This document shows positions 1 to 64,000 of a stretch of DNA of 64,000 nt, piece by piece. Each line of letters starts with the position of its first letter. Position 1 is the stretch's first letter. Both the position numbers and the translations under genes were made by a program. Origin of the DNA: Acidihalobacter aeolianus (GTDB lineage Bacteria > Pseudomonadota > Gammaproteobacteria > DSM-5130 > Acidihalobacteraceae); assembly GCF_001753165.1 (NCBI RefSeq), contig NZ_CP017448.1, forward strand, positions 2,436,462 through 2,500,461, in the 5' to 3' direction. The notes under the pieces were generated by a model. It did not search any database. It worked only from the letters and a program-made list of their open reading frames with translations, and was not told the DNA's origin.

Positions 1-371
1 ACGCGCATGCGTCCGACCTGAATGCCGCTCGGCAGATACTTGAGATCCTCGATCGCGCCCACCGGATCGGCCAGACCCACGATCTGGCGCAGGCCCTCGG
101 CCATGCTCGCGATGCGCACGTCGGTCAGCTCGAGGCGATCCAGCATCGCCGGTTCGAGACCGCGTGCACGCCCGGCCTCGAGATCGCGGGCATTCTCGGT
201 CTTGAGCTGCGGAACAGCCGCCTCGATGGCCTCCGCGATCACGCTCAGGGCGCGGTTCTTGGCATCGGTCTCGGCACGCGCCAGGGCGCGTGCGGCGATG
301 CGCGCGCGCTGGCCGACCTCGGCCATGTAGACCGACACCGCGGATTCCGCTGCGCTTTTGCTTGCACTCAT
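1..371 (-). CDS. proA: Gamma-glutamyl phosphate reductase, N-terminal part (cut by window edge)
   Basis: About 123 N-terminal residues are present; the rest lies beyond base 1. ProA is the NADPH-dependent cytosolic enzyme that reduces gamma-glutamyl phosphate to the semialdehyde in proline synthesis. The N-terminus carries the helical segment and the ProA-typical [20 protein letters not shown] stretch followed by RLELT and [10 protein letters not shown], aligning with Escherichia coli ProA. The start is the ATG at 371, 18 nt after the holA stop, so it probably belongs to the leuS-lptE-holA operon. Catalytic residues are not in the window. Assignment is by family resemblance and is secure despite truncation. 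Confidence 0.9.
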
Positions 372-389
372 GACGACCACCTCAACAGG

Positions 390-1430
390 CTAGAGCAGAA
401 CCCGCCCGGTTTCCGCGGCGAGCCCCCAGGCCGGCGGGAACAGGGACTGCCCGCCCAGCACGAAGGCCAATTGTAACAATTCGTCCCATGGATCGCCCGT
501 GGACTGTCCCTTGACCACGCGGTCCGCCCGCGCGGCCAGCACGACCAGCAGGCCTGCACGCCCGCCGCGCCAGCGTTCGGCGGCACGCTCCACCGGTTTG
601 CGTCGCTGCGGCGGGATACCTCGCCACAAGGCATCCGCCGGCGCACCCGAAGCCAGGCGCGCCAGCAGACGGGCTTCGCGGGCCAGCGCCCAGGCCACCA
701 GCGTGGGCTCGACACCCTCCGCGCGCAACCCATCGAGTATCTGCGCCACGCGCCCTCCGGCCCCTGCGCGTACGGCCTCGGCCAGATCGTTGACGTCATA
801 GCGGGCGCTGCCGGTCACCGCCTCCAGGACCTCGTTCTCGCCCAGCCGCCCGTCGGGAAAGAGCAGGGCCAGCTTGGCGATTTCCTGGGCCGCGGCGAGC
901 AGGTTGCCCTCCGTGCGTTCCAGCAACAGTGCGACGGCCGCATCGTCCGCCGTCACGCCCTGCGCCTGCAGGCGCCGCTGCAGCCAGCCGCGCATCTCCG
1001 CCGGAGTCAGCGGCCAGACCGCGATCCAGCAGCCCACTCGCTCCAACGCCTTGACCCACGCCGACGCGCCGGCCGCCTTGTCCAGGCGAGCCGACTGGAT
1101 CAGCAGCACCGTATCCGGCGGCGGATCCTTGAGATAGTCGGTCAGCACCGCACCGCCGGCCTTGCCCGGTTTGGCCGTGCCCAGACGCAGTTCGAGCAGA
1201 CGGCGCTCGGCGAACAGGGAGGTCGAAGCGGCCTCGGCCGCCAGCGCAGGCCAGTCGAAGCCGGTCTCGACGGTCAGCACCACGCGTTCCGCATAGCCCT
1301 GCTCGCGTGCGACGGCACGGATGTGGTCGGCCGCCTCCATGATCTGCAGGGGTTCGTCCCCGCTGATCAGATAGGCGGGTTTCAGCCCGCCTTTGAGTTC
1401 GGCATCGAGCTGCGCAGGCTTGAGCGCCAT
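390..1430 (-). CDS. holA: DNA polymerase III delta subunit
   Basis: 346 residues, close to the E. coli protein (343). Delta is the clamp-loader subunit that opens the beta sliding clamp. The N-terminal region has the HolA hallmarks (MALKPAQLDAELKGG, then AYLISGDEPL, the degenerate nucleotide-fold start without a functional P-loop). The middle has the typical RLLELRLGTAKPGKAGG segment, and the C-terminal half is the all-helical collar domain. The ATG at 1430 lies 2 nt after the lptE stop, and leuS-lptE-holA has the same order as in E. coli. Nothing appears broken. Confidence 0.95.
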   Translation of the reverse strand: MALKPAQLDAELKGGLKPAYLISGDEPLQIMEAADHIRAVAREQGYAERVVLTVETGFDWPALAAEAASTSLFAERRLLELRLGTAKPGKAGGAVLTDYLKDPPPDTVLLIQSARLDKAAGASAWVKALERVGCWIAVWPLTPAEMRGWLQRRLQAQGVTADDAAVALLLERTEGNLLAAAQEIAKLALLFPDGRLGENEVLEAVTGSARYDVNDLAEAVRAGAGGRVAQILDGLRAEGVEPTLVAWALAREARLLARLASGAPADALWRGIPPQRRKPVERAAERWRGGRAGLLVVLAARADRVVKGQSTGDPWDELLQLAFVLGGQSLFPPAWGLAAETGRVLL

Positions 1431-1432
1431 GC

Positions 1433-5170
<3,738 letters not shown>

Positions 5171-5180
<10 letters not shown>

Positions 5181-5215
5181 AGCCTCGCTGCACATGGGCG
5201 GGCTCAGCCCCGCCC
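5171..5215. terminator. Two hairpins between convergent ybeL-type gene and manC
   Basis: Arms CGAGGC (5171-5176) and GCCTCG (5182-5187) enclose the stop codon of the zinc-ribbon gene. A second stem pairs GGGCGGG (5196-5202) with CCCGCCC (5209-5215) across the manC stop. Neither is followed by a good T run, so intrinsic termination is only a possibility. Confidence 0.4.
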
Positions 5216-6619
5216 GTAGCTGTCCTCGAAGCGCACGATGTCGTCCTCGCCGAGATAGCTGCCGGACTGCACCTCTATCATCTCGAGTTCGATCCGCCCC
5301 GGATTTTCCAGCCGATGGGTCACGCCCAGAGGGATATAGGTCGATTCGTTTTCCGCCAGCGTGAAGACCTCGTCCCCGCGGGTCACGCGCGCGGTACCAC
5401 GCACCACGATCCAATGCTCGGCGCGGTGGTGGTGCATCTGCAGCGACAGCCGCTCGCCGGGCTTGACGGTAATGCGCTTGACCTGGAACCGATCTCCCTG
5501 GCTGATGCCTTCGTAAGCCCCCCAGGGACGCATCACGCGACGGTGGTTGACGCCTTCCTCGCGTCCGGCGTGTTTGAGATGACCCACCACCGCCTTCACC
5601 TCCTGCACGCGATCGCGCGGGGCCACCAACACTGCATCCGCGGTTTCTGCGACGACGACGCCATCCAGCCCCAGCACCGCGACCAGGCGGTGGTCGGCAT
5701 GCACGTAACTGTCGCGGCAGTCCAGGGCGATGACATCGCCCTCCAGAAGATTGCCCGCCGCGTCCTTGGCACCGACCTCCCACAGAGCCTGCCAGGAACC
5801 GACGTCGTTCCAGCCCGCGTCAAGCGGCACCACCACGGCATCCTGAGTGCGCTCCATCACCGCGTAGTCGATCGAGTCGCTGGGACTGGCGGCAAACGCT
5901 TTGGCATCCAGGCGCAGGAAATCGAGATCCTCGCGCGCCAGTGCATGAGCTCTTCGCACGGCCTCCAGAATCGCCGGTGCATGGGTTTCCATGGCCTGCA
6001 GATAATGCTCTGCGGTGAACAGAAACATGCCGCTGTTCCACCAATGATGACCTCCCGCGACATAGGCCTCGGCGGTCGCCAGATCGGGTTTCTCCACGAA
6101 ACGGGCGACGCGGCGCGCAGGACCGGTGCCAATCGCATCGCCGGCCTCTATATAGCCGTAACCCGTTTCGGGACGCGTCGGCACCACGCCGAAGGTAACC
6201 AGTGCGCCTTCCTGTGCGGCCGGCAAAGCGGCCTTCACGGCAGCATGAAACGCCACCGTATCGCTGATCAGGTGATCGGCCGGCAACACCAGCATCACGG
6301 TCTTCGGATCCTCTGCAGTCAGGTCCAGTGCCGCAGCGGCGATTGCAGGCGCCGTATTGCGCCCCACCGGTTCCAGCAGGATGCGCCCCTGGACGCCGAG
6401 CATGCGCAACTGTTCGGCCACCATGAAACGCTGTTCGTCGTTGCCGACCACGCACGGCTTACCCAGGTCCGGCAGCCCCTCCAGGCGGCGCAGGGTCATC
6501 TGGAACAGGCTCAGTTCGCCGATCAGAGGGATGAACTGTTTGGGATAGGCATGCCGCGACAGCGGCCACAGGCGCGTACCGGAGCCACCGGAAAGCACGA
6601 TGGGAACGATCTGAGTCAT
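5204..6619 (-). CDS. manC: Mannose-1-phosphate guanylyltransferase / mannose-6-phosphate isomerase
   Basis: 471 residues, the usual length for the bifunctional type II enzyme (ManC/CpsB/AlgA). It makes GDP-mannose from mannose-1-phosphate, and the C-terminal domain interconverts fructose-6- and mannose-6-phosphate. The N-terminal nucleotidyltransferase signature GGSGTRLWPLSR is at residues 11-22, followed by PKQF and later RFVEKPD. The C-terminal cupin carries the metal-ligand motif QMHHHRAEHW. The ATG at 6619 overlaps the lnt stop (ATGA), so it is the last gene of the miaB-ybeZ-ybeY-corC-lnt run. It probably feeds the polysaccharide locus 10 kb away; that link is inference. Confidence 0.95.
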   Translation of the reverse strand: MTQIVPIVLSGGSGTRLWPLSRHAYPKQFIPLIGELSLFQMTLRRLEGLPDLGKPCVVGNDEQRFMVAEQLRMLGVQGRILLEPVGRNTAPAIAAAALDLTAEDPKTVMLVLPADHLISDTVAFHAAVKAALPAAQEGALVTFGVVPTRPETGYGYIEAGDAIGTGPARRVARFVEKPDLATAEAYVAGGHHWWNSGMFLFTAEHYLQAMETHAPAILEAVRRAHALAREDLDFLRLDAKAFAASPSDSIDYAVMERTQDAVVVPLDAGWNDVGSWQALWEVGAKDAAGNLLEGDVIALDCRDSYVHADHRLVAVLGLDGVVVAETADAVLVAPRDRVQEVKAVVGHLKHAGREEGVNHRRVMRPWGAYEGISQGDRFQVKRITVKPGERLSLQMHHHRAEHWIVVRGTARVTRGDEVFTLAENESTYIPLGVTHRLENPGRIELEMIEVQSGSYLGEDDIVRFEDSYGRG

Positions 6620-8148
6620 GATTCTTGGCCTCGATGATTGCCACTGCGATTGATCAAACGCCCAGCAAACCAGCCAAGCAGTACGACGCCGAACACCAGG
6701 GCGATAACCGGCGTGTTGCCCAGACGCACATAGGGCGTCGCACCGCCCATCGGTCGTACCTCTGCGGTCAGCACCTCGGTACGGTCCTGGTCCGCCAGGG
6801 CGAGGACCTCGCCCTTGGGGCCGACGATACCGGAAATCCCCGTATTCGCCGCGCGCAGCAGATAACGTCCGGTCTCCAGTGCACGCATGCGCCCGATCTG
6901 CATATGCTGGGCCGGTTCGAGCGAATCGCCGAACCAGGCGTCATCGCTCACGTTGACCAGCAGGCTGGCCTGCGGCAGCCCCCGGATCACGATATCGCCG
7001 TAGGCGTCTTCGTAGCAGATCGACACATCCACCGTCTGCCCTGCCGCCTGCACTGTGTACCCACCGTGCCCCGGGCTCAGGCCGGACATGGGCACGTCCA
7101 TGCGGCGGTAGAGCCAGCCAAGCAGGTGCTTGAAGGGCATGTATTCGCCGAAGGGCACCAGATGGTGCTTGAAATAGAATTCCGGCGCGGCAGCTCCAAG
7201 GCTCGCTACCGCATTGTAGATTTTCTTCCCACGCTTCACGAAGAGGCCGACCATCAACGCCGACCCATGGCTTGCGGCCTCGGCCGCGAGCGGGTCGAGG
7301 TAGTCACCCGCCACCTGGCGGTACAGCGCAGGGATGGCGCTTTCCGGCCACACGATCAAGCGACTGTCCCAATGCGCGCGGGTCAGATCGCGATAGCGGG
7401 TCAGGGTACGCATGAAGGTTTCGGGGCGCCACTTGGTCTGCTGCGGCACGTTCCCCTGCACCACGCTGACCCGCATCGGCGCCCCCGTCGGATGCGTCCA
7501 GTCGACGGCACGCAGGGCACCGACCCCAAACCACAACACGAGCACCATGGCCGCTGCGCCGATGCGCAGGATTGCGCGCCGACAGGCCACGATACAGACA
7601 AGCAGGCCGGCAAGCGTCGCCACCAGCCAGCTCACGCCATAATCTCCAAGTACCGGGGCGAACCCACCCGGCGCGCTCGCCACCTGGCTGTCGCCGAGCA
7701 ATAGCCATGGAAAACCGGTGAACAGGGTGCCTCGCAACCATTCGAAGGCGGTCCACAAGGCCGGCCAGATCAGGATCAGACGCAGCGCTGCCGACAACCC
7801 GGCGAAACGCGACGCCACCCATCCCATGATGCCCGGATACAGCGCGAGCACGAGTACGAATACGCTGGCCAGCGGCAGGGCCAATGCCTGCATGTGTGCG
7901 CCGAACAGCGACAGTCCCGAGGTGATCCAGGACACACCGAAACCGAACAGCCCAAGCCCGAACAGATAGCCCCGCCAGGCCATCCGGCGCGGCGTGGCTT
8001 CGAGCCAGGAGAGGAACAGCAGCGCAGGACCGATCACGGCCAACGGGGCTATCGAATAAGGCGCGAAGGCGACCACCGTCAGCAGGCCGCTCCCCAGTGC
8101 GAGCAGGTCGCCGAGCCAGGCACGCTCGTGCAATAGACCGAGACGCAT
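6616..8148 (-). CDS. lnt: Apolipoprotein N-acyltransferase
   Basis: 510 residues. Lnt is the inner-membrane enzyme that adds the third acyl chain to the N-terminal cysteine of lipoproteins. About six N-terminal membrane segments (residues 10-210) precede a nitrilase-fold periplasmic domain. The catalytic triad is visible as Glu269 (VWPESAIP), Lys327 (FYFKHHLVPFGEY) and Cys378 (ICYEDAYG), matching E267-K335-C387 of E. coli. The ATG at 8148 is 5 nt after the corC stop. The window also encodes several lipoprotein substrates (LptE and three small lipoproteins). Confidence 0.96.
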   Translation of the reverse strand: MRLGLLHERAWLGDLLALGSGLLTVVAFAPYSIAPLAVIGPALLFLSWLEATPRRMAWRGYLFGLGLFGFGVSWITSGLSLFGAHMQALALPLASVFVLVLALYPGIMGWVASRFAGLSAALRLILIWPALWTAFEWLRGTLFTGFPWLLLGDSQVASAPGGFAPVLGDYGVSWLVATLAGLLVCIVACRRAILRIGAAAMVLVLWFGVGALRAVDWTHPTGAPMRVSVVQGNVPQQTKWRPETFMRTLTRYRDLTRAHWDSRLIVWPESAIPALYRQVAGDYLDPLAAEAASHGSALMVGLFVKRGKKIYNAVASLGAAAPEFYFKHHLVPFGEYMPFKHLLGWLYRRMDVPMSGLSPGHGGYTVQAAGQTVDVSICYEDAYGDIVIRGLPQASLLVNVSDDAWFGDSLEPAQHMQIGRMRALETGRYLLRAANTGISGIVGPKGEVLALADQDRTEVLTAEVRPMGGATPYVRLGNTPVIALVFGVVLLGWFAGRLINRSGNHRGQES

Positions 8149-8153
8149 ACGTA

Positions 8154-9017
8154 TCAGGAGACGTCGGCGGGCGCGGGCGCCGGCTGCACGCGCAGCTCAA
8201 GCAGATACACCCTGCGATTGTCAGCGCGCAGCACGCGGAAACGGAAGCGGTCGAGGTCGATCACCTCGCCCCGCTTGGGCACACGCCCCACCCGATTGAT
8301 GATCAGTCCGCCGATGGTATCGAACTCCTCGTCGCTGTAAGTCGTGTCGAAATGTTCGTTGAAATCCTCGATCGGGGTCAGGGCCTTGACGGTGTAGTGC
8401 CCGTCTTCGTGCAACAGGATGAGGCCCTCTCCCTCCACTTCGTCGTGTTCGTCGCCGATGTCGCCGACGATCTGTTCCAGCACGTCCTCGATGGTGATCA
8501 GTCCGGCCACCCCGCCATATTCGTTGACGACGATGGCCATATGATTACGCGCGTTGCGAAAATCCTTGAGTAGCACGTTGAGCCGCTTGCTCTCCGGAAC
8601 GAAGACCGGGGAACGCAGCAGGTCCTGAAGGTCGAAACGGGCCTCGGGCTGACGGCAGTAATGCAGCAGATCCTTGGCGAGCAGTATCCCGAGCACCTCG
8701 TCGCGGCTATCGCCGATCACCGGATAGCGCGAGTGTCCCGATTCCAGGATGTTCGCCAGAATGCTTTCTAGGCTGTCTCCGCGGTCGACCACTTCCATCT
8801 GCGCGCGCGGCACCATGATGTCGCGCGCCTGCATATCCGAAACCTCGAACACCCCCTCGATCATCGCCAGGGCGTCGACATCCAACAACTCCCGTTCGTG
8901 TGCCCCGCGCAGCAGGTCGACCAGCTGTTCGCGGTCCTGGGGTTCGCCCAACAGGGCACGGCTCAAGCGCTCCAGCCAACCAACGTGACTGGAGCGCCTA
9001 CTGGGTCGATCTTCCAT
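8154..9017 (-). CDS. corC: CorC/YbeX family protein with paired CBS domains and CorC_HlyC domain
   Basis: 287 residues. In E. coli the protein is linked to magnesium/cobalt efflux and ribosome-related phenotypes. The order is an N-terminal acidic region, a CBS pair (VSDMQARDIMVPRAQME through VFVPESKRLN, roughly 60-185), and a C-terminal CorC_HlyC transporter-associated domain (GGLIINRVGRVPKRGE, roughly 200-285). No transmembrane segment is seen, as expected for the short CorC form. It sits between ybeY (86 nt upstream) and lnt (5 nt downstream), the standard gammaproteobacterial order. The exact transport role is uncertain. Confidence 0.93.
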   Translation of the reverse strand: MEDRPSRRSSHVGWLERLSRALLGEPQDREQLVDLLRGAHERELLDVDALAMIEGVFEVSDMQARDIMVPRAQMEVVDRGDSLESILANILESGHSRYPVIGDSRDEVLGILLAKDLLHYCRQPEARFDLQDLLRSPVFVPESKRLNVLLKDFRNARNHMAIVVNEYGGVAGLITIEDVLEQIVGDIGDEHDEVEGEGLILLHEDGHYTVKALTPIEDFNEHFDTTYSDEEFDTIGGLIINRVGRVPKRGEVIDLDRFRFRVLRADNRRVYLLELRVQPAPAPADVS

Positions 9018-9103
9018 GGATGGGTAAGTCTCGCTCGATGAGCGGCATCTGCCGCGGCGTCGGGGTGCGGTTCGGTATTTCCATTGACGCGCCCGCCCCT
9101 CCC

Positions 9104-9574
9104 TTATTCGTATGGGTCGGCATAGCCTAACCGTCGGAGAATTTCGATTTCAAGCGTCTCCATCTGGTGAGCTTCCGCCTCAGTTTCGTGGTCGTATCCC
9201 TGCAGATGGAGCAAACCATGCACCACCATGTGCGCATGATGGGCCTCAAGCGGCTTGCCCTGATCCCTGGCCTCCGCCTCCACCACCGGCACACAGATCA
9301 CCAGGTCGCCGAGATGCGGGTCCTCCACTCCGGGCGGCAGCTCGAACGGAAACGACAGGACGTTGGTCGCATAGTCGCGTCCGCGATAGTCCCGGTTCAG
9401 TACCCGGGATTCCTCGGCATCGACATAGCGCACCACCACCGAATGCCCCGGGTCGAGCATCGCGGCGTCAGTCCAGGCATGCAGCAGCGCATCGTCGGGT
9501 GTTGGCGCATCGAGCGCGCGCTGCACCTCGATACCCGCAGAGTCCTGTTGTTCAGTGCTGCTCGAAACTGGCAT
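9104..9574 (-). CDS. ybeY: Endoribonuclease YbeY (rRNA maturation)
   Basis: 156 residues from the ATG at 9574. YbeY is a zinc-dependent single-strand endoribonuclease acting in 16S rRNA 3'-end maturation and ribosome quality control. The metal-binding signature HxxxHxxGxDH is visible as [15 protein letters not shown]. The upstream [18 protein letters not shown] segment is also diagnostic. The chosen start overlaps the ybeZ end by 23 nt. The longer open frame, beginning at 9625, would add non-conserved residues. A GTG at 9580 is a weaker alternative. Confidence 0.93.
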
Positions 9575-10529
9575 AGGCACGCACGATCCGCTGCACCAGG
9601 GGGTGACGCACGACGTCGCTGGCATTGAAGAAAGTGAAACTCACGCTCTCGACCGCCTTGAGCACCTCGATCGCCTGACGCAGGCCCGATGGCGTGTTGC
9701 GCGGCAGGTCGACCTGGGTCACGTCACCGGTCACCACCGCCGTGGTGCCGAAGCCGATGCGTGTGAGGAACATCTTCATCTGCTCGATGGTGGTGTTCTG
9801 CGCCTCGTCGAGAATCACGAAGGCATCGTTGAGGGTACGTCCGCGCATGAACGCGAGCGGTGCGATTTCGATCACGTTGCGCTCGAGCAGCTTGACCACC
9901 CGCTCCGGACCCAGCATTTCATACAGTGCGTCGTAGATCGGACGCAGATACGGATCGACCTTCTGCGTCAGGTCGCCGGGCAGGAAACCCAGTCGCTCAC
10001 CCGCCTCCACCGCCGGACGCACCAGCACCAGCCGACGCACGGCGTCGCGTTCGAGCGCGTCGACCGCGCTGGCCACGGCGAGATAGGTCTTGCCGGTACC
10101 GGCGGGGCCGATGCCGAAGGCGAGATCGTTGGTCTGGATCTGATGCAGGTAGCGCGCCTGCCGCGGCCCGCGCGCCTTGATCATCCCCCGGCGGGTACGC
10201 AGCTCGACGGCCTGGATGTCGGCGGTTTCCTCCGGCGGCAGACTCTCGGCACCGCATTCCTGCAGACTCAGATGGACCATGGCCGGCGTGATCTCCTCAT
10301 CGCCGGCCGATTCGTACAGGGTGCGCAACACGCGAGCGGCCACATCCAGCGCCGCCGGGTCCTGGCCGATCAAGGTGAAATGGCCGCCGCGATTGTTCAG
10401 TTCCACCCCCAGACGCCGCTCCATCAGTCGCAGATGCTCATCGAACTGTCCGCACAGGTTGGCCAGCCGTACGGTACTGGCGGGTTCCAACGTCAGGTTC
10501 AGCGAAGCCGGATGGGCCAGTGCCGTCAT
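9552..10529 (-). CDS. ybeZ: PhoH-like ATPase YbeZ
   Basis: 325 residues from the ATG at 10529 ([12 protein letters not shown]). It is a cytosolic PhoH-family NTPase, thought to work with YbeY in RNA metabolism. It has an N-terminal KH-like region, then the Walker A motif [11 protein letters not shown] near residue 130 and the Walker B-type VILDEAQN. The conserved [17 protein letters not shown] region is present as [14 protein letters not shown]. It lies 43 nt after miaB and overlaps ybeY. The open frame extends 30 codons further upstream into miaB, without family similarity. Confidence 0.95.
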
Positions 10530-10572
10530 CGAAGCGGGTCCGCCCCACGGAGTGCTCGCAACAAGGACACGT

Positions 10573-11928
10573 TCAGACGCCGACCGCGCGGGCGGAAACC
10601 GGAGCGCTGGCCAGGGCACCGCGCAGCGAGTGGGACAGCGCCTCGGTCACCGCCACTGCGACAAAGTGGCCGATCAGCGAGGCATCGCCCAGGAAATTGA
10701 TCACCCGGTTGTTTTCGGTACGCGCCGCCAGCCAGTTCGGGTCCTTGCGCGAGGGCCCCGTCACCAGTACCCGCTGCACCGTCCCGACCATGTTGCGGCT
10801 GATTGCCGAGGCCATTTCGTCGATGCGTGCCTGGAGACGCGCAAGCCGCGCCTTCTTCACCGTCATCGGCACGTCGTCCGGGTAGGACGCGGCAGGCGTG
10901 CCCGGACGGGCGCTGTAGATGAAGCTGAACGAGTGGTCGAAACCGACGTCCTCGATGAGCTGCATCGTCGACTCGAAATCCTCGTCCGTCTCGCCGGGAA
11001 AGCCGACGATGAAATCCGAGGACAGGCTCAGATCGGGACGCAGCTTGCGCAGGCGGCGGATCTTGGCCTTGTATTCGAGCGCGGTATGCCCGCGCTTCAT
11101 GGCCGCCAGGATACGATCCGAACCGTGCTGCACCGGCAGGTGCAGATGGCTCACCAGCTCCGGCACCTCGGCGTAGACCTGGATCAGGCTGTCGCTGAAT
11201 TCGACCGGGTGCGAAGTTGTGTAGCGAATCCGCTCGATGCCGTCGACGGCAGCCACATAGCGAATCAGCAGGGCAAGATCGGCCGTGCCGCCATCGTCCA
11301 TCGCGCCGCGATAGGCATTGACGTTCTGTCCCAGCAGGTTGACCTCGCGCACGCCCTGCTCCGCGAGCATGGCGACTTCCGCGATCACGTCGTCGAAGGG
11401 ACGGCTAACCTCCTCGCCGCGTGTATATGGCACCACGCAGTAGGTGCAGTACTTGCTGCACCCTTCCATGATAGACACGAACGCGGTCGGACCATCGGCG
11501 CGCGGTTCGGGGAGATAATCGAATTTTTCGATCTCGGGAAAGCTGACGTCGACCACCGGTGCCCGTGCCCGGCGCACCTCGGCCACCATCTCGGGCAGGC
11601 GATGCAGGGTCTGAGGGCCGAACACGATGTCGACGAACGGTGCCCGCTGGCGCAGGGCCTCACCCTCCTGGGAAGCGACACAGCCGCCGACGCCGATGAT
11701 CAGATTGGGATTGCGCGCCTTGAGTTCCCGCCACTTGCCCAGCAGCGAGAACACCTTCTCCTGGGCCTTCTCGCGAATCGAGCATGTGTTGACCAACAGG
11801 ATGTCCGCCTCTTCGGGGGTCTGCGCGGCGGCGCTGCCCTCGGCGGCATGGAGTACGTCCAGCATCTTGCTGGAATCGTACTCGTTCATCTGGCAACCCT
11901 GGGTTTGGATATAGACCTTCGCGTTCAT
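10573..11928 (-). CDS. miaB: tRNA-2-methylthio-N6-dimethylallyladenosine synthase
   Basis: 451 residues. A radical-SAM methylthiotransferase that converts i6A37 to ms2i6A37 in tRNAs reading UNN codons. The auxiliary-cluster cysteines are Cys12, Cys49 and Cys83, and the radical-SAM CX3CX2C is Cys157, Cys161 and Cys164 (GCSKYCTYC). A C-terminal TRAM domain follows. I chose the ATG at 11928 ([12 protein letters not shown]) because it matches family N-termini. There is no Shine-Dalgarno close to it. It heads the miaB-ybeZ-ybeY-corC-lnt-manC run. Confidence 0.97.
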
Positions 11929-11934
11929 TGAGCG

Positions 11935-11940
11935 ATTATA
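11935..11940 (-). promoter_or_regulatory. Perfect -10 hexamer directly before miaB
   Basis: TATAAT on the minus strand with only six bases between it and the miaB ATG, so transcription would begin at or next to the start codon. The -35 region is weak: no good TTGACA match at 16-18 bp. Confidence 0.4.
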
Positions 11941-11964
11941 TACCAACTCCCTGGCGCGACCGAG

Positions 11965-12008
11965 CGCGGATTGCCTCGCCGCAGCAAGCCGCGACGAGGC
12001 AATCCGCG
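11965..12008 (-). terminator. Hairpin between the secreted-protein gene and miaB
   Basis: A perfect 14-bp inverted repeat (11965-11978 with 11995-12008, 16-nt loop) begins one base after the stop codon of the gene at 12010-12354. No T run follows on the minus strand, so it may be a factor-assisted terminator or an mRNA 3' stabiliser. Confidence 0.45.
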
Positions 12009-12009
12009 G

Positions 12010-12354
12010 CTAGTAGCGGTAGCCGGAATACGGGCGACCGTCGTCGTACTCGTAGTCATCGCCATGCCGCCAGTCGCGATCCCAACGGTGATGTTCACGC
12101 CATTCGCGACGGCGCCAATCGCGACGCTCATCGCGGCGCTGCCAGTAGCGGGGCTGGTATCCCCAGGCTGGCCGGTAGTACCTGACCGGGGGGCGTGCTA
12201 CCGGTGGAGGCGGCGCAATCCAGGGATGCAGCGGGCCGACGTTGAGCCGCATCCAGAGTCCGCCGTCGTCATCCGCCCTGGCGGCTACGGTACTCGTCAT
12301 CAGCAAGGTGCCGACGCCAAGCAACAGTGCAAATTTGCGCAGTTTCCGTTCCAT
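12010..12354 (-). CDS. Small secreted Arg/Trp/Tyr-rich protein, unknown function
   Basis: 114 residues from the ATG at 12354, chosen because GGGAGGAA sits at ideal spacing and the next residues form a clear signal peptide (MERKLRKFALLLGVGTLLM, cleavage after ARA). The mature part is short, proline-rich (APPPPVARPP), then very rich in Arg, Trp, Asp and Tyr (RDWRRREWREHHRWDRDW). It is presumably periplasmic or cell-surface. No family function is recognised. It resembles other low-complexity exported proteins often called hypothetical. The open frame runs 20 codons further upstream but lacks a signal peptide there. Confidence 0.75.
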   Translation of the reverse strand: MERKLRKFALLLGVGTLLMTSTVAARADDDGGLWMRLNVGPLHPWIAPPPPVARPPVRYYRPAWGYQPRYWQRRDERRDWRRREWREHHRWDRDWRHGDDYEYDDGRPYSGYRY

Positions 12355-12759
12355 TTGCGATTCCTCCCAAATTCCATCAATCAACCCAGATGTGTCCAGG
12401 GGCACAATGGCCACCGTCGGACGCAGCCTGCCGCCGACAGCATGAACACCGGCTGAATCCGCTGGACAGGCACCCTAGCTCGAAGTCGGGCGCGGAAGGT
12501 ATCTGTCTGCAAATGACGACAGTGTGCCGAATCGGGGAACTTTGCGCACAATATCCGCTCTAATTGTCCGGTCTGGTCTGGACAACCAAAACCAGCCAGG
12601 CGAGACAGGGGGCAGTTCGATACGAGAATCATTGATTGGCGGGCATCTGCATCTTGACCACGACCCGCCAGCGCGTCAGGCTTCAACATATCGCAACCCT
12701 TCTGAATCGTATCCGGCATCACCAACCGGCATTCATCACAACTCAAGGAGAAGATAAGG
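12355..12759. other. 405-nt divergent intergenic region
   Basis: Lies between the secreted-protein gene (minus) and the LysM lipoprotein gene (plus) and must hold both promoters. The only clear element is the AAGGAG Shine-Dalgarno just before 12760. An open frame on the minus strand spans it but has no coding character or signal. No RNA gene was recognised. Confidence 0.6.
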
Positions 12760-13236
12760 ATGAAAGTCAATGCCATACGCGGTTCAGCGGCGTCAGTGGC
12801 GCTACTCTCCCTGGCCCTGCTAGGGGGTTGCGCGACCACCTCGCAAAACACCGCACCCGCCGCCGAACCTGCTGCACCGCCTCCGGCGCCTGTCGCCAAG
12901 CCGACTCCGCCGCCTCCGCCGCCCAAGCCCACCAAGGACACGGCTTATACCGTGATGAAGGGCGATACGCTGTGGGGCATCGCGTCGATGCCGCTGGTGT
13001 ACGGCAACCCCTACGAGTGGCCGCTGATCTACAAGGCGAACTCCGGCAAGATCCATGATCCCGATCTGATCTTCCCCGGCGAGAACCTGATGATCAACCA
13101 GGGAGCATCCACGATGCAGATCGATGCAGCGATCTATCATGCCAAGCATCGCGGTGCCTGGAAGCTCGGCCAGCCGACCTCCAGCGACCTCAAGTACCTC
13201 AAGGAAAGCGCGGCCGAATTTCTGAAAATGAAATAA
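12760..13236 (+). CDS. LysM-domain lipoprotein
   Basis: 158 residues. The signal peptide ends in a lipobox (ALLGGC) with predicted lipidated Cys24. A proline/alanine-rich linker (about residues 31-58) leads to one LysM domain (about 62-113: YTVMKGDTLWGIA ... NPYEWPLIY ... PDLIFPGENLMI). LysM binds N-acetylglucosamine-containing glycan, so the protein is probably anchored in the outer membrane and contacts peptidoglycan. The variant with YEWPLIYKAN resembles small LysM proteins seen as single genes in many proteobacteria. The ATG at 12760 has AAGGAG upstream. The C-terminal 45 residues are of unknown role. Confidence 0.88.
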   Translation: MKVNAIRGSAASVALLSLALLGGCATTSQNTAPAAEPAAPPPAPVAKPTPPPPPPKPTKDTAYTVMKGDTLWGIASMPLVYGNPYEWPLIYKANSGKIHDPDLIFPGENLMINQGASTMQIDAAIYHAKHRGAWKLGQPTSSDLKYLKESAAEFLKMK

Positions 13237-13256
13237 GCTCGCCTTACCGGCATCCC

Positions 13257-13285
13257 GGACCGCCGACGCTCAACGTCGGCGGTCC
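13257..13285 (+). terminator. Hairpin downstream of the LysM gene
   Basis: A perfect 12-bp stem GGACCGCCGACG / CGTCGGCGGTCC with a 5-nt loop, 20 nt after the stop codon. It is very stable by inspection but is followed by GCCTCTCC rather than a T run. Confidence 0.5.
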
Positions 13286-13406
13286 GCCTCTCCGACGAAC
13301 ACCCTGCTTCGTCAAATTCTGTCAAATAATTCCAGCCCAACCCTCCGCCTACACGATATACCTCGGTGGTAAAATACCGCTGTAAGTACCCGTGTGGGAG
13401 GCATCC

Positions 13407-13865
13407 ATGCACAAGATCCTTGTCGGAAAGATTGCCCTGGCCAGTATCGTACTCGTCACCGGCCTCGCCGCACCGGCCGCGCATGCCGACCGCGACGACT
13501 GGGGTTGGCGCGGCGGATGGCGCGGCGATTGGCACGCCGACCCGGACTGGCGATTTCATGGATACTGGCGCTGGTACCACGGCGACCATGATGGCCGGTT
13601 CGGCTGGTGGTGGATCGCCGGCCCAGGACTCTGGTATTTCTACACCCAGCCGGTGTATCCCTACCCTTATGGCCCCTACTACTATGACTATCCCAACCCA
13701 CCGGTCGTGGTAGTCCCATCGCAGCCTGCGGAACCAGCCCCGCCGCCTGCGCAGCAATACTGGTACTACTGCGACAGCGCCAAGGCTTATTACCCGTATG
13801 TCAGCACCTGCCCGGGCGGCTGGCGCAAGGTACCTGCCACGCCACCCGACGCCGGCCAACACTGA
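13407..13865 (+). CDS. Secreted Trp/Tyr/Pro-rich protein, unknown function
   Basis: 152 residues from the ATG at 13407, preceded by GGGAGG at good spacing. The signal peptide MHKILVGKIALASIVLV...AHA is followed by a Trp/Gly/Arg-rich segment, then Tyr/Pro-rich sequence (YPYPYGPYYYDYPNPP). The C-terminus has a conserved-looking YYCDSAKAYYPYVSTCPGGW motif with two cysteines. That motif occurs in small proteobacterial exported proteins of unknown function, so the C-terminal part is probably the folded domain. It is adjacent to another exported-protein gene on the same strand, with no gap. Confidence 0.8.
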   Translation: MHKILVGKIALASIVLVTGLAAPAAHADRDDWGWRGGWRGDWHADPDWRFHGYWRWYHGDHDGRFGWWWIAGPGLWYFYTQPVYPYPYGPYYYDYPNPPVVVVPSQPAEPAPPPAQQYWYYCDSAKAYYPYVSTCPGGWRKVPATPPDAGQH

Positions 13866-14387
13866 ATGACGGATCGCACCATGAAACGCGCCTCGATGAT
13901 GCTTGTCCTCGCTGCCGGCGGCATGTTGCTGGGCGGCTGCGCAACCCTGCCGCAAGGCCCGACCGTCGCCGTAATGCCTGGGCCCGGCAAACCGTTCGAC
14001 CGCTTCCGCTATGACGACACGGTCTGCCGCCAGTACGCCCGCGCTCAGGTCGGCGGCAACCCCAACGAGATCGCCCAGCAACAGGTCATTAGTGGAGCTG
14101 TGGTCGGCGGTGCCCTGGGCGCGCTTGGCGGGATACTGTTCGGCGGCGGAGAGGACGGCGGAGACATGGCACGGTCCATGGCTGGCGCCGGCGTTCTGAT
14201 GGGATCGGCGGTAGGCGCCAGTGCGGCGCAACAAAGCCTGAGAACTCTGCAGGGACGCTATAACGTCGCCTACATGCAGTGCATGTACGCCAAGGGCAAC
14301 GCCGTGCCCGGCTACCCTCCGCCGCATTACACGCCACCGCCGCCGCCCAGCTACCCACCTCCTCCGCCGCCTCCCGGAGCACAGTAA
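13866..14387 (+). CDS. Glycine-zipper lipoprotein
   Basis: 173 residues from the ATG at 13866; an ATG at 13881 is equally possible and gives a cleaner signal peptide. The lipobox is MLLGGC (Cys25 from the first start). A glycine-zipper hairpin (GAVVGGALGALGGILFGGG ... GAGVLMGSAVGAS, about 75-120), typical of YMGG/OmpA-associated small lipoproteins, follows, and the tail is proline-rich. It is probably an outer-membrane or periplasmic membrane-inserting protein. It begins at the stop of the preceding gene, so the two are likely cotranscribed. The molecular role is unknown. Confidence 0.82.
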   Translation: MTDRTMKRASMMLVLAAGGMLLGGCATLPQGPTVAVMPGPGKPFDRFRYDDTVCRQYARAQVGGNPNEIAQQQVISGAVVGGALGALGGILFGGGEDGGDMARSMAGAGVLMGSAVGASAAQQSLRTLQGRYNVAYMQCMYAKGNAVPGYPPPHYTPPPPPSYPPPPPPPGAQ

Positions 14388-14409
14388 GGCTCAGGCTAGT
14401 CGAGTCTTC

Positions 14410-14814
14410 TCAAGAAGACGGTGCACGCGTGAACACCTCGCTCATGCCGCTGCCGGCCAGCTCGCGGGAAACCCGCCGGCCGTCCTTGCTGACCACATAG
14501 GTCTCGGCGCGGATGACGGTCGGCGTGGTGCGTAACCAGACGACGACCTTGTCGCCCTTGATATCGTAATGATCCACCGGCGTGCTGGTTTTCTGCCCGC
14601 CTTGGGAGACGATCATCGCATCGGAGGTGAACTGCAGCGTGGTGCCTTTGCTGAAGGTTGCCGCAAAACCGCCCAGCACCGACCCCAGATCCCCGCCGCC
14701 TGTATAGCGCTCAAACGTCCAGCTGCCGAGCAGCGGATTGTGGGCCGCACACCCTGCGAGCAGAAGCACAGCGGTCACTCCCAATACCCTTAGCCCGTGA
14801 CACCAAGCGCGCAT
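14410..14814 (-). CDS. Small lipoprotein, unknown function
   Basis: 134 residues. The signal peptide has lipobox LLAGC (Cys22). The mature part is a single small beta-rich domain (NPLLGSWTFERY ... GTTLQFTSDAMIVSQGG ... YDIKGDKVVVWL), resembling lipocalin-like stress lipoproteins, but I cannot name a family. It is convergent with the glycine-zipper gene and downstream of the MFS gene, separated from the latter by a terminator-like hairpin. A short palindrome (14404-14419) overlaps its stop codon. Confidence 0.78.
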   Translation of the reverse strand: MRAWCHGLRVLGVTAVLLLAGCAAHNPLLGSWTFERYTGGGDLGSVLGGFAATFSKGTTLQFTSDAMIVSQGGQKTSTPVDHYDIKGDKVVVWLRTTPTVIRAETYVVSKDGRRVSRELAGSGMSEVFTRAPSS

Positions 14815-14831
14815 GTCTCTCTCCTTCAGTT

Positions 14832-14855
14832 AAAACCACCCCGGTTAGCGGGGTG
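14832..14855 (-). terminator. Terminator after the MFS gene
   Basis: The minus-strand stem CACCCCG / CGGGGTG (14837-14855, 5-nt loop) is followed by GTTTTAA. It lies 45 nt beyond the MFS stop and upstream of the small lipoprotein gene, separating the two transcripts. Confidence 0.6.
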
Positions 14856-14900
14856 AATTCTACACACGCCGCCCGTTACGAATAGCCCTTGCGGGCAAAC

Positions 14901-16088
14901 CTAGAGCGCACCCTCCCCTTCGGGTATGCGCCTCCATAACGGATACATACCCCACAGACCGAGCACCGGCCCCGGCGCCAGCAACCAGACGACATCGTTG
15001 CCCAGGACATGCCAAAGCGAAGTGGTCAGCTCGATCGCGCCTACGGTCAACGCAAAACCGACCCCGTTCATGATGGCCAGCGCACTACCCATGACTTCTC
15101 CAGGCACGGCACCCGCGGCCAGCGCCGAGAACTGCGGCGAATCGGCAGCCACGGCCACGCCCCAGACCCCGAGTGCCAGCCACGCAAACCAGCTCCCGCC
15201 CGCCAGGACCGGATACAGCAGACAAGCCGCGCCCGAGGTCGCAAGCGCCGCGGCAGCCACCCGCCCGCTGCCGAAACGCCGGCTCAGATACCCCCCGGCC
15301 ACGCACCCCACCCCGCCCAGCGCGATGAAGACAAAGGACAGACCGGCGGTTGCCGAATCCGTGTGGTTCGAGCCCAGCGAACCCGCAATCATCAATGGCG
15401 CCAACGTCCAAACGGCATACAGCTCCCACATATGCCCGAAATAACCCAATGCCGCAGAGCGGAAAGCGGCATCCCCGAAGCTGCCGAATACGCCACCCCA
15501 GTTCATGCCGGCCGGCGCAGGGTGATGCGGACCGTCACCCAGCCACAGCACCACAACGCCCGCCAGCGCAGCCAGAATCGAGGAAATCCACACCACCCAC
15601 TGCCAATCCAGCGTGGCGCCAAGGGCACTGACGACGTGCGGGAAACCGGTTCCCAGGGCCAGCATCCCCACCAGCCAGCCCAGCATCATCCCCTTGGCTT
15701 CCGGGGCCCAGCTCACCACCAGTTTCATGCCCAAGGGATAGATGCCTGCCAGCGCCAGCCCCGTCAGCAGGCGAAATGACGCCCCCTCCCACACGGTATG
15801 CGCCACGCCGGCGAAACCCGCATTGGCCAGAGCCCCGACCACCGCCGACACGAAAAATATCCGACTCGCACGGAAGCGGTCGGCCAGACCCGTGAGCGCG
15901 AAGATCAGGGTGCCTAGGATGAAACCGACCTGCACCGCGCTGGTGAGATAACCGATATCGGCCGTCGTGATAGCCCAGGCCCGTTCCAGCTGGCCAGCCA
16001 CCCCGTTGGCGGAAAACCAGAGCGACGTACCGCAAAACTGTGCGATCACGATGACCACCAGAGAAAAGCGTTTCATCAAGATATTCAT
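14901..16088 (-). CDS. Major facilitator superfamily transporter
   Basis: 395 residues with about 12 hydrophobic segments and an N-terminal topology typical of the MFS. The loop after TM2 carries the degenerate MFS motif as [13 protein letters not shown]. Substrate is not recognisable; it resembles the broad drug/organic-anion group. Start is the ATG at 16088, with an alternative ATG at 16076. It follows the polysaccharide locus in the same direction with a 44-nt gap, so it may be cotranscribed, but nothing ties it to polysaccharide export. Confidence 0.85.
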
Positions 16089-16132
16089 CCAGCCGTTCGG
16101 GGAGCAAACCGCGGCAATGCGGATTTGCTTGT

Positions 16133-17518
16133 TCAGTCAGCCGGCTGCTTTCCCCGCGCAGACAGGAGGCAGGTCCACGACAGCAGAAAACCGGACATGA
16201 ACATGAACATCTGCCACATATGGTCCCGCATGATGCTGTCGACCAGGCTGCGCGTGAAGTAATCGAACACGACCATGCCCAGGGCCGCAGCCGGGGCCAG
16301 CCGCTCGTAGGCCAGGCCGGTCCACGCCTTGCGGAACAGCGTACCGATGAAGATCAGCCAGAGGACTAATCCCGGCAGACCCACACCATCGGTGAAATCG
16401 ATGATGCCACTGTGGCTATGATTACCGCGGGCCAGATCCGTGTGATAGATCGCATCGACGCCGTAACCGAAGGCCTGCCCCTGGAAACCCACCCCCAATG
16501 GGTAGTGCCAGATGACATGCAATCCCTCCTTGGCCCAGGCTATGCGCTGATAATTGGAAACATTGACCGTCTGGCCGTCGGGGAATTTGGGCAGCCCCCC
16601 CGTCAACCACTCGCGATTATGCGAGGTATCCAGGGCGATGGGCACCGTAGCCAGCAAGGTACGCCATCGCTGCTGGTGCACAAGGGTATAACTCACAAAG
16701 CCAATACCCAGTATCCCCACAATGGTAGCCACCATGATTTCACGCCGCCGCCTCGCCGGCGGTGACTGGCTGATCAGCACTCCGATGCTCAATAGGGTCA
16801 TCAGACCCAGCAACACGGTGCCGTTTCGCATGTCCTCGGCATAGGCCGAGAACAGCCCGCCGGCGAATAACACTCCGATGAAGGGATAACCAAAGCCCAG
16901 CACTCCAGCGCGGCCCAAACGTTTCATGATGACTTCGGCGAACAGCAACGCCAGATACATATCCGTCAGATAATTGGCCTTGTCCGGGGAACCGCTGATA
17001 CTCAAGAAATCCGTACCCTCAAGCCCCCCGAAACGCCGCATCAGCCAGCCATGCTGCACCCAGTGGACAATGTCCACCCCGACGATAAACCATACGTTCA
17101 CGGCCAACATGGCGAACAACAGCCGGATCAAGGTTTGCCGGTGATCAGGGAGCAGGCGGGCGGCCGAAACACCGATGAAGAACACGATCAGGTTCAACAG
17201 CCAGCGTGCCCGGATTTCCGTCAGAACCTTATCTGGCGCCAGGGCCCATCCGAATGCCTGGAGATACATCCACACCGTCAGCACCGCAAACACACCCCAT
17301 ACCACCCACGGGACTTCCCGAGGCCAGCGGTCAACCTGCGGCAAACGCACAAGACCTACGATCACCCACACCAATGCAAAGAACAACAAGGCGTTTCGCA
17401 AGGCAATCGTTTGTTGAATCGGCCAGATAAACATCACCGCGGTCAACAAACCCAAACCTACCCATACAAATGGGCGGGTAACAACTCTCTCATAACCCAA
17501 GACGGAAAGCCCCATCAT
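16133..17518 (-). CDS. O-antigen ligase / polymerase-like membrane protein (Wzy_C family)
   Basis: 461 residues with about 11-12 membrane segments and one long periplasmic loop (about residues 270-370). The loop ends in the family-typical [19 protein letters not shown] motif near residue 375. The family contains WaaL O-antigen ligases and Wzy polymerases, which sequence alone does not separate. In a locus with an ABC exporter and no flippase, a ligase that moves finished chains to lipid A-core is more likely than a polymerase; that is inference. It lies 228 nt after the initiating transferase gene. Confidence 0.82.
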
Positions 17519-17746
17519 CTAAATGCCTTGATCTAAAGAAAAACCATCTCTTGATAAAGTCGATATGAACTTCCTAAATCCGCGAGGCAAAGCGCGCATC
17601 ATATGGACAAACAGAATAGATGCTAGCCCGGATCTTCGGATGAGGAGTCTTCTGCACTGCATGACCTAACCATGCGTACAGGCATACAGGCATACACCCC
17701 TCATCATTATGGGGAACCAAACACAGAATTCCTGACCACACTGCAA

Positions 17747-19156
17747 TCAGAATGCATTTCTATGAACAAAGCCTTTGAACAAAGTCAGGAAAATGATCTT
17801 GAGGTCCAAGCCTAGCGACCAGTGCTCAATGTAGTACAGATCATGGCCTACGCGATGCTGCATTTTTTCGATGGTATCCGTCTCTCCCCGCCAACCGTTG
17901 ATCTGCGCCCACCCAGTAATCCCGGGTTTCACCATATGTCGCAGCATGTAACGGTCAATCATGTCGCAAAACTGCGCATTATGTTCAACCGCATGCGGGC
18001 GAGGGCCAACAATGGACATACGCCCTTGCAGCACATTGATGAATTGCGGCAACTCGTCAAGACTGGTTTTCCTCAACCACCTTCCGAAAGGCGTCACCCG
18101 CGGATCGTCCCGCTTCGCCTGGACAGGCCCTTCCGCCTCGGCCTCGACATACATCGTGCGGAACTTATAAATAACGATCTCTTGTCCATCCCAGCCATGT
18201 CTGCGTTGACGGAACAGGACTGGCCCGGGAGATGAAAGCTTGACCCCGCATGCGATGAATGCTATGACCGGAGACATGAGCACCAAGATCAAACTTGCCA
18301 GCAACCGATCCTCCAATGCCTTCATCAATCGATTGATGCCCTGCATCGGACTGGCGGACAGGTCGATCATTGGCACACCGACAATCTCGGTCAGGCCATG
18401 ATTCAACAGCGACAGACCAAACAGGTCGGGAGCATACCGAACATTGATCGACATGTTCCGCAACAGGGCGATGATCTGCCGCAGGTCGCCGCTACGCTCC
18501 AGCGGCATTGCAACCCACACCTCTGTCACTTGATGACAGGTGACGAATTCAGGCAAGTTCTCGATGGAATAGCGCGGGATATCCCCGTTGTATGCATGCA
18601 AATACTCAGGTGTATCGAACAGACCGAGCACTTCTAGGCCAGACCAGTCAGCCTCATGAACACGCTCCGCCAGGTTTTCCCCTTGAAGACCAGCCCCGAC
18701 CACAACCACAGGGCGTCGGTTATATCCCCGGCTTCGCAACTCGCGTAACACCCAGTAGACAACAAACCTCAGGCCCACCAGGAACAAAGCAGAGAGAACG
18801 AACCAAAACCCCAACCACAAACGCGAATAGATATCCGCCTCGTGGACAACCACCAAGGCAATTATCACCATGGCAAAAACTATGCACCAACCCAGCAACG
18901 CACGTCCCGCGGGGGCATACACACTTTTCGCACGCCATGACTTGTAAATAGACAAGGGGGGGAACACCACGCTAACCACCAACGAACCAATAATGGTCAA
19001 CGCCAGATACGCCTGCATCATGGGAGGTCTGTTTATCCCATGGAAGCGCAATTTGAATGCCAGCCATCCGGCAAAGCAAACCAAGATGACATCAAGCACC
19101 CTAGTCAACATCGCAAGTGCGGACGAATAATCCCGCAGCAATCCACGTCTTAACAT
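17747..19156 (-). CDS. Undecaprenyl-phosphate sugar phosphotransferase (WcaJ/WbaP type)
   Basis: 469 residues. It is a polyprenyl-phosphate hexose-1-phosphate transferase that would start repeat-unit synthesis on undecaprenyl phosphate at the inner membrane. Four N-terminal membrane segments (about 15-130) precede a nucleotide-fold domain (VVVVGAGLQGENLAERV, about 150). The C-terminal catalytic domain after about residue 280 has SSPGPVLFRQRR, YKFRTM, LRKTSLDELPQFINVLQG and SIVGPRP. The C-terminus KPGITGWAQINGWRG is typical of the WcaJ subgroup using UDP-glucose, though sugar choice cannot be read directly. The ATG at 19156 follows a 295-nt AT-rich spacer. Confidence 0.93.
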   Translation of the reverse strand: MLRRGLLRDYSSALAMLTRVLDVILVCFAGWLAFKLRFHGINRPPMMQAYLALTIIGSLVVSVVFPPLSIYKSWRAKSVYAPAGRALLGWCIVFAMVIIALVVVHEADIYSRLWLGFWFVLSALFLVGLRFVVYWVLRELRSRGYNRRPVVVVGAGLQGENLAERVHEADWSGLEVLGLFDTPEYLHAYNGDIPRYSIENLPEFVTCHQVTEVWVAMPLERSGDLRQIIALLRNMSINVRYAPDLFGLSLLNHGLTEIVGVPMIDLSASPMQGINRLMKALEDRLLASLILVLMSPVIAFIACGVKLSSPGPVLFRQRRHGWDGQEIVIYKFRTMYVEAEAEGPVQAKRDDPRVTPFGRWLRKTSLDELPQFINVLQGRMSIVGPRPHAVEHNAQFCDMIDRYMLRHMVKPGITGWAQINGWRGETDTIEKMQHRVGHDLYYIEHWSLGLDLKIIFLTLFKGFVHRNAF

Positions 19157-19451
19157 AAAATCGACATTCTCAACTGATTAGCTCGGATAAAAAGTATTGC
19201 CTTGGCGATACTAATCGACAGGACTAACGACCCGAATCCGACTCATCAAGAGCGAACGACTCACAAGACAAGAAAGGTATATAGATGATCCAATCATAAA
19301 GTGCTTTGCCATCCAATAAACTGTACAAATAGGCCGTCCATATAGGTGGGCCTACAAATCTTGAACGCGCGAGACCGATCTTAGGTTCCATTAATAATTG
19401 TTATAATATGATTCACATTTCACCTAATCTCAGCCGCGTCTCAATGCCAAA
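19157..19451. other. AT-rich spacer in the polysaccharide locus
   Basis: 295 nt markedly richer in A and T than the rest of the window, with no plausible gene on either strand. It includes TTATAATATG around 19400 and several TATA-like hexamers on the minus strand (for example around 19270 and 19310). It is the likely promoter region of the initiating-transferase gene. No single promoter could be singled out with confidence. Confidence 0.5.
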
Positions 19452-20582
19452 TCAACCCTTCCGACCATACAAATCACTTACCAAGGCCGTTATCTGCGCG
19501 GAGAAACGCGGCACAGAAAAGCGGTCAGCGTTCCTTCGACAAGTCACATAGTCAATTTGATCCGCACATGCTTCAAAGGTTTCAATTGCGTTGCGCAAGG
19601 AAATCTCTGCTTGTTCGCGAAAAAAAACCCCAGTGGGTGATGACGTATCGATCCCATTAACGGACTCCAGCACGCCACCTCGGCCATACGCGATTACCGG
19701 CGTTCCGCATGCTTGTGCCTCAACAGGCGCAATTCCGAAGTCCTCCTCTGCGGCAAATACGAAGGCCTTGGCGCGTCCCATCAGCACCGCCAGTTCTGCC
19801 GCTGACTTGTATCCCAGTAAACTGATGTTGGAACAACCTGCTGCGATTCGTTGGATCTTCGCAGAATCTGGGCCGTCGCCCACCACCCTCAGTTGACGCG
19901 ACGGCATCTCCGCAAAAGCGCGCACGATCATATCGATACGTTTATAGGGCACCAGCCGCGAAGCTGTAAGGTAGAAATCCTCCTTGTCCGTACAAAGGGG
20001 AAAGGCTTCGGTGTCCACCGGCGGGTAGATCACCTCGGCCTCCCGTCGATACGTTTTCCAGATTCGGCGGGCAATGAATTCCGAGTTGGCAACAAACGCA
20101 TCCACACCGTTGGCCGTGCGCAGATCCCAGATACGCATGCGGTGAAGGAAATAGCGGGCCAGCCAACCCTTCAACCCCCGATTCAGGCCGGATTCGCGCA
20201 GATACTGATGTTGCAGGTCCCAGGCGTAGCGCATGGGCGTGTGCACATAACTGATGTGCAACTGATCCGGTCCAGTAAGCACCCCCTTCGCCACCGCATG
20301 TGAGCTGGAAATCACCACATCGTAGCCCGACAGATCCAACTGCTCGATGGCCAAGGGCATCAGGGGCAGATAGCTCCGGTACCGCGTACGGGCACCGGGC
20401 AGGTTCTGAATGAATGTCGCCGTGGGTTTACGGCCGACCAGAAACCCGCGTTCGGTCTCGGGCACGAAATCACAAACCGAAAACAGGTCGGCATCGGGGA
20501 AAAGCCGCAACAACTGCTCGAGAACCCGCTCGGCACCCGCGTATACAGTCAGCCAATCGTGAACCACGGCAATGCGCTTCAT
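19452..20582 (-). CDS. Glycosyltransferase family 4
   Basis: 376 residues, GT-B fold. The N-terminal domain begins HDWLTVYAGAERVLEQ and includes SYVHTPMRYAWD, typical of the mannosyltransferase-like branch of GT4. The C-terminal domain has the acceptor signature EEDFGIAPVEAQACGTPV (the E-x7-E pair) near residue 285. It transfers a sugar from a nucleotide donor, possibly GDP-mannose given manC in the window; donor and linkage are not provable from sequence. Its ATG overlaps the preceding GT4 stop (ATGA). It is the last gene before the AT-rich spacer. Confidence 0.9.
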   Translation of the reverse strand: MKRIAVVHDWLTVYAGAERVLEQLLRLFPDADLFSVCDFVPETERGFLVGRKPTATFIQNLPGARTRYRSYLPLMPLAIEQLDLSGYDVVISSSHAVAKGVLTGPDQLHISYVHTPMRYAWDLQHQYLRESGLNRGLKGWLARYFLHRMRIWDLRTANGVDAFVANSEFIARRIWKTYRREAEVIYPPVDTEAFPLCTDKEDFYLTASRLVPYKRIDMIVRAFAEMPSRQLRVVGDGPDSAKIQRIAAGCSNISLLGYKSAAELAVLMGRAKAFVFAAEEDFGIAPVEAQACGTPVIAYGRGGVLESVNGIDTSSPTGVFFREQAEISLRNAIETFEACADQIDYVTCRRNADRFSVPRFSAQITALVSDLYGRKG

Positions 20583-21703
20583 TTTCCAGCCTCAGCCAGA
20601 ACTTGGCGATAGATCTCAAATGTTGCTTGGGCCATTGTTTTGGCAGAATAGCGCTCACGCTGCACCCGGCGGCTTCGCTCACCCAATCCGCAGCGAAGTG
20701 TCTGATCTTCGGCTAAGCGAGCAACTCGGCGTATCGCCTCAGCAAACTCGCCCAAGGGGTACAAGAATCCACCACCCTCGCTTACGAGAGAGTGATGCCC
20801 AGTCACATTGCTTGCCACCACCGGCAAGCCAAGTGACATCGCCTCAAGTATCGCTAATGGCAAGCCTTCCCAACGCGAAGTAGATAGATATACATCAGCG
20901 ATGGCCAGCCAAGGCAAAGGCTCATTGCGCTGTCCGAGAAGTCTGATATTCGCCAAACCGTCTGCACGCGCCCGCCTGTCCAGTGCTGCCGAGTCTTCGC
21001 CATCCCCGATCCAAACAAAAAGGCATGCTGGTAGAGCCTTGGCCACCTCGAAGGCTTCCGCCATATTCTTCTGAAAGTCGAATCGGCTAAGCGTCGCCAC
21101 GACAATCTGACCCTCGTCGATCCCAAGGCGATTTCTGTATTCCCGCCGCCAGCGCAACCGATCTGCCTCTGCTACTGACTCAACGCCGTTGACAATCACA
21201 CCCGACTGATTTCTCCGCCAAAGTCCTTCTGCACGAGCCATATCGCGCTCTTCCTGTGAGACATAAACAATGTGATCGATCCAAAACGATGAAAGATTTT
21301 CATAGAGCTTATAGAGTGATTTTCTGAAGGGGTTGTACTGTGCAACATGCACCCCATGTGGCGTGTGAACGCAGGGCTTGCGCAGTGTAACTGCGAGGAA
21401 TCTCGCATACACACCAGCACCCTTGCCGTGCGAATGAATCACATCGACACCCTGCTTTCTGGCCCAGACGATCAGTTGCAACGCACTGCTCAGATCAAAT
21501 CGCCGATGCGGAATGGTAAATATCCGCCCATCAGTCAACTCAGCGAAACGTGAGGCATAAGGTGGCTCGTCTGGGCAAGCCACTAAAGCTCGTCCGTCAG
21601 AGGGTAAATTTTTTAGCAACAATTCGATGTGACGTGGACCGCCACCGTGGTCTGCGCGTACTGAAAGGATCAGAATGGAAATCGGTTTTACCGCATGATT
21701 CAT
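20579..21703 (-). CDS. Glycosyltransferase family 4
   Basis: 374 residues from the ATG at 21703, which overlaps the upstream GT2 stop in ATGA; the open frame extends slightly further but this coupling and the N-terminus favour 21703. The GT-B fold starts with SILILSVRADHGGGPRHIELLL and the HSHGKGAGVYARF loop. The C-terminal signature is EGLPLAILEAMSLGLPVV (E-x7-E). It is a retaining sugar transferase acting at the cytoplasmic face of the inner membrane. Sugar specificity is unknown. The 4-nt overlaps on both sides show a tightly coupled GT2-GT4-GT4 block. Confidence 0.9.
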   Translation of the reverse strand: MNHAVKPISILILSVRADHGGGPRHIELLLKNLPSDGRALVACPDEPPYASRFAELTDGRIFTIPHRRFDLSSALQLIVWARKQGVDVIHSHGKGAGVYARFLAVTLRKPCVHTPHGVHVAQYNPFRKSLYKLYENLSSFWIDHIVYVSQEERDMARAEGLWRRNQSGVIVNGVESVAEADRLRWRREYRNRLGIDEGQIVVATLSRFDFQKNMAEAFEVAKALPACLFVWIGDGEDSAALDRRARADGLANIRLLGQRNEPLPWLAIADVYLSTSRWEGLPLAILEAMSLGLPVVASNVTGHHSLVSEGGGFLYPLGEFAEAIRRVARLAEDQTLRCGLGERSRRVQRERYSAKTMAQATFEIYRQVLAEAGK

Positions 21704-22644
21704 AAGGCCCAGTACCAAGCCAGCGTCCTCAACACACCTTCTTTGCGCAGGCCAAGCTGTATCGCCGATAACCGTTTTTGGAATCCACCTTGTCGTGAAA
21801 GATTTAGAATTGACTCTAGGATATTGCGCTTTTCAGTGGGGATTTGATCGGCTAAACGCCGATTCAACACCTCCATCTGAAGCAGTGCCTCATTCCAACC
21901 AGCACGAATCCGTCGCCGCAATGCAAAAGGCCCATGGCCAAATTTTTTCACCACGCCACGAATATTCCAGGCATCTGCACCCAAGGTGTTCATTGTATGC
22001 TGTCGGTAATCCACCAATTGCTTTGGTATGCAGAGGACTTCCCCTAGCGCACTCGCTACCAGCAAAAGCCACCAATCGTGCATCACCGCTTCATTCGGGA
22101 TAGGAAGGGCTGCTTTTAACAGCGCGCGGTTAGCCAGCATGGTGCATCCAGGCACTGTGTTTTGCACTAATACACGTTTGAAGTCCCTACCACTCTGCAG
22201 ATCAAACCCCTGCCAACGGGAAGCTGAAGGCGCCAACAAACAACCATCGGAATCAATGAGTCGAGCATCGCTATAAACCAGGAGAGGCAATGTGCTACCT
22301 CTCCGTTCTTCCATGCTCTTGGCACAGGCAACCAGTTCTTCGATTTTGTTGTCATGCCAGAGATCATCCTGATCCGCAAGCAGCGTATAGTCGCCAGCGC
22401 TGTGGGACAAGATACGTCCGAAGTTCGCAGCCGCTCCAAGTGAGCCAGCATCATCCTTCAGGAATTCGATCGGCATACCCTCGTTACGCTCGCGCTCAAG
22501 GATCGAATACGTCTCGTCCATCGAACCGTCGTCACGAACCAGGATGCTGTCTGGCACCAGAGTCTGCCCGGCAATCGAGGCCAGCAACGCAGGCAGGAAC
22601 CGGGCGCCGTTGAAACTGGCTAAAGCGATATCAATGCGACGCAT
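21700..22644 (-). CDS. Glycosyltransferase family 2 (rhamnosyltransferase-like)
   Basis: 314 residues, single GT-A domain. It starts IDIALASFNGARFLPALLAS, has the nucleotide-binding DDGS near residue 39 and the metal-binding DQDD in LLADQDDLWH near residue 95. The arrangement ADQDDLW is common in rhamnosyltransferase-like GT2 enzymes of O-antigen loci. No hydrophobic segment is evident, so it should be cytosolic or membrane-associated. It starts 49 nt after the 1334-residue fusion gene and overlaps the next GT4 by 4 nt. Confidence 0.88.
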   Translation of the reverse strand: MRRIDIALASFNGARFLPALLASIAGQTLVPDSILVRDDGSMDETYSILERERNEGMPIEFLKDDAGSLGAAANFGRILSHSAGDYTLLADQDDLWHDNKIEELVACAKSMEERRGSTLPLLVYSDARLIDSDGCLLAPSASRWQGFDLQSGRDFKRVLVQNTVPGCTMLANRALLKAALPIPNEAVMHDWWLLLVASALGEVLCIPKQLVDYRQHTMNTLGADAWNIRGVVKKFGHGPFALRRRIRAGWNEALLQMEVLNRRLADQIPTEKRNILESILNLSRQGGFQKRLSAIQLGLRKEGVLRTLAWYWAL

Positions 22645-22693
22645 GGTTTAAGCATACGGACTGATGGCAAACACATCATTCGAGAAATCACAT

Positions 22694-25600
22694 TCAGGCC
22701 GACATCAATATCCGCATGCGCCCTACCCATCCTGGATGCCCGGGCACCTGGTGCTCCCAGCACTCATTCAGCCGGAAACCACAAAGCGACAGGACATGAT
22801 TTGCCTGGCTCCATTCGACTCTGTAGTGCAGACGTTCACAGGCATCGATCGACAGGCCTGGCCCGGGAAACAACACGCGCACGAAACCATTCGCTTCCAT
22901 CGCCTCACCAATTAGCACCTGTCCGCTCGCTGTTTTGCCGCTTCCATCGGACACCTCGACCCGAAGTAAGCCACGGGATTTACTGACACCCGCACCCACC
23001 CCCAAAAGCAAGCCGCGTAGCATTCCCGTCAACTCGCGTGGCCAGACCAACGAGCCACTGATTGCGGACTCCGGCTCGATGTTCAGCAATTCAAGAGGCA
23101 TCACCTCAATCCCATGAGGTGTGTCGATGGCGCGGAGATCATCCGCCCACGGCCGCAAACGCCTCGGGGGAGAGGCAAACAAACAGGACTCATCGGCGAG
23201 TGACAAATTTGGGTTGTAGGCAGGGTCATCCATCAAGGTATGTCCCCAGCGCCATTGCATATAAGCACGCTCCAGTGCGAAGCGTTCCAGCTTTGCAGGA
23301 TCAAAGTCGGAGCCGCGGGATTTGGATTCGTGATGATAAAGCCGCGCGGCGGGCATCCACACATTTCTCAATCCCATCTCGCGCAATTTCAGGCAAAAAT
23401 CGACATCATTCAAAGCGACAGACAAAGTCTCGGTCATTCCGTCTACGCTTGACCAATGTACTTTACGAACCAACAAACAGGCACCGGTAACAACGCTGAA
23501 ATCCTGGACTAGTGCTGCCCTGCCCGCATAGCCGCATGAATCCGCAGGAAAGCGGATATGCAAGTGACCAGCCACGCCACCAATCCCAGTCACTACACCT
23601 GCATGCTGGACTGAGCCATCTGGATAGAGCAGTTTCGCCCCCACGGCTCCCACGCCGTCCCTCTGAGCCAATGCGAGCAGGTCGGTCAGCCAGTCAGGCG
23701 TGATGACCTCCACGTCGTTGTTGAGCAGGCAAACGAATTCACCTTGGGCCTGGGGCACTACCCAGTTATGCAGGGCCGCATAATTGAAGGGGCGGTCATA
23801 GCGCAGCACTCGTGCACGCCCTTCATGCTTCAGGGCATTCAGATACGCCAACGTCTCCGTCTCGCAACTTTGATTGTCTACGACGATGATTTCGTAATGC
23901 GGGTATCGGGTCTTTTGGAGACTCTCGATGCAGGCCCGCAGCACATCCACATGATCACGCGTCGGGATGATCAGGCTGACCATTGGCGCACCCTGAACCG
24001 TAAAATGCGGCAATAAATAGGCACCGCCGCATACAGGCTCCAACGAAGAACGCTCGCCGAGCCGCTGTAGATGATCACCCACTGCTTTCTCGGCTGTGCG
24101 GACCGCATAGGGTTTTGCGGTAATGGATGCGGCGGTCGATTCTGCATGGACGCGCCAATGATAAAGCACCGCGGGAATATGCAGAATCTGATCCGCTGCC
24201 AACCCCTCCGAAAAACGTAATGCGAGATCCCAGTCCTGAGAGCCCTCCATGCCCTCGCGTAAACCACCGATATCGAGCATGCGCTCCCGCCTGAAGACAG
24301 CCAGATGGCATATATAGTTCTGCCCCAAGAGCAACTCCGGATTCCAAGCCGGCTTGAAATAGGGATCTTTTCGTTCGCCGTCCGCGTTGAGTTTGTCCTC
24401 ATCGCTGTAGATAAGTTGCGCATGTGGATTCAGGATAATTTCGTGCGCTACCCAATACAGAGCGCTTTCCGCCAATACATCATCCTGATCCAGCAGAGCC
24501 ACGAACTCACCTGCTGCCAGCGCCAACGCGGAATTGCTCGCAGCTGATATATGCCCGTTCTTTTCCCTGAAAGTCAGTTTGATACGGTCATCCAGGGCGG
24601 CGTAGCGCCGGAGTAGGTCGCCAACCTCAGGGTCGACCGAGGCATCGTCGGCTATGCACAATTCCCAATTTGGGTAGAGTTGCTGGCGTACGGATTCGAT
24701 CGCTTTCCGGAGATATTCAACCGGTGGATTATAAACCGGCATGATGACGGATATCAGTGGAGTGGACTCCCAGCCCGCGATGTGGTTTCTGATTGCAGTC
24801 TTGTCAGATTCATCCAGTTTGTCGTAATACCGTATCCACAGTTGGTAATCTTTCTCAGCCAGATCAATCGCCCCGATACGTTTTTTAACCATATACCGTA
24901 AGCGCGTCTTCAAAGTCATCGGCAACGGAACTGTCCGATAGACTTTGCGCATGACACGGTAGACAGAAGACCGATTTTCCGGATCGGGCGTCTTTACCCT
25001 GTTTTTAACATTGCGAAAAAACCCTACTGAAGCACGCAGAGGCGCGGTAATACGCCAAGATCTGGATCCAAGCATTCCCGCCAATTGGACACGCATCTGC
25101 TCGACTTCCCCTCTAGCCTGCTCGACTTCCGCGTTGCCCTGCTGGGCGTCTGCCTCAGTATGCTCAGCTTGTCCACTGATCAATCTGCTTGCTTGATAGA
25201 CACCGTGTCGTAACGCCACCCTGGCACGGGTTTTCAACTGAAAAAACTCTGCGACGACTTCACTCTGGGGCTTTCCCCCGATCCGCAGAACGCCCAAGCC
25301 ATGACTGTGAAAAAACTGAAATGCAGGATATTGCTTTTCGACCTCAGCCCAGAATTTCCAGACTCCAAAATCATCATGCCGCACCACAGTATCGTGAAAA
25401 AGGACAACTGACTTATCACTCAGCTTCGGCAGCCAGGACTCGAAGTCATGTTTGACTGCTTCATAGGTGTGCAGTCCGCCGATATGCAGGAGATCAACAC
25501 TACCATCCTCGATATTGCTCAATGCGTCATCGAAGCTCTTCCGTAGCAGCGTTGAAAATTGCGCATAACGTGGGTCATGATAATTTTTCAATTCAGCATA

Positions 25601-26698
25601 GATTTGCTCGTCATAGAATCCCGCTTGGTGATCTCCCGCCCAGGTATCGACGCCATAACATTTCGTATTTAGACCAAGGCATCGAACCGCCTGGCAAAAG
25701 GCCGAATAGGAATCCCCTTTGTGCACCCCTAATTCAACGAACACAGTCGGCTGGACAGCATGCATGATGGCCGGCACAAACGATAAATGCCCGCGCCAGG
25801 ATGTGACATCAGTTTTTCTGTCTGGTATGAAGCCAATACTCGGCGCCAAAAAATGACGCACCCAGTCTAAAGATACTTTGGGTTCAAAAACTCGTTGAGC
25901 GAGTAAACCCTGCACTTCTTCGGCAGCGACAGGCCATTGCCTTTTGAGCGCATCCCTTAGCATGTGTGAGTCAACTTCAGAAATAACCGACTGATTTTCC
26001 CATATAGCACCAGAGCCGAACGGGCACGAAAGTCCGATCAAAGCAGAGAAATCACCGATAACATCGTGAGAGTAAGCACGTACTAGAACGCTCTCGACAC
26101 CACCGGTCGCCTGTTCGTAATTTTCAAGCAATCTACAGTAGTCAAAATCCGAAAAGCAGGGTAGCGGATCTGTCACGGAGAAGCTTCTTGAATCAGCGAT
26201 CTCCGAAACAAAGACGCTCAAATCAATTTTACGCCTCAATCCATCAATAGAAGTATCCGAGCCAGTATCCGCATGAAGCGCCAAATATTTCTGGTATATC
26301 GTCCACAGCGATACGGCATAATCAAAAGGATCGCGAAGATACACGATCAGCTTTACTTGATAATCGTTTTTTCTGAATTCATTCAAAAATGACTTAAGCA
26401 CCTCCGGTTTATTCGAAACGCAACCGAAGTCTTCGGAGGAAAGGATTACAGACTCATGGCAAACCGATGAAAGCTCTCCAAAAAGTTCGTACAGGGTGCC
26501 AAATTCTTGCGAGAACCGCGGATCTCCACTGAGCTCCCAAGCTAGGTTATGGTGCGCACCCATATCCTGAAATGGGCGTCCAGCCAGAGGGATCAACATG
26601 CCCAAATCAAGCAGCATGTCACTTTGCTCATGCAGCCATTTCTGCAGGGACGTAGTTCCGGTTTTGTGCGTGCCCACATGCAGATACACAGTTTTCAT
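22694..26698 (-). CDS. Multidomain fusion: sulfotransferase-like, methyltransferase-like, two GT2 domains, C-terminal beta-type domain
   Basis: 1334 residues, no frameshift. Residues 1-290 resemble PAPS-dependent sulfotransferases: HVGTHKTGTTSLQKW supplies the 5'-phosphosulfate loop and YLRDPFDYAVS (120-130) the 3'-phosphate site. Residues 300-475 form a class I SAM-methyltransferase-like domain (FVELGVHKGDSYSAF at 320; LLHIGGLHTYEA at 403; VVLFHDT). A Glu/Gln-rich linker (510-545) probably coils. GT2 domain one spans 645-880 (DDAS 684, DQDD 737), and GT2 domain two spans 905-1150 (DNQS 941, NND 993). Residues 1195-1334 look like a beta-sandwich. It starts with AAGGAG eight bases before the ATG, 9 nt after the Wzt-like gene. 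It probably extends and modifies the exported polysaccharide; substrates are unknown. Confidence 0.85.
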   Translation of the reverse strand: MKTVYLHVGTHKTGTTSLQKWLHEQSDMLLDLGMLIPLAGRPFQDMGAHHNLAWELSGDPRFSQEFGTLYELFGELSSVCHESVILSSEDFGCVSNKPEVLKSFLNEFRKNDYQVKLIVYLRDPFDYAVSLWTIYQKYLALHADTGSDTSIDGLRRKIDLSVFVSEIADSRSFSVTDPLPCFSDFDYCRLLENYEQATGGVESVLVRAYSHDVIGDFSALIGLSCPFGSGAIWENQSVISEVDSHMLRDALKRQWPVAAEEVQGLLAQRVFEPKVSLDWVRHFLAPSIGFIPDRKTDVTSWRGHLSFVPAIMHAVQPTVFVELGVHKGDSYSAFCQAVRCLGLNTKCYGVDTWAGDHQAGFYDEQIYAELKNYHDPRYAQFSTLLRKSFDDALSNIEDGSVDLLHIGGLHTYEAVKHDFESWLPKLSDKSVVLFHDTVVRHDDFGVWKFWAEVEKQYPAFQFFHSHGLGVLRIGGKPQSEVVAEFFQLKTRARVALRHGVYQASRLISGQAEHTEADAQQGNAEVEQARGEVEQMRVQLAGMLGSRSWRITAPLRASVGFFRNVKNRVKTPDPENRSSVYRVMRKVYRTVPLPMTLKTRLRYMVKKRIGAIDLAEKDYQLWIRYYDKLDESDKTAIRNHIAGWESTPLISVIMPVYNPPVEYLRKAIESVRQQLYPNWELCIADDASVDPEVGDLLRRYAALDDRIKLTFREKNGHISAASNSALALAAGEFVALLDQDDVLAESALYWVAHEIILNPHAQLIYSDEDKLNADGERKDPYFKPAWNPELLLGQNYICHLAVFRRERMLDIGGLREGMEGSQDWDLALRFSEGLAADQILHIPAVLYHWRVHAESTAASITAKPYAVRTAEKAVGDHLQRLGERSSLEPVCGGAYLLPHFTVQGAPMVSLIIPTRDHVDVLRACIESLQKTRYPHYEIIVVDNQSCETETLAYLNALKHEGRARVLRYDRPFNYAALHNWVVPQAQGEFVCLLNNDVEVITPDWLTDLLALAQRDGVGAVGAKLLYPDGSVQHAGVVTGIGGVAGHLHIRFPADSCGYAGRAALVQDFSVVTGACLLVRKVHWSSVDGMTETLSVALNDVDFCLKLREMGLRNVWMPAARLYHHESKSRGSDFDPAKLERFALERAYMQWRWGHTLMDDPAYNPNLSLADESCLFASPPRRLRPWADDLRAIDTPHGIEVMPLELLNIEPESAISGSLVWPRELTGMLRGLLLGVGAGVSKSRGLLRVEVSDGSGKTASGQVLIGEAMEANGFVRVLFPGPGLSIDACERLHYRVEWSQANHVLSLCGFRLNECWEHQVPGHPGWVGRMRILMSA

Positions 26699-26707
26699 GC
26701 GGTCTCC

Positions 26708-27439
26708 TTATGTAACCTGCCTATACAGGTCACTCACGTTACCCGATGCCACGACATGCCCCTTTTCCATGCGCATATAGCGATTACAGAACTGTGCAAC
26801 TTGATTCTGTTGATGAGACACGAACAATAAGGTCATTCCACCTTTCCTCAGTTCCTCAATGCGCGCGAGACATTTCTGCTGAAAATCGGCATCTCCAACG
26901 GAGAGGATTTCGTCTGCTAGTAATATCTCAGGATCTAGGTGCACAGCGACGGAGAAGCCTAGGCGGGCATACATACCGGACGAGTAGTTCTTCACTGGTT
27001 CATAGATAAAATCCCCCAGTTCGGAAAATTCCAGTATCTTCGGCAGCAAAGAACGTGTTTCCCGATTCTTGAGCCCAAACAGACTGGCATTGAGGTAGAT
27101 ATTCTCTTCACCGGTCAAATCTGGGCTAAAACCGACTCCAAGGGCGATCATGGGCACCAATCTGCCATGGGTTATGATTCGGCCCGATGTGGGTGGGATA
27201 ATCCCGGCGATCAGGGTCAGCAGGGTGCTTTTGCCAGATCCGTTGTGGCCCATGAGCCCCAAGGCCTCCCCTCGTTTGACGGTAAGAGACACGTCATGCA
27301 AGGCCTGGAATATGTGCGGCTTTGGACGCCACCGCTTATGCACCAGGCCGACCACGCGTTTCTTCAACGAATCCTGAGCATTATGGTGAAGCACGAATTC
27401 CTTACTCACGTGCTCCACAACGATTACGTTATCGCTCAT
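26708..27439 (-). CDS. Polysaccharide ABC transporter ATP-binding protein (Wzt/KpsT-like)
   Basis: 243 residues from the ATG at 27439, which overlaps the permease stop (ATGA). Walker A is GHNGSGKST, the signature is YSSGMYARLGF (ABC motif variant SSGM, normal for Wzt/KpsT/TagH), and Walker B is PEILLADEIL. The N-terminal FVLHHNAQDSLKKRV is typical of O-antigen/capsule exporters. Unlike O9a-type Wzt (about 430 residues), it lacks the C-terminal carbohydrate-recognition domain. It would power export of lipid-linked glycan through the inner membrane. The longer open frame lies inside the permease gene and is not used. Confidence 0.93.
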   Translation of the reverse strand: MSDNVIVVEHVSKEFVLHHNAQDSLKKRVVGLVHKRWRPKPHIFQALHDVSLTVKRGEALGLMGHNGSGKSTLLTLIAGIIPPTSGRIITHGRLVPMIALGVGFSPDLTGEENIYLNASLFGLKNRETRSLLPKILEFSELGDFIYEPVKNYSSGMYARLGFSVAVHLDPEILLADEILSVGDADFQQKCLARIEELRKGGMTLLFVSHQQNQVAQFCNRYMRMEKGHVVASGNVSDLYRQVT

Positions 27440-28236
27440 AGCCGTTCTATCAGCATGGCGCCGCGCCGGTAGAACAATGTCAGACCGACCGCCAGCGAGA
27501 GCAATGCCCAACCGGCAAATGCCAGTGTGAGGTTCCAAGGTGGTACTGCGCCTTTCCAAAACAACGACTGGAATATCAAGGTAAATTCGGCTAGAGGACT
27601 TGCCTTCATGATCATCACCATCGCCGGATGGTGTATTCGAGTAATCGGATAAATGATCGGCGTCGCCCAGAACAGCAACTGGATGAACACTTCAACCAGA
27701 TGCTTGATGTCCCGAAAATCCACGTAAAGCACGCAAAGCGTGAGCATGATGCCGAATGTAAAACCGAGAAACAGCAGCAAATAGAATGGGTAGAGCAGCA
27801 TACCCCAATGCCATGTACCGCCTAGCGGGGTGAACATCAGCAACATGATACCCAGCGCCATCAGCCATAGCGTGGCGTTCACAAGCAGACTGGAAAATGG
27901 CACAAGCAGTCGGGGAAAGTATATTTTCTTGAGCAGGTCGGAATTGCCGACCAATATTTCCGAACTTTGCATCACCAGCATGGAGAAAAGATTCCAGTGA
28001 ATGATGCCAACCACCATGAACAGTGGATAGTGTGGGAGGTTCGATCGAAATACGTATGTGAAGACCACCAGATACATCAGGGTGATCATTAATGGATTCA
28101 TCAACGACCAGGCAAATCCGAGTGCAGCTCCTTGATATCGAATCTTGATTTCCTTGGAAACCAGATTGCGGACCAAATCCCGATAGGCCCACCATCGTGC
28201 TACCGGCGCGAATAAGTTCAAGGCGCTAGCACTCAT
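27436..28236 (-). CDS. Polysaccharide ABC transporter permease (Wzm/KpsM-like)
   Basis: 266 residues from the ATG at 28236; an ATG at 28248 is an alternative. ABC-2 type permease with six predicted membrane segments. Diagnostic stretches are DLVRNLVSKEIKIRYQGAAL, LGFAWSLMNPL, and FFRDIKH-like VDFRDIKHLVEV before the last segments (FWATPIIYPI). It pairs with the ATPase encoded immediately downstream and exports undecaprenyl-linked polysaccharide. It is the first gene of the locus; the upstream 395 nt must carry the promoter. Confidence 0.93.
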   Translation of the reverse strand: MSASALNLFAPVARWWAYRDLVRNLVSKEIKIRYQGAALGFAWSLMNPLMITLMYLVVFTYVFRSNLPHYPLFMVVGIIHWNLFSMLVMQSSEILVGNSDLLKKIYFPRLLVPFSSLLVNATLWLMALGIMLLMFTPLGGTWHWGMLLYPFYLLLFLGFTFGIMLTLCVLYVDFRDIKHLVEVFIQLLFWATPIIYPITRIHHPAMVMIMKASPLAEFTLIFQSLFWKGAVPPWNLTLAFAGWALLSLAVGLTLFYRRGAMLIERL

Positions 28237-28631
28237 GGAGCGACCCATCTCCGGCAATATATTTTGAATTCATACAGGCAGTAGTCATGAATATCGGGCG
28301 GTACCGAGGGGTATTCGTGTATTTTCCGTCGCGCCGACGCATATTGGCTTCCACTCTGTTACGAATAGTCCATCCGCCAGACCGTCACGGCAAATCCATC
28401 ACCGGGGATAGACACCGCAAATTGGAATTCACTGCCTTTGAGGACATCCAAAACCACGACAAATCCAATATCCCACCTCGGGAGCAATGGCACCCGCGCA
28501 TGAGGGCCATCACGAAGCCGACAAGGCCATGATAGCCGCGCAATCAAGTGATCCGGTATCGGCGGGATTACAGCGAACACATGGCTCAAGCAGCGGAAAG
28601 ACTCAGATGCCAGACGCCGCCTGCGATGCCG
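28237..28631. other. 395-nt region between ssb and the polysaccharide locus
   Basis: No convincing gene. Short open frames here have no signal or family character. AT-rich sequence on the minus strand just before the permease (around 28258-28275) probably contains its promoter. A plus-strand GGCGGTA (28297) resembles the start of an ops element but faces the wrong way. No clear ssb terminator was found. Confidence 0.55.
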
Positions 28632-29108
28632 TCAGAACGGAATGTCATCGTCGAAATCGATCGGAGGTTCCTGATGCGCGGGCGGCTGCTGCGAAGCAGG
28701 AGCGCGGTTGGAGGCCTGTGCTTGAGGCTGGCGTTCCTGCGCCGGCGCTGCGTCAAAACCGGCTGAGCCCCCCCGGCCACCGAGCATCTGCATCTCCGAG
28801 GCGACGATCTCGGTGGTGTAACGATCCTGTCCGTCCTGGCCCTGCCACTTGCGGGTACGCAGGCTGCCCTCGATATAAACCTGTGAACCCTTGCGCAGGT
28901 ATTCGCCGGCAATTTCGGCCAGACGGTTGAAGAACACCACCCGGTGCCACTCGGTGCGCTCCTGACGGTCGCCGGTACCCTTGTCCTTCCAGCTATCGGT
29001 GGTGGCGAGCGTGATGTTGGTCACCGCGCCGCCGCTGGGCATGTAGCGTACCTCGGGGTCACCCCCGAGGTTGCCGATCAGAATGACTTTGTTGACGCCT
29101 CTGGCCAT
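28632..29108 (-). CDS. ssb: Single-stranded DNA-binding protein
   Basis: 158 residues. SSB coats single-stranded DNA during replication and repair and recruits partner proteins. The N-terminal OB fold (1-112) has the canonical [20 protein letters not shown] start and WHRVVFF. A Gln/Pro-rich linker follows, then the acidic tip DFDDDIPF that binds partners. The ATG at 29108 is preceded by GGGG/GGGAG within a structured leader. Neighbouring uvrA and a YajR-like gene is the standard gammaproteobacterial setting. Confidence 0.97.
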
Positions 29109-29120
29109 GTATCCCCGTCT

Positions 29121-29167
29121 CCCGGATGCGCGCCCCGCTCAGGTGGCGGGGCTTAGGAACATCCGGG
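29121..29167 (-). promoter_or_regulatory. Nested inverted repeats in the ssb leader
   Basis: An outer 8-bp stem CCCGGATG/CATCCGGG (29121-29128 with 29160-29167) encloses an inner 7-bp stem GCCCCGC/GCGGGGC (29132-29138 with 29146-29152). The downstream arm touches the GGGAG that could serve as Shine-Dalgarno for ssb. It could be a terminator of the upstream MFS transcript or a translational control element. No T run follows. Confidence 0.45.
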
Positions 29168-29171
29168 CATT

Positions 29172-30569
29172 CTACGTGCTCGCCGGAGAAAACTCACGCA
29201 GGCGGGACTCGTCCAGGGCCTTGCGGTCGACCTTGAGGTAGGCCACACCCTCTTCCGCCACCACAACCACCTCCGCAACCCCAGGGATGCTCGCCAGAGC
29301 GGCTGCCGTGCTCGCTTCTTCCCTTGCGATCTTGTCTTCAAGGTGCAGCACGTAGCTCGAAAGATAGCGGGGGCTCTTCATGCTGCTTGCCAGCACCAGC
29401 CACAGGCCGATACCCAGCATGGCCATCAGGAAGACTGCGTCAGAATCACCCCAATGCCCGTAGACGGCACCGCCCGCGGCACCGCCCGCGAAGATGCCCA
29501 GGAACTGCGAACTGGAATAGACCCCCATCGCCGTGCCCTTGCGCGTGGAGGGCGCCATCTTGGCAACCAGCGAAGGCAGGGTCGCTTCGAGCAGATTGAA
29601 GGCGATGAAGAAGATCAACAGGGTGGCCATCATCTCGATTACCGAGTGGTCGCTGAACAGGTAAAGGATCTCTGACAACCCGAGTACGGCGATCGCGCCC
29701 AGGAACATGCTTTTCATCTTGCGGCGCCGCTCCGCGATGATGATCAACGGCACCATAAGAATGAACGCAACCAGCATCACCGGCAGGTACAGCTCCCAGC
29801 TGTCGCCTGCCGCAATCCCCGTCAAGTGGGTCAGCACTACGGGCAGGACCACGAAGTTTGCCGTCAGCACGAACTGCATCATGAAGATGCCCACGTCCAG
29901 CCTCAGCAACTGGGTATCCCGCAGAACGTCGCCGAAGGCATCGGCGACCACTTCGGTATCGCGGTGGAGCTTGTGATCGCGCGGGGTCGGCACCGCCCAG
30001 AGTGCTATGCCGATGGCGACGAGGCCCAGCACCGCGGTGACCCAGAAGATGCCATCGACGCCGATCAGGCGGTTGAGTATAGGACCGGCCACCAGGGCAA
30101 CACTGAAGGCAATGCCGATGCTCAGGCCGATGGACCCCATGATCTTGGTGCGGTGTTCGTCGCGCGTCAGGTCGGCGGCCAGGGCCATGACGGTGGATGA
30201 GATCGCACCCGCACCCTGAAGGGCCCGGCCGACGATGACCCCATAGATCGAATGCGACATCGCGGCGATCACGCTGCCGATGATGAATATGACCAGGCCA
30301 GCGAAGATCACCGGTTTTCGACCGATGCGGTCGGACAGCATGCCGAAGGGAATCTGCAATATCGCCTGGGTCAGACCGTAGATACCGATGGCCAGACCGA
30401 TCAGAAAGGGCGTATGCCCGCTCAACTCCGCCCCGTACAGGGTGAATACCGGCAACACCATGAACAGCCCGAGCATGCGGACGGAATAGATGCCGGCCAG
30501 GGACATCGCCGTGCGTTTTTCCTGCGGCGACATGTCCTCGTCGAATCCGGATGCCTTGCGCTGTCGCAT
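29172..30569 (-). CDS. MFS transporter of the YajR type with C-terminal YAM-like domain
   Basis: 465 residues from the ATG at 30569 (GGAG seven bases upstream; the in-frame TTG before it is less likely). Twelve membrane segments carry a good MFS motif A (GMLSDRIGRKPV). After the last segment a soluble tail of about 65 residues (EVVVVAEEGVAYLKVD core) matches the ferredoxin-like YAM domain of E. coli YajR. Substrate is unknown; YajR is a putative proton-driven exporter. It is divergent from uvrA and followed by ssb. Confidence 0.9.
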   Translation of the reverse strand: MRQRKASGFDEDMSPQEKRTAMSLAGIYSVRMLGLFMVLPVFTLYGAELSGHTPFLIGLAIGIYGLTQAILQIPFGMLSDRIGRKPVIFAGLVIFIIGSVIAAMSHSIYGVIVGRALQGAGAISSTVMALAADLTRDEHRTKIMGSIGLSIGIAFSVALVAGPILNRLIGVDGIFWVTAVLGLVAIGIALWAVPTPRDHKLHRDTEVVADAFGDVLRDTQLLRLDVGIFMMQFVLTANFVVLPVVLTHLTGIAAGDSWELYLPVMLVAFILMVPLIIIAERRRKMKSMFLGAIAVLGLSEILYLFSDHSVIEMMATLLIFFIAFNLLEATLPSLVAKMAPSTRKGTAMGVYSSSQFLGIFAGGAAGGAVYGHWGDSDAVFLMAMLGIGLWLVLASSMKSPRYLSSYVLHLEDKIAREEASTAAALASIPGVAEVVVVAEEGVAYLKVDRKALDESRLREFSPAST

Positions 30570-30730
30570 CAATAAACTCCTGTCTAACTAGGTTTTCGCA
30601 ATATTGGGAAGGTATAGCCCCTGTGGGCCCAGGGGTTTCGACCATTGAGTTGGGAAAAATATCCCTCGCACTGGCACCCTGGTGGGACGGGGCTTAAGAT
30701 AACCGGCTGAATCGCGTCTTGGTAGCCTCA

Positions 30731-33580
30731 ATGGACTTCATCCGCATCCGCGGTGCCCGCACCCACAACCTCAAGAACATCGATCTCGACCTACCGCGCG
30801 AGCGGCTGGTGGTGATTACCGGCCTGTCCGGCTCGGGCAAATCCTCGCTTGCCTTCGACACGCTGTTCGCGGAAGGCCAGCGTCGCTACGTTGAGTCGCT
30901 TTCCGCGTACGCGCGCCAGTTCCTGTCGGTGATGGAAAAACCGGATGTGGACTATATCGAGGGTCTGTCGCCGGCAATCTCCATCGAGCAGAAGACCACC
31001 TCGCACAACCCGCGTTCCACTGTGGGCACCATCACCGAGATCTATGACTATCTGCGCCTGCTCTACGCCCGCGCGGGCACGCCACACTGCCCCGATCACG
31101 ACCTGCCGCTGGAGGCGCAGACCGTGAGCCAGATGGTGGATCAGGTTCTCGCGCTGCCTGAGGACACGCGCATCATGCTGATGGCGCCGCGGATATCCGG
31201 GCGCAAGGGCGAGCATGCCCAGGTGTTCGACGAGTTGCGCAGTCAAGGTTTCATCCGCGCACGCGTGGACGGACATGTCTGCGAACTGGATGCGGTGCCC
31301 TTGCTCGACCCCAAACGCAAGCACAGCATCGAGGTCGTCATCGACCGCCTGCGCGTGCGGCCAGACGTTGCACTGCGCCTTGCGGAATCCTTCGAGACCG
31401 CCTTGCGTCTGGGCGACGGCATCGCGCGCGTCGCCTTCATGGATCGCCCGGATGACGAGGAACTGGTCTTTTCCTCGCGCTACGCCTGCCCGCAGTGCGG
31501 TTACTCGTTGGCCGAACTGGAACCCCGTCTGTTCTCGTTCAACAATCCGGTCGGTGCCTGCCCGACTTGCGACGGTCTCGGCATGCAGTCCTTCTTCGAC
31601 CCCGAGCGCGTGGTCATCAACGCCGAACTCAGCCTCGCGGGCGGCGCGATCCGCGGCTGGGATCGACGCAACGAGCACTACTACCGCCTGGTCGTTGCGC
31701 TCGGTAAGCACTACGGCTTCGACCCGGAAACCCCGTGGAACGAATTGCCGGCCAAGACGCAGCGGGTGATCCTCGAAGGCAGTGGACGTGAATCGATCGA
31801 AATGACCGAACGCGACTCGCGCGGCAAGACGGTCACGCGCAGCCACCCCTTCGAAGGCATCCTGCCAAACATGGCGCGCCGTTACCGCGAGACCGAATCC
31901 ACGGCCGTACGCGAGGAACTGGGGCGTTATCTGTCGACCCGCCCCTGCGCCGATTGCGGCGGCAGCCGGCTGAATCGCGCGGCACGCCATGTCTTCGTCG
32001 GCGGCAGTGCCCTGCCCGAATTGACCCGTATCCCGGTGGAACGCGCCCTCGACTTTTTCTCGCGGCTCGATCTGCCGGGGCGACGCGGACAGATCGCCGC
32101 CAAGATCGTCAAGGAAATCGTGGCAAGGCTGAGTTTCCTGGTCAATGTCGGCCTCGACTATCTCACCCTTGAGCGCAGCGCGGACACGCTCTCCGGCGGC
32201 GAGGCCCAGCGCATCCGTCTGGCCAGCCAGATCGGCGCAGGGCTCGTCGGCGTGATGTATGTGCTCGATGAGCCTTCGATCGGGCTGCATCAGCGTGACA
32301 ACCAACGCCTGCTGGACACCCTCGCCCGCCTGCGCGACCTGGGCAACTCGGTCATCGTGGTCGAGCACGACGAGGACGCCATTCGTGCGGCCGATCATGT
32401 CGTCGACATCGGCCCTGGAGCCGGCCTGCACGGCGGGCGCGTAATCGCGGAAGGCGCGCCGGAGGCGATTGCGGCCAATCCCTCGTCGCTGACCGGGCAG
32501 TATCTGTCCGGCCAGCGAAGCGTTGCCGTGCCCGCGCGCCGCCCCATCCCGCAAGACACCTGGCTCACGATCCGGGGCGCGCACGGCAACAACCTCAAGG
32601 GCGTCGACCTGTCGATACCCCTGGGCCTGTTCACCTGCGTCACCGGCGTTTCAGGCTCAGGCAAATCCACCCTGGTCAACGACACGCTGTACCGCCTGCT
32701 TGCCAAGCATTTCTATGGTTCCAGCGAAGAGCCGGCCGCCTTCGACGCCGTCGAGGGACTCGAACACCTGGACAAGGTCGTCGCCATAGACCAAAGTCCG
32801 ATCGGCCGCACGCCGCGCTCGAACCCGGCCACCTACACCGGTGTGTTCACACCCATCCGCGAGCTTTTCGCCGGCACCGCCGAGGCCCGCTCGCGTGGCT
32901 ACACGCCCGGGCGATTCAGCTTCAACGTGCGCGGCGGACGCTGCGAAGCCTGTCAGGGCGAAGGCTATACCAAGGTGGAGATGGTCTTTCTCGCCGACAT
33001 TTACGTCCCCTGCGACGTGTGTAAGGGACAGCGCTACAACCGCGAGACACTAAGCGTTCCCTATAAGGGCAAGAACATCCACGAAGTACTCGAGATGACG
33101 GTGGAGGACGCCCTGGCATTCTTCGCCCCGGTACCCGTCGTGCACCGCAAGCTGCAGACGCTCATGGACGTCGGCCTGTCGTACATCACCCTGGGCCAGA
33201 GCGCGACCACGCTATCGGGTGGGGAGGCGCAGCGCATCAAGCTGGCCAAGGAGCTCTCCAAGCGCGCCACCGGCAGGACACTCTACATCCTGGACGAACC
33301 GACCACGGGTCTGCATTTTCACGACGTCGATCAATTGCTCGGCGTCCTGCATCAGTTACGCGACCAGGGCAACACGCTGGTCGTCATCGAGCACAATCTC
33401 GACGTCATCAAGACGGCCGACTGGGTCGTCGATCTGGGGCCGGAAGGCGGTGAGGGCGGCGGCGACATCATCGCAGTCGGCACGCCGGAAGAAATCGCCG
33501 CCACATCCGGATCCTACACGGGACACTTCCTCAAGCCGCTGCTCAAAGGCAAGACCGGCGGGAAACGTCGCCGGGCGTGA
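30731..33580 (+). CDS. uvrA: Excinuclease ABC subunit A
   Basis: 949 residues from the ATG at 30731 ([16 protein letters not shown]). UvrA finds bulky DNA lesions and loads UvrB in nucleotide-excision repair. It carries two ABC ATPase modules: Walker [10 protein letters not shown] (about 31) and GVSGSGKST (about 637), and signature [11 protein letters not shown] and [11 protein letters not shown]. The zinc modules are CPQCGYS...CPTCDGLG and CEACQGEG...CDVCKGQ. Sequence is very close to E. coli throughout. I see no LexA box of the E. coli type (CTGT-N8-ACAG) in the 161-nt divergent region, so SOS control is not evident. Confidence 0.98.
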
Positions 33581-33602
33581 GCGGCGTCGTCAACCGCGCT
33601 GA

Positions 33603-34334
33603 TCAGGTCGACAGGCCAATCGGCGCGCCGATGCCCAGCCCGAGTACGTCGCAGGCTCGAGCACGGTTGGCAGCGAACTCAACCAGCCCATTGGCATTGA
33701 CGTACCAGAAGACTGCGCCTTCAAGTACTGCCGAAAAGGTGTCGGCCAGAGCGAGCATACGCCCGCCCACGCGAAACAGGCTCTCGTGCGGGAAATGCGC
33801 GCCGCTCAGGCCTGTCACGAGATTGCCGTAGACATCGACATACACGACTTCATACAAATCTTCCGGCAGCTCATGGCCGCCCGAGGGCGGCAGGGGAACG
33901 CCAGAACCATCGGGGCGCCAGCGCCCCTGAACCAGCTTTGCTGCCATGGGCGCGAACCAGTCCCGCCCATGAAAAGTGCGGCTGACTGGCCCGTCTGGCG
34001 ACGGCAGGGTCCACCAGCTTGCGGCCTGTCCCTGCCGCGCGGCAATCTCGAACAGCCCATTGTCAGGACCTACGTACCAGACACCGTCTACATTCAGGAC
34101 AATCCCTGCTCGTGGACTGCCGACACCCGGGTCCACGACCCCAAGCACGACATCCCCGGGCGGTAAGTCTCGCGTAAATGCCGCGAGAAGATAGGCCGAC
34201 CTCACAGGATCGAATGCGGGTGCATCGGCCAACAGATTCACCATGGGAACGCCTGGCGCATCGCGCAGCAGCCTCGCCTGCATTTGTCCCAGATAAGGTC
34301 CGGTCACGCCGAAATCCGTAAACAGGTGGATCAT
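33603..34334 (-). CDS. SAM-hydroxide adenosyltransferase family protein (DUF62)
   Basis: 243 residues from the ATG at 34334 (GGAGG just upstream). The family hydrolyses S-adenosylmethionine to adenosine and methionine using hydroxide; fluorinase and chlorinase are relatives. Seen motifs: FTDFG with Asp7, VVDPGVGSPR (66-75), GPDNGL (89-94), FHGRDWFAP (121-129), and VDVYGNLVTG in the C-terminal barrel. In the first motif TGPYLG replaces the usual (T/R)DPYVG, so one acidic position is changed. It is convergent with uvrA (22-nt gap) and lies just beyond the ribosomal terminator. Physiological role is unclear. Confidence 0.88.
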   Translation of the reverse strand: MIHLFTDFGVTGPYLGQMQARLLRDAPGVPMVNLLADAPAFDPVRSAYLLAAFTRDLPPGDVVLGVVDPGVGSPRAGIVLNVDGVWYVGPDNGLFEIAARQGQAASWWTLPSPDGPVSRTFHGRDWFAPMAAKLVQGRWRPDGSGVPLPPSGGHELPEDLYEVVYVDVYGNLVTGLSGAHFPHESLFRVGGRMLALADTFSAVLEGAVFWYVNANGLVEFAANRARACDVLGLGIGAPIGLST

Positions 34335-34351
34335 GCCGCCTCCAGACGCAA

Positions 34352-34377
34352 AAAGGCCGGGTTCGAACCCGGCCTTT
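34352..34377. terminator. Terminator of the alpha/ribosomal superoperon
   Basis: A perfect 26-nt palindrome (13-bp arms, AAAGGCCGGGTTC and its complement). On the minus strand it ends in CCTTTTTG, on the plus strand in CCTTTCTTTG. It lies 43 nt after the rplQ stop and 17 nt before the SAM-hydrolase start, so it closes the superoperon. Confidence 0.88.
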
Positions 34378-34420
34378 CTTTGATACCTTGCACAGGGCTT
34401 TAGCCTGGCCGGATACCCGC

Positions 34421-34783
34421 TTATTCCGGGCGGTCTACCAGCTCGACGAGGGCCATCGGTGCATTGTCGCCGGCACGGAAACCGCACTTGAGAATGCGCA
34501 GGTAACCGCCGGGGCGGGCCTTGTACCTCGGACCCAGTTCGGAGAACAGCTTGCCGACCACTTCCTTGTCGCGCAGGCGGCCGAACGCAAGACGGCGGCG
34601 GTGAACGCTGTCTTCCTTGGCCAGAGTGATCAGGGGCTCCGCGGTACGACGCAGTTCCTTGGCCTTGGGCAGGGTGGTCTTGATCACCTCATGCCGCATG
34701 AGGGAGACCGCCAGGCTTTGCAGCGTGGCCTTGCGGTGTGCCGAATTACGGCTCAATTGTCTGCCAATGTTGCGATGACGCAT
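34421..34783 (-). CDS. rplQ: 50S ribosomal protein L17
   Basis: 120 residues (E. coli 127). L17 sits near the peptide exit tunnel. The N-terminus [19 protein letters not shown] and the [20 protein letters not shown] segment are diagnostic, and the C-terminal [11 protein letters not shown] completes the fold. It starts 17 nt after the rpoA stop and is the last gene of the superoperon, followed by the palindromic terminator. Confidence 0.98.
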
Positions 34784-34800
34784 GACTAGAGTTCCTAAAC

Positions 34801-35793
34801 TTAGGCCGAGGCCTTTTGATCCTTGAGACCGGCCGGCGGCCAGTTATCCAGCTTCATACCCAGCGAAAGTCCGTGCTGCGCCAGGATATCCTTGATCTCG
34901 GTCAGCGACTTCTTGCCCAGATTGGGGGTCTTCAACAGCTCGACTTCCGTCTTCTGGATCAGATCGCCGATGAAGAAAATATTCTCCGCCTTCAGGCAGT
35001 TCGCGGAGCGCACAGTCAGTTCGAGTTCGTCCACGGAGCGTCGCAGAATCGGATCGATTTCCGCCTTCGTAGTGGGCGCCTCGCTGCGCTCCTCGCCCTT
35101 GAGATCGACAAAGACCTCGAGCTGGCTGCGCAGGATACCCGCAGCCATGCGAATCACTTCCTCAGCATCGACCGTACCGTTGGTTTCTAGCTCGATGACG
35201 AGCCGGTCGAGGTCGGTACGCTGCTCCACGCGTGCGCTCTCGACGGCATAGGCAACGCGACGGATCGGGCTGAAACTCGCATCGAGGAGCAGCCGACCGA
35301 TGGCGTGACCCTCGGCATCGCTGTTGCGGCGGGTAGCCGCAGGCTGATAACCGCGACCGCGAGCCACCTTCAGAGTCATGTTGATCTCGCCTTCCTTGGT
35401 CAGGTGCGCAATCACATGCTCTGGATTAAGGATCTCGACATCGTGGCCCAGGGTGATATCCGCGGCGGTGACGACACCCGGCCCTTTCTTGCGCAGGGTC
35501 AGTACGGTCTCGTCCTGCCCATGCATACGCACGGCCAAACCCTTGAGGTTCAGAAGAATTTCTACGACGTCTTCCTGAACGCCTTCAATCGCGGTGTACT
35601 CGTGCAGCACGCCATCGATCTCGGCTTCGACCACGGCGCAGCCGGGAATTGAAGACAGAAGAATGCGGCGAAGCGCATTCCCCAGCGTGTGCCCGAAACC
35701 GCGTTCGAGCGGCTCGAGGGCCACTTTCGCGTGATTGGACGAGAAGGCCTGTACGTCGATATGACGCGGCTTGAGCAAATCGGTTGCCTGCAT
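34801..35793 (-). CDS. rpoA: RNA polymerase alpha subunit
   Basis: 330 residues (E. coli 329). Alpha forms the dimer that nucleates RNA polymerase. The N-terminal domain has the assembly motif [19 protein letters not shown]. The C-terminal domain (about 250-320) has the helices [20 protein letters not shown] and [17 protein letters not shown] that bind UP elements and activators. The ATG at 35793 is 38 nt after rpsD. The order rpsM-rpsK-rpsD-rpoA-rplQ is the classic alpha operon. Confidence 0.99.
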
Positions 35794-35831
35794 CTGTTAA
35801 CCTCTTTCGAACGACGGGCTGAACGCGGCGA

Positions 35832-36452
35832 TTACTTGGAGTAGAGCTCGACGACAAGCGACTCGTTGATCTCGGCCGGCAGGTCGCTGCGTTCAGGCGC
35901 ACTCTTGAAGATGCCCTCCATCTTCTTGGCGTCGATATCAACCCAACCGGGGATGCCGAACTGCTCGGCGATCGTCAGGGCATCCTGAATCCGCGACTGC
36001 TTCTTGGCACGCTCACGGATAGCAACGACATCGTTGCTCGACACCTGATACGACGGGATGTTCACCACCGTGCCGTTGACCAGGATCGCTCGATGGCTGA
36101 CCAACTGGCGCGCTTCGGCGCGGGTCGCTGCAAATCCCATGCGGTAGACCACGTTGTCGAGACGCGACTCAAGCATTTTCAGCAGGTTCTCACCCGTGGA
36201 ACCCTTCTGCTGAGCAGCCTTCTTGAAATAGTTGCGGAACTGACGCTCCAGCACTCCGTAGATGCGGCGGAGCTTCTGTTTCTCACGCAGCTGGGTGCCG
36301 TAATCCGAGACCCGGGCACGGCGGTCGCCGTGCTGTCCGGGTATCTTCTCAAGCTTGCACTTGGACTCAAGCCCGCGCGCGCGGCTCTTCAGAAAGAGAT
36401 CCGTGCCTTCGCGGCGGCTGAGTTTGCACTTAGGACCAATATAACGTGCCAT
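35832..36452 (-). CDS. rpsD: 30S ribosomal protein S4
   Basis: 206 residues, identical in length to E. coli. It is a primary 16S rRNA-binding protein and, in E. coli, the repressor of alpha-operon translation. It begins [20 protein letters not shown]; the S4 RNA-binding domain (about 95-160) has [20 protein letters not shown] and ends at VVELYSK. Two cysteines only, so the zinc-free C-minus form. It is 17 nt after rpsK. Confidence 0.98.
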
Positions 36453-36469
36453 CGATGTACCCCAAATCT

Positions 36470-36862
36470 CTAGACGCGGCGACGCTTCGGCGGGCGGCAG
36501 CCATTATGCGGAATCGGCGTGACGTCGCTGATGCTGGTGATCTTGAAACCGGCGTTGTTCAGCGCCCGGACGGCGGATTCACGACCGGGTCCCGGCCCTT
36601 TCACGCGCACTTCCAGGTTCTTCATGCCGTATTCCAGCGCCACGTTGCCGGCACGCTCCGCCGCTACCTGAGCAGCGAAGGGCGTGCTCTTACGCGAACC
36701 GCGAAAGCCGGAACCACCTGCCGTCGCCCAGCACAGGGCATTGCCCTGACGGTCTGTAATGGTCACGATGGTGTTGTTGAATGAAGCGTTAATATGCGCC
36801 ACACCATCCGTAACGACTCGCTTCGTCTTTTTGCGCGTACGCGCGACCGCAGGCTTAGCCAT
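36470..36862 (-). CDS. rpsK: 30S ribosomal protein S11
   Basis: 130 residues (E. coli 129). Forms the platform of the small subunit next to the decoding region. Diagnostic segments are [36 protein letters not shown] and the C-terminus [13 protein letters not shown]. It lies 28 nt after rpsM. Confidence 0.98.
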
Positions 36863-36890
36863 ATTTGCTTACTTACGTCCGTAGTTTCGA

Positions 36891-37247
36891 TTATTTGCGA
36901 ATAGCTTTGCGCGGACCCTTGCGTGTGCGCGCATTAGTACGCGTACGCTGGCCACACACCGGCAGACCGCGACGATGGCGCAGTCCGCGGTAAGAGCCCA
37001 TATCCATCAGGCGCTTGATCTGCATGCTGACTTCGCGGCGAAGATCACCTTCGACCACGTACTGCCCGACCGCCTGACGAATCGATTCCAGTTCCGCCTC
37101 GGTCAGATCCTTTACCTTCGCATCCGGACGGATGCCGGTAGCCTCGCAGATCGCCTGAGCACGATGCCCCCCGATGCCGTAGATGGCAGTCAAGGCAATC
37201 ACCGTGTGCTTCTGATCAGGTATGTTGACACCTGCTACACGTGCCAT
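36891..37247 (-). CDS. rpsM: 30S ribosomal protein S13
   Basis: 118 residues, as in E. coli. Contacts tRNA and makes intersubunit bridges at the small-subunit head. It begins [20 protein letters not shown], includes [20 protein letters not shown], and ends with a basic tail. It is 71 nt after rpmJ, a gap that contains a candidate promoter and, by analogy to E. coli, could house the S4-binding alpha leader; I did not recognise the pseudoknot. Confidence 0.98.
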
Positions 37248-37284
37248 TCAGAAACTCTCCCTAACCCTGGCGGAAAAGCCGAGC

Positions 37285-37313
37285 ATCATACCCGCTATCC
37301 AGTCCAGATACAA
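37285..37313 (-). promoter_or_regulatory. Candidate sigma-70 promoter before rpsM
   Basis: Minus-strand TTGTAT (37308-37313) and TATGAT (37285-37290) with exactly 17 bp between them. The -35 matches 4/6 and the -10 matches 5/6. It would start transcription about 30 nt before rpsM. Confidence 0.42.
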
Positions 37314-37318
37314 TGTTT

Positions 37319-37432
37319 TCAACCCTGCCGCTGCTTGTGACGCGGTTCGGTGCAGATCACGCGCACAACACCGTTGCGACGAATGATCTTGCAGTTTCGG
37401 CAGATTTTCTTGATCGATGCTCGTACTTTCAT
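37319..37432 (-). CDS. rpmJ: 50S ribosomal protein L36
   Basis: 37 residues. The protein begins [20 protein letters not shown] and ends [12 protein letters not shown]. Cys11, Cys14, Cys27 and His32 form the zinc site, so it is the C-plus type. ATG at 37432, stop TGA at 37319. It lies 22 nt after secY, at its usual place between secY and rpsM. Confidence 0.96.
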
Positions 37433-37454
37433 CTTTCTATCCTCAACGGTGGAC

Positions 37455-38810
37455 TCAGCGATTCGCGCCGCTGCGTCCGTAAGCCTTCATGTTGGCCTTT
37501 TTCATCAGTCCATCGTATTGATGCGACATCATGTGCGCCTGTACCTGCGCCATGAAGTCCATGAGCACGACCACGATGATCAGCAACGACGTACCGCCGA
37601 AATAAAACGGCACGTTCCAATACAGAATCAAAAACTCGGGCAGCAAACAGACGAGGGTAATGTAGATCGCGCCGACACCAGTCAGCCGCGTCATCACACC
37701 ATCGATATACCTTGCCGTCTGTTCGCCGGGGCGTATCCCGGGGACCAGTGCGCCCGCCTTCTTGAGGTTGTCGGCAGTTTCCCGCGAGTTGAACACCAAT
37801 GCGGTGTAGAAAAACGCGAAGAACACGATAGCCGCGGCGTACAGCAGGACGTATAGGGGCTGCCCGGGTGCAAGCGTGGTAGACAGGTTCTGCAACCACT
37901 GCATGCCATCCGTACGACCGAACCACTGTCCCAGGGTTGCCGGAAACAGGATGATGCTTGAAGCAAAGATCGGTGGTATCACACCCGCCATATTCAACTT
38001 GAGCGGCAAGTGGCTCGATTGCGCCGCATACACCTTCCGTCCGACCTGCCGCTTGGCGTAATTGACCGTGATCCGGCGCTGCCCACGCTCTACGAAAACC
38101 ACGAATGCAGTCACCACGACGGCCAGCACAGCCAACAGGATGATCGTGGCCGACGACAGCTCACCGGTACTGGCTAGTTCCAGGGTGCCGCCAACAGCCT
38201 GCGGCAAGCCCGCCACGATACCGGCAAAGATAATCATCGAAATGCCGTTACCCAGACCGCGCTCGGTAATTTGTTCGCCCAGCCACATCAGAAACATGGT
38301 TCCGGTAACCAGCGTGATCGTGGCGGTCAAAATGAACCCTAGACCGGGATGGATCGCCACAGACATGCCGTGAACCTGCTGGCCCTCCAGCGCTACCGAA
38401 ACGCCGATCGCTTGAAACGTGGCCAGTCCTACCGTGGCATAGCGTGTGTACTGCGTGATCTTGCGCTGACCCGCCTGCCCTTCCTTCTTGAGCTGTTCAA
38501 GCGTGGGGATGACGGATGTAAGCAACTGGATGATGATCGATGCCGAGATATACGGCATGACACCCAGCGCCAACACACTCAGTCGCTGCAACGCACCGCC
38601 CGAGAACATGTTGAACATGCCTAGGATCGAGCCGCTGTGCTCGGTGAAGAACCGCGCCATCGCCACGGGGTTGATCCCCGGGACGGGAATAAAGGTACCG
38701 ACACGGTATACAACCAACGCTAGGACCAGGAAGACCAAGCGCTTACGCAGCTCGGTGAAACGTCCGAGCCCAGCCAGTCCAGCCGCAGAGGCAGTGCTCG
38801 GGAGTGCCAT
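37455..38810 (-). CDS. secY: Preprotein translocase subunit SecY
   Basis: 451 residues with ten membrane segments, the channel of the Sec translocon. Recognisable parts are [20 protein letters not shown] (TM1), the plug-region [20 protein letters not shown], and [20 protein letters not shown] (loop before TM5). The C-terminal loop [20 protein letters not shown] is also diagnostic. Its ATG overlaps the rplO stop by one base (TGATG). It is encoded in the spc part of the superoperon. Confidence 0.98.
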
Positions 38811-39244
38811 CAGTCTTCTACCTTTCCGCCCGCCTGTTCGATGGCCGCACGCGCGCCGGCAGTCACCGCGATACCGCGGACTGTCACGGCCATTTCAAGC
38901 TTACCCGAGGCGATGACTTTCACCTTCAGCGTATTTGGTGCAATCAGATTGGCGGCAATCAAGGCCGACATATCGATCACTTCAGCCGAAACCTTGGCCA
39001 GTTCATGCAAACGGACCTGTTCAACCCTGCGCGCCTTGCGCGAATTGAAGCCGATCTTGGGCAGACGTCGCTGCAAGGGCATCTGACCGCCCTCGAAACC
39101 GACCTTGCGGTAACCGCCGGAACGCGAATGCTGACCCTTGTGACCACGGCCAGCGGTCTTGCCCAGGCCAGAGCCGATGCCACGACCGACACGGACACGC
39201 GACGGACGACTGCCAGCGGCGGGCTTAAGCGTATTGAGTTTCAT
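38810..39244 (-). CDS. rplO: 50S ribosomal protein L15
   Basis: 144 residues, as in E. coli. A late-assembly large-subunit protein. The N-terminus [20 protein letters not shown] and the glycine-rich [20 protein letters not shown] are typical. It is 2 nt after rpmD and overlaps secY by one base. Confidence 0.98.
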
Positions 39245-39246
39245 GA

Positions 39247-39438
39247 TCAGGCTTCCTCTACACGCAGCAGGTAGTGAATCTTGTTCACCATGCCGCGATT
39301 CTCAGGCGTGTCGATGACCTCGACTGTGTGGTGCATGCGGCGCAGGCCAAGCCCACGGGCACAGGCCTGATGAGCCTTGATCCGCCCACTGAGGCTACGG
39401 ACCAGAGTCACCTTGATACGTTTGCTGTCGGCACTCAT
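39247..39438 (-). CDS. rpmD: 50S ribosomal protein L30
   Basis: 63 residues from the ATG at 39438 ([19 protein letters not shown]). The longer open frame upstream lies inside rpsE and is rejected. Typical features are RLGLRR-like [20 protein letters not shown] and the end [10 protein letters not shown]. It is 5 nt after rpsE. Confidence 0.96.
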
Positions 39439-39443
39439 GACAA

Positions 39444-39953
39444 TCAACCCCTGATTTCTTCGACGCTCTTGCCACGCTTGGCAGCGATCTGCTCGGGCGA
39501 ATGCATACCAAGCAGCCCGTTCAGGGTCGCCCGCACGACATTCACCGGGTTGCGCGTGCCAATGCACTTGGCGAGGATATTACGTACCCCTGCAACCTCG
39601 AAAACGGCACGCATCGCGCCACCGGCAATTACGCCGGTACCTTCGGATGCGGGCTGCATGAAGACCTGCGCCGCACCATGCCGTCCGGTTGAGGCGTAAT
39701 GCACCGTACCTTCGTTCAAAGGCACTGTCACCATGTTCTTACGCGCCTTTTCCAGCGCTTTCTGGATCGCAGCTGGAACCTCACGTGCCTTGCCGTAGCC
39801 CATGCCGACACGACCGTTGCCATCGCCTACCACGGTCAGAGCGGTGAAGCCGAACTGACGACCGCCCTTGACGACTTTTGCCACACGGTTGACGGTTACC
39901 AGCTTTTCCTGCAAGCCGTCATTGCTCGTCGAGCTTTCAATATTGGTTGCCAT
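39444..39953 (-). CDS. rpsE: 30S ribosomal protein S5
   Basis: 169 residues (E. coli 167). Helps decoding fidelity and mRNA helicase activity at the entry channel. It has the S5 double-stranded RNA-binding segment [20 protein letters not shown] and the loop [19 protein letters not shown]. The spectinomycin-loop region is present without obvious change. It lies 11 nt after rplR. Confidence 0.98.
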
Positions 39954-39964
39954 AAGCCGCCTTC

Positions 39965-40318
39965 CTAGAATTCAAGTCCATGCTCGCGGGCCGCATCGGC
40001 GAGCGCCTTGACGCGCCCGTGATAACGGAAACCTGAGCGATCGAAGGCGACCGTCTTGATGCCTTTTTCGACCGCACGTTCGGCGACCAGCCGGCCGACC
40101 GTTTTCGCCGCATCGATATTGCCGGTGTGCTTTTCGCCGGCACGAACGCCTGCCTCTACCGTCGAGGCCGTGGCAATCACTTCCGAACCATTCGGTGCAA
40201 TGATCTGCGCGTAAATGTGGCGCGGCGTGCGATGGATGCATAGGCGCGTAACGCCCAGCTCCTTGATCTTCGCACGAGTACGTTTGGCGCGACGCAGACG
40301 AGTCTCTTTCTTTTCCAT
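39965..40318 (-). CDS. rplR: 50S ribosomal protein L18
   Basis: 117 residues, as in E. coli. Binds 5S rRNA together with L5. Begins [20 protein letters not shown] and contains [20 protein letters not shown], the conserved C-terminal signature, ending HGLEF. It is 10 nt after rplF. Confidence 0.98.
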
Positions 40319-40328
40319 AGCTCAGAAC

Positions 40329-40862
40329 CTATTTCTTCTTGGCTTCCTTGCGGATAATCTGCTCGTTCGCATATTTCACACCCTTGCCCTTGTAGGGCTC
40401 CGGCGGACGGAACGCGCGGATCTCCGCAGCCACCTGACCGACCTTTTGACGGTCGGCACCCTTGACGACGATCTCGGTCTGAGTCGGCGTTTCAATCGCG
40501 ATACCTTCCGGAACCGGATATTCGATGGGGTGCGAAAAGCCCAGTGACAGATTCAGGTTGTTGCCCTGAGCCTGCGCACGGTAGCCGACTCCGACGAGTT
40601 CAAGCTTCTTCTCGTAACCCTGACTGACCCCGGTAATCAGATTCTGGGTCAGCGCACGCATGGTCCCGACCATGGCGAGTTCATCGGTTGTGCCGTCCAC
40701 ACGCGACAGATGCAACGAGCCCGCATCTTCACGAACCGCCACATCCGGGTGCAAGCTCTGCACGCCCTCGCCTTTCGGGCCCTTGGCCTTGATCGTCTGC
40801 CCGTCGATGCTCACCTGGACGCCGCCAGGGATCGCAACGGGCTTGTTCGCAACTCTCGACAT
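40329..40862 (-). CDS. rplF: 50S ribosomal protein L6
   Basis: 177 residues, as in E. coli. Two-domain protein at the factor-binding site near the sarcin-ricin loop. Begins MSRVANKPVAIPGGVQVSID; the C-terminal motif is IRAFRPPEPYKGKGVKYANE, which is diagnostic. It is 13 nt after rpsH. Confidence 0.98.
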   Translation of the reverse strand: MSRVANKPVAIPGGVQVSIDGQTIKAKGPKGEGVQSLHPDVAVREDAGSLHLSRVDGTTDELAMVGTMRALTQNLITGVSQGYEKKLELVGVGYRAQAQGNNLNLSLGFSHPIEYPVPEGIAIETPTQTEIVVKGADRQKVGQVAAEIRAFRPPEPYKGKGVKYANEQIIRKEAKKK

Positions 40863-40875
40863 GATTTGGTCCCGC

Positions 40876-41274
40876 TTATGCCACTACACAAATGACTTCG
40901 CCGCCCTGGCCGGCCAGACGCGCGGCTCGATCGCTCATCACGCCCTTGGACGTGGAAACGATCGTAACGCCCAGACCATTCTGCACCCGCGGCAGTTCGT
41001 CCTTTTCGCGGTAAATGCGCAGACCGGGGCGACTGACTCGGTCGATACGCTCGATAACGCCCTTGCCCTGGTAATAACGGAGCGTAACTGTCAGCTGCGG
41101 CTTGCCAGCTTCAGGCTCGCTCGCCTCGAACGCATCAATGTATCCTTCGTCCTTCAACACCTTGGCAATCGCCAACTTGATCTTGGACGAGGGCATGCTC
41201 ACCTGCTTCTTGCGCGCCTGCTGGCCATTACGGATGCGTGTAAACATGTCCGCGATGGGATCGGTCATACTCAT
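40876..41274 (-). CDS. rpsH: 30S ribosomal protein S8
   Basis: 132 residues from the ATG at 41274 ([18 protein letters not shown]), where the family N-terminus begins; the open frame upstream overlaps rpsN without similarity. S8 is a primary 16S rRNA binder and, in E. coli, represses the spc operon. The C-terminal [20 protein letters not shown] is diagnostic. It starts 16 nt after rpsN. Confidence 0.97.
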
Positions 41275-41290
41275 GTTCGTGATCCTCTTG

Positions 41291-41596
41291 TTACCAGCTC
41301 GACATCTTGAGACCGGGGACATCACCGCGCATGGCAGCCTCTCGCAGCTTGTTTCGGCCCAGACCGAACTTGCGATAAACGCCATGCGGGCGGCCTGAAA
41401 CGCGGCAACGATTACGCTGTCGCACGGGGCTGGAATCGCGCGGCAGCTTCTGCAGTGCGATCACGGCGGCACGCTTTTCTTCCACACTGGCTTCAAGGCT
41501 GACAATCAAGGCCTTGAGGGTTTCGCGCTTTTTCGCATAGCGCTTGGCCAGGTTATCGCGCTTGCGCTCGCGCTCGATCATAGATGTCTTTGCCAT
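41291..41596 (-). CDS. rpsN: 30S ribosomal protein S14 (zinc-free form)
   Basis: 101 residues, the long C-minus type without the CxxC zinc pairs. Starts [20 protein letters not shown]; the C-terminal signature is [20 protein letters not shown], ending GLKMSSW. Its position between rplE and rpsH is standard. Confidence 0.98.
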
Positions 41597-41607
41597 TCGA
41601 TTTTGCC

Positions 41608-42153
41608 TCAGGTCCTGAACGGGAAGTTGAAGGCTTCGAGCAATGCGCGCGCTTCATCGTCCGTTTTTGCACTGGTGGTGATTACGATGTCCATGCCACG
41701 CAGTGCATCGATCTTGTCGTAATCGATCTCCGGAAAAATGATCTGTTCCTTGATACCCATGCTGTAATTGCCGCGCCCATCGAAGGAACGGGGGTTCATG
41801 CCACGAAAGTCACGCACACGCGGCAGTGCAATCGAGATCAGTCGATCGAAAAACTCGTACATCCGTTCGCGACGAAGGGTCAGCTTGGCGCCGATCGGCC
41901 AGCCATCACGAATCTTGAAACCCGCGACCGACTTGCGCGCCAGGGTAGGCACACCCTTCTGACCCGCGATCAAAGACAGGTCGCTCAGTGCGTTTTCGAT
42001 GATCTTCTTGTCGGAAACGGCCTCACCCAAACCCATGTTCAGGGTGATTTTCTCGATCCGCGGCACCTGCATGACGCTTGTGTAGCCGAACCGACTCATC
42101 AAGGCCGGGACGACCTTTTCCTGGTAATGATCTTTCAACCTGGGCATTGCCAT
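41608..42153 (-). CDS. rplE: 50S ribosomal protein L5
   Basis: 181 residues (E. coli 179). Binds 5S rRNA and contacts P-site tRNA. Diagnostic parts are [39 protein letters not shown] and the C-terminal [20 protein letters not shown]. In E. coli the S8 repressor site lies near its start; I could not establish it here. It is 5 nt after rplX. Confidence 0.98.
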
Positions 42154-42158
42154 GTACC

Positions 42159-42476
42159 TTACGCGTCCACAACTTCATTGTTGGACTTGAAGTAGCGGAC
42201 CTTACGTCCGTCATCAAGCACCCTGTAGCCGACCCGATCACCTTTGCCAGTGGCCGGGTTGTATAGCATCACGTTCGAGGCCTCGATGGCGGCCTCACGT
42301 TCTACGATGCCACCTTGCGCACCCGTCTGCGGATTCCCACGCTGATGCTTCTTGATCAAATTCACGTTCTGGACGAGGAGTTTGCCGTTCGGCAGCACGC
42401 GCAACACGGTACCGCGCCGGCCTTTGTCCTTGCCCGCGATGATCGTGACATCGTCACCCTTGCGAATTCTCTGCAT
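42159..42476 (-). CDS. rplX: 50S ribosomal protein L24
   Basis: 105 residues (E. coli 104). An assembly-initiating large-subunit protein. It has the N-terminal KOW motif [20 protein letters not shown] and the segment [19 protein letters not shown]. Starts at the ATG 42476, 16 nt after rplN. Confidence 0.98.
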
Positions 42477-42492
42477 GACACCAAACCTCTGA

Positions 42493-42861
42493 TCAAAGCA
42501 CTTCGGGTGCGAGCGAAATAATCTTCATGAAACGCTCCGAGCGCAATTCACGCGTGACCGGCCCGAAAATACGGGTCCCGATCGGCTGGTGCTGGTTGTT
42601 GAGCAGCACCGCAGCGTTCTTGTCGAAACGGATCTTCGAACCGTCGGGACGACGTACACCATGCGCAGTGCGCACCACCACGGCGTTGTACACGTCACCC
42701 TTCTTGACCTTGCCGCGTGGAATAGCATCTTTCACGCTGACCTTGATCACGTCGCCGATTCCCGCGTAGCGTCGATGGGAGCCGCCAAGCACCTTGATGC
42801 ATTGCACCTTGCGCGCACCACTGTTGTCCGCGACTTCCAATACTGTTTGCATCTGAATCAT
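42493..42861 (-). CDS. rplN: 50S ribosomal protein L14
   Basis: 122 residues (E. coli 123). Lies at the subunit interface. Begins [20 protein letters not shown]; the signature [20 protein letters not shown] and the C-terminus [10 protein letters not shown] are present. It is 24 nt after rpsQ. Confidence 0.98.
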
Positions 42862-42885
42862 GAGCTAAATTCCCAGTCCGTAGCC

Positions 42886-43149
42886 TTATTCGGGCGAACG
42901 CTCCACGACCTCGACCAGCGTCCAGCTCTTGGTGCGGGAGATCGGACGGCATTCCTGTATGCGCACCGTGTCTCCGGAACGAGCGCTGTTCTGCTCGTCG
43001 TGCACGTGCAGCTTGGTCGAGCGGCGGATGTACTTCCCATACACGGGATGCTTCACCATACGCTCGATCTGCACGGTCAACGTCTTGTCCATCTTGTCGC
43101 TGACCACACGTCCGACAACGGAACGCTGAACCTTGGCTGCTTCGCTCAT
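42886..43149 (-). CDS. rpsQ: 30S ribosomal protein S17
   Basis: 87 residues (E. coli 84). Primary 16S rRNA-binding protein with an OB-like fold. Diagnostic segments are [32 protein letters not shown] and the end [18 protein letters not shown]. Its ATG overlaps the rpmC stop by 4 nt (ATGA). Confidence 0.98.
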
Positions 43150-43349
43150 GCCGTCTTACCCGCTTTGTTCATTTCATTCAGCACGGTCTTGATCCGTGCA
43201 ATGTCCTTGCGTACCGCGTCAAACTGATGCGGCTTGGCCAACTGGCCGGTACCGCGCTGCATGCGCAGATTGAACTGCGCGCGGCGCAGCTCGACCAGCT
43301 CAGCGTTCAGTTCTTCGATGCTCTTTTCACGCAGTTGGGTCGCTTTCAT
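43146..43349 (-). CDS. rpmC: 50S ribosomal protein L29
   Basis: 67 residues from the ATG at 43349, which overlaps the rplP stop by one base; a GTG one codon earlier is possible. L29 lies at the exit tunnel next to L23. [20 protein letters not shown] and the [20 protein letters not shown] segment are diagnostic. Confidence 0.96.
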
Positions 43350-43762
43350 CACATCACCGTCCTGCTGACAACCGTCGTCTTGATCGGCAGTTTGGCTGCA
43401 GCGAGGCGAAATGCTTCGCGTGCCACTTCTTCCGACACACCTTCCATCTCGTAAAGCACGCGACCGGGGAGGATCTTCGCCACCCAGTATTCAACGTTGC
43501 CTTTACCGCTACCCATACGTACTTCAAGCGGCTTCTTGGTCACCGGCACATCGGGGAATACCCGTATCCAGATCTTTCCACCGCGCTTGATGTGGCGCGT
43601 CATGGCGCGACGCGCAGCCTCGATCTGACGCGCCGTGATACGGCCGCGATCGAGTGCCTTCAGGCCGTATTCTCCGAAACTGACCTTATCGCCGACCGTA
43701 GCAAGACCGTTGTTACGGCCTTTGAACTGCTTACGGTACTTGGTTCTTTTGGGCTGCAGCAT
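43349..43762 (-). CDS. rplP: 50S ribosomal protein L16
   Basis: 137 residues (E. coli 136). Sits near the A site and stabilises tRNA. Begins [20 protein letters not shown]; it contains the [14 protein letters not shown] motif and [20 protein letters not shown]. It is 10 nt after rpsC. Confidence 0.98.
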
Positions 43763-43772
43763 GCCTCACTCC

Positions 43773-44450
43773 TCAACTCGCCGCCTGGCGCGATTCGGCG
43801 CGCTCGGCACCCGGCCCGAATACGTCGCCCTTATAAATCCACACCTTGATACCGATGACACCGTAGGTCGTGTGCGCTTCGGCGAAGCCGTAGTCAATAT
43901 CAGCTCGCAGCGTATGCAGTGGCACACGCCCTTCGCGATACATTTCCGAACGCGCGATTTCAGCGCCGTTCAGTCGACCGCCGACGTTAACCTTGACACC
44001 CATCGCACCGAGCCGCATCGCATTGCTGACCGCGCGGCGCATGGCCCGACGGAACATGATTCGGCGCTCCAGCTGTTGTGCGATGCCTTCTGCCACGAGT
44101 TGCGCATCCACTTCGGGCTTACGTACCTCTTCGATGTTGACCTTGACGCTGTTCACGTCCAGCCCCATCTTGGCAGCCACTTCGCGGCGCAAGTTCTCGA
44201 TGTCCTCGCCCTTCTTGCCGATCACGATACCGGGCCGCGCGGTATGGATCGTCACCACGGCTGCACGCGCCGGGCGTTCGATCTGAATACGGCTGACCGA
44301 GGCATGCGCGAGCTTTTTCTTGATGAAGTCGCGTACCACGATATCGTTGTTCAGCAGGTCGGCGTACTGGTAGCCCTGTGCGTACCACTTGGACGTCCAG
44401 TCGCTGGATATACCCAGACGGAAGCCAACCGGATGAATTTTCTGTCCCAT
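43773..44450 (-). CDS. rpsC: 30S ribosomal protein S3
   Basis: 225 residues (E. coli 233). Forms part of the mRNA entry tunnel. The N-terminus is [20 protein letters not shown]; the KH domain has [20 protein letters not shown]. The C-terminal domain has [20 protein letters not shown]. Its ATG overlaps the rplV stop by one base (TAATG). Confidence 0.98.
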
Positions 44451-44794
44451 TAATTGTTCCTCGCGCGGTCGCCCACCATCACCGTAATGTGACTGGTGCG
44501 CTTCAAGATGCGGTTGCCACGACCTTTAGCGCGTGCATGCATGCGCTTGAGCGTTGGGCCCTCGTCTACAAAGACGCGGCTGACCTTAAGTTCATCGACG
44601 TCGGCGCCTTCATTGTGCTCGGCATTAGCCACTGCGGACTCCAGCACCTTACGGATCATCCCGGCAGCCTTCTTCTCACTGAAGGTGAGCAGCTGGAGCG
44701 CCTTCTCAACCGGCATACCACGCACCTGGTCCGCAACCAGACGTGCCTTCTGCGGCGAAATCCGCGCGAACTTCAATTTGGCAGCGACTTCCAT
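44450..44794 (-). CDS. rplV: 50S ribosomal protein L22
   Basis: 114 residues (E. coli 110). Its beta-hairpin lines the exit tunnel. Begins [20 protein letters not shown], and the hairpin tip [20 protein letters not shown] shows no macrolide-resistance type deletion by eye. It is 11 nt after rpsS. Confidence 0.98.
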
Positions 44795-44805
44795 CTGAAA
44801 CCTCT

Positions 44806-45078
44806 TTACTTGGCCTTCTTATTGGCCACATGTCCCTTGAAGGTGCGCGTGGCAGCGAATTCACCGAGCTTGTGGCCCACCATGTTTTCGCTGACGAGCA
44901 CTGGTACGTGCTGGCGCCCGTTGTGCACAGCGATGGTCAATCCGACCATCTGCGGCAGAATCATCGAGCGGCGCGACCAGGTCTTGATCGGACGACGCGA
45001 GTTCGAGGCAACCGCCTCGTCCACCTTCTTGATCAGGTGATGGTCCACGAAAGGACCTTTTTTGATTGAACGCGGCAC
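44806..45078 (-). CDS. rpsS: 30S ribosomal protein S19
   Basis: 90 residues (E. coli 92). Binds at the small-subunit head with S13. It starts with GTG at 45078 ([19 protein letters not shown]); no ATG fits. [20 protein letters not shown] and [16 protein letters not shown] are diagnostic. It is 11 nt after rplB. Confidence 0.98.
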
Positions 45079-45089
45079 TGTGCTACCCC

Positions 45090-45914
45090 TTACTTCCGGT
45101 TCCGACGGCGGACGATAAGCTTATCGGTCCGCTTGTTGTTACGCGTCTTGTATCCCTTGGTAGGCACACCCCAGGGCGTTACCGGGTGCTTACCGAAGTT
45201 ACGCCCCTCACCACCGCCATGCGGGTGATCGACCGGGTTCATCGCGGTACCGCGCACGGTCGGGCGAATACCCAGCCAGCGCTTCGCGCCCGCCTTACCA
45301 AACTTGCGCAGGTTATGCTCTGAGTTGCCAACCTCACCCACAGTCGCACGGCATTCCGCTTGCACCTTGCGCATTTCGCCAGAGCGCAGGCGTAGCGTCG
45401 CGTAGGCGCCTTCACGGGCAACGATCTGTGCACTGGCACCCGCTGAGCGGGCCAATTGGGCACCTTTGCCCGGGCGCATTTCGATGCAGTGCACGGTGGT
45501 GCCGACCGGGATCGAGCGCAGCTCAAGAGTATTGCCAGGCTTGATCGGCGCGCCGGGGCCGGACATGACTTCATCACCCACCGTCAACCCCTTGGGTGCG
45601 ATGATGTAACGGCGCTCACCATCGCGATAAAGCACCAGCGCGATGTTCGCACTACGATTCGGATCATACTCGAGTCGCTCGACACGGGCCGGGATACCAT
45701 CCTTCTGGCGACGGAAATCCACCAGACGGTAATGGCGTTTGTGGCCACCGCCGACGTGACGCTGAGTGACGCGGCCAAGATTATTCCGGCCGCCGGATTT
45801 CGACTTGCTTTCCACAAGCCCGGCATAAGGTGCGCCCTTGTGCAGGGCCTCACGCGTGATGCGAACGTGGAAGCGTCGGCCCGCGGAAGTAGGTTTGGAC
45901 TTGACGATAGCCAT
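45090..45914 (-). CDS. rplB: 50S ribosomal protein L2
   Basis: 274 residues (E. coli 273). Required for subunit association and peptidyl-transferase centre assembly. Begins [19 protein letters not shown]. The conserved [20 protein letters not shown] and the C-terminal [20 protein letters not shown], carrying the functionally important histidine, are intact. It is 11 nt after rplW. Confidence 0.98.
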
Positions 45915-45925
45915 GACTGATCCCT

Positions 45926-46222
45926 TTACTCGGCGCCGCCGATTTCGATGTCGCTGCCTTCACGCAGCGTTACATAGGCCTTGCGCAGATCGTTACGTTT
46001 GCCCGGACGCCGACCGAACATCTTTCGCTTGCCTTTGATGTTGACGACGCGCACGTTTTCCACACCAACCCCGAACAATGCCTCGACGGCCTTGCGAATC
46101 TCGAGCTTGGTGGCGTCAGGCAGCACCTTGAAGACGTGTTGACGGGCGTCCTCAGCCAGCAAGGTCGCCTTTTCCGACACATGCGGCGCCACAAGAATCT
46201 GTAACAAACGGTCCTGGTTCAT
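45926..46222 (-). CDS. rplW: 50S ribosomal protein L23
   Basis: 98 residues (E. coli 100) from the ATG at 46222, which overlaps the rplD stop (ATGA); a GTG three codons upstream is rejected. L23 docks trigger factor and SRP at the tunnel exit. [20 protein letters not shown] and [19 protein letters not shown] are diagnostic. Confidence 0.97.
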
Positions 46223-46824
46223 GCCAGCCACTCCTCAATCTGCTTGAGCGCCGCGGCTTCGATCACGATCTTTTCGTGGCCGACCAGTCTCACCGGATCC
46301 AGCCCAGGCACATCGGTAACATCGACGTGCGGCACGTTACGCGACGCCAGCCACAGGCTTTCGTTGGCCTCAGCGACGATAATCAGCGCGTTACGCGGGG
46401 CAATACCGTCGAGTGTCGCCAGGAAAAGCTTGGTCTTGGGCTCATCGACAGAAAAGCGCTCGACAACGATCAGGCGATCTTGACGCAGCAACTCGGAGAA
46501 GATGGAACGCATTGCGGCGCGGTACATCTTCTTGTTGAGCTTTTGCGCATAGCTGCGCGGCTTTGCGGCGAACGCACGTGCACCGCCACGCCACAACGGG
46601 CTACGAATACTACCGGCCCGGGCGCGACCACTACCCTTCTGACGCCATGGCTTGATACCGCCACCGCTCACTTCTGAGCGGGACTTCTGCGCCTTGGTTC
46701 CAGCGCGCCCGCCCGCCATGTAAGCCACGACCGCCTGATGTACCAGCGACTCATTGAAGTCGCGACCGAACAGGTTGTCGGAAACCGCTACGGCCGTACC
46801 GCTTCCGTGTATCTGCAAATCCAT
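46219..46824 (-). CDS. rplD: 50S ribosomal protein L4
   Basis: 201 residues from the ATG at 46824, the exact E. coli length, with GGG nine bases upstream. An ATG at 46830 adds two residues and overlaps the rplC stop. L4 lines the exit tunnel and in E. coli also regulates the S10 operon. [40 protein letters not shown] and [20 protein letters not shown] are diagnostic. Confidence 0.96.
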
Positions 46825-46829
46825 AGTCA

Positions 46830-47474
46830 TCAACCCTTTTGCTTGACCGCGGGCTTGACGATGACATCGCCACCGACGGCGCCCGGTACGGAACCCTTGA
46901 TCAGGATCAGATTGCGCTCGGTATCGACGCGCACGACCTGCAGGTTCTGCGTCGTCACGCGCACGTTACCCATATGGCCGGCCATCTTTTTGCCTTTGAA
47001 AACACGTCCAGGAGTCTGGTTCTGACCGATTGAACCCGGCGCACGATGCGACAGCGAGTTACCGTGGGTACGGTCCTGGCCGCTGAAATTATGACGCTTA
47101 ATAACGCCAGCGAAACCCTTGCCCTTACTCACTGCGGTGACGTCAACGGATTGTCCCTCGGCGAAACGCTCCACAGTGATCTCGCTGCCAGGCGCAAACC
47201 CGCCCAGCTCGTCCGCAGCCACGCGTGACTCCCAAAGCCCGCGGCCAGCCACGACATTTGCCTTGGCAAAGTGCCCCGCCATCGGCTTGTTTACGCGCGA
47301 GGATTTGCGTTCACCGACCGTAACCTGGATCGCATCGTAGCCATCGATTTCCGAAGACTTCACCTGCGTCACACGGTTCGGCTCCGCCTCGATGACGGTC
47401 ACCGGCACGGATTCACCGCCCTCGGTGAACACGCGCGTCATACCCAGTTTGCGCCCAACCAATCCGATAGACAT
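46830..47474 (-). CDS. rplC: 50S ribosomal protein L3
   Basis: 214 residues from the ATG at 47474 ([20 protein letters not shown]), preceded by GAGGTG. The longer open frame begins inside the intergenic hairpin and is not supported. L3 is an assembly initiator reaching into the peptidyl-transferase centre. [20 protein letters not shown] and [20 protein letters not shown] are diagnostic. It lies 125 nt after rpsJ, an unusually long gap for this cluster. Confidence 0.97.
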
Positions 47475-47535
47475 CACCACACCTCTGTACCCATCTGCCG
47501 ACAGCCGCAAGGCCATTGGCGCAAGCGCCTGACAA

Positions 47536-47567
47536 CGCGGCCCGACACTCAATCATGTCGGGCCGCG
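47536..47567 (-). other. 12-bp perfect hairpin between rpsJ and rplC
   Basis: CGCGGCCCGACA (47536-47547) pairs with TGTCGGGCCGCG (47556-47567) around an 8-nt loop. No T run follows. It would be at the 5' end of a transcript from the candidate promoter just upstream. Confidence 0.6.
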
Positions 47568-47578
47568 GAAAGCCGTGC

Positions 47579-47607
47579 ATTATGACAGAAAAATGTTTTT
47601 TAGTTAA
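47579..47607 (-). promoter_or_regulatory. Candidate sigma-70 promoter before rplC
   Basis: Minus-strand TTAACT (47602-47607) and CATAAT (47579-47584) with 17 bp spacing, overlapping the rpsJ stop codon in a conspicuously AT-rich patch. Matches are 4/6 and 5/6. Confidence 0.38.
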
Positions 47608-47914
47608 GCCTGATTTGAACGTCCACGCCTGCCGCGAGATCTAGCTTCATCAACGCGTCGACCGTCTTGTCTGTCGGGTCGAGAATGTCCATCAGGCGCT
47701 TGTGCGTGCGGATCTCATACTGATCGCGCGCATCCTTGTTCACATGCGGCGAGATCAGAATCGTGAAGTTCTCCTTGCGCGTCGGCAGAGGGATCGGTCC
47801 CTTTACGCGCGCACCGGTCCGCTTCGCGGTTTCAACGATCTCGCTGGCCGAACGATCGATCAGGCGGTGATCGAAGGCCTTCAGGCGGATTCGAATTCTC
47901 TGACTGCTTGCCAT
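47600..47914 (-). CDS. rpsJ: 30S ribosomal protein S10
   Basis: 104 residues (E. coli 103) from the ATG at 47914 ([20 protein letters not shown]); the 15 extra upstream codons are non-homologous. S10 also serves as NusE in antitermination. [20 protein letters not shown] and [19 protein letters not shown] are diagnostic. It lies 69 nt after tuf, with an 8-bp GGCGCGGA/TCCGCGCC stem (47934-47957) in the gap. No E. coli-type S10 leader was seen. Confidence 0.97.
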
Positions 47915-47983
47915 TGCTTGCTTACTCCCTGGCGGCGCGGACTTGATGTTCCGCGCCAATTGTCGCTGCGCGCGAAGTACGAC

Positions 47984-49174
<1,191 letters not shown>

Positions 49175-49229
49175 GACTCTTACCTCTTCAAATCAATGTC
49201 TAAAATCAGTCCGATGCCGAATCGGCGGG

Positions 49230-51329
49230 TTACGATGCCTTCTTGATCACGGCCTCGGCGACATTGTTCGGCGCCTCGGCGTATTTCGAAAACTCCATCG
49301 AATAGGTCGCACGCCCCTGCGTCGCCGAACGCAGGTCGGTCGCGTAGCCGAACATTTCGGCCAGCGGCACCTCCGCGCGCACAATCTTGCCGGCTGGTGC
49401 GTCATCCATGCCTTGGACGAGACCGCGCCGACGATTCAGGTCGCCCATCACGTCACCCATGTAGTCTTCCGGGGTGACGACCTCGACCTTCATAATCGGT
49501 TCCAGCAGTGCCGGGTTGGCCTTCAGCGCGCCTTCCTTGAACGCCATGGAACCGGCGATCTTGAACGCCATTTCCGACGAGTCGACGTCATGGTATGAAC
49601 CATCGAACAGCGTCGCCTTGACGTCGACCATGGGGAATCCGGCCAGCACGCCATTCTGCAGCTGCTCCTGGATACCCTTGTCCACTGCCGGGATGTACTC
49701 CTTCGGGATCACGCCGCCGACAATCGCATTCTCAAATTCGTAACCGGTACCGCGCTCCAGGGGTTCGAGGCGAATCCAGACGTGACCGTACTGACCGCGG
49801 CCACCGGACTGGCGCACGAACTTGCCTTCCTGCTCGACCGACTTGCGAATCGCCTCGCGGTAGGCCACTTGCGGCGCACCGACGTTGGCCTCGACCTTGA
49901 ATTCACGTTTCATGCGGTCGACGATGATTTCGAGGTGCAGCTCACCCATGCCGGAAATGATCGTCTGACCGGATTCCTCATCGGTGCGCACTCGGAAGGA
50001 CGGATCTTCCTGCGCCAGCTTGGATAGAGCCAGACCCATTTTCTCCTGGTCGCCCTTGGTCTTGGGCTCGACCGCAACGGAGATCACGGGCTCGGGGAAT
50101 TCCATACGCTCCAGCGTGATCACGTTGTCGGTATCGCACAGCGTGTCACCGGTGGTCACATCCTTCAGACCCACCGCAGCCGCGATATCGCCAGCACGTA
50201 CTTCCTTGATCTCCTCACGGGAGTTGGCGTGCATCTGCAACAGACGTCCGATGCGCTCGCGCTTGCCCTTGACCGGGTTGTACACGGTATCGCCCGAATT
50301 CAGCACACCCGAATACACGCGGAAGAAGGTCAACGTACCGACATAGGGATCGGTCGCGATCTTGAACGCCAGCGCCGAGAACGGCTCGTCGTCGGTTGAA
50401 TGGCGCTCGGACTCCGTTTCCGCCGCGTCGTCCAGATGACCTTTGATCGAGGGCACGTCGGTCGGAGCCGGCATGAAATAGATGATCGAGTCGAGCATCG
50501 CCTGCACGCCCTTGTTCTTGAAGGCGGAACCACACATCGCAGGCACGATCTCGTTGGCCAGCGTGCGTTGACGCAGTCCGGCACGAATCTCCTCTTCGCT
50601 CAGATCGCCTTCCTCGAGGTACTTCTCCATCAGTTCCTCGGTCGCCTCGGCGACAGACTCCAGCATGTGCTCGCGCCACTCCTGACACAGATCCTGCATA
50701 TCCTCGGGGATATCGCGCGCCTCATAGGTCACGCCCATGTCTGCCTCGTTCCAGAAGATCGCCTTCATCCGGATCAGGTCGACCACGCCCTTGAAGTTTT
50801 CTTCAGCACCGATCGGCAGCTGGATCGGCACCGGGGTGGCGCCCAGACGGGTCTTGATCTGCTCGACCACGCGCAGGAAATTGGCGCCGGCGCGGTCCAT
50901 CTTGTTCACGAACGCCATCCGCGGCACGTGATACTTGTTGGCCTGACGCCACACCGTCTCGGACTGCGGCTCGACGCCGCCAACCGCGCAGAATACTGCG
51001 CAGGCGCCGTCCAGCACACGAAGCGAACGCTCCACCTCGATGGTGAAGTCCACGTGTCCGGGTGTATCGATGATATTGATGCGATGTTCCGGGAACTGCT
51101 TGTCCATCCCGTACCAGAAGCAGGTGGTCGCCGCCGACGTGATGGTGATGCCACGTTCCTGCTCCTGCTCCATCCAGTCCATGGTGGCAGCGCCGTCATG
51201 CACCTCGCCAATCTTGTGCGAAACGCCGGTGTAGAACAGGATGCGCTCGGTGGTCGTCGTCTTACCGGCATCGATGTGCGCCATGATGCCGATATTGCGG
51301 TACCGCTCGATGGGGGTTTTGCGTGGCAC
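49230..51329 (-). CDS. fusA: Elongation factor G
   Basis: 699 residues (E. coli 704). GTPase that drives translocation on the ribosome. It starts with GTG at 51329 ([20 protein letters not shown]). G1 is [16 protein letters not shown]3 DTPGHVDF, G4 NKMDRAGA. Domain IV contains [20 protein letters not shown] and [15 protein letters not shown]. It is 18 nt after rpsG. Confidence 0.98.
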
Positions 51330-51347
51330 TGTGGTATACCTCTGCGC

Positions 51348-51833
<486 letters not shown>

Positions 51834-51860
51834 CTAAACGTTAACAGGGTTGACGCTGCA

Positions 51861-52235
51861 TCAGGCCTTCGGGCGCTTGGCGCCGTACTTGGAGCGCGCC
51901 TGGCGGCGTTTCTGCACGCCCTGCGTATCCAGACTGCCGCGAACGGTGTGATAACGGACACCGGGAAGATCCTTGACGCGGCCGCCGCGGATCAGCACCA
52001 CCGAGTGCTCCTGAAGGTTGTGACCTTCACCGCCGATATAGCTACTGACCTCGAAACCACTGGTCAGGCGCACACGCGCAACCTTGCGCAGAGCCGAGTT
52101 CGGCTTTTTCGGCGTGGTCGTGTACACACGCGTGCAGACACCGCGACGCTGAGGACAGGCCTCAAGCGCAGGCACCTTGCTCTTTTCCTTTCTCTGTTTG
52201 CGCGGCTTGCGCACCAACTGGTTGATCGTAGCCAT
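51861..52235 (-). CDS. rpsL: 30S ribosomal protein S12
   Basis: 124 residues, as in E. coli. It has a decoding-accuracy role at the A site. The streptomycin-relevant lysines are wild type: [10 protein letters not shown] and [13 protein letters not shown]. It is the first gene after rpoC, with a near-consensus promoter about 70 nt upstream. Confidence 0.98.
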
Positions 52236-52257
52236 CTTAAGCGGTTCTCCAACCCTT

Positions 52258-52293
52258 AAAACAAACGACAGGCCACGCAGCCGCGACCTGTCG
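52258..52293 (-). terminator. Terminator-like hairpin in the rpsL leader
   Basis: Minus-strand stem CGACAGG/CCTGTCG (52287-52293 with 52266-52272, 14-nt loop) followed by TTTGTTTT. It lies a few bases downstream of the expected start of the str promoter, so it could attenuate that transcript or end rpoBC transcription. Confidence 0.5.
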
Positions 52294-52304
52294 GAGGACG
52301 CGAG

Positions 52305-52333
52305 ATTTTAGTGACCCGCCCGCAGGGTGTCAA
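52305..52333 (-). promoter_or_regulatory. str-operon sigma-70 promoter
   Basis: Minus-strand TTGACA (52328-52333, 6/6) and TAAAAT (52305-52310, 5/6) with a 17-bp spacer, about 70 bp before the rpsL ATG. Best promoter match found in the window. Confidence 0.78.
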
Positions 52334-52349
52334 GGCAGCAGGCGGGTCA
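52312..52349 (-). terminator. Hairpin just after rpoC, enclosing the str -35 box
   Basis: TGACCCGCC (52312-52320) pairs with GGCGGGTCA (52341-52349) around a 20-nt loop, eight bases past the rpoC stop. No T run follows. The TTGACA of the str promoter lies in the loop and its -10 abuts the stem. Confidence 0.45.
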
Positions 52350-52356
52350 TCTCGGG

Positions 52357-56595
<4,239 letters not shown>

Positions 56596-56669
56596 CGTCT
56601 TTGCTGCCTCGCAAAATCGTACAGTGCTGCCCTTGGCCGGGCGGACTCAGCCGCCCGGCAGCCGTACCG

Positions 56670-59600
56670 TCAGTCCTGTTCCAGTTCGATGTCGATGCCG
56701 AGCGAACGGATTTCCTTCATCAACACATTGAAGGATTCGGGCATGTTGGCCTCCATGCGATGCTCGCCGTCCACGATGTTCTTGTACATCTTGTTGCGGC
56801 CAGCCACGTCGTCGGACTTGACCGTGAGCATTTCCTGCAGGGTGTAGGCCGCGCCGTAGGCCTCCAGTGCCCAGACCTCCATCTCGCCGAAGCGCTGACC
56901 ACCGAACTGTGCCTTGCCGCCCAGCGGCTGTTGGGTGACCAGGCTGTACGGTCCGGTCGAGCGGGCGTGCATCTTGTCGTCGACCAGATGGTTGAGTTTG
57001 AGCATGTGCATGTAGCCCACCGTAACCGAGCGCTCGAAGGCGTTGCCGGTGCGACCGTCGTAGAGGACGGTCTGGCCGGATTCCGGCAGGTCGGCCAGCG
57101 CCAGCATCTCGTGGATCTCGTCCTCGGTGGCACCGTCGAAGACCGGCGTGGCCATCGGCACGCCGCTGGACAGGTTCCGACCGAGCGTGAGCACTTCCTC
57201 GTCGCTCAGCTCTGCCAGTTCGACCTGCTGCGAGGCACCGGTGTTGTAGACCTTGTCGAGGAACTCGCGCAATTCGTCGACCTTGGCCTTGGCCTCGATC
57301 ATACGCCCGATCTTGCGACCGAGCCCCTTGGCGGCCCAGCCGAGGTGGGTTTCCAGCACCTGACCGACGTTCATGCGCGAAGGCACGCCGAGCGGGTTGA
57401 GCACGATGTCCACCGGCTCGCCGTCGGCCGTGTGCGGCATGTCTTCGATCGGGACGATCATCGACACCACACCCTTGTTACCGTGACGGCCGGCCATCTT
57501 GTCGCCCGGCTGCATGCGACGCTTCACTGCCAGATACACCTTGACCATCTTGAGCACGCCGGGGGCCAGATCGTCGCCCTGGGTGATCTTGGCGCGCTGC
57601 TCGCGCAGCTTCACCTCGAAGGCCTCTCGCTGAGCCTCGATCTGTGCACGCAGCGCCTCGAGCTGGACGTTGACCTCCTCGCTGCGCATGCGGATCTCGA
57701 ACCACTTTTCGCGTGCCAGCGCATTGAGGTAGGACTTGCTCACCTTGGCGCCGGCCTCGAGCTTGTCCGGACCGCCTTCGGCGATCTTGCCGCTCAGCAG
57801 ACGTTCGACACGGCTGTAGACATCATCCTCGTAGATGCGCAACTGGTCCTTGAGGTCCTTGCGCACCTGCTCCAGCTCGTCTTCCTCGATGGCCAGGGCG
57901 CGCTTGTCCTTCTCCACGCCGTCTCGTGTGAACACGCGCACGTCGATGACCGTGCCTTCCATGCCGGAGGGCACGCGCAGCGAGGTGTCCTTCACGTCGG
58001 AGGCCTTCTCACCAAAGATCGCGCGCAGCAGCTTCTCTTCCGGCGTGAGCTGGGTCTCGCCCTTGGGCGTGACCTTGCCGACTAGGATGTCGCTGGGACG
58101 CACTTTGGCACCGATGTAGACGATGCCGGAGTCGTCCAGCTTACCGAGCAGGCCTTCACTCACGTTGGGGATGTCGGAGGTGATCTCCTCCGGTCCCAGC
58201 TTGGTATCGCGAGCGACGCAGGTCAGTTCCTCGATGTGAATCGAGGTGAAGCGATCCTCCTGAACCACTCGCTCCGAGATCAGGATCGAGTCCTCGAAGT
58301 TGTAGCCGTTCCAGGGCATGAACGCGACCAGCATGTTCTGGCCCAGAGCCAGCTCGCCCATATCGGTGGACGAACCGTCGGCCAGCGCATCACCGCGCGC
58401 AATCACGTCGCCGGGGTTCACCAGCGGACGCTGATTGATGCAGGTGTTCTGATTGGAACGCGTGTACTTGGTCAGGTTGTAGATATCCACGCCTGGTTCG
58501 CCGGCCACGGCTTCATCGTCGTTCACGCGCACCACGATGCGTGCCGCGTCGACCGAGTCGACCACGCCGCCACGCCGCGCCTTGACCGTGGAACCCGAGT
58601 CCATCGCCACAATGCGCTCGACGCCCGTGCCGACCAGCGGCTTCTCGGCGCGCAGGCAAGGCACCGCCTGGCGCTGCATGTTCGAGCCCATGAGTGCGCG
58701 GTTGGCGTCGTCGTGCTCGAGGAACGGAATCAGCGCCGCAGCAACCGACACGATCTGCTTCGGCGAAATGTCCATGTACTCGATGCGATCGGGCGTCGAC
58801 AGCGCGAACTCGTTGAGATGACGACACGACACCAGCGAGTCGGCAAAACCGCCGGTCTCGTCGATGCGTGCGTTGGCCTGCGCGATGACGTACTGGCTTT
58901 CCTCGATCGCCGACAGATAATCGATATGATCGGTCACCTTGCCGTCGGCCACCCTGCGATAAGGCGTCTCCAGGAAGCCGTACTCGTTGGTCCGGGCGTA
59001 CAGCGCCAGCGAGTTGATCAGACCGATGTTCGGGCCCTCAGGCGTTTCGATCGGGCAGACGCGACCATAGTGCGTCGGATGCACGTCACGCACCTCGAAA
59101 CCGGCTCGCTCGCGGGTCAGACCGCCCGGGCCCAGCGCGGAGATACGCCGCTTGTGAGTCACCTCGGACAGCGGATTGTTCTGATCCATGAACTGCGACA
59201 GCTGCGAGGACCCGAAGAATTCCTTGATCGCCGCGGCCACCGGCTTGGCGTTAATGATTTCCTGCGGCATCAGGCCTTCGCTCTCGGCCATGGTCAGGCG
59301 TTCCTTGACCGCACGCTCCACGCGCACCAGGCCGACGCGGAAGACGTTCTCCGCCATCTCGCCCACACTGCGAATGCGGCGGTTGCCGAGATGATCGATA
59401 TCGTCCACCGTGCCATTGCCATTGCGGATGTCGATCAAGGTCTTGAGAACATCGATGATGTCCTCGTTGGTCAGCACGCCTGGGCCGGTGATCTCGTCGC
59501 GTCCCACCCGACGGTTGAACTTCATACGCCCCACCGCCGACAGATCGTAACGATCGGCACTGAAGAACAGGCTCTCGAACAGGTTCTGTGCGGCTTCCTT

Positions 59601-60749
59601 GGTCGGCGGCTCACCCGGACGCATCATGCGGTAGATTTCCACCTGCGCCTCGAGCTGGCTCGCCGTCGGATCCAGCGCCAGCGTGCTGGACACGTAGGGG
59701 CCGTTGTCCAGTTCATTGGTGTAGATCAGGTTGAACTGATGAATGCCGGTTTCACGAATAGCCGCCAGCAGATCGCCGGTCAGCTCAGCATTCGCCTTTG
59801 CCACCAGTTCGCCGGTGTCCTCATCGACGATGTTGTGCGCCAGCACCTTGCCGATCAGGTACTCCTCGGGCACCTCAAGCTGCGAGAGACCAGCGGCCTC
59901 CATCTGTCTGACGTGACGCGCGCTGACCCGGCGCCCTGCCTCGACCAGCACTTTGCCGTCGACCACGATGTCGGCCACCGCGGTTTCGCCACGCAGGCGC
60001 TCAGGCACCAGCTCGATGTTATAGCTGCCCTTGGCATAACTGACCGCAACCTTCTCGAAGAACATGTCGAGAATCTGTTCGTCGTCATATCCCAGCGCGC
60101 GCAACAGAATGGTCGCCGGCAACTTGCGCCGGCGGTCAATGCGCACGAACACGCTGTCCTTGGGGTCGAACTCGAAGTCAAGCCAGGAACCACGGTAAGG
60201 AATCACGCGGGCGCTGAACAGCAGTTTGCCCGAGGAGTGGGTCTTGCCCTTATCGTGATCGAAGAACACGCCAGGCGAGCGGTGCAACTGGGAAACAATC
60301 ACACGCTCGGTGCCATTGATCACGAAGGTGCCGTTCTCGGTCATGAGCGGCAATTCGCCCATGTACACTTCCTGCTCCTTCACATCCTTGATGACACGGG
60401 CGCCTGCCGGCGCGTCCTTGTCATAAATGGCCAGGCGCAGCAGCACGCGCAAAGGCGCAGCATAGGTCTGACCACGCAACTGGCACTCTTTGACGTCGAA
60501 CACGGGATCGCCAAGGCGATAGCGCACGTAATCGAGTTCGACGTTCTCGGAATAACTGCGGATCGGGAACACCGATTTGAAGGCCCCGTGCAAACCCACC
60601 TCATGGCGGGCATCGGATGCCGTGTCGAGCTGCAGGAACTGTCGGTACGAATCCAGCTGGGTGGCCAGCAGATATGGCACATCCAGGATCTGGGGTTGTT
60701 TGCCGAAGTCCTTGCGAATACGCTTCTTTTCGGTGTAACTGTACGCCAT
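56670..60749 (-). CDS. rpoB: RNA polymerase beta subunit
   Basis: 1359 residues (E. coli 1342). The rifampicin-pocket segment (around residue 510-545) reads [20 protein letters not shown] then [14 protein letters not shown], the sensitive-type sequence. The N-terminus [17 protein letters not shown] and the C-terminus with [20 protein letters not shown] match the family. It is 307 nt after rplL, across a region with an attenuator-like hairpin. Confidence 0.99.
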
Positions 60750-61056
60750 CGCGATTCCTCACTACCAAATCAAGTCTCGGGTGAACGACCAGCCCACCCC
60801 GGCCCCGGGTGCCTGGTCACGACGCCTCAGCGCCGCCCCGTGTGACGAAATGACCATCCCTGTCACGCCGCGTTGTGATCGGCCAGTACCACACCGCGGA
60901 CTTGCTTCGAAATTGCCCACCTATCCGCAAATACCGGCGGATTGATGGGCGACATCAAAGCGGATATCCACGCAAACAGGAAAAGGCCGGCGATGAAATC
61001 ATCGCCAGCCCTTCCGAATGCAAGCGCTCGTTTCGCGCAATTCGCGAGCCGGGCAA
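60750..61056 (-). other. rplL-rpoB intercistronic region
   Basis: 307 nt with no gene. Its one clear element is the hairpin described separately (60985-61010). In E. coli this interval contains an attenuator and an RNase III site that lower rpoB relative to rplL expression; the same logic probably applies. Confidence 0.65.
60981..61010 (-). terminator. Attenuator-like terminator between rplL and rpoB
   Basis: Minus-strand stem GGCTGGCGATGA/TCATCGCCGGCC (one G-U pair, two-base loop as written) followed by TTTT. It lies 46 nt after the rplL stop and about 230 nt before rpoB. Confidence 0.68.
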
Positions 61057-61437
61057 TTACTTGAGTTCGACAGCGGCACCAGCCTCTTCGAGCTGCTTCT
61101 TGATGCTTTCGGCCTCGTCCTTGGAAGCGCCTTCCTTGACGGTAGAGGGCACGCCCTCGACCATGTCCTTGGCTTCCTTCAGACCCAGGCCGGTGATCGC
61201 ACGCACTACCTTGATGACGCCGACCTTGTTGCTGCCGAAGCTGCTCATCACCACGTCGAATTCGGTCTTCTCCTCGACCGCAGCCGCATCACCCGCACCG
61301 CCAGCGGCGGGGGCAGCCGCCACAGCGGCAGCAGCGGACACACCAAATTTCTCCTCCATGGCGGAAATCAGGTCGACGACCTCCATCACCGTCATGTTGG
61401 AAATCGTTTCAAGAATATCTTCTTTGGAAACTGCCAT
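61057..61437 (-). CDS. rplL: 50S ribosomal protein L7/L12
   Basis: 126 residues from the ATG at 61437 ([20 protein letters not shown]). Multicopy stalk protein that recruits translational GTPases. It has an N-terminal dimerisation helix, then an alanine/glycine-rich hinge (about 38-55), then the globular domain with [20 protein letters not shown] and [15 protein letters not shown]. The longer open frame adds six unsupported residues. It is 47 nt after rplJ. Confidence 0.98.
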
Positions 61438-61484
61438 TGCTTTATCTCCAGTCAAACTACCCGAATCAAATGAATACGCAGACG

Positions 61485-62015
61485 TCAGGCCGAGGCCTGC
61501 TTCTGGTCACGAATCGCCGCCACCGTTCTCGTCAGCTTGCCCGGAACCTCGTTAAGGGTTCTGGCGAACTTGTCGAGCGGTGCACGCATGACCGCCATCA
61601 GTAGACTGATGGCCTGGTCGTACGTCGGCAGACTTGCGAGTCGATCGATTTCGTTGGGCCCAAGAGCCTGGCCACCCACGGCCAGAACCTTGACCTTGAA
61701 CTTGTCGTTGGTCTTGGCGAAATCCTTGAGCACGCGCGCTGCGGCACCGGGGTCTTCCTGGGAAAACGCCAGCACCAACGGACCCACCAGCGCATTTTCC
61801 ATGCACTCGAAATCCGTACCCTTGAGCGCGCGGCGCGCCAAGGTGTTCTTCACCACCCGCAGATACACGCCACCGGCACGCGCCTTGGAGCGCAATTCGG
61901 TGAGCTGTTCCACGGACAGACCATGATATTCCGCAGCAATCGCGGAATACGCACTCGCAGCTACCGCGGCAACTTCCGAAACGACACGTTTCTTGTCTTC
62001 CAGATTAAGTGCCAC
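61485..62015 (-). CDS. rplJ: 50S ribosomal protein L10
   Basis: 176 residues (E. coli 165). Anchors L7/L12 dimers on 23S rRNA and, bound to L12, represses its own operon. It starts with GTG at 62015 ([19 protein letters not shown]). The rRNA-binding domain has [16 protein letters not shown] and the C-terminal helix binds L12. A clear L10 leader precedes it. Confidence 0.98.
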
Positions 62016-62127
62016 GCTACTTCTCCAGCTCGGGGGGGCGAAAATCGCCTCACCGTCTACAACAGACCCCGCCGTTTATATCGACGAGGCACCCACGATG
62101 CCCCAAGCTTTCGTTTTGACTCGGGTC

Positions 62128-62184
62128 ACACCGTCTACGCAGGCAAGATGTTGCCATTAAGCCCGAAGGCACCTGCGGTCTGGG
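62128..62184 (-). promoter_or_regulatory. L10 leader (autoregulatory mRNA element)
   Basis: The minus strand reads AGACCGCAGGTGCC, then GGCTTAAT, then CCTGCGTAGACGGTG. The same conserved blocks form the L10(L12)4-binding kink-turn in E. coli (AGACCGCAGGTG ... CTTAAT ... CCTGCGTAGACGGTG). It sits in the 226-nt rplA-rplJ gap, about 110 nt before rplJ. Confidence 0.88.
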
Positions 62185-62241
62185 ACGATGTACGTCCTGT
62201 ACAAGCCCGGCCACGGCTTCCTGCCGCGACCTGTGCTGGCC

Positions 62242-62937
62242 TTAGAGCACCAGCGAACTCTGATCGACCGGGATACCGGGCCCCATAGTCGACGATACGG
62301 TCACACGCTTGATGTAAACACCCTTCGAAGTCGAAGGCTTGGCCTTGACCAGATCGGCCATCAACGCGTTCAGGTTACCGGCAAGGGCTTCGACCTCGAA
62401 ACCCGCCTTGCCGATGCTGCAATGGATAATGCCGGCCTTATCGGTGCGATAGCGCACCTGGCCACCCTTGGCGTTTTTCACCGCCGTGGCGACATCGGGT
62501 GTCACAGTACCCACCTTGGGGTTCGGCATCAGGCCTCGCGGACCCAGGATCTGGCCCAACTGACCGACGATGCGCATCGCATCCGGCGAGGCGATCACGA
62601 CATCGAAATCCAGCTTGCCGGCCTTCACTTCCGCGGCCAGATCATCCATCCCGACCTTGTCCGCGCCGGCGGCGAGGGCCGCTTCGGCATTGGCACCCTG
62701 AGTAAACACGGCGACGCGCACCGTCTTGCCGGTGCCGTTGGGCAACACGGTCGAGCCGCGCACGACCTGATCGGACTTACGAGGATCCACGCCCAGATTG
62801 ACGGAGACATCGATCGACTCGGCAAATTTCGCCTGGGCGCACGACTTGATCAGGGCCAGAGCCTCATCGAGCGTATAGCTCTTGCCGGGCTCGATCTTCT
62901 CGCGAATCGCCTGCATGCGTTTGCTCAGCTTAGCCAT
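62242..62937 (-). CDS. rplA: 50S ribosomal protein L1
   Basis: 231 residues from the ATG at 62937 ([20 protein letters not shown]). Forms the E-site stalk and, in E. coli, represses the L11 operon. The signature [19 protein letters not shown] and the C-terminal [13 protein letters not shown] are present. One base separates it from rplK. The open frame extends into rplK without similarity. Confidence 0.98.
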
Positions 62938-62938
62938 C

Positions 62939-63370
62939 TCACACCCCCTCCACATTGAGGCCCATCGAACGCGCACTACCGGCGATGGTACGCACCGCGG
63001 CATCCAGGTCGGCGGCCGTCAAATCGGGGGTCTTGGCCTTGGCAATCTCTTCGAGCTGCTCACGCGTCACGGTACCCACCTTGACCGTGTTCGGCGTGCT
63101 GCTGCCCTTGGGAATGCCCAGTGCCTTCTTGAGCAGTACCGAGGCCGGCGGCGTCTTGGTGATGAAGGTGAAGCTGCGGTCGGAATAGACCGTAATCACC
63201 ACCGGTAGCGGCAGGCCTGCCTCAACATTCTGGGTCTGCGCGTTGAATGCCTTGCAGAACTCCATGATGTTGACGCCATGCTGGCCCAGTGCGGGACCAA
63301 CCGGCGGACTCGGGTTGGCCTGACCTGCGGCCACCTGCAGCTTGATGTAACCCGTTACCTTCTTTGCCAT
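62939..63370 (-). CDS. rplK: 50S ribosomal protein L11
   Basis: 143 residues (E. coli 142). Part of the GTPase-associated centre. The N-terminal domain has [20 protein letters not shown], ending with [16 protein letters not shown]. The C-terminal RNA-binding domain ends [15 protein letters not shown]. It is 70 nt after nusG. Confidence 0.98.
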
Positions 63371-63440
63371 TTCATCTCCTTCGGGTGCAAGCGCCTCGCG
63401 GCTCCCCGAATCGTGTCAACAGACGCACCCCAGCGCGCGC

Positions 63441-63971
63441 CTAAACCTTTTCGACTTGATGGAAGTCGAGCTCCACCGGAGTGGAGCGCCCGAAGATCTG
63501 CACTGCCACCAACAAGCGACTCTTGTCGTAATTGACTTCTTCCACCACGCCGTTGAAATCGTTGAACGGCCCCTCGATCACGCGCACCACCTCGCCGACC
63601 TCGAACAGCACCTTCGGGCGCGGCTTTTCCACGCCTTCCTGGATACGGCTGAGTATGGTGTCGGCCTCCTTGTCGGTGATCGGCGAAGGCTTGTCCGGCG
63701 TACCACCGATGAAACCGAGCACCCGAGGCACCGAACGGATCAGATGCCAGGTTTCCTCGCTCATGTCCATCTGCACGAGCACGTAACCCGGGAAGAATTT
63801 CCGCTCGCTGCGGCGCTTCTGCCCCTCGCGCATCTCCACGACTTCTTCGGTAGGGACCAGGACCTGCCCGAAGTGATCCTCCATGCCGGCGCGACGTACA
63901 CGCTCCTCAATGGCGCGCTTAACCTGCTGCTCGAAACCGGAATAGGCGTGTACCACGTACCAACGCAACAT
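63441..63971 (-). CDS. nusG: Transcription termination/antitermination protein NusG
   Basis: 176 residues (E. coli 181). Binds RNA polymerase and couples it to Rho or, through S10, to the ribosome. The NGN domain begins [20 protein letters not shown] and has [20 protein letters not shown]. The KOW domain has [20 protein letters not shown]. Start is the ATG at 63971, 2 nt after the presumed secE stop. Confidence 0.98.
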
Positions 63972-63973
63972 GA

Positions 63974-64000
63974 TCAGCCCCCGTATCCCATCAAATGCTT
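63974..64000 (-). CDS. secE: C-terminal end of secE (cut by window edge)
   Basis: The last eight codons of an open frame (KHLMGYGG, then TGA at 63974) end 2 nt before nusG. secE immediately precedes nusG in most bacteria, so this is called from position; the residues alone are too few to prove it. Confidence 0.5.

Follow-up and report, generated by a model that had tools for sequence, protein, structure and literature searches.

The window, by which we mean the whole 64,000-nucleotide stretch of Acidihalobacter aeolianus DNA that was analyzed, belongs to a genome of two contigs (3,363,634 and 162,484 bases) and contains a run of glycan genes, all on the minus strand, in the order wzm-wzt-fusion-GT2-GT4-GT4-WcaJ. 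The members of this run, and a membrane protein gene beyond it, are as follows.

27436 to 28257, minus strand: wzm-type ABC permease (PF01061; galactan_ABC_perm, below its cut-off)
26708 to 27439, minus strand: wzt-type ABC ATPase, 243 amino acids from the likely start
22694 to 26698, minus strand: fusion gene, 1334 amino acids (open frame, ribosome-binding site, position after wzt)
21700 to 22644, minus strand: GT2 glycosyltransferase
20579 to 21718, minus strand: GT4 glycosyltransferase
19452 to 20582, minus strand: GT4 glycosyltransferase
17747 to 19156, minus strand: WcaJ-type undecaprenyl-phosphate glucose phosphotransferase, chain initiation (TIGR03023, E value 2.2e-161, over cut-off)
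16133 to 17518, minus strand: 461-amino-acid membrane protein, possibly an O-antigen ligase (a guess from the sequence pattern)

The 243-amino-acid Wzt consists of the ATPase only and lacks a C-terminal carbohydrate-binding module, and the 461-amino-acid membrane protein had no family match above cut-off. GC content is ~0.48-0.58 inside the locus and ~0.60-0.66 outside it; lowered GC is usual for surface-glycan loci.

The fusion gene begins with an ATG at 26698, ~10 bases past the end of wzt and preceded by a clear AAGGAG ribosome-binding site, and is open in one frame for 1334 codons (the stop is included in the coordinates). The probability of such a frame arising by chance is about 1e-28, and the plus strand across the same interval contains many stops. 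A preliminary description of this DNA had proposed a single intact frame of 1334 residues, naming no strand, and had divided it into a sulfotransferase-like N-terminus, a class I methyltransferase-like domain, a coiled linker between the modifying and GT2 modules, two complete GT2 domains (DDAS/DQDD; DNQS/NND) and a C-terminal domain of beta type. The frame and all but the last of these parts were recovered in our analysis, the coiled linker as a short helical or coil segment, and the features of the encoded protein are listed below.

25844 to 26698, minus strand: PAPS-sulfotransferase-like domain, residues 1-285 (AlphaFold model and Foldseek)
26642 to 26668, minus strand: HKTGTTSLQ, residues 11-19, presumed 5'-phosphosulfate-binding loop (alignment)
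26426 to 26443, minus strand: LSSEDF, residues 86-91 (S87 and E89 invariant in the 20-row alignment)
26309 to 26335, minus strand: RDPFDYAVS, residues 122-130, presumed 3'-phosphate-binding R-x7-S (alignment)
25274 to 25828, minus strand: Methyltransf_24 domain, residues 291-475 (Pfam E value 7.4e-25 over residues 321-437)
25478 to 25480, minus strand: Gly407, codon GGC, replacing the Asp of HIDGxH (comparison with close relatives)
25064 to 25171, minus strand: short helical or coil segment, residues 510-545 (read from the sequence, which aligns with heptad-repeat coils found in relatives)
25097 to 25143, minus strand: degenerate 21-bp tandem repeat, 2.2 copies, within the coil
25034 to 25066, minus strand: SRSWRITAPLR motif at the coil end, common to coil proteins at the equivalent locus in relatives
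23999 to 24778, minus strand: first GT2 domain, residues 641-900 (DDAS, DQDD, GSQDWD)
23159 to 23986, minus strand: second GT2 domain, residues 905-1180 (DNQS, NND, NDVD)
22697 to 23158, minus strand: C-terminal tail or domain, residues 1181-1334, without detectable relatives

The GT2 family was found twice by Pfam (E value 3.9e-44, far above the cut-off), with the acidic motifs intact and starting at residues 684 (DDAS), 737 (DQDD), 941 (DNQS) and 993 (NND). For the C-terminal tail, which had been called beta-type, no relatives were detected in 369 genomes, the PDB or domain families.

The methyltransferase domain (METHYLTRANSFERASE) scored 88.3 bits with Methyltransf_24, whose cut-off is 26.3. 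Its HIDGxH motif is altered: the window reads HIGGLH, while each of 17 full-length close relatives, at 42-77% identity, reads HIDG(L/F/M)H. The Asp of this motif is one that we take to be a metal ligand, by analogy with metal-dependent O-methyltransferases sharing the fold. Judging from the sequence, the methyltransferase of the A. aeolianus fusion may be inactive, and since Asp407 is replaced by Gly, methylation by the source strain is in doubt; Gly407 could also have arisen from a single-base error in the assembly. Two distant relatives (L063 and L066) have Methyltransf_24-like domains in long frames in which HIDGxH is likewise degenerate, and degenerate methyltransferase domains of this kind may be recurrent.

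The N-terminal domain was less readily assigned by sequence. Pfam found no family above cut-off in it (PF00685 scored 13.5 bits, E value 0.049, against a cut-off of 22). A first structure model, built on five alignment rows, was too poor for telling folds apart. An AlphaFold model from 20 sequences had a mean pLDDT of 71 and a pTM of 0.70, with the core around the motifs above 90 and the C-terminal third at low confidence, and Foldseek against the PDB returned as its best match the Alicyclobacillus sulfotransferase 3rnl (E value 4.9e-4, probability 1.00, TM only 0.41-0.46). This nearest solved fold is a stand-alone protein, unlike the N-terminal domain of the fusion, to which it is about 19% identical; a search with a sequence profile also placed it second, as a weak match (E value 0.036). 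Among 22 relatives of the domain that were scanned, the Pfam families matched most often were Sulfotransfer_1, _4 and _3 (best E value 2.6e-5). In the 20-row alignment K12, T13, G14 and T15 of the HKTGTTSLQ loop and R122 are invariant, S130 is kept in at least 90% of rows, and E89 of LSSEDF is the presumed catalytic base. The spacing R122-x7-S130 is that of known sulfotransferases. The fold, the profile search, the families of the relatives and the motifs together make a sulfotransferase probable, and we use the label sulfotransferase-like because no curated family cut-off was reached. Of the checks proposed earlier for the front of the protein, the Pfam search strongly supported the methyltransferase and left the sulfotransferase below cut-off; structure prediction favored a PAPS-sulfotransferase-like N-terminus.

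It is unlikely that the domain belongs to some other class of P-loop transferases, such as the kinases of WbdD and Klebsiella O7 ORF6. Kinases and zeta-toxin-type folds came next in the Foldseek ranking, and the weak Pfam support for a sulfotransferase would fit that assignment; against it, the top fold match is a sulfotransferase, as are the three families most matched by the relatives, R-x7-S and KTGT are conserved, and a Walker A GK(S/T) is absent from the domain. Two strong APS-kinase domains are encoded in the genome, which makes a supply of PAPS in A. aeolianus plausible. Proteins with the sulfotransferase-like domain twice in tandem were seen in G006 (L005 and L006).

The coil of the window, ~36-70 residues, is short compared with the ~20 nm coil of WbdD (PMC5082667). 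At the corresponding place in relatives we found near-perfect 21-bp repeats, each encoding one heptad, with 6.4 identical copies in G001 (L007:12143-12277), 8.8 copies in G004 (L133:4193-4377) and 4.1 copies in G003 (L135:15432-15518). The 21-bp periodicity stood above local controls for G003 and for the window coil; in the case of G001 and G004, a part of the control draws probably landed within the repeat itself. The copy number differs among three related species, as a length ruler would need. Around the repeat of G004 a sulfotransferase-like frame (L133:3300-4427) overlaps a coil-tip-GT4 frame (4387-5754) in a different reading frame; the arrangement reflects either a broken frame or a pair of separate genes.

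Comparison with other genomes bears on whether the fusion is real. In the sister genome G001 the equivalent place holds a sulfotransferase-methyltransferase-coil-GT2-GT2-GT4 protein in one 1612-amino-acid frame, and in G159, from another family, a sulfotransferase-methyltransferase-coil protein of ~581 amino acids stands as a separate gene directly after wzm-wzt. The sulfotransferase-like and methyltransferase domains of the window are 62% and 78% identical to those of G001, and 54% and 71% identical to those of G159. Both front domains together were found only in the window, G001 and G159 among the genomes sampled, in overlapping sets (369 from the class, 399 from the phylum, 5 from the order and 55 related to G159). 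An assembly or sequencing error joining two genes, which the preliminary description had named as a way in which its reading might fail, is ruled out, since G001 has the matching order and a similar linker; the search across genomes that it had suggested recovered the window order, with a GT4 added. In G001 a 610-amino-acid asparagine-synthase-like gene (L007:7122-8954) directly follows the fusion gene and is absent there in the window.

Further relatives (G002, G003 and G004) keep the wzm-wzt and GT4/WcaJ backbone, their wzm and wzt being 67-83% identical, and vary in the middle of the locus. After wzt, G003 and G004 have a different sulfotransferase-like protein (weak Sulfotransfer_3 matches, E values 0.0065 and 0.013) with a like coil and the SRSWR motif, and the locus of G002 has a methyltransferase-coil protein, so that a modifying domain with a coil was present in this locus in all five genomes examined from the taxonomic order. 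The glycosyltransferase halves of the window and G001 are only 41-49% identical per domain, and those of the window are nearer to domains of unrelated genera than to those of G001. A tree test did not reject a clade of the window and sister glycosyltransferases (p-AU 0.28). An exchange of the glycosyltransferase half between sister species is consistent with these data, which fall short of showing it.

The change of Asp407 to Gly, together with the possible frame break in the coil region of a related species, could mean that the front modules are decaying in the source strain and that the glycosyltransferases work alone. We consider this very improbable, as the frame is fully open, the sulfotransferase motifs are intact and the front domains have kept the identity to the sister given above.

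Several known proteins share part of this layout. WsaE of Geobacillus stearothermophilus, a methyltransferase-GT-GT protein, resembles the fusion in lying beside wzm-wzt and in carrying two glycosyltransferase domains behind a methyltransferase on the N-terminal side; no sulfotransferase domain has been reported in it, and its methyltransferase is active, in contrast to the key-residue change at Gly407 in the window (PMC2943079). Klebsiella pneumoniae O7 ORF6, which unites a chain terminator with its polymerase in the order methyltransferase-kinase-coil-GT2-GT2, shares with the fusion an N-terminal methyltransferase, a modifying partner, a coil, two C-terminal GT2 domains and a wzm-wzt locus (PMC11231755). 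Its partner is a kinase, giving a methylphosphate cap, whereas that of the window is sulfotransferase-like and placed before the methyltransferase, and ORF6 has an internal carbohydrate-binding-module-like domain, of which none was identified in the window fusion (PMC11231755). Orthologs of the terminator are in some cases joined to GT modules and in others end after the coil; the alternation between fused (window, G001) and separate (G159) forms matches this pattern (PMC11231755). In WbdD of E. coli O9a a coiled coil holds the modifying domains off the polymerase, and the separate protein of G159 is laid out likewise; WbdD differs in having a kinase instead of a sulfotransferase, a long coil and a separate polymerase, WbdA (PMC3482155, PMC5082667). 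The length of its coil sets chain length, the terminator at the coil end stopping the chain on arrival (PMC5082667).

Methyltransferase-GT fusions are common and are often annotated just as glycosyltransferases. The earlier suggestion that two modifying domains with tandem GT2 domains were undescribed therefore has to give way for the overall layout, which is known from O7 ORF6 and WsaE; the sulfotransferase module is unusual, and the new element of the fusion is this module in place of the kinase. In the open literature we found neither a sulfotransferase terminator nor a sulfotransferase-GT fusion; such terminators may already be predicted by Mann, Kimber and Whitfield (Glycobiology, 2019), whose census of the chemistries that end chains lay outside that search.

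By analogy the fusion probably works like a terminator-polymerase. Our main reading, to which we give a probability of about one half, is that it combines polymerase and chain modifier or terminator in one polypeptide, for a sulfate-capped surface glycan exported by Wzm-Wzt. We infer that the two GT2 domains would extend a lipid-linked chain at the membrane and that the sulfotransferase, across the short coil, would move sulfate from PAPS onto the growing non-reducing end when the chain arrives there. Such capping would limit chain length, with the coil as the putative ruler. In relatives the adjacent methyltransferase would contribute a methyl group; in the source strain it is probably impaired, and methylation may have been lost there. 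A C-terminal carbohydrate-binding module of Wzt is said to be present in all characterized terminated O-polysaccharide systems (PMC11231755). Since the Wzt of the window has none, classical cap-gated export is not supported, and for this reason and because of the short coil we do not file the fusion among the classical capped systems.

The same two features would fit a different arrangement, in which the sulfotransferase and methyltransferase decorate the glycan along the chain without ending it and the coil is a linker or oligomerization element. This is essentially the idea of the preliminary description, which coupled sugar addition to sulfation or methylation on an exported glycan; the coupling is plausible given wzm-wzt, three further glycosyltransferases and WcaJ in the run, while its methylation part is made doubtful by Gly407. 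Besides the short coil and a Wzt lacking the cap-binding module of known capped systems, the frequency of methyltransferase-GT fusions is consistent with decoration, but the relatives have a heptad coil of variable repeat number exactly between the modifying and polymerizing modules, and the characterized proteins of such layout are terminators (PMC11231755). We therefore hold decoration along the chain to be possible and somewhat doubtful.

Returning to a sulfate-capping terminator fused to a polymerase, it is tempting to extend the proposal such that expansion and contraction of the 21-bp heptad coil sets chain length and the sulfate contributes to the surface charge of an acidophile near pH 2; this whole is speculative, and we think it rather unlikely to hold in every part. 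If it did, sulfation would join methyl, methylphosphate and Kdo as chemistries ending ABC-exported bacterial glycans, and natural strains differing in coil-repeat number would be test material for the ruler model. A sulfate ester, among the few groups still charged near pH 2, might then help explain acidophile surface charge.

Relatives of the sulfotransferase-like domain also occur on contigs classed as viral (L083, L093, L104 and other IMG/VR loci), and in L083 the relative adjoins a GT2-like gene.
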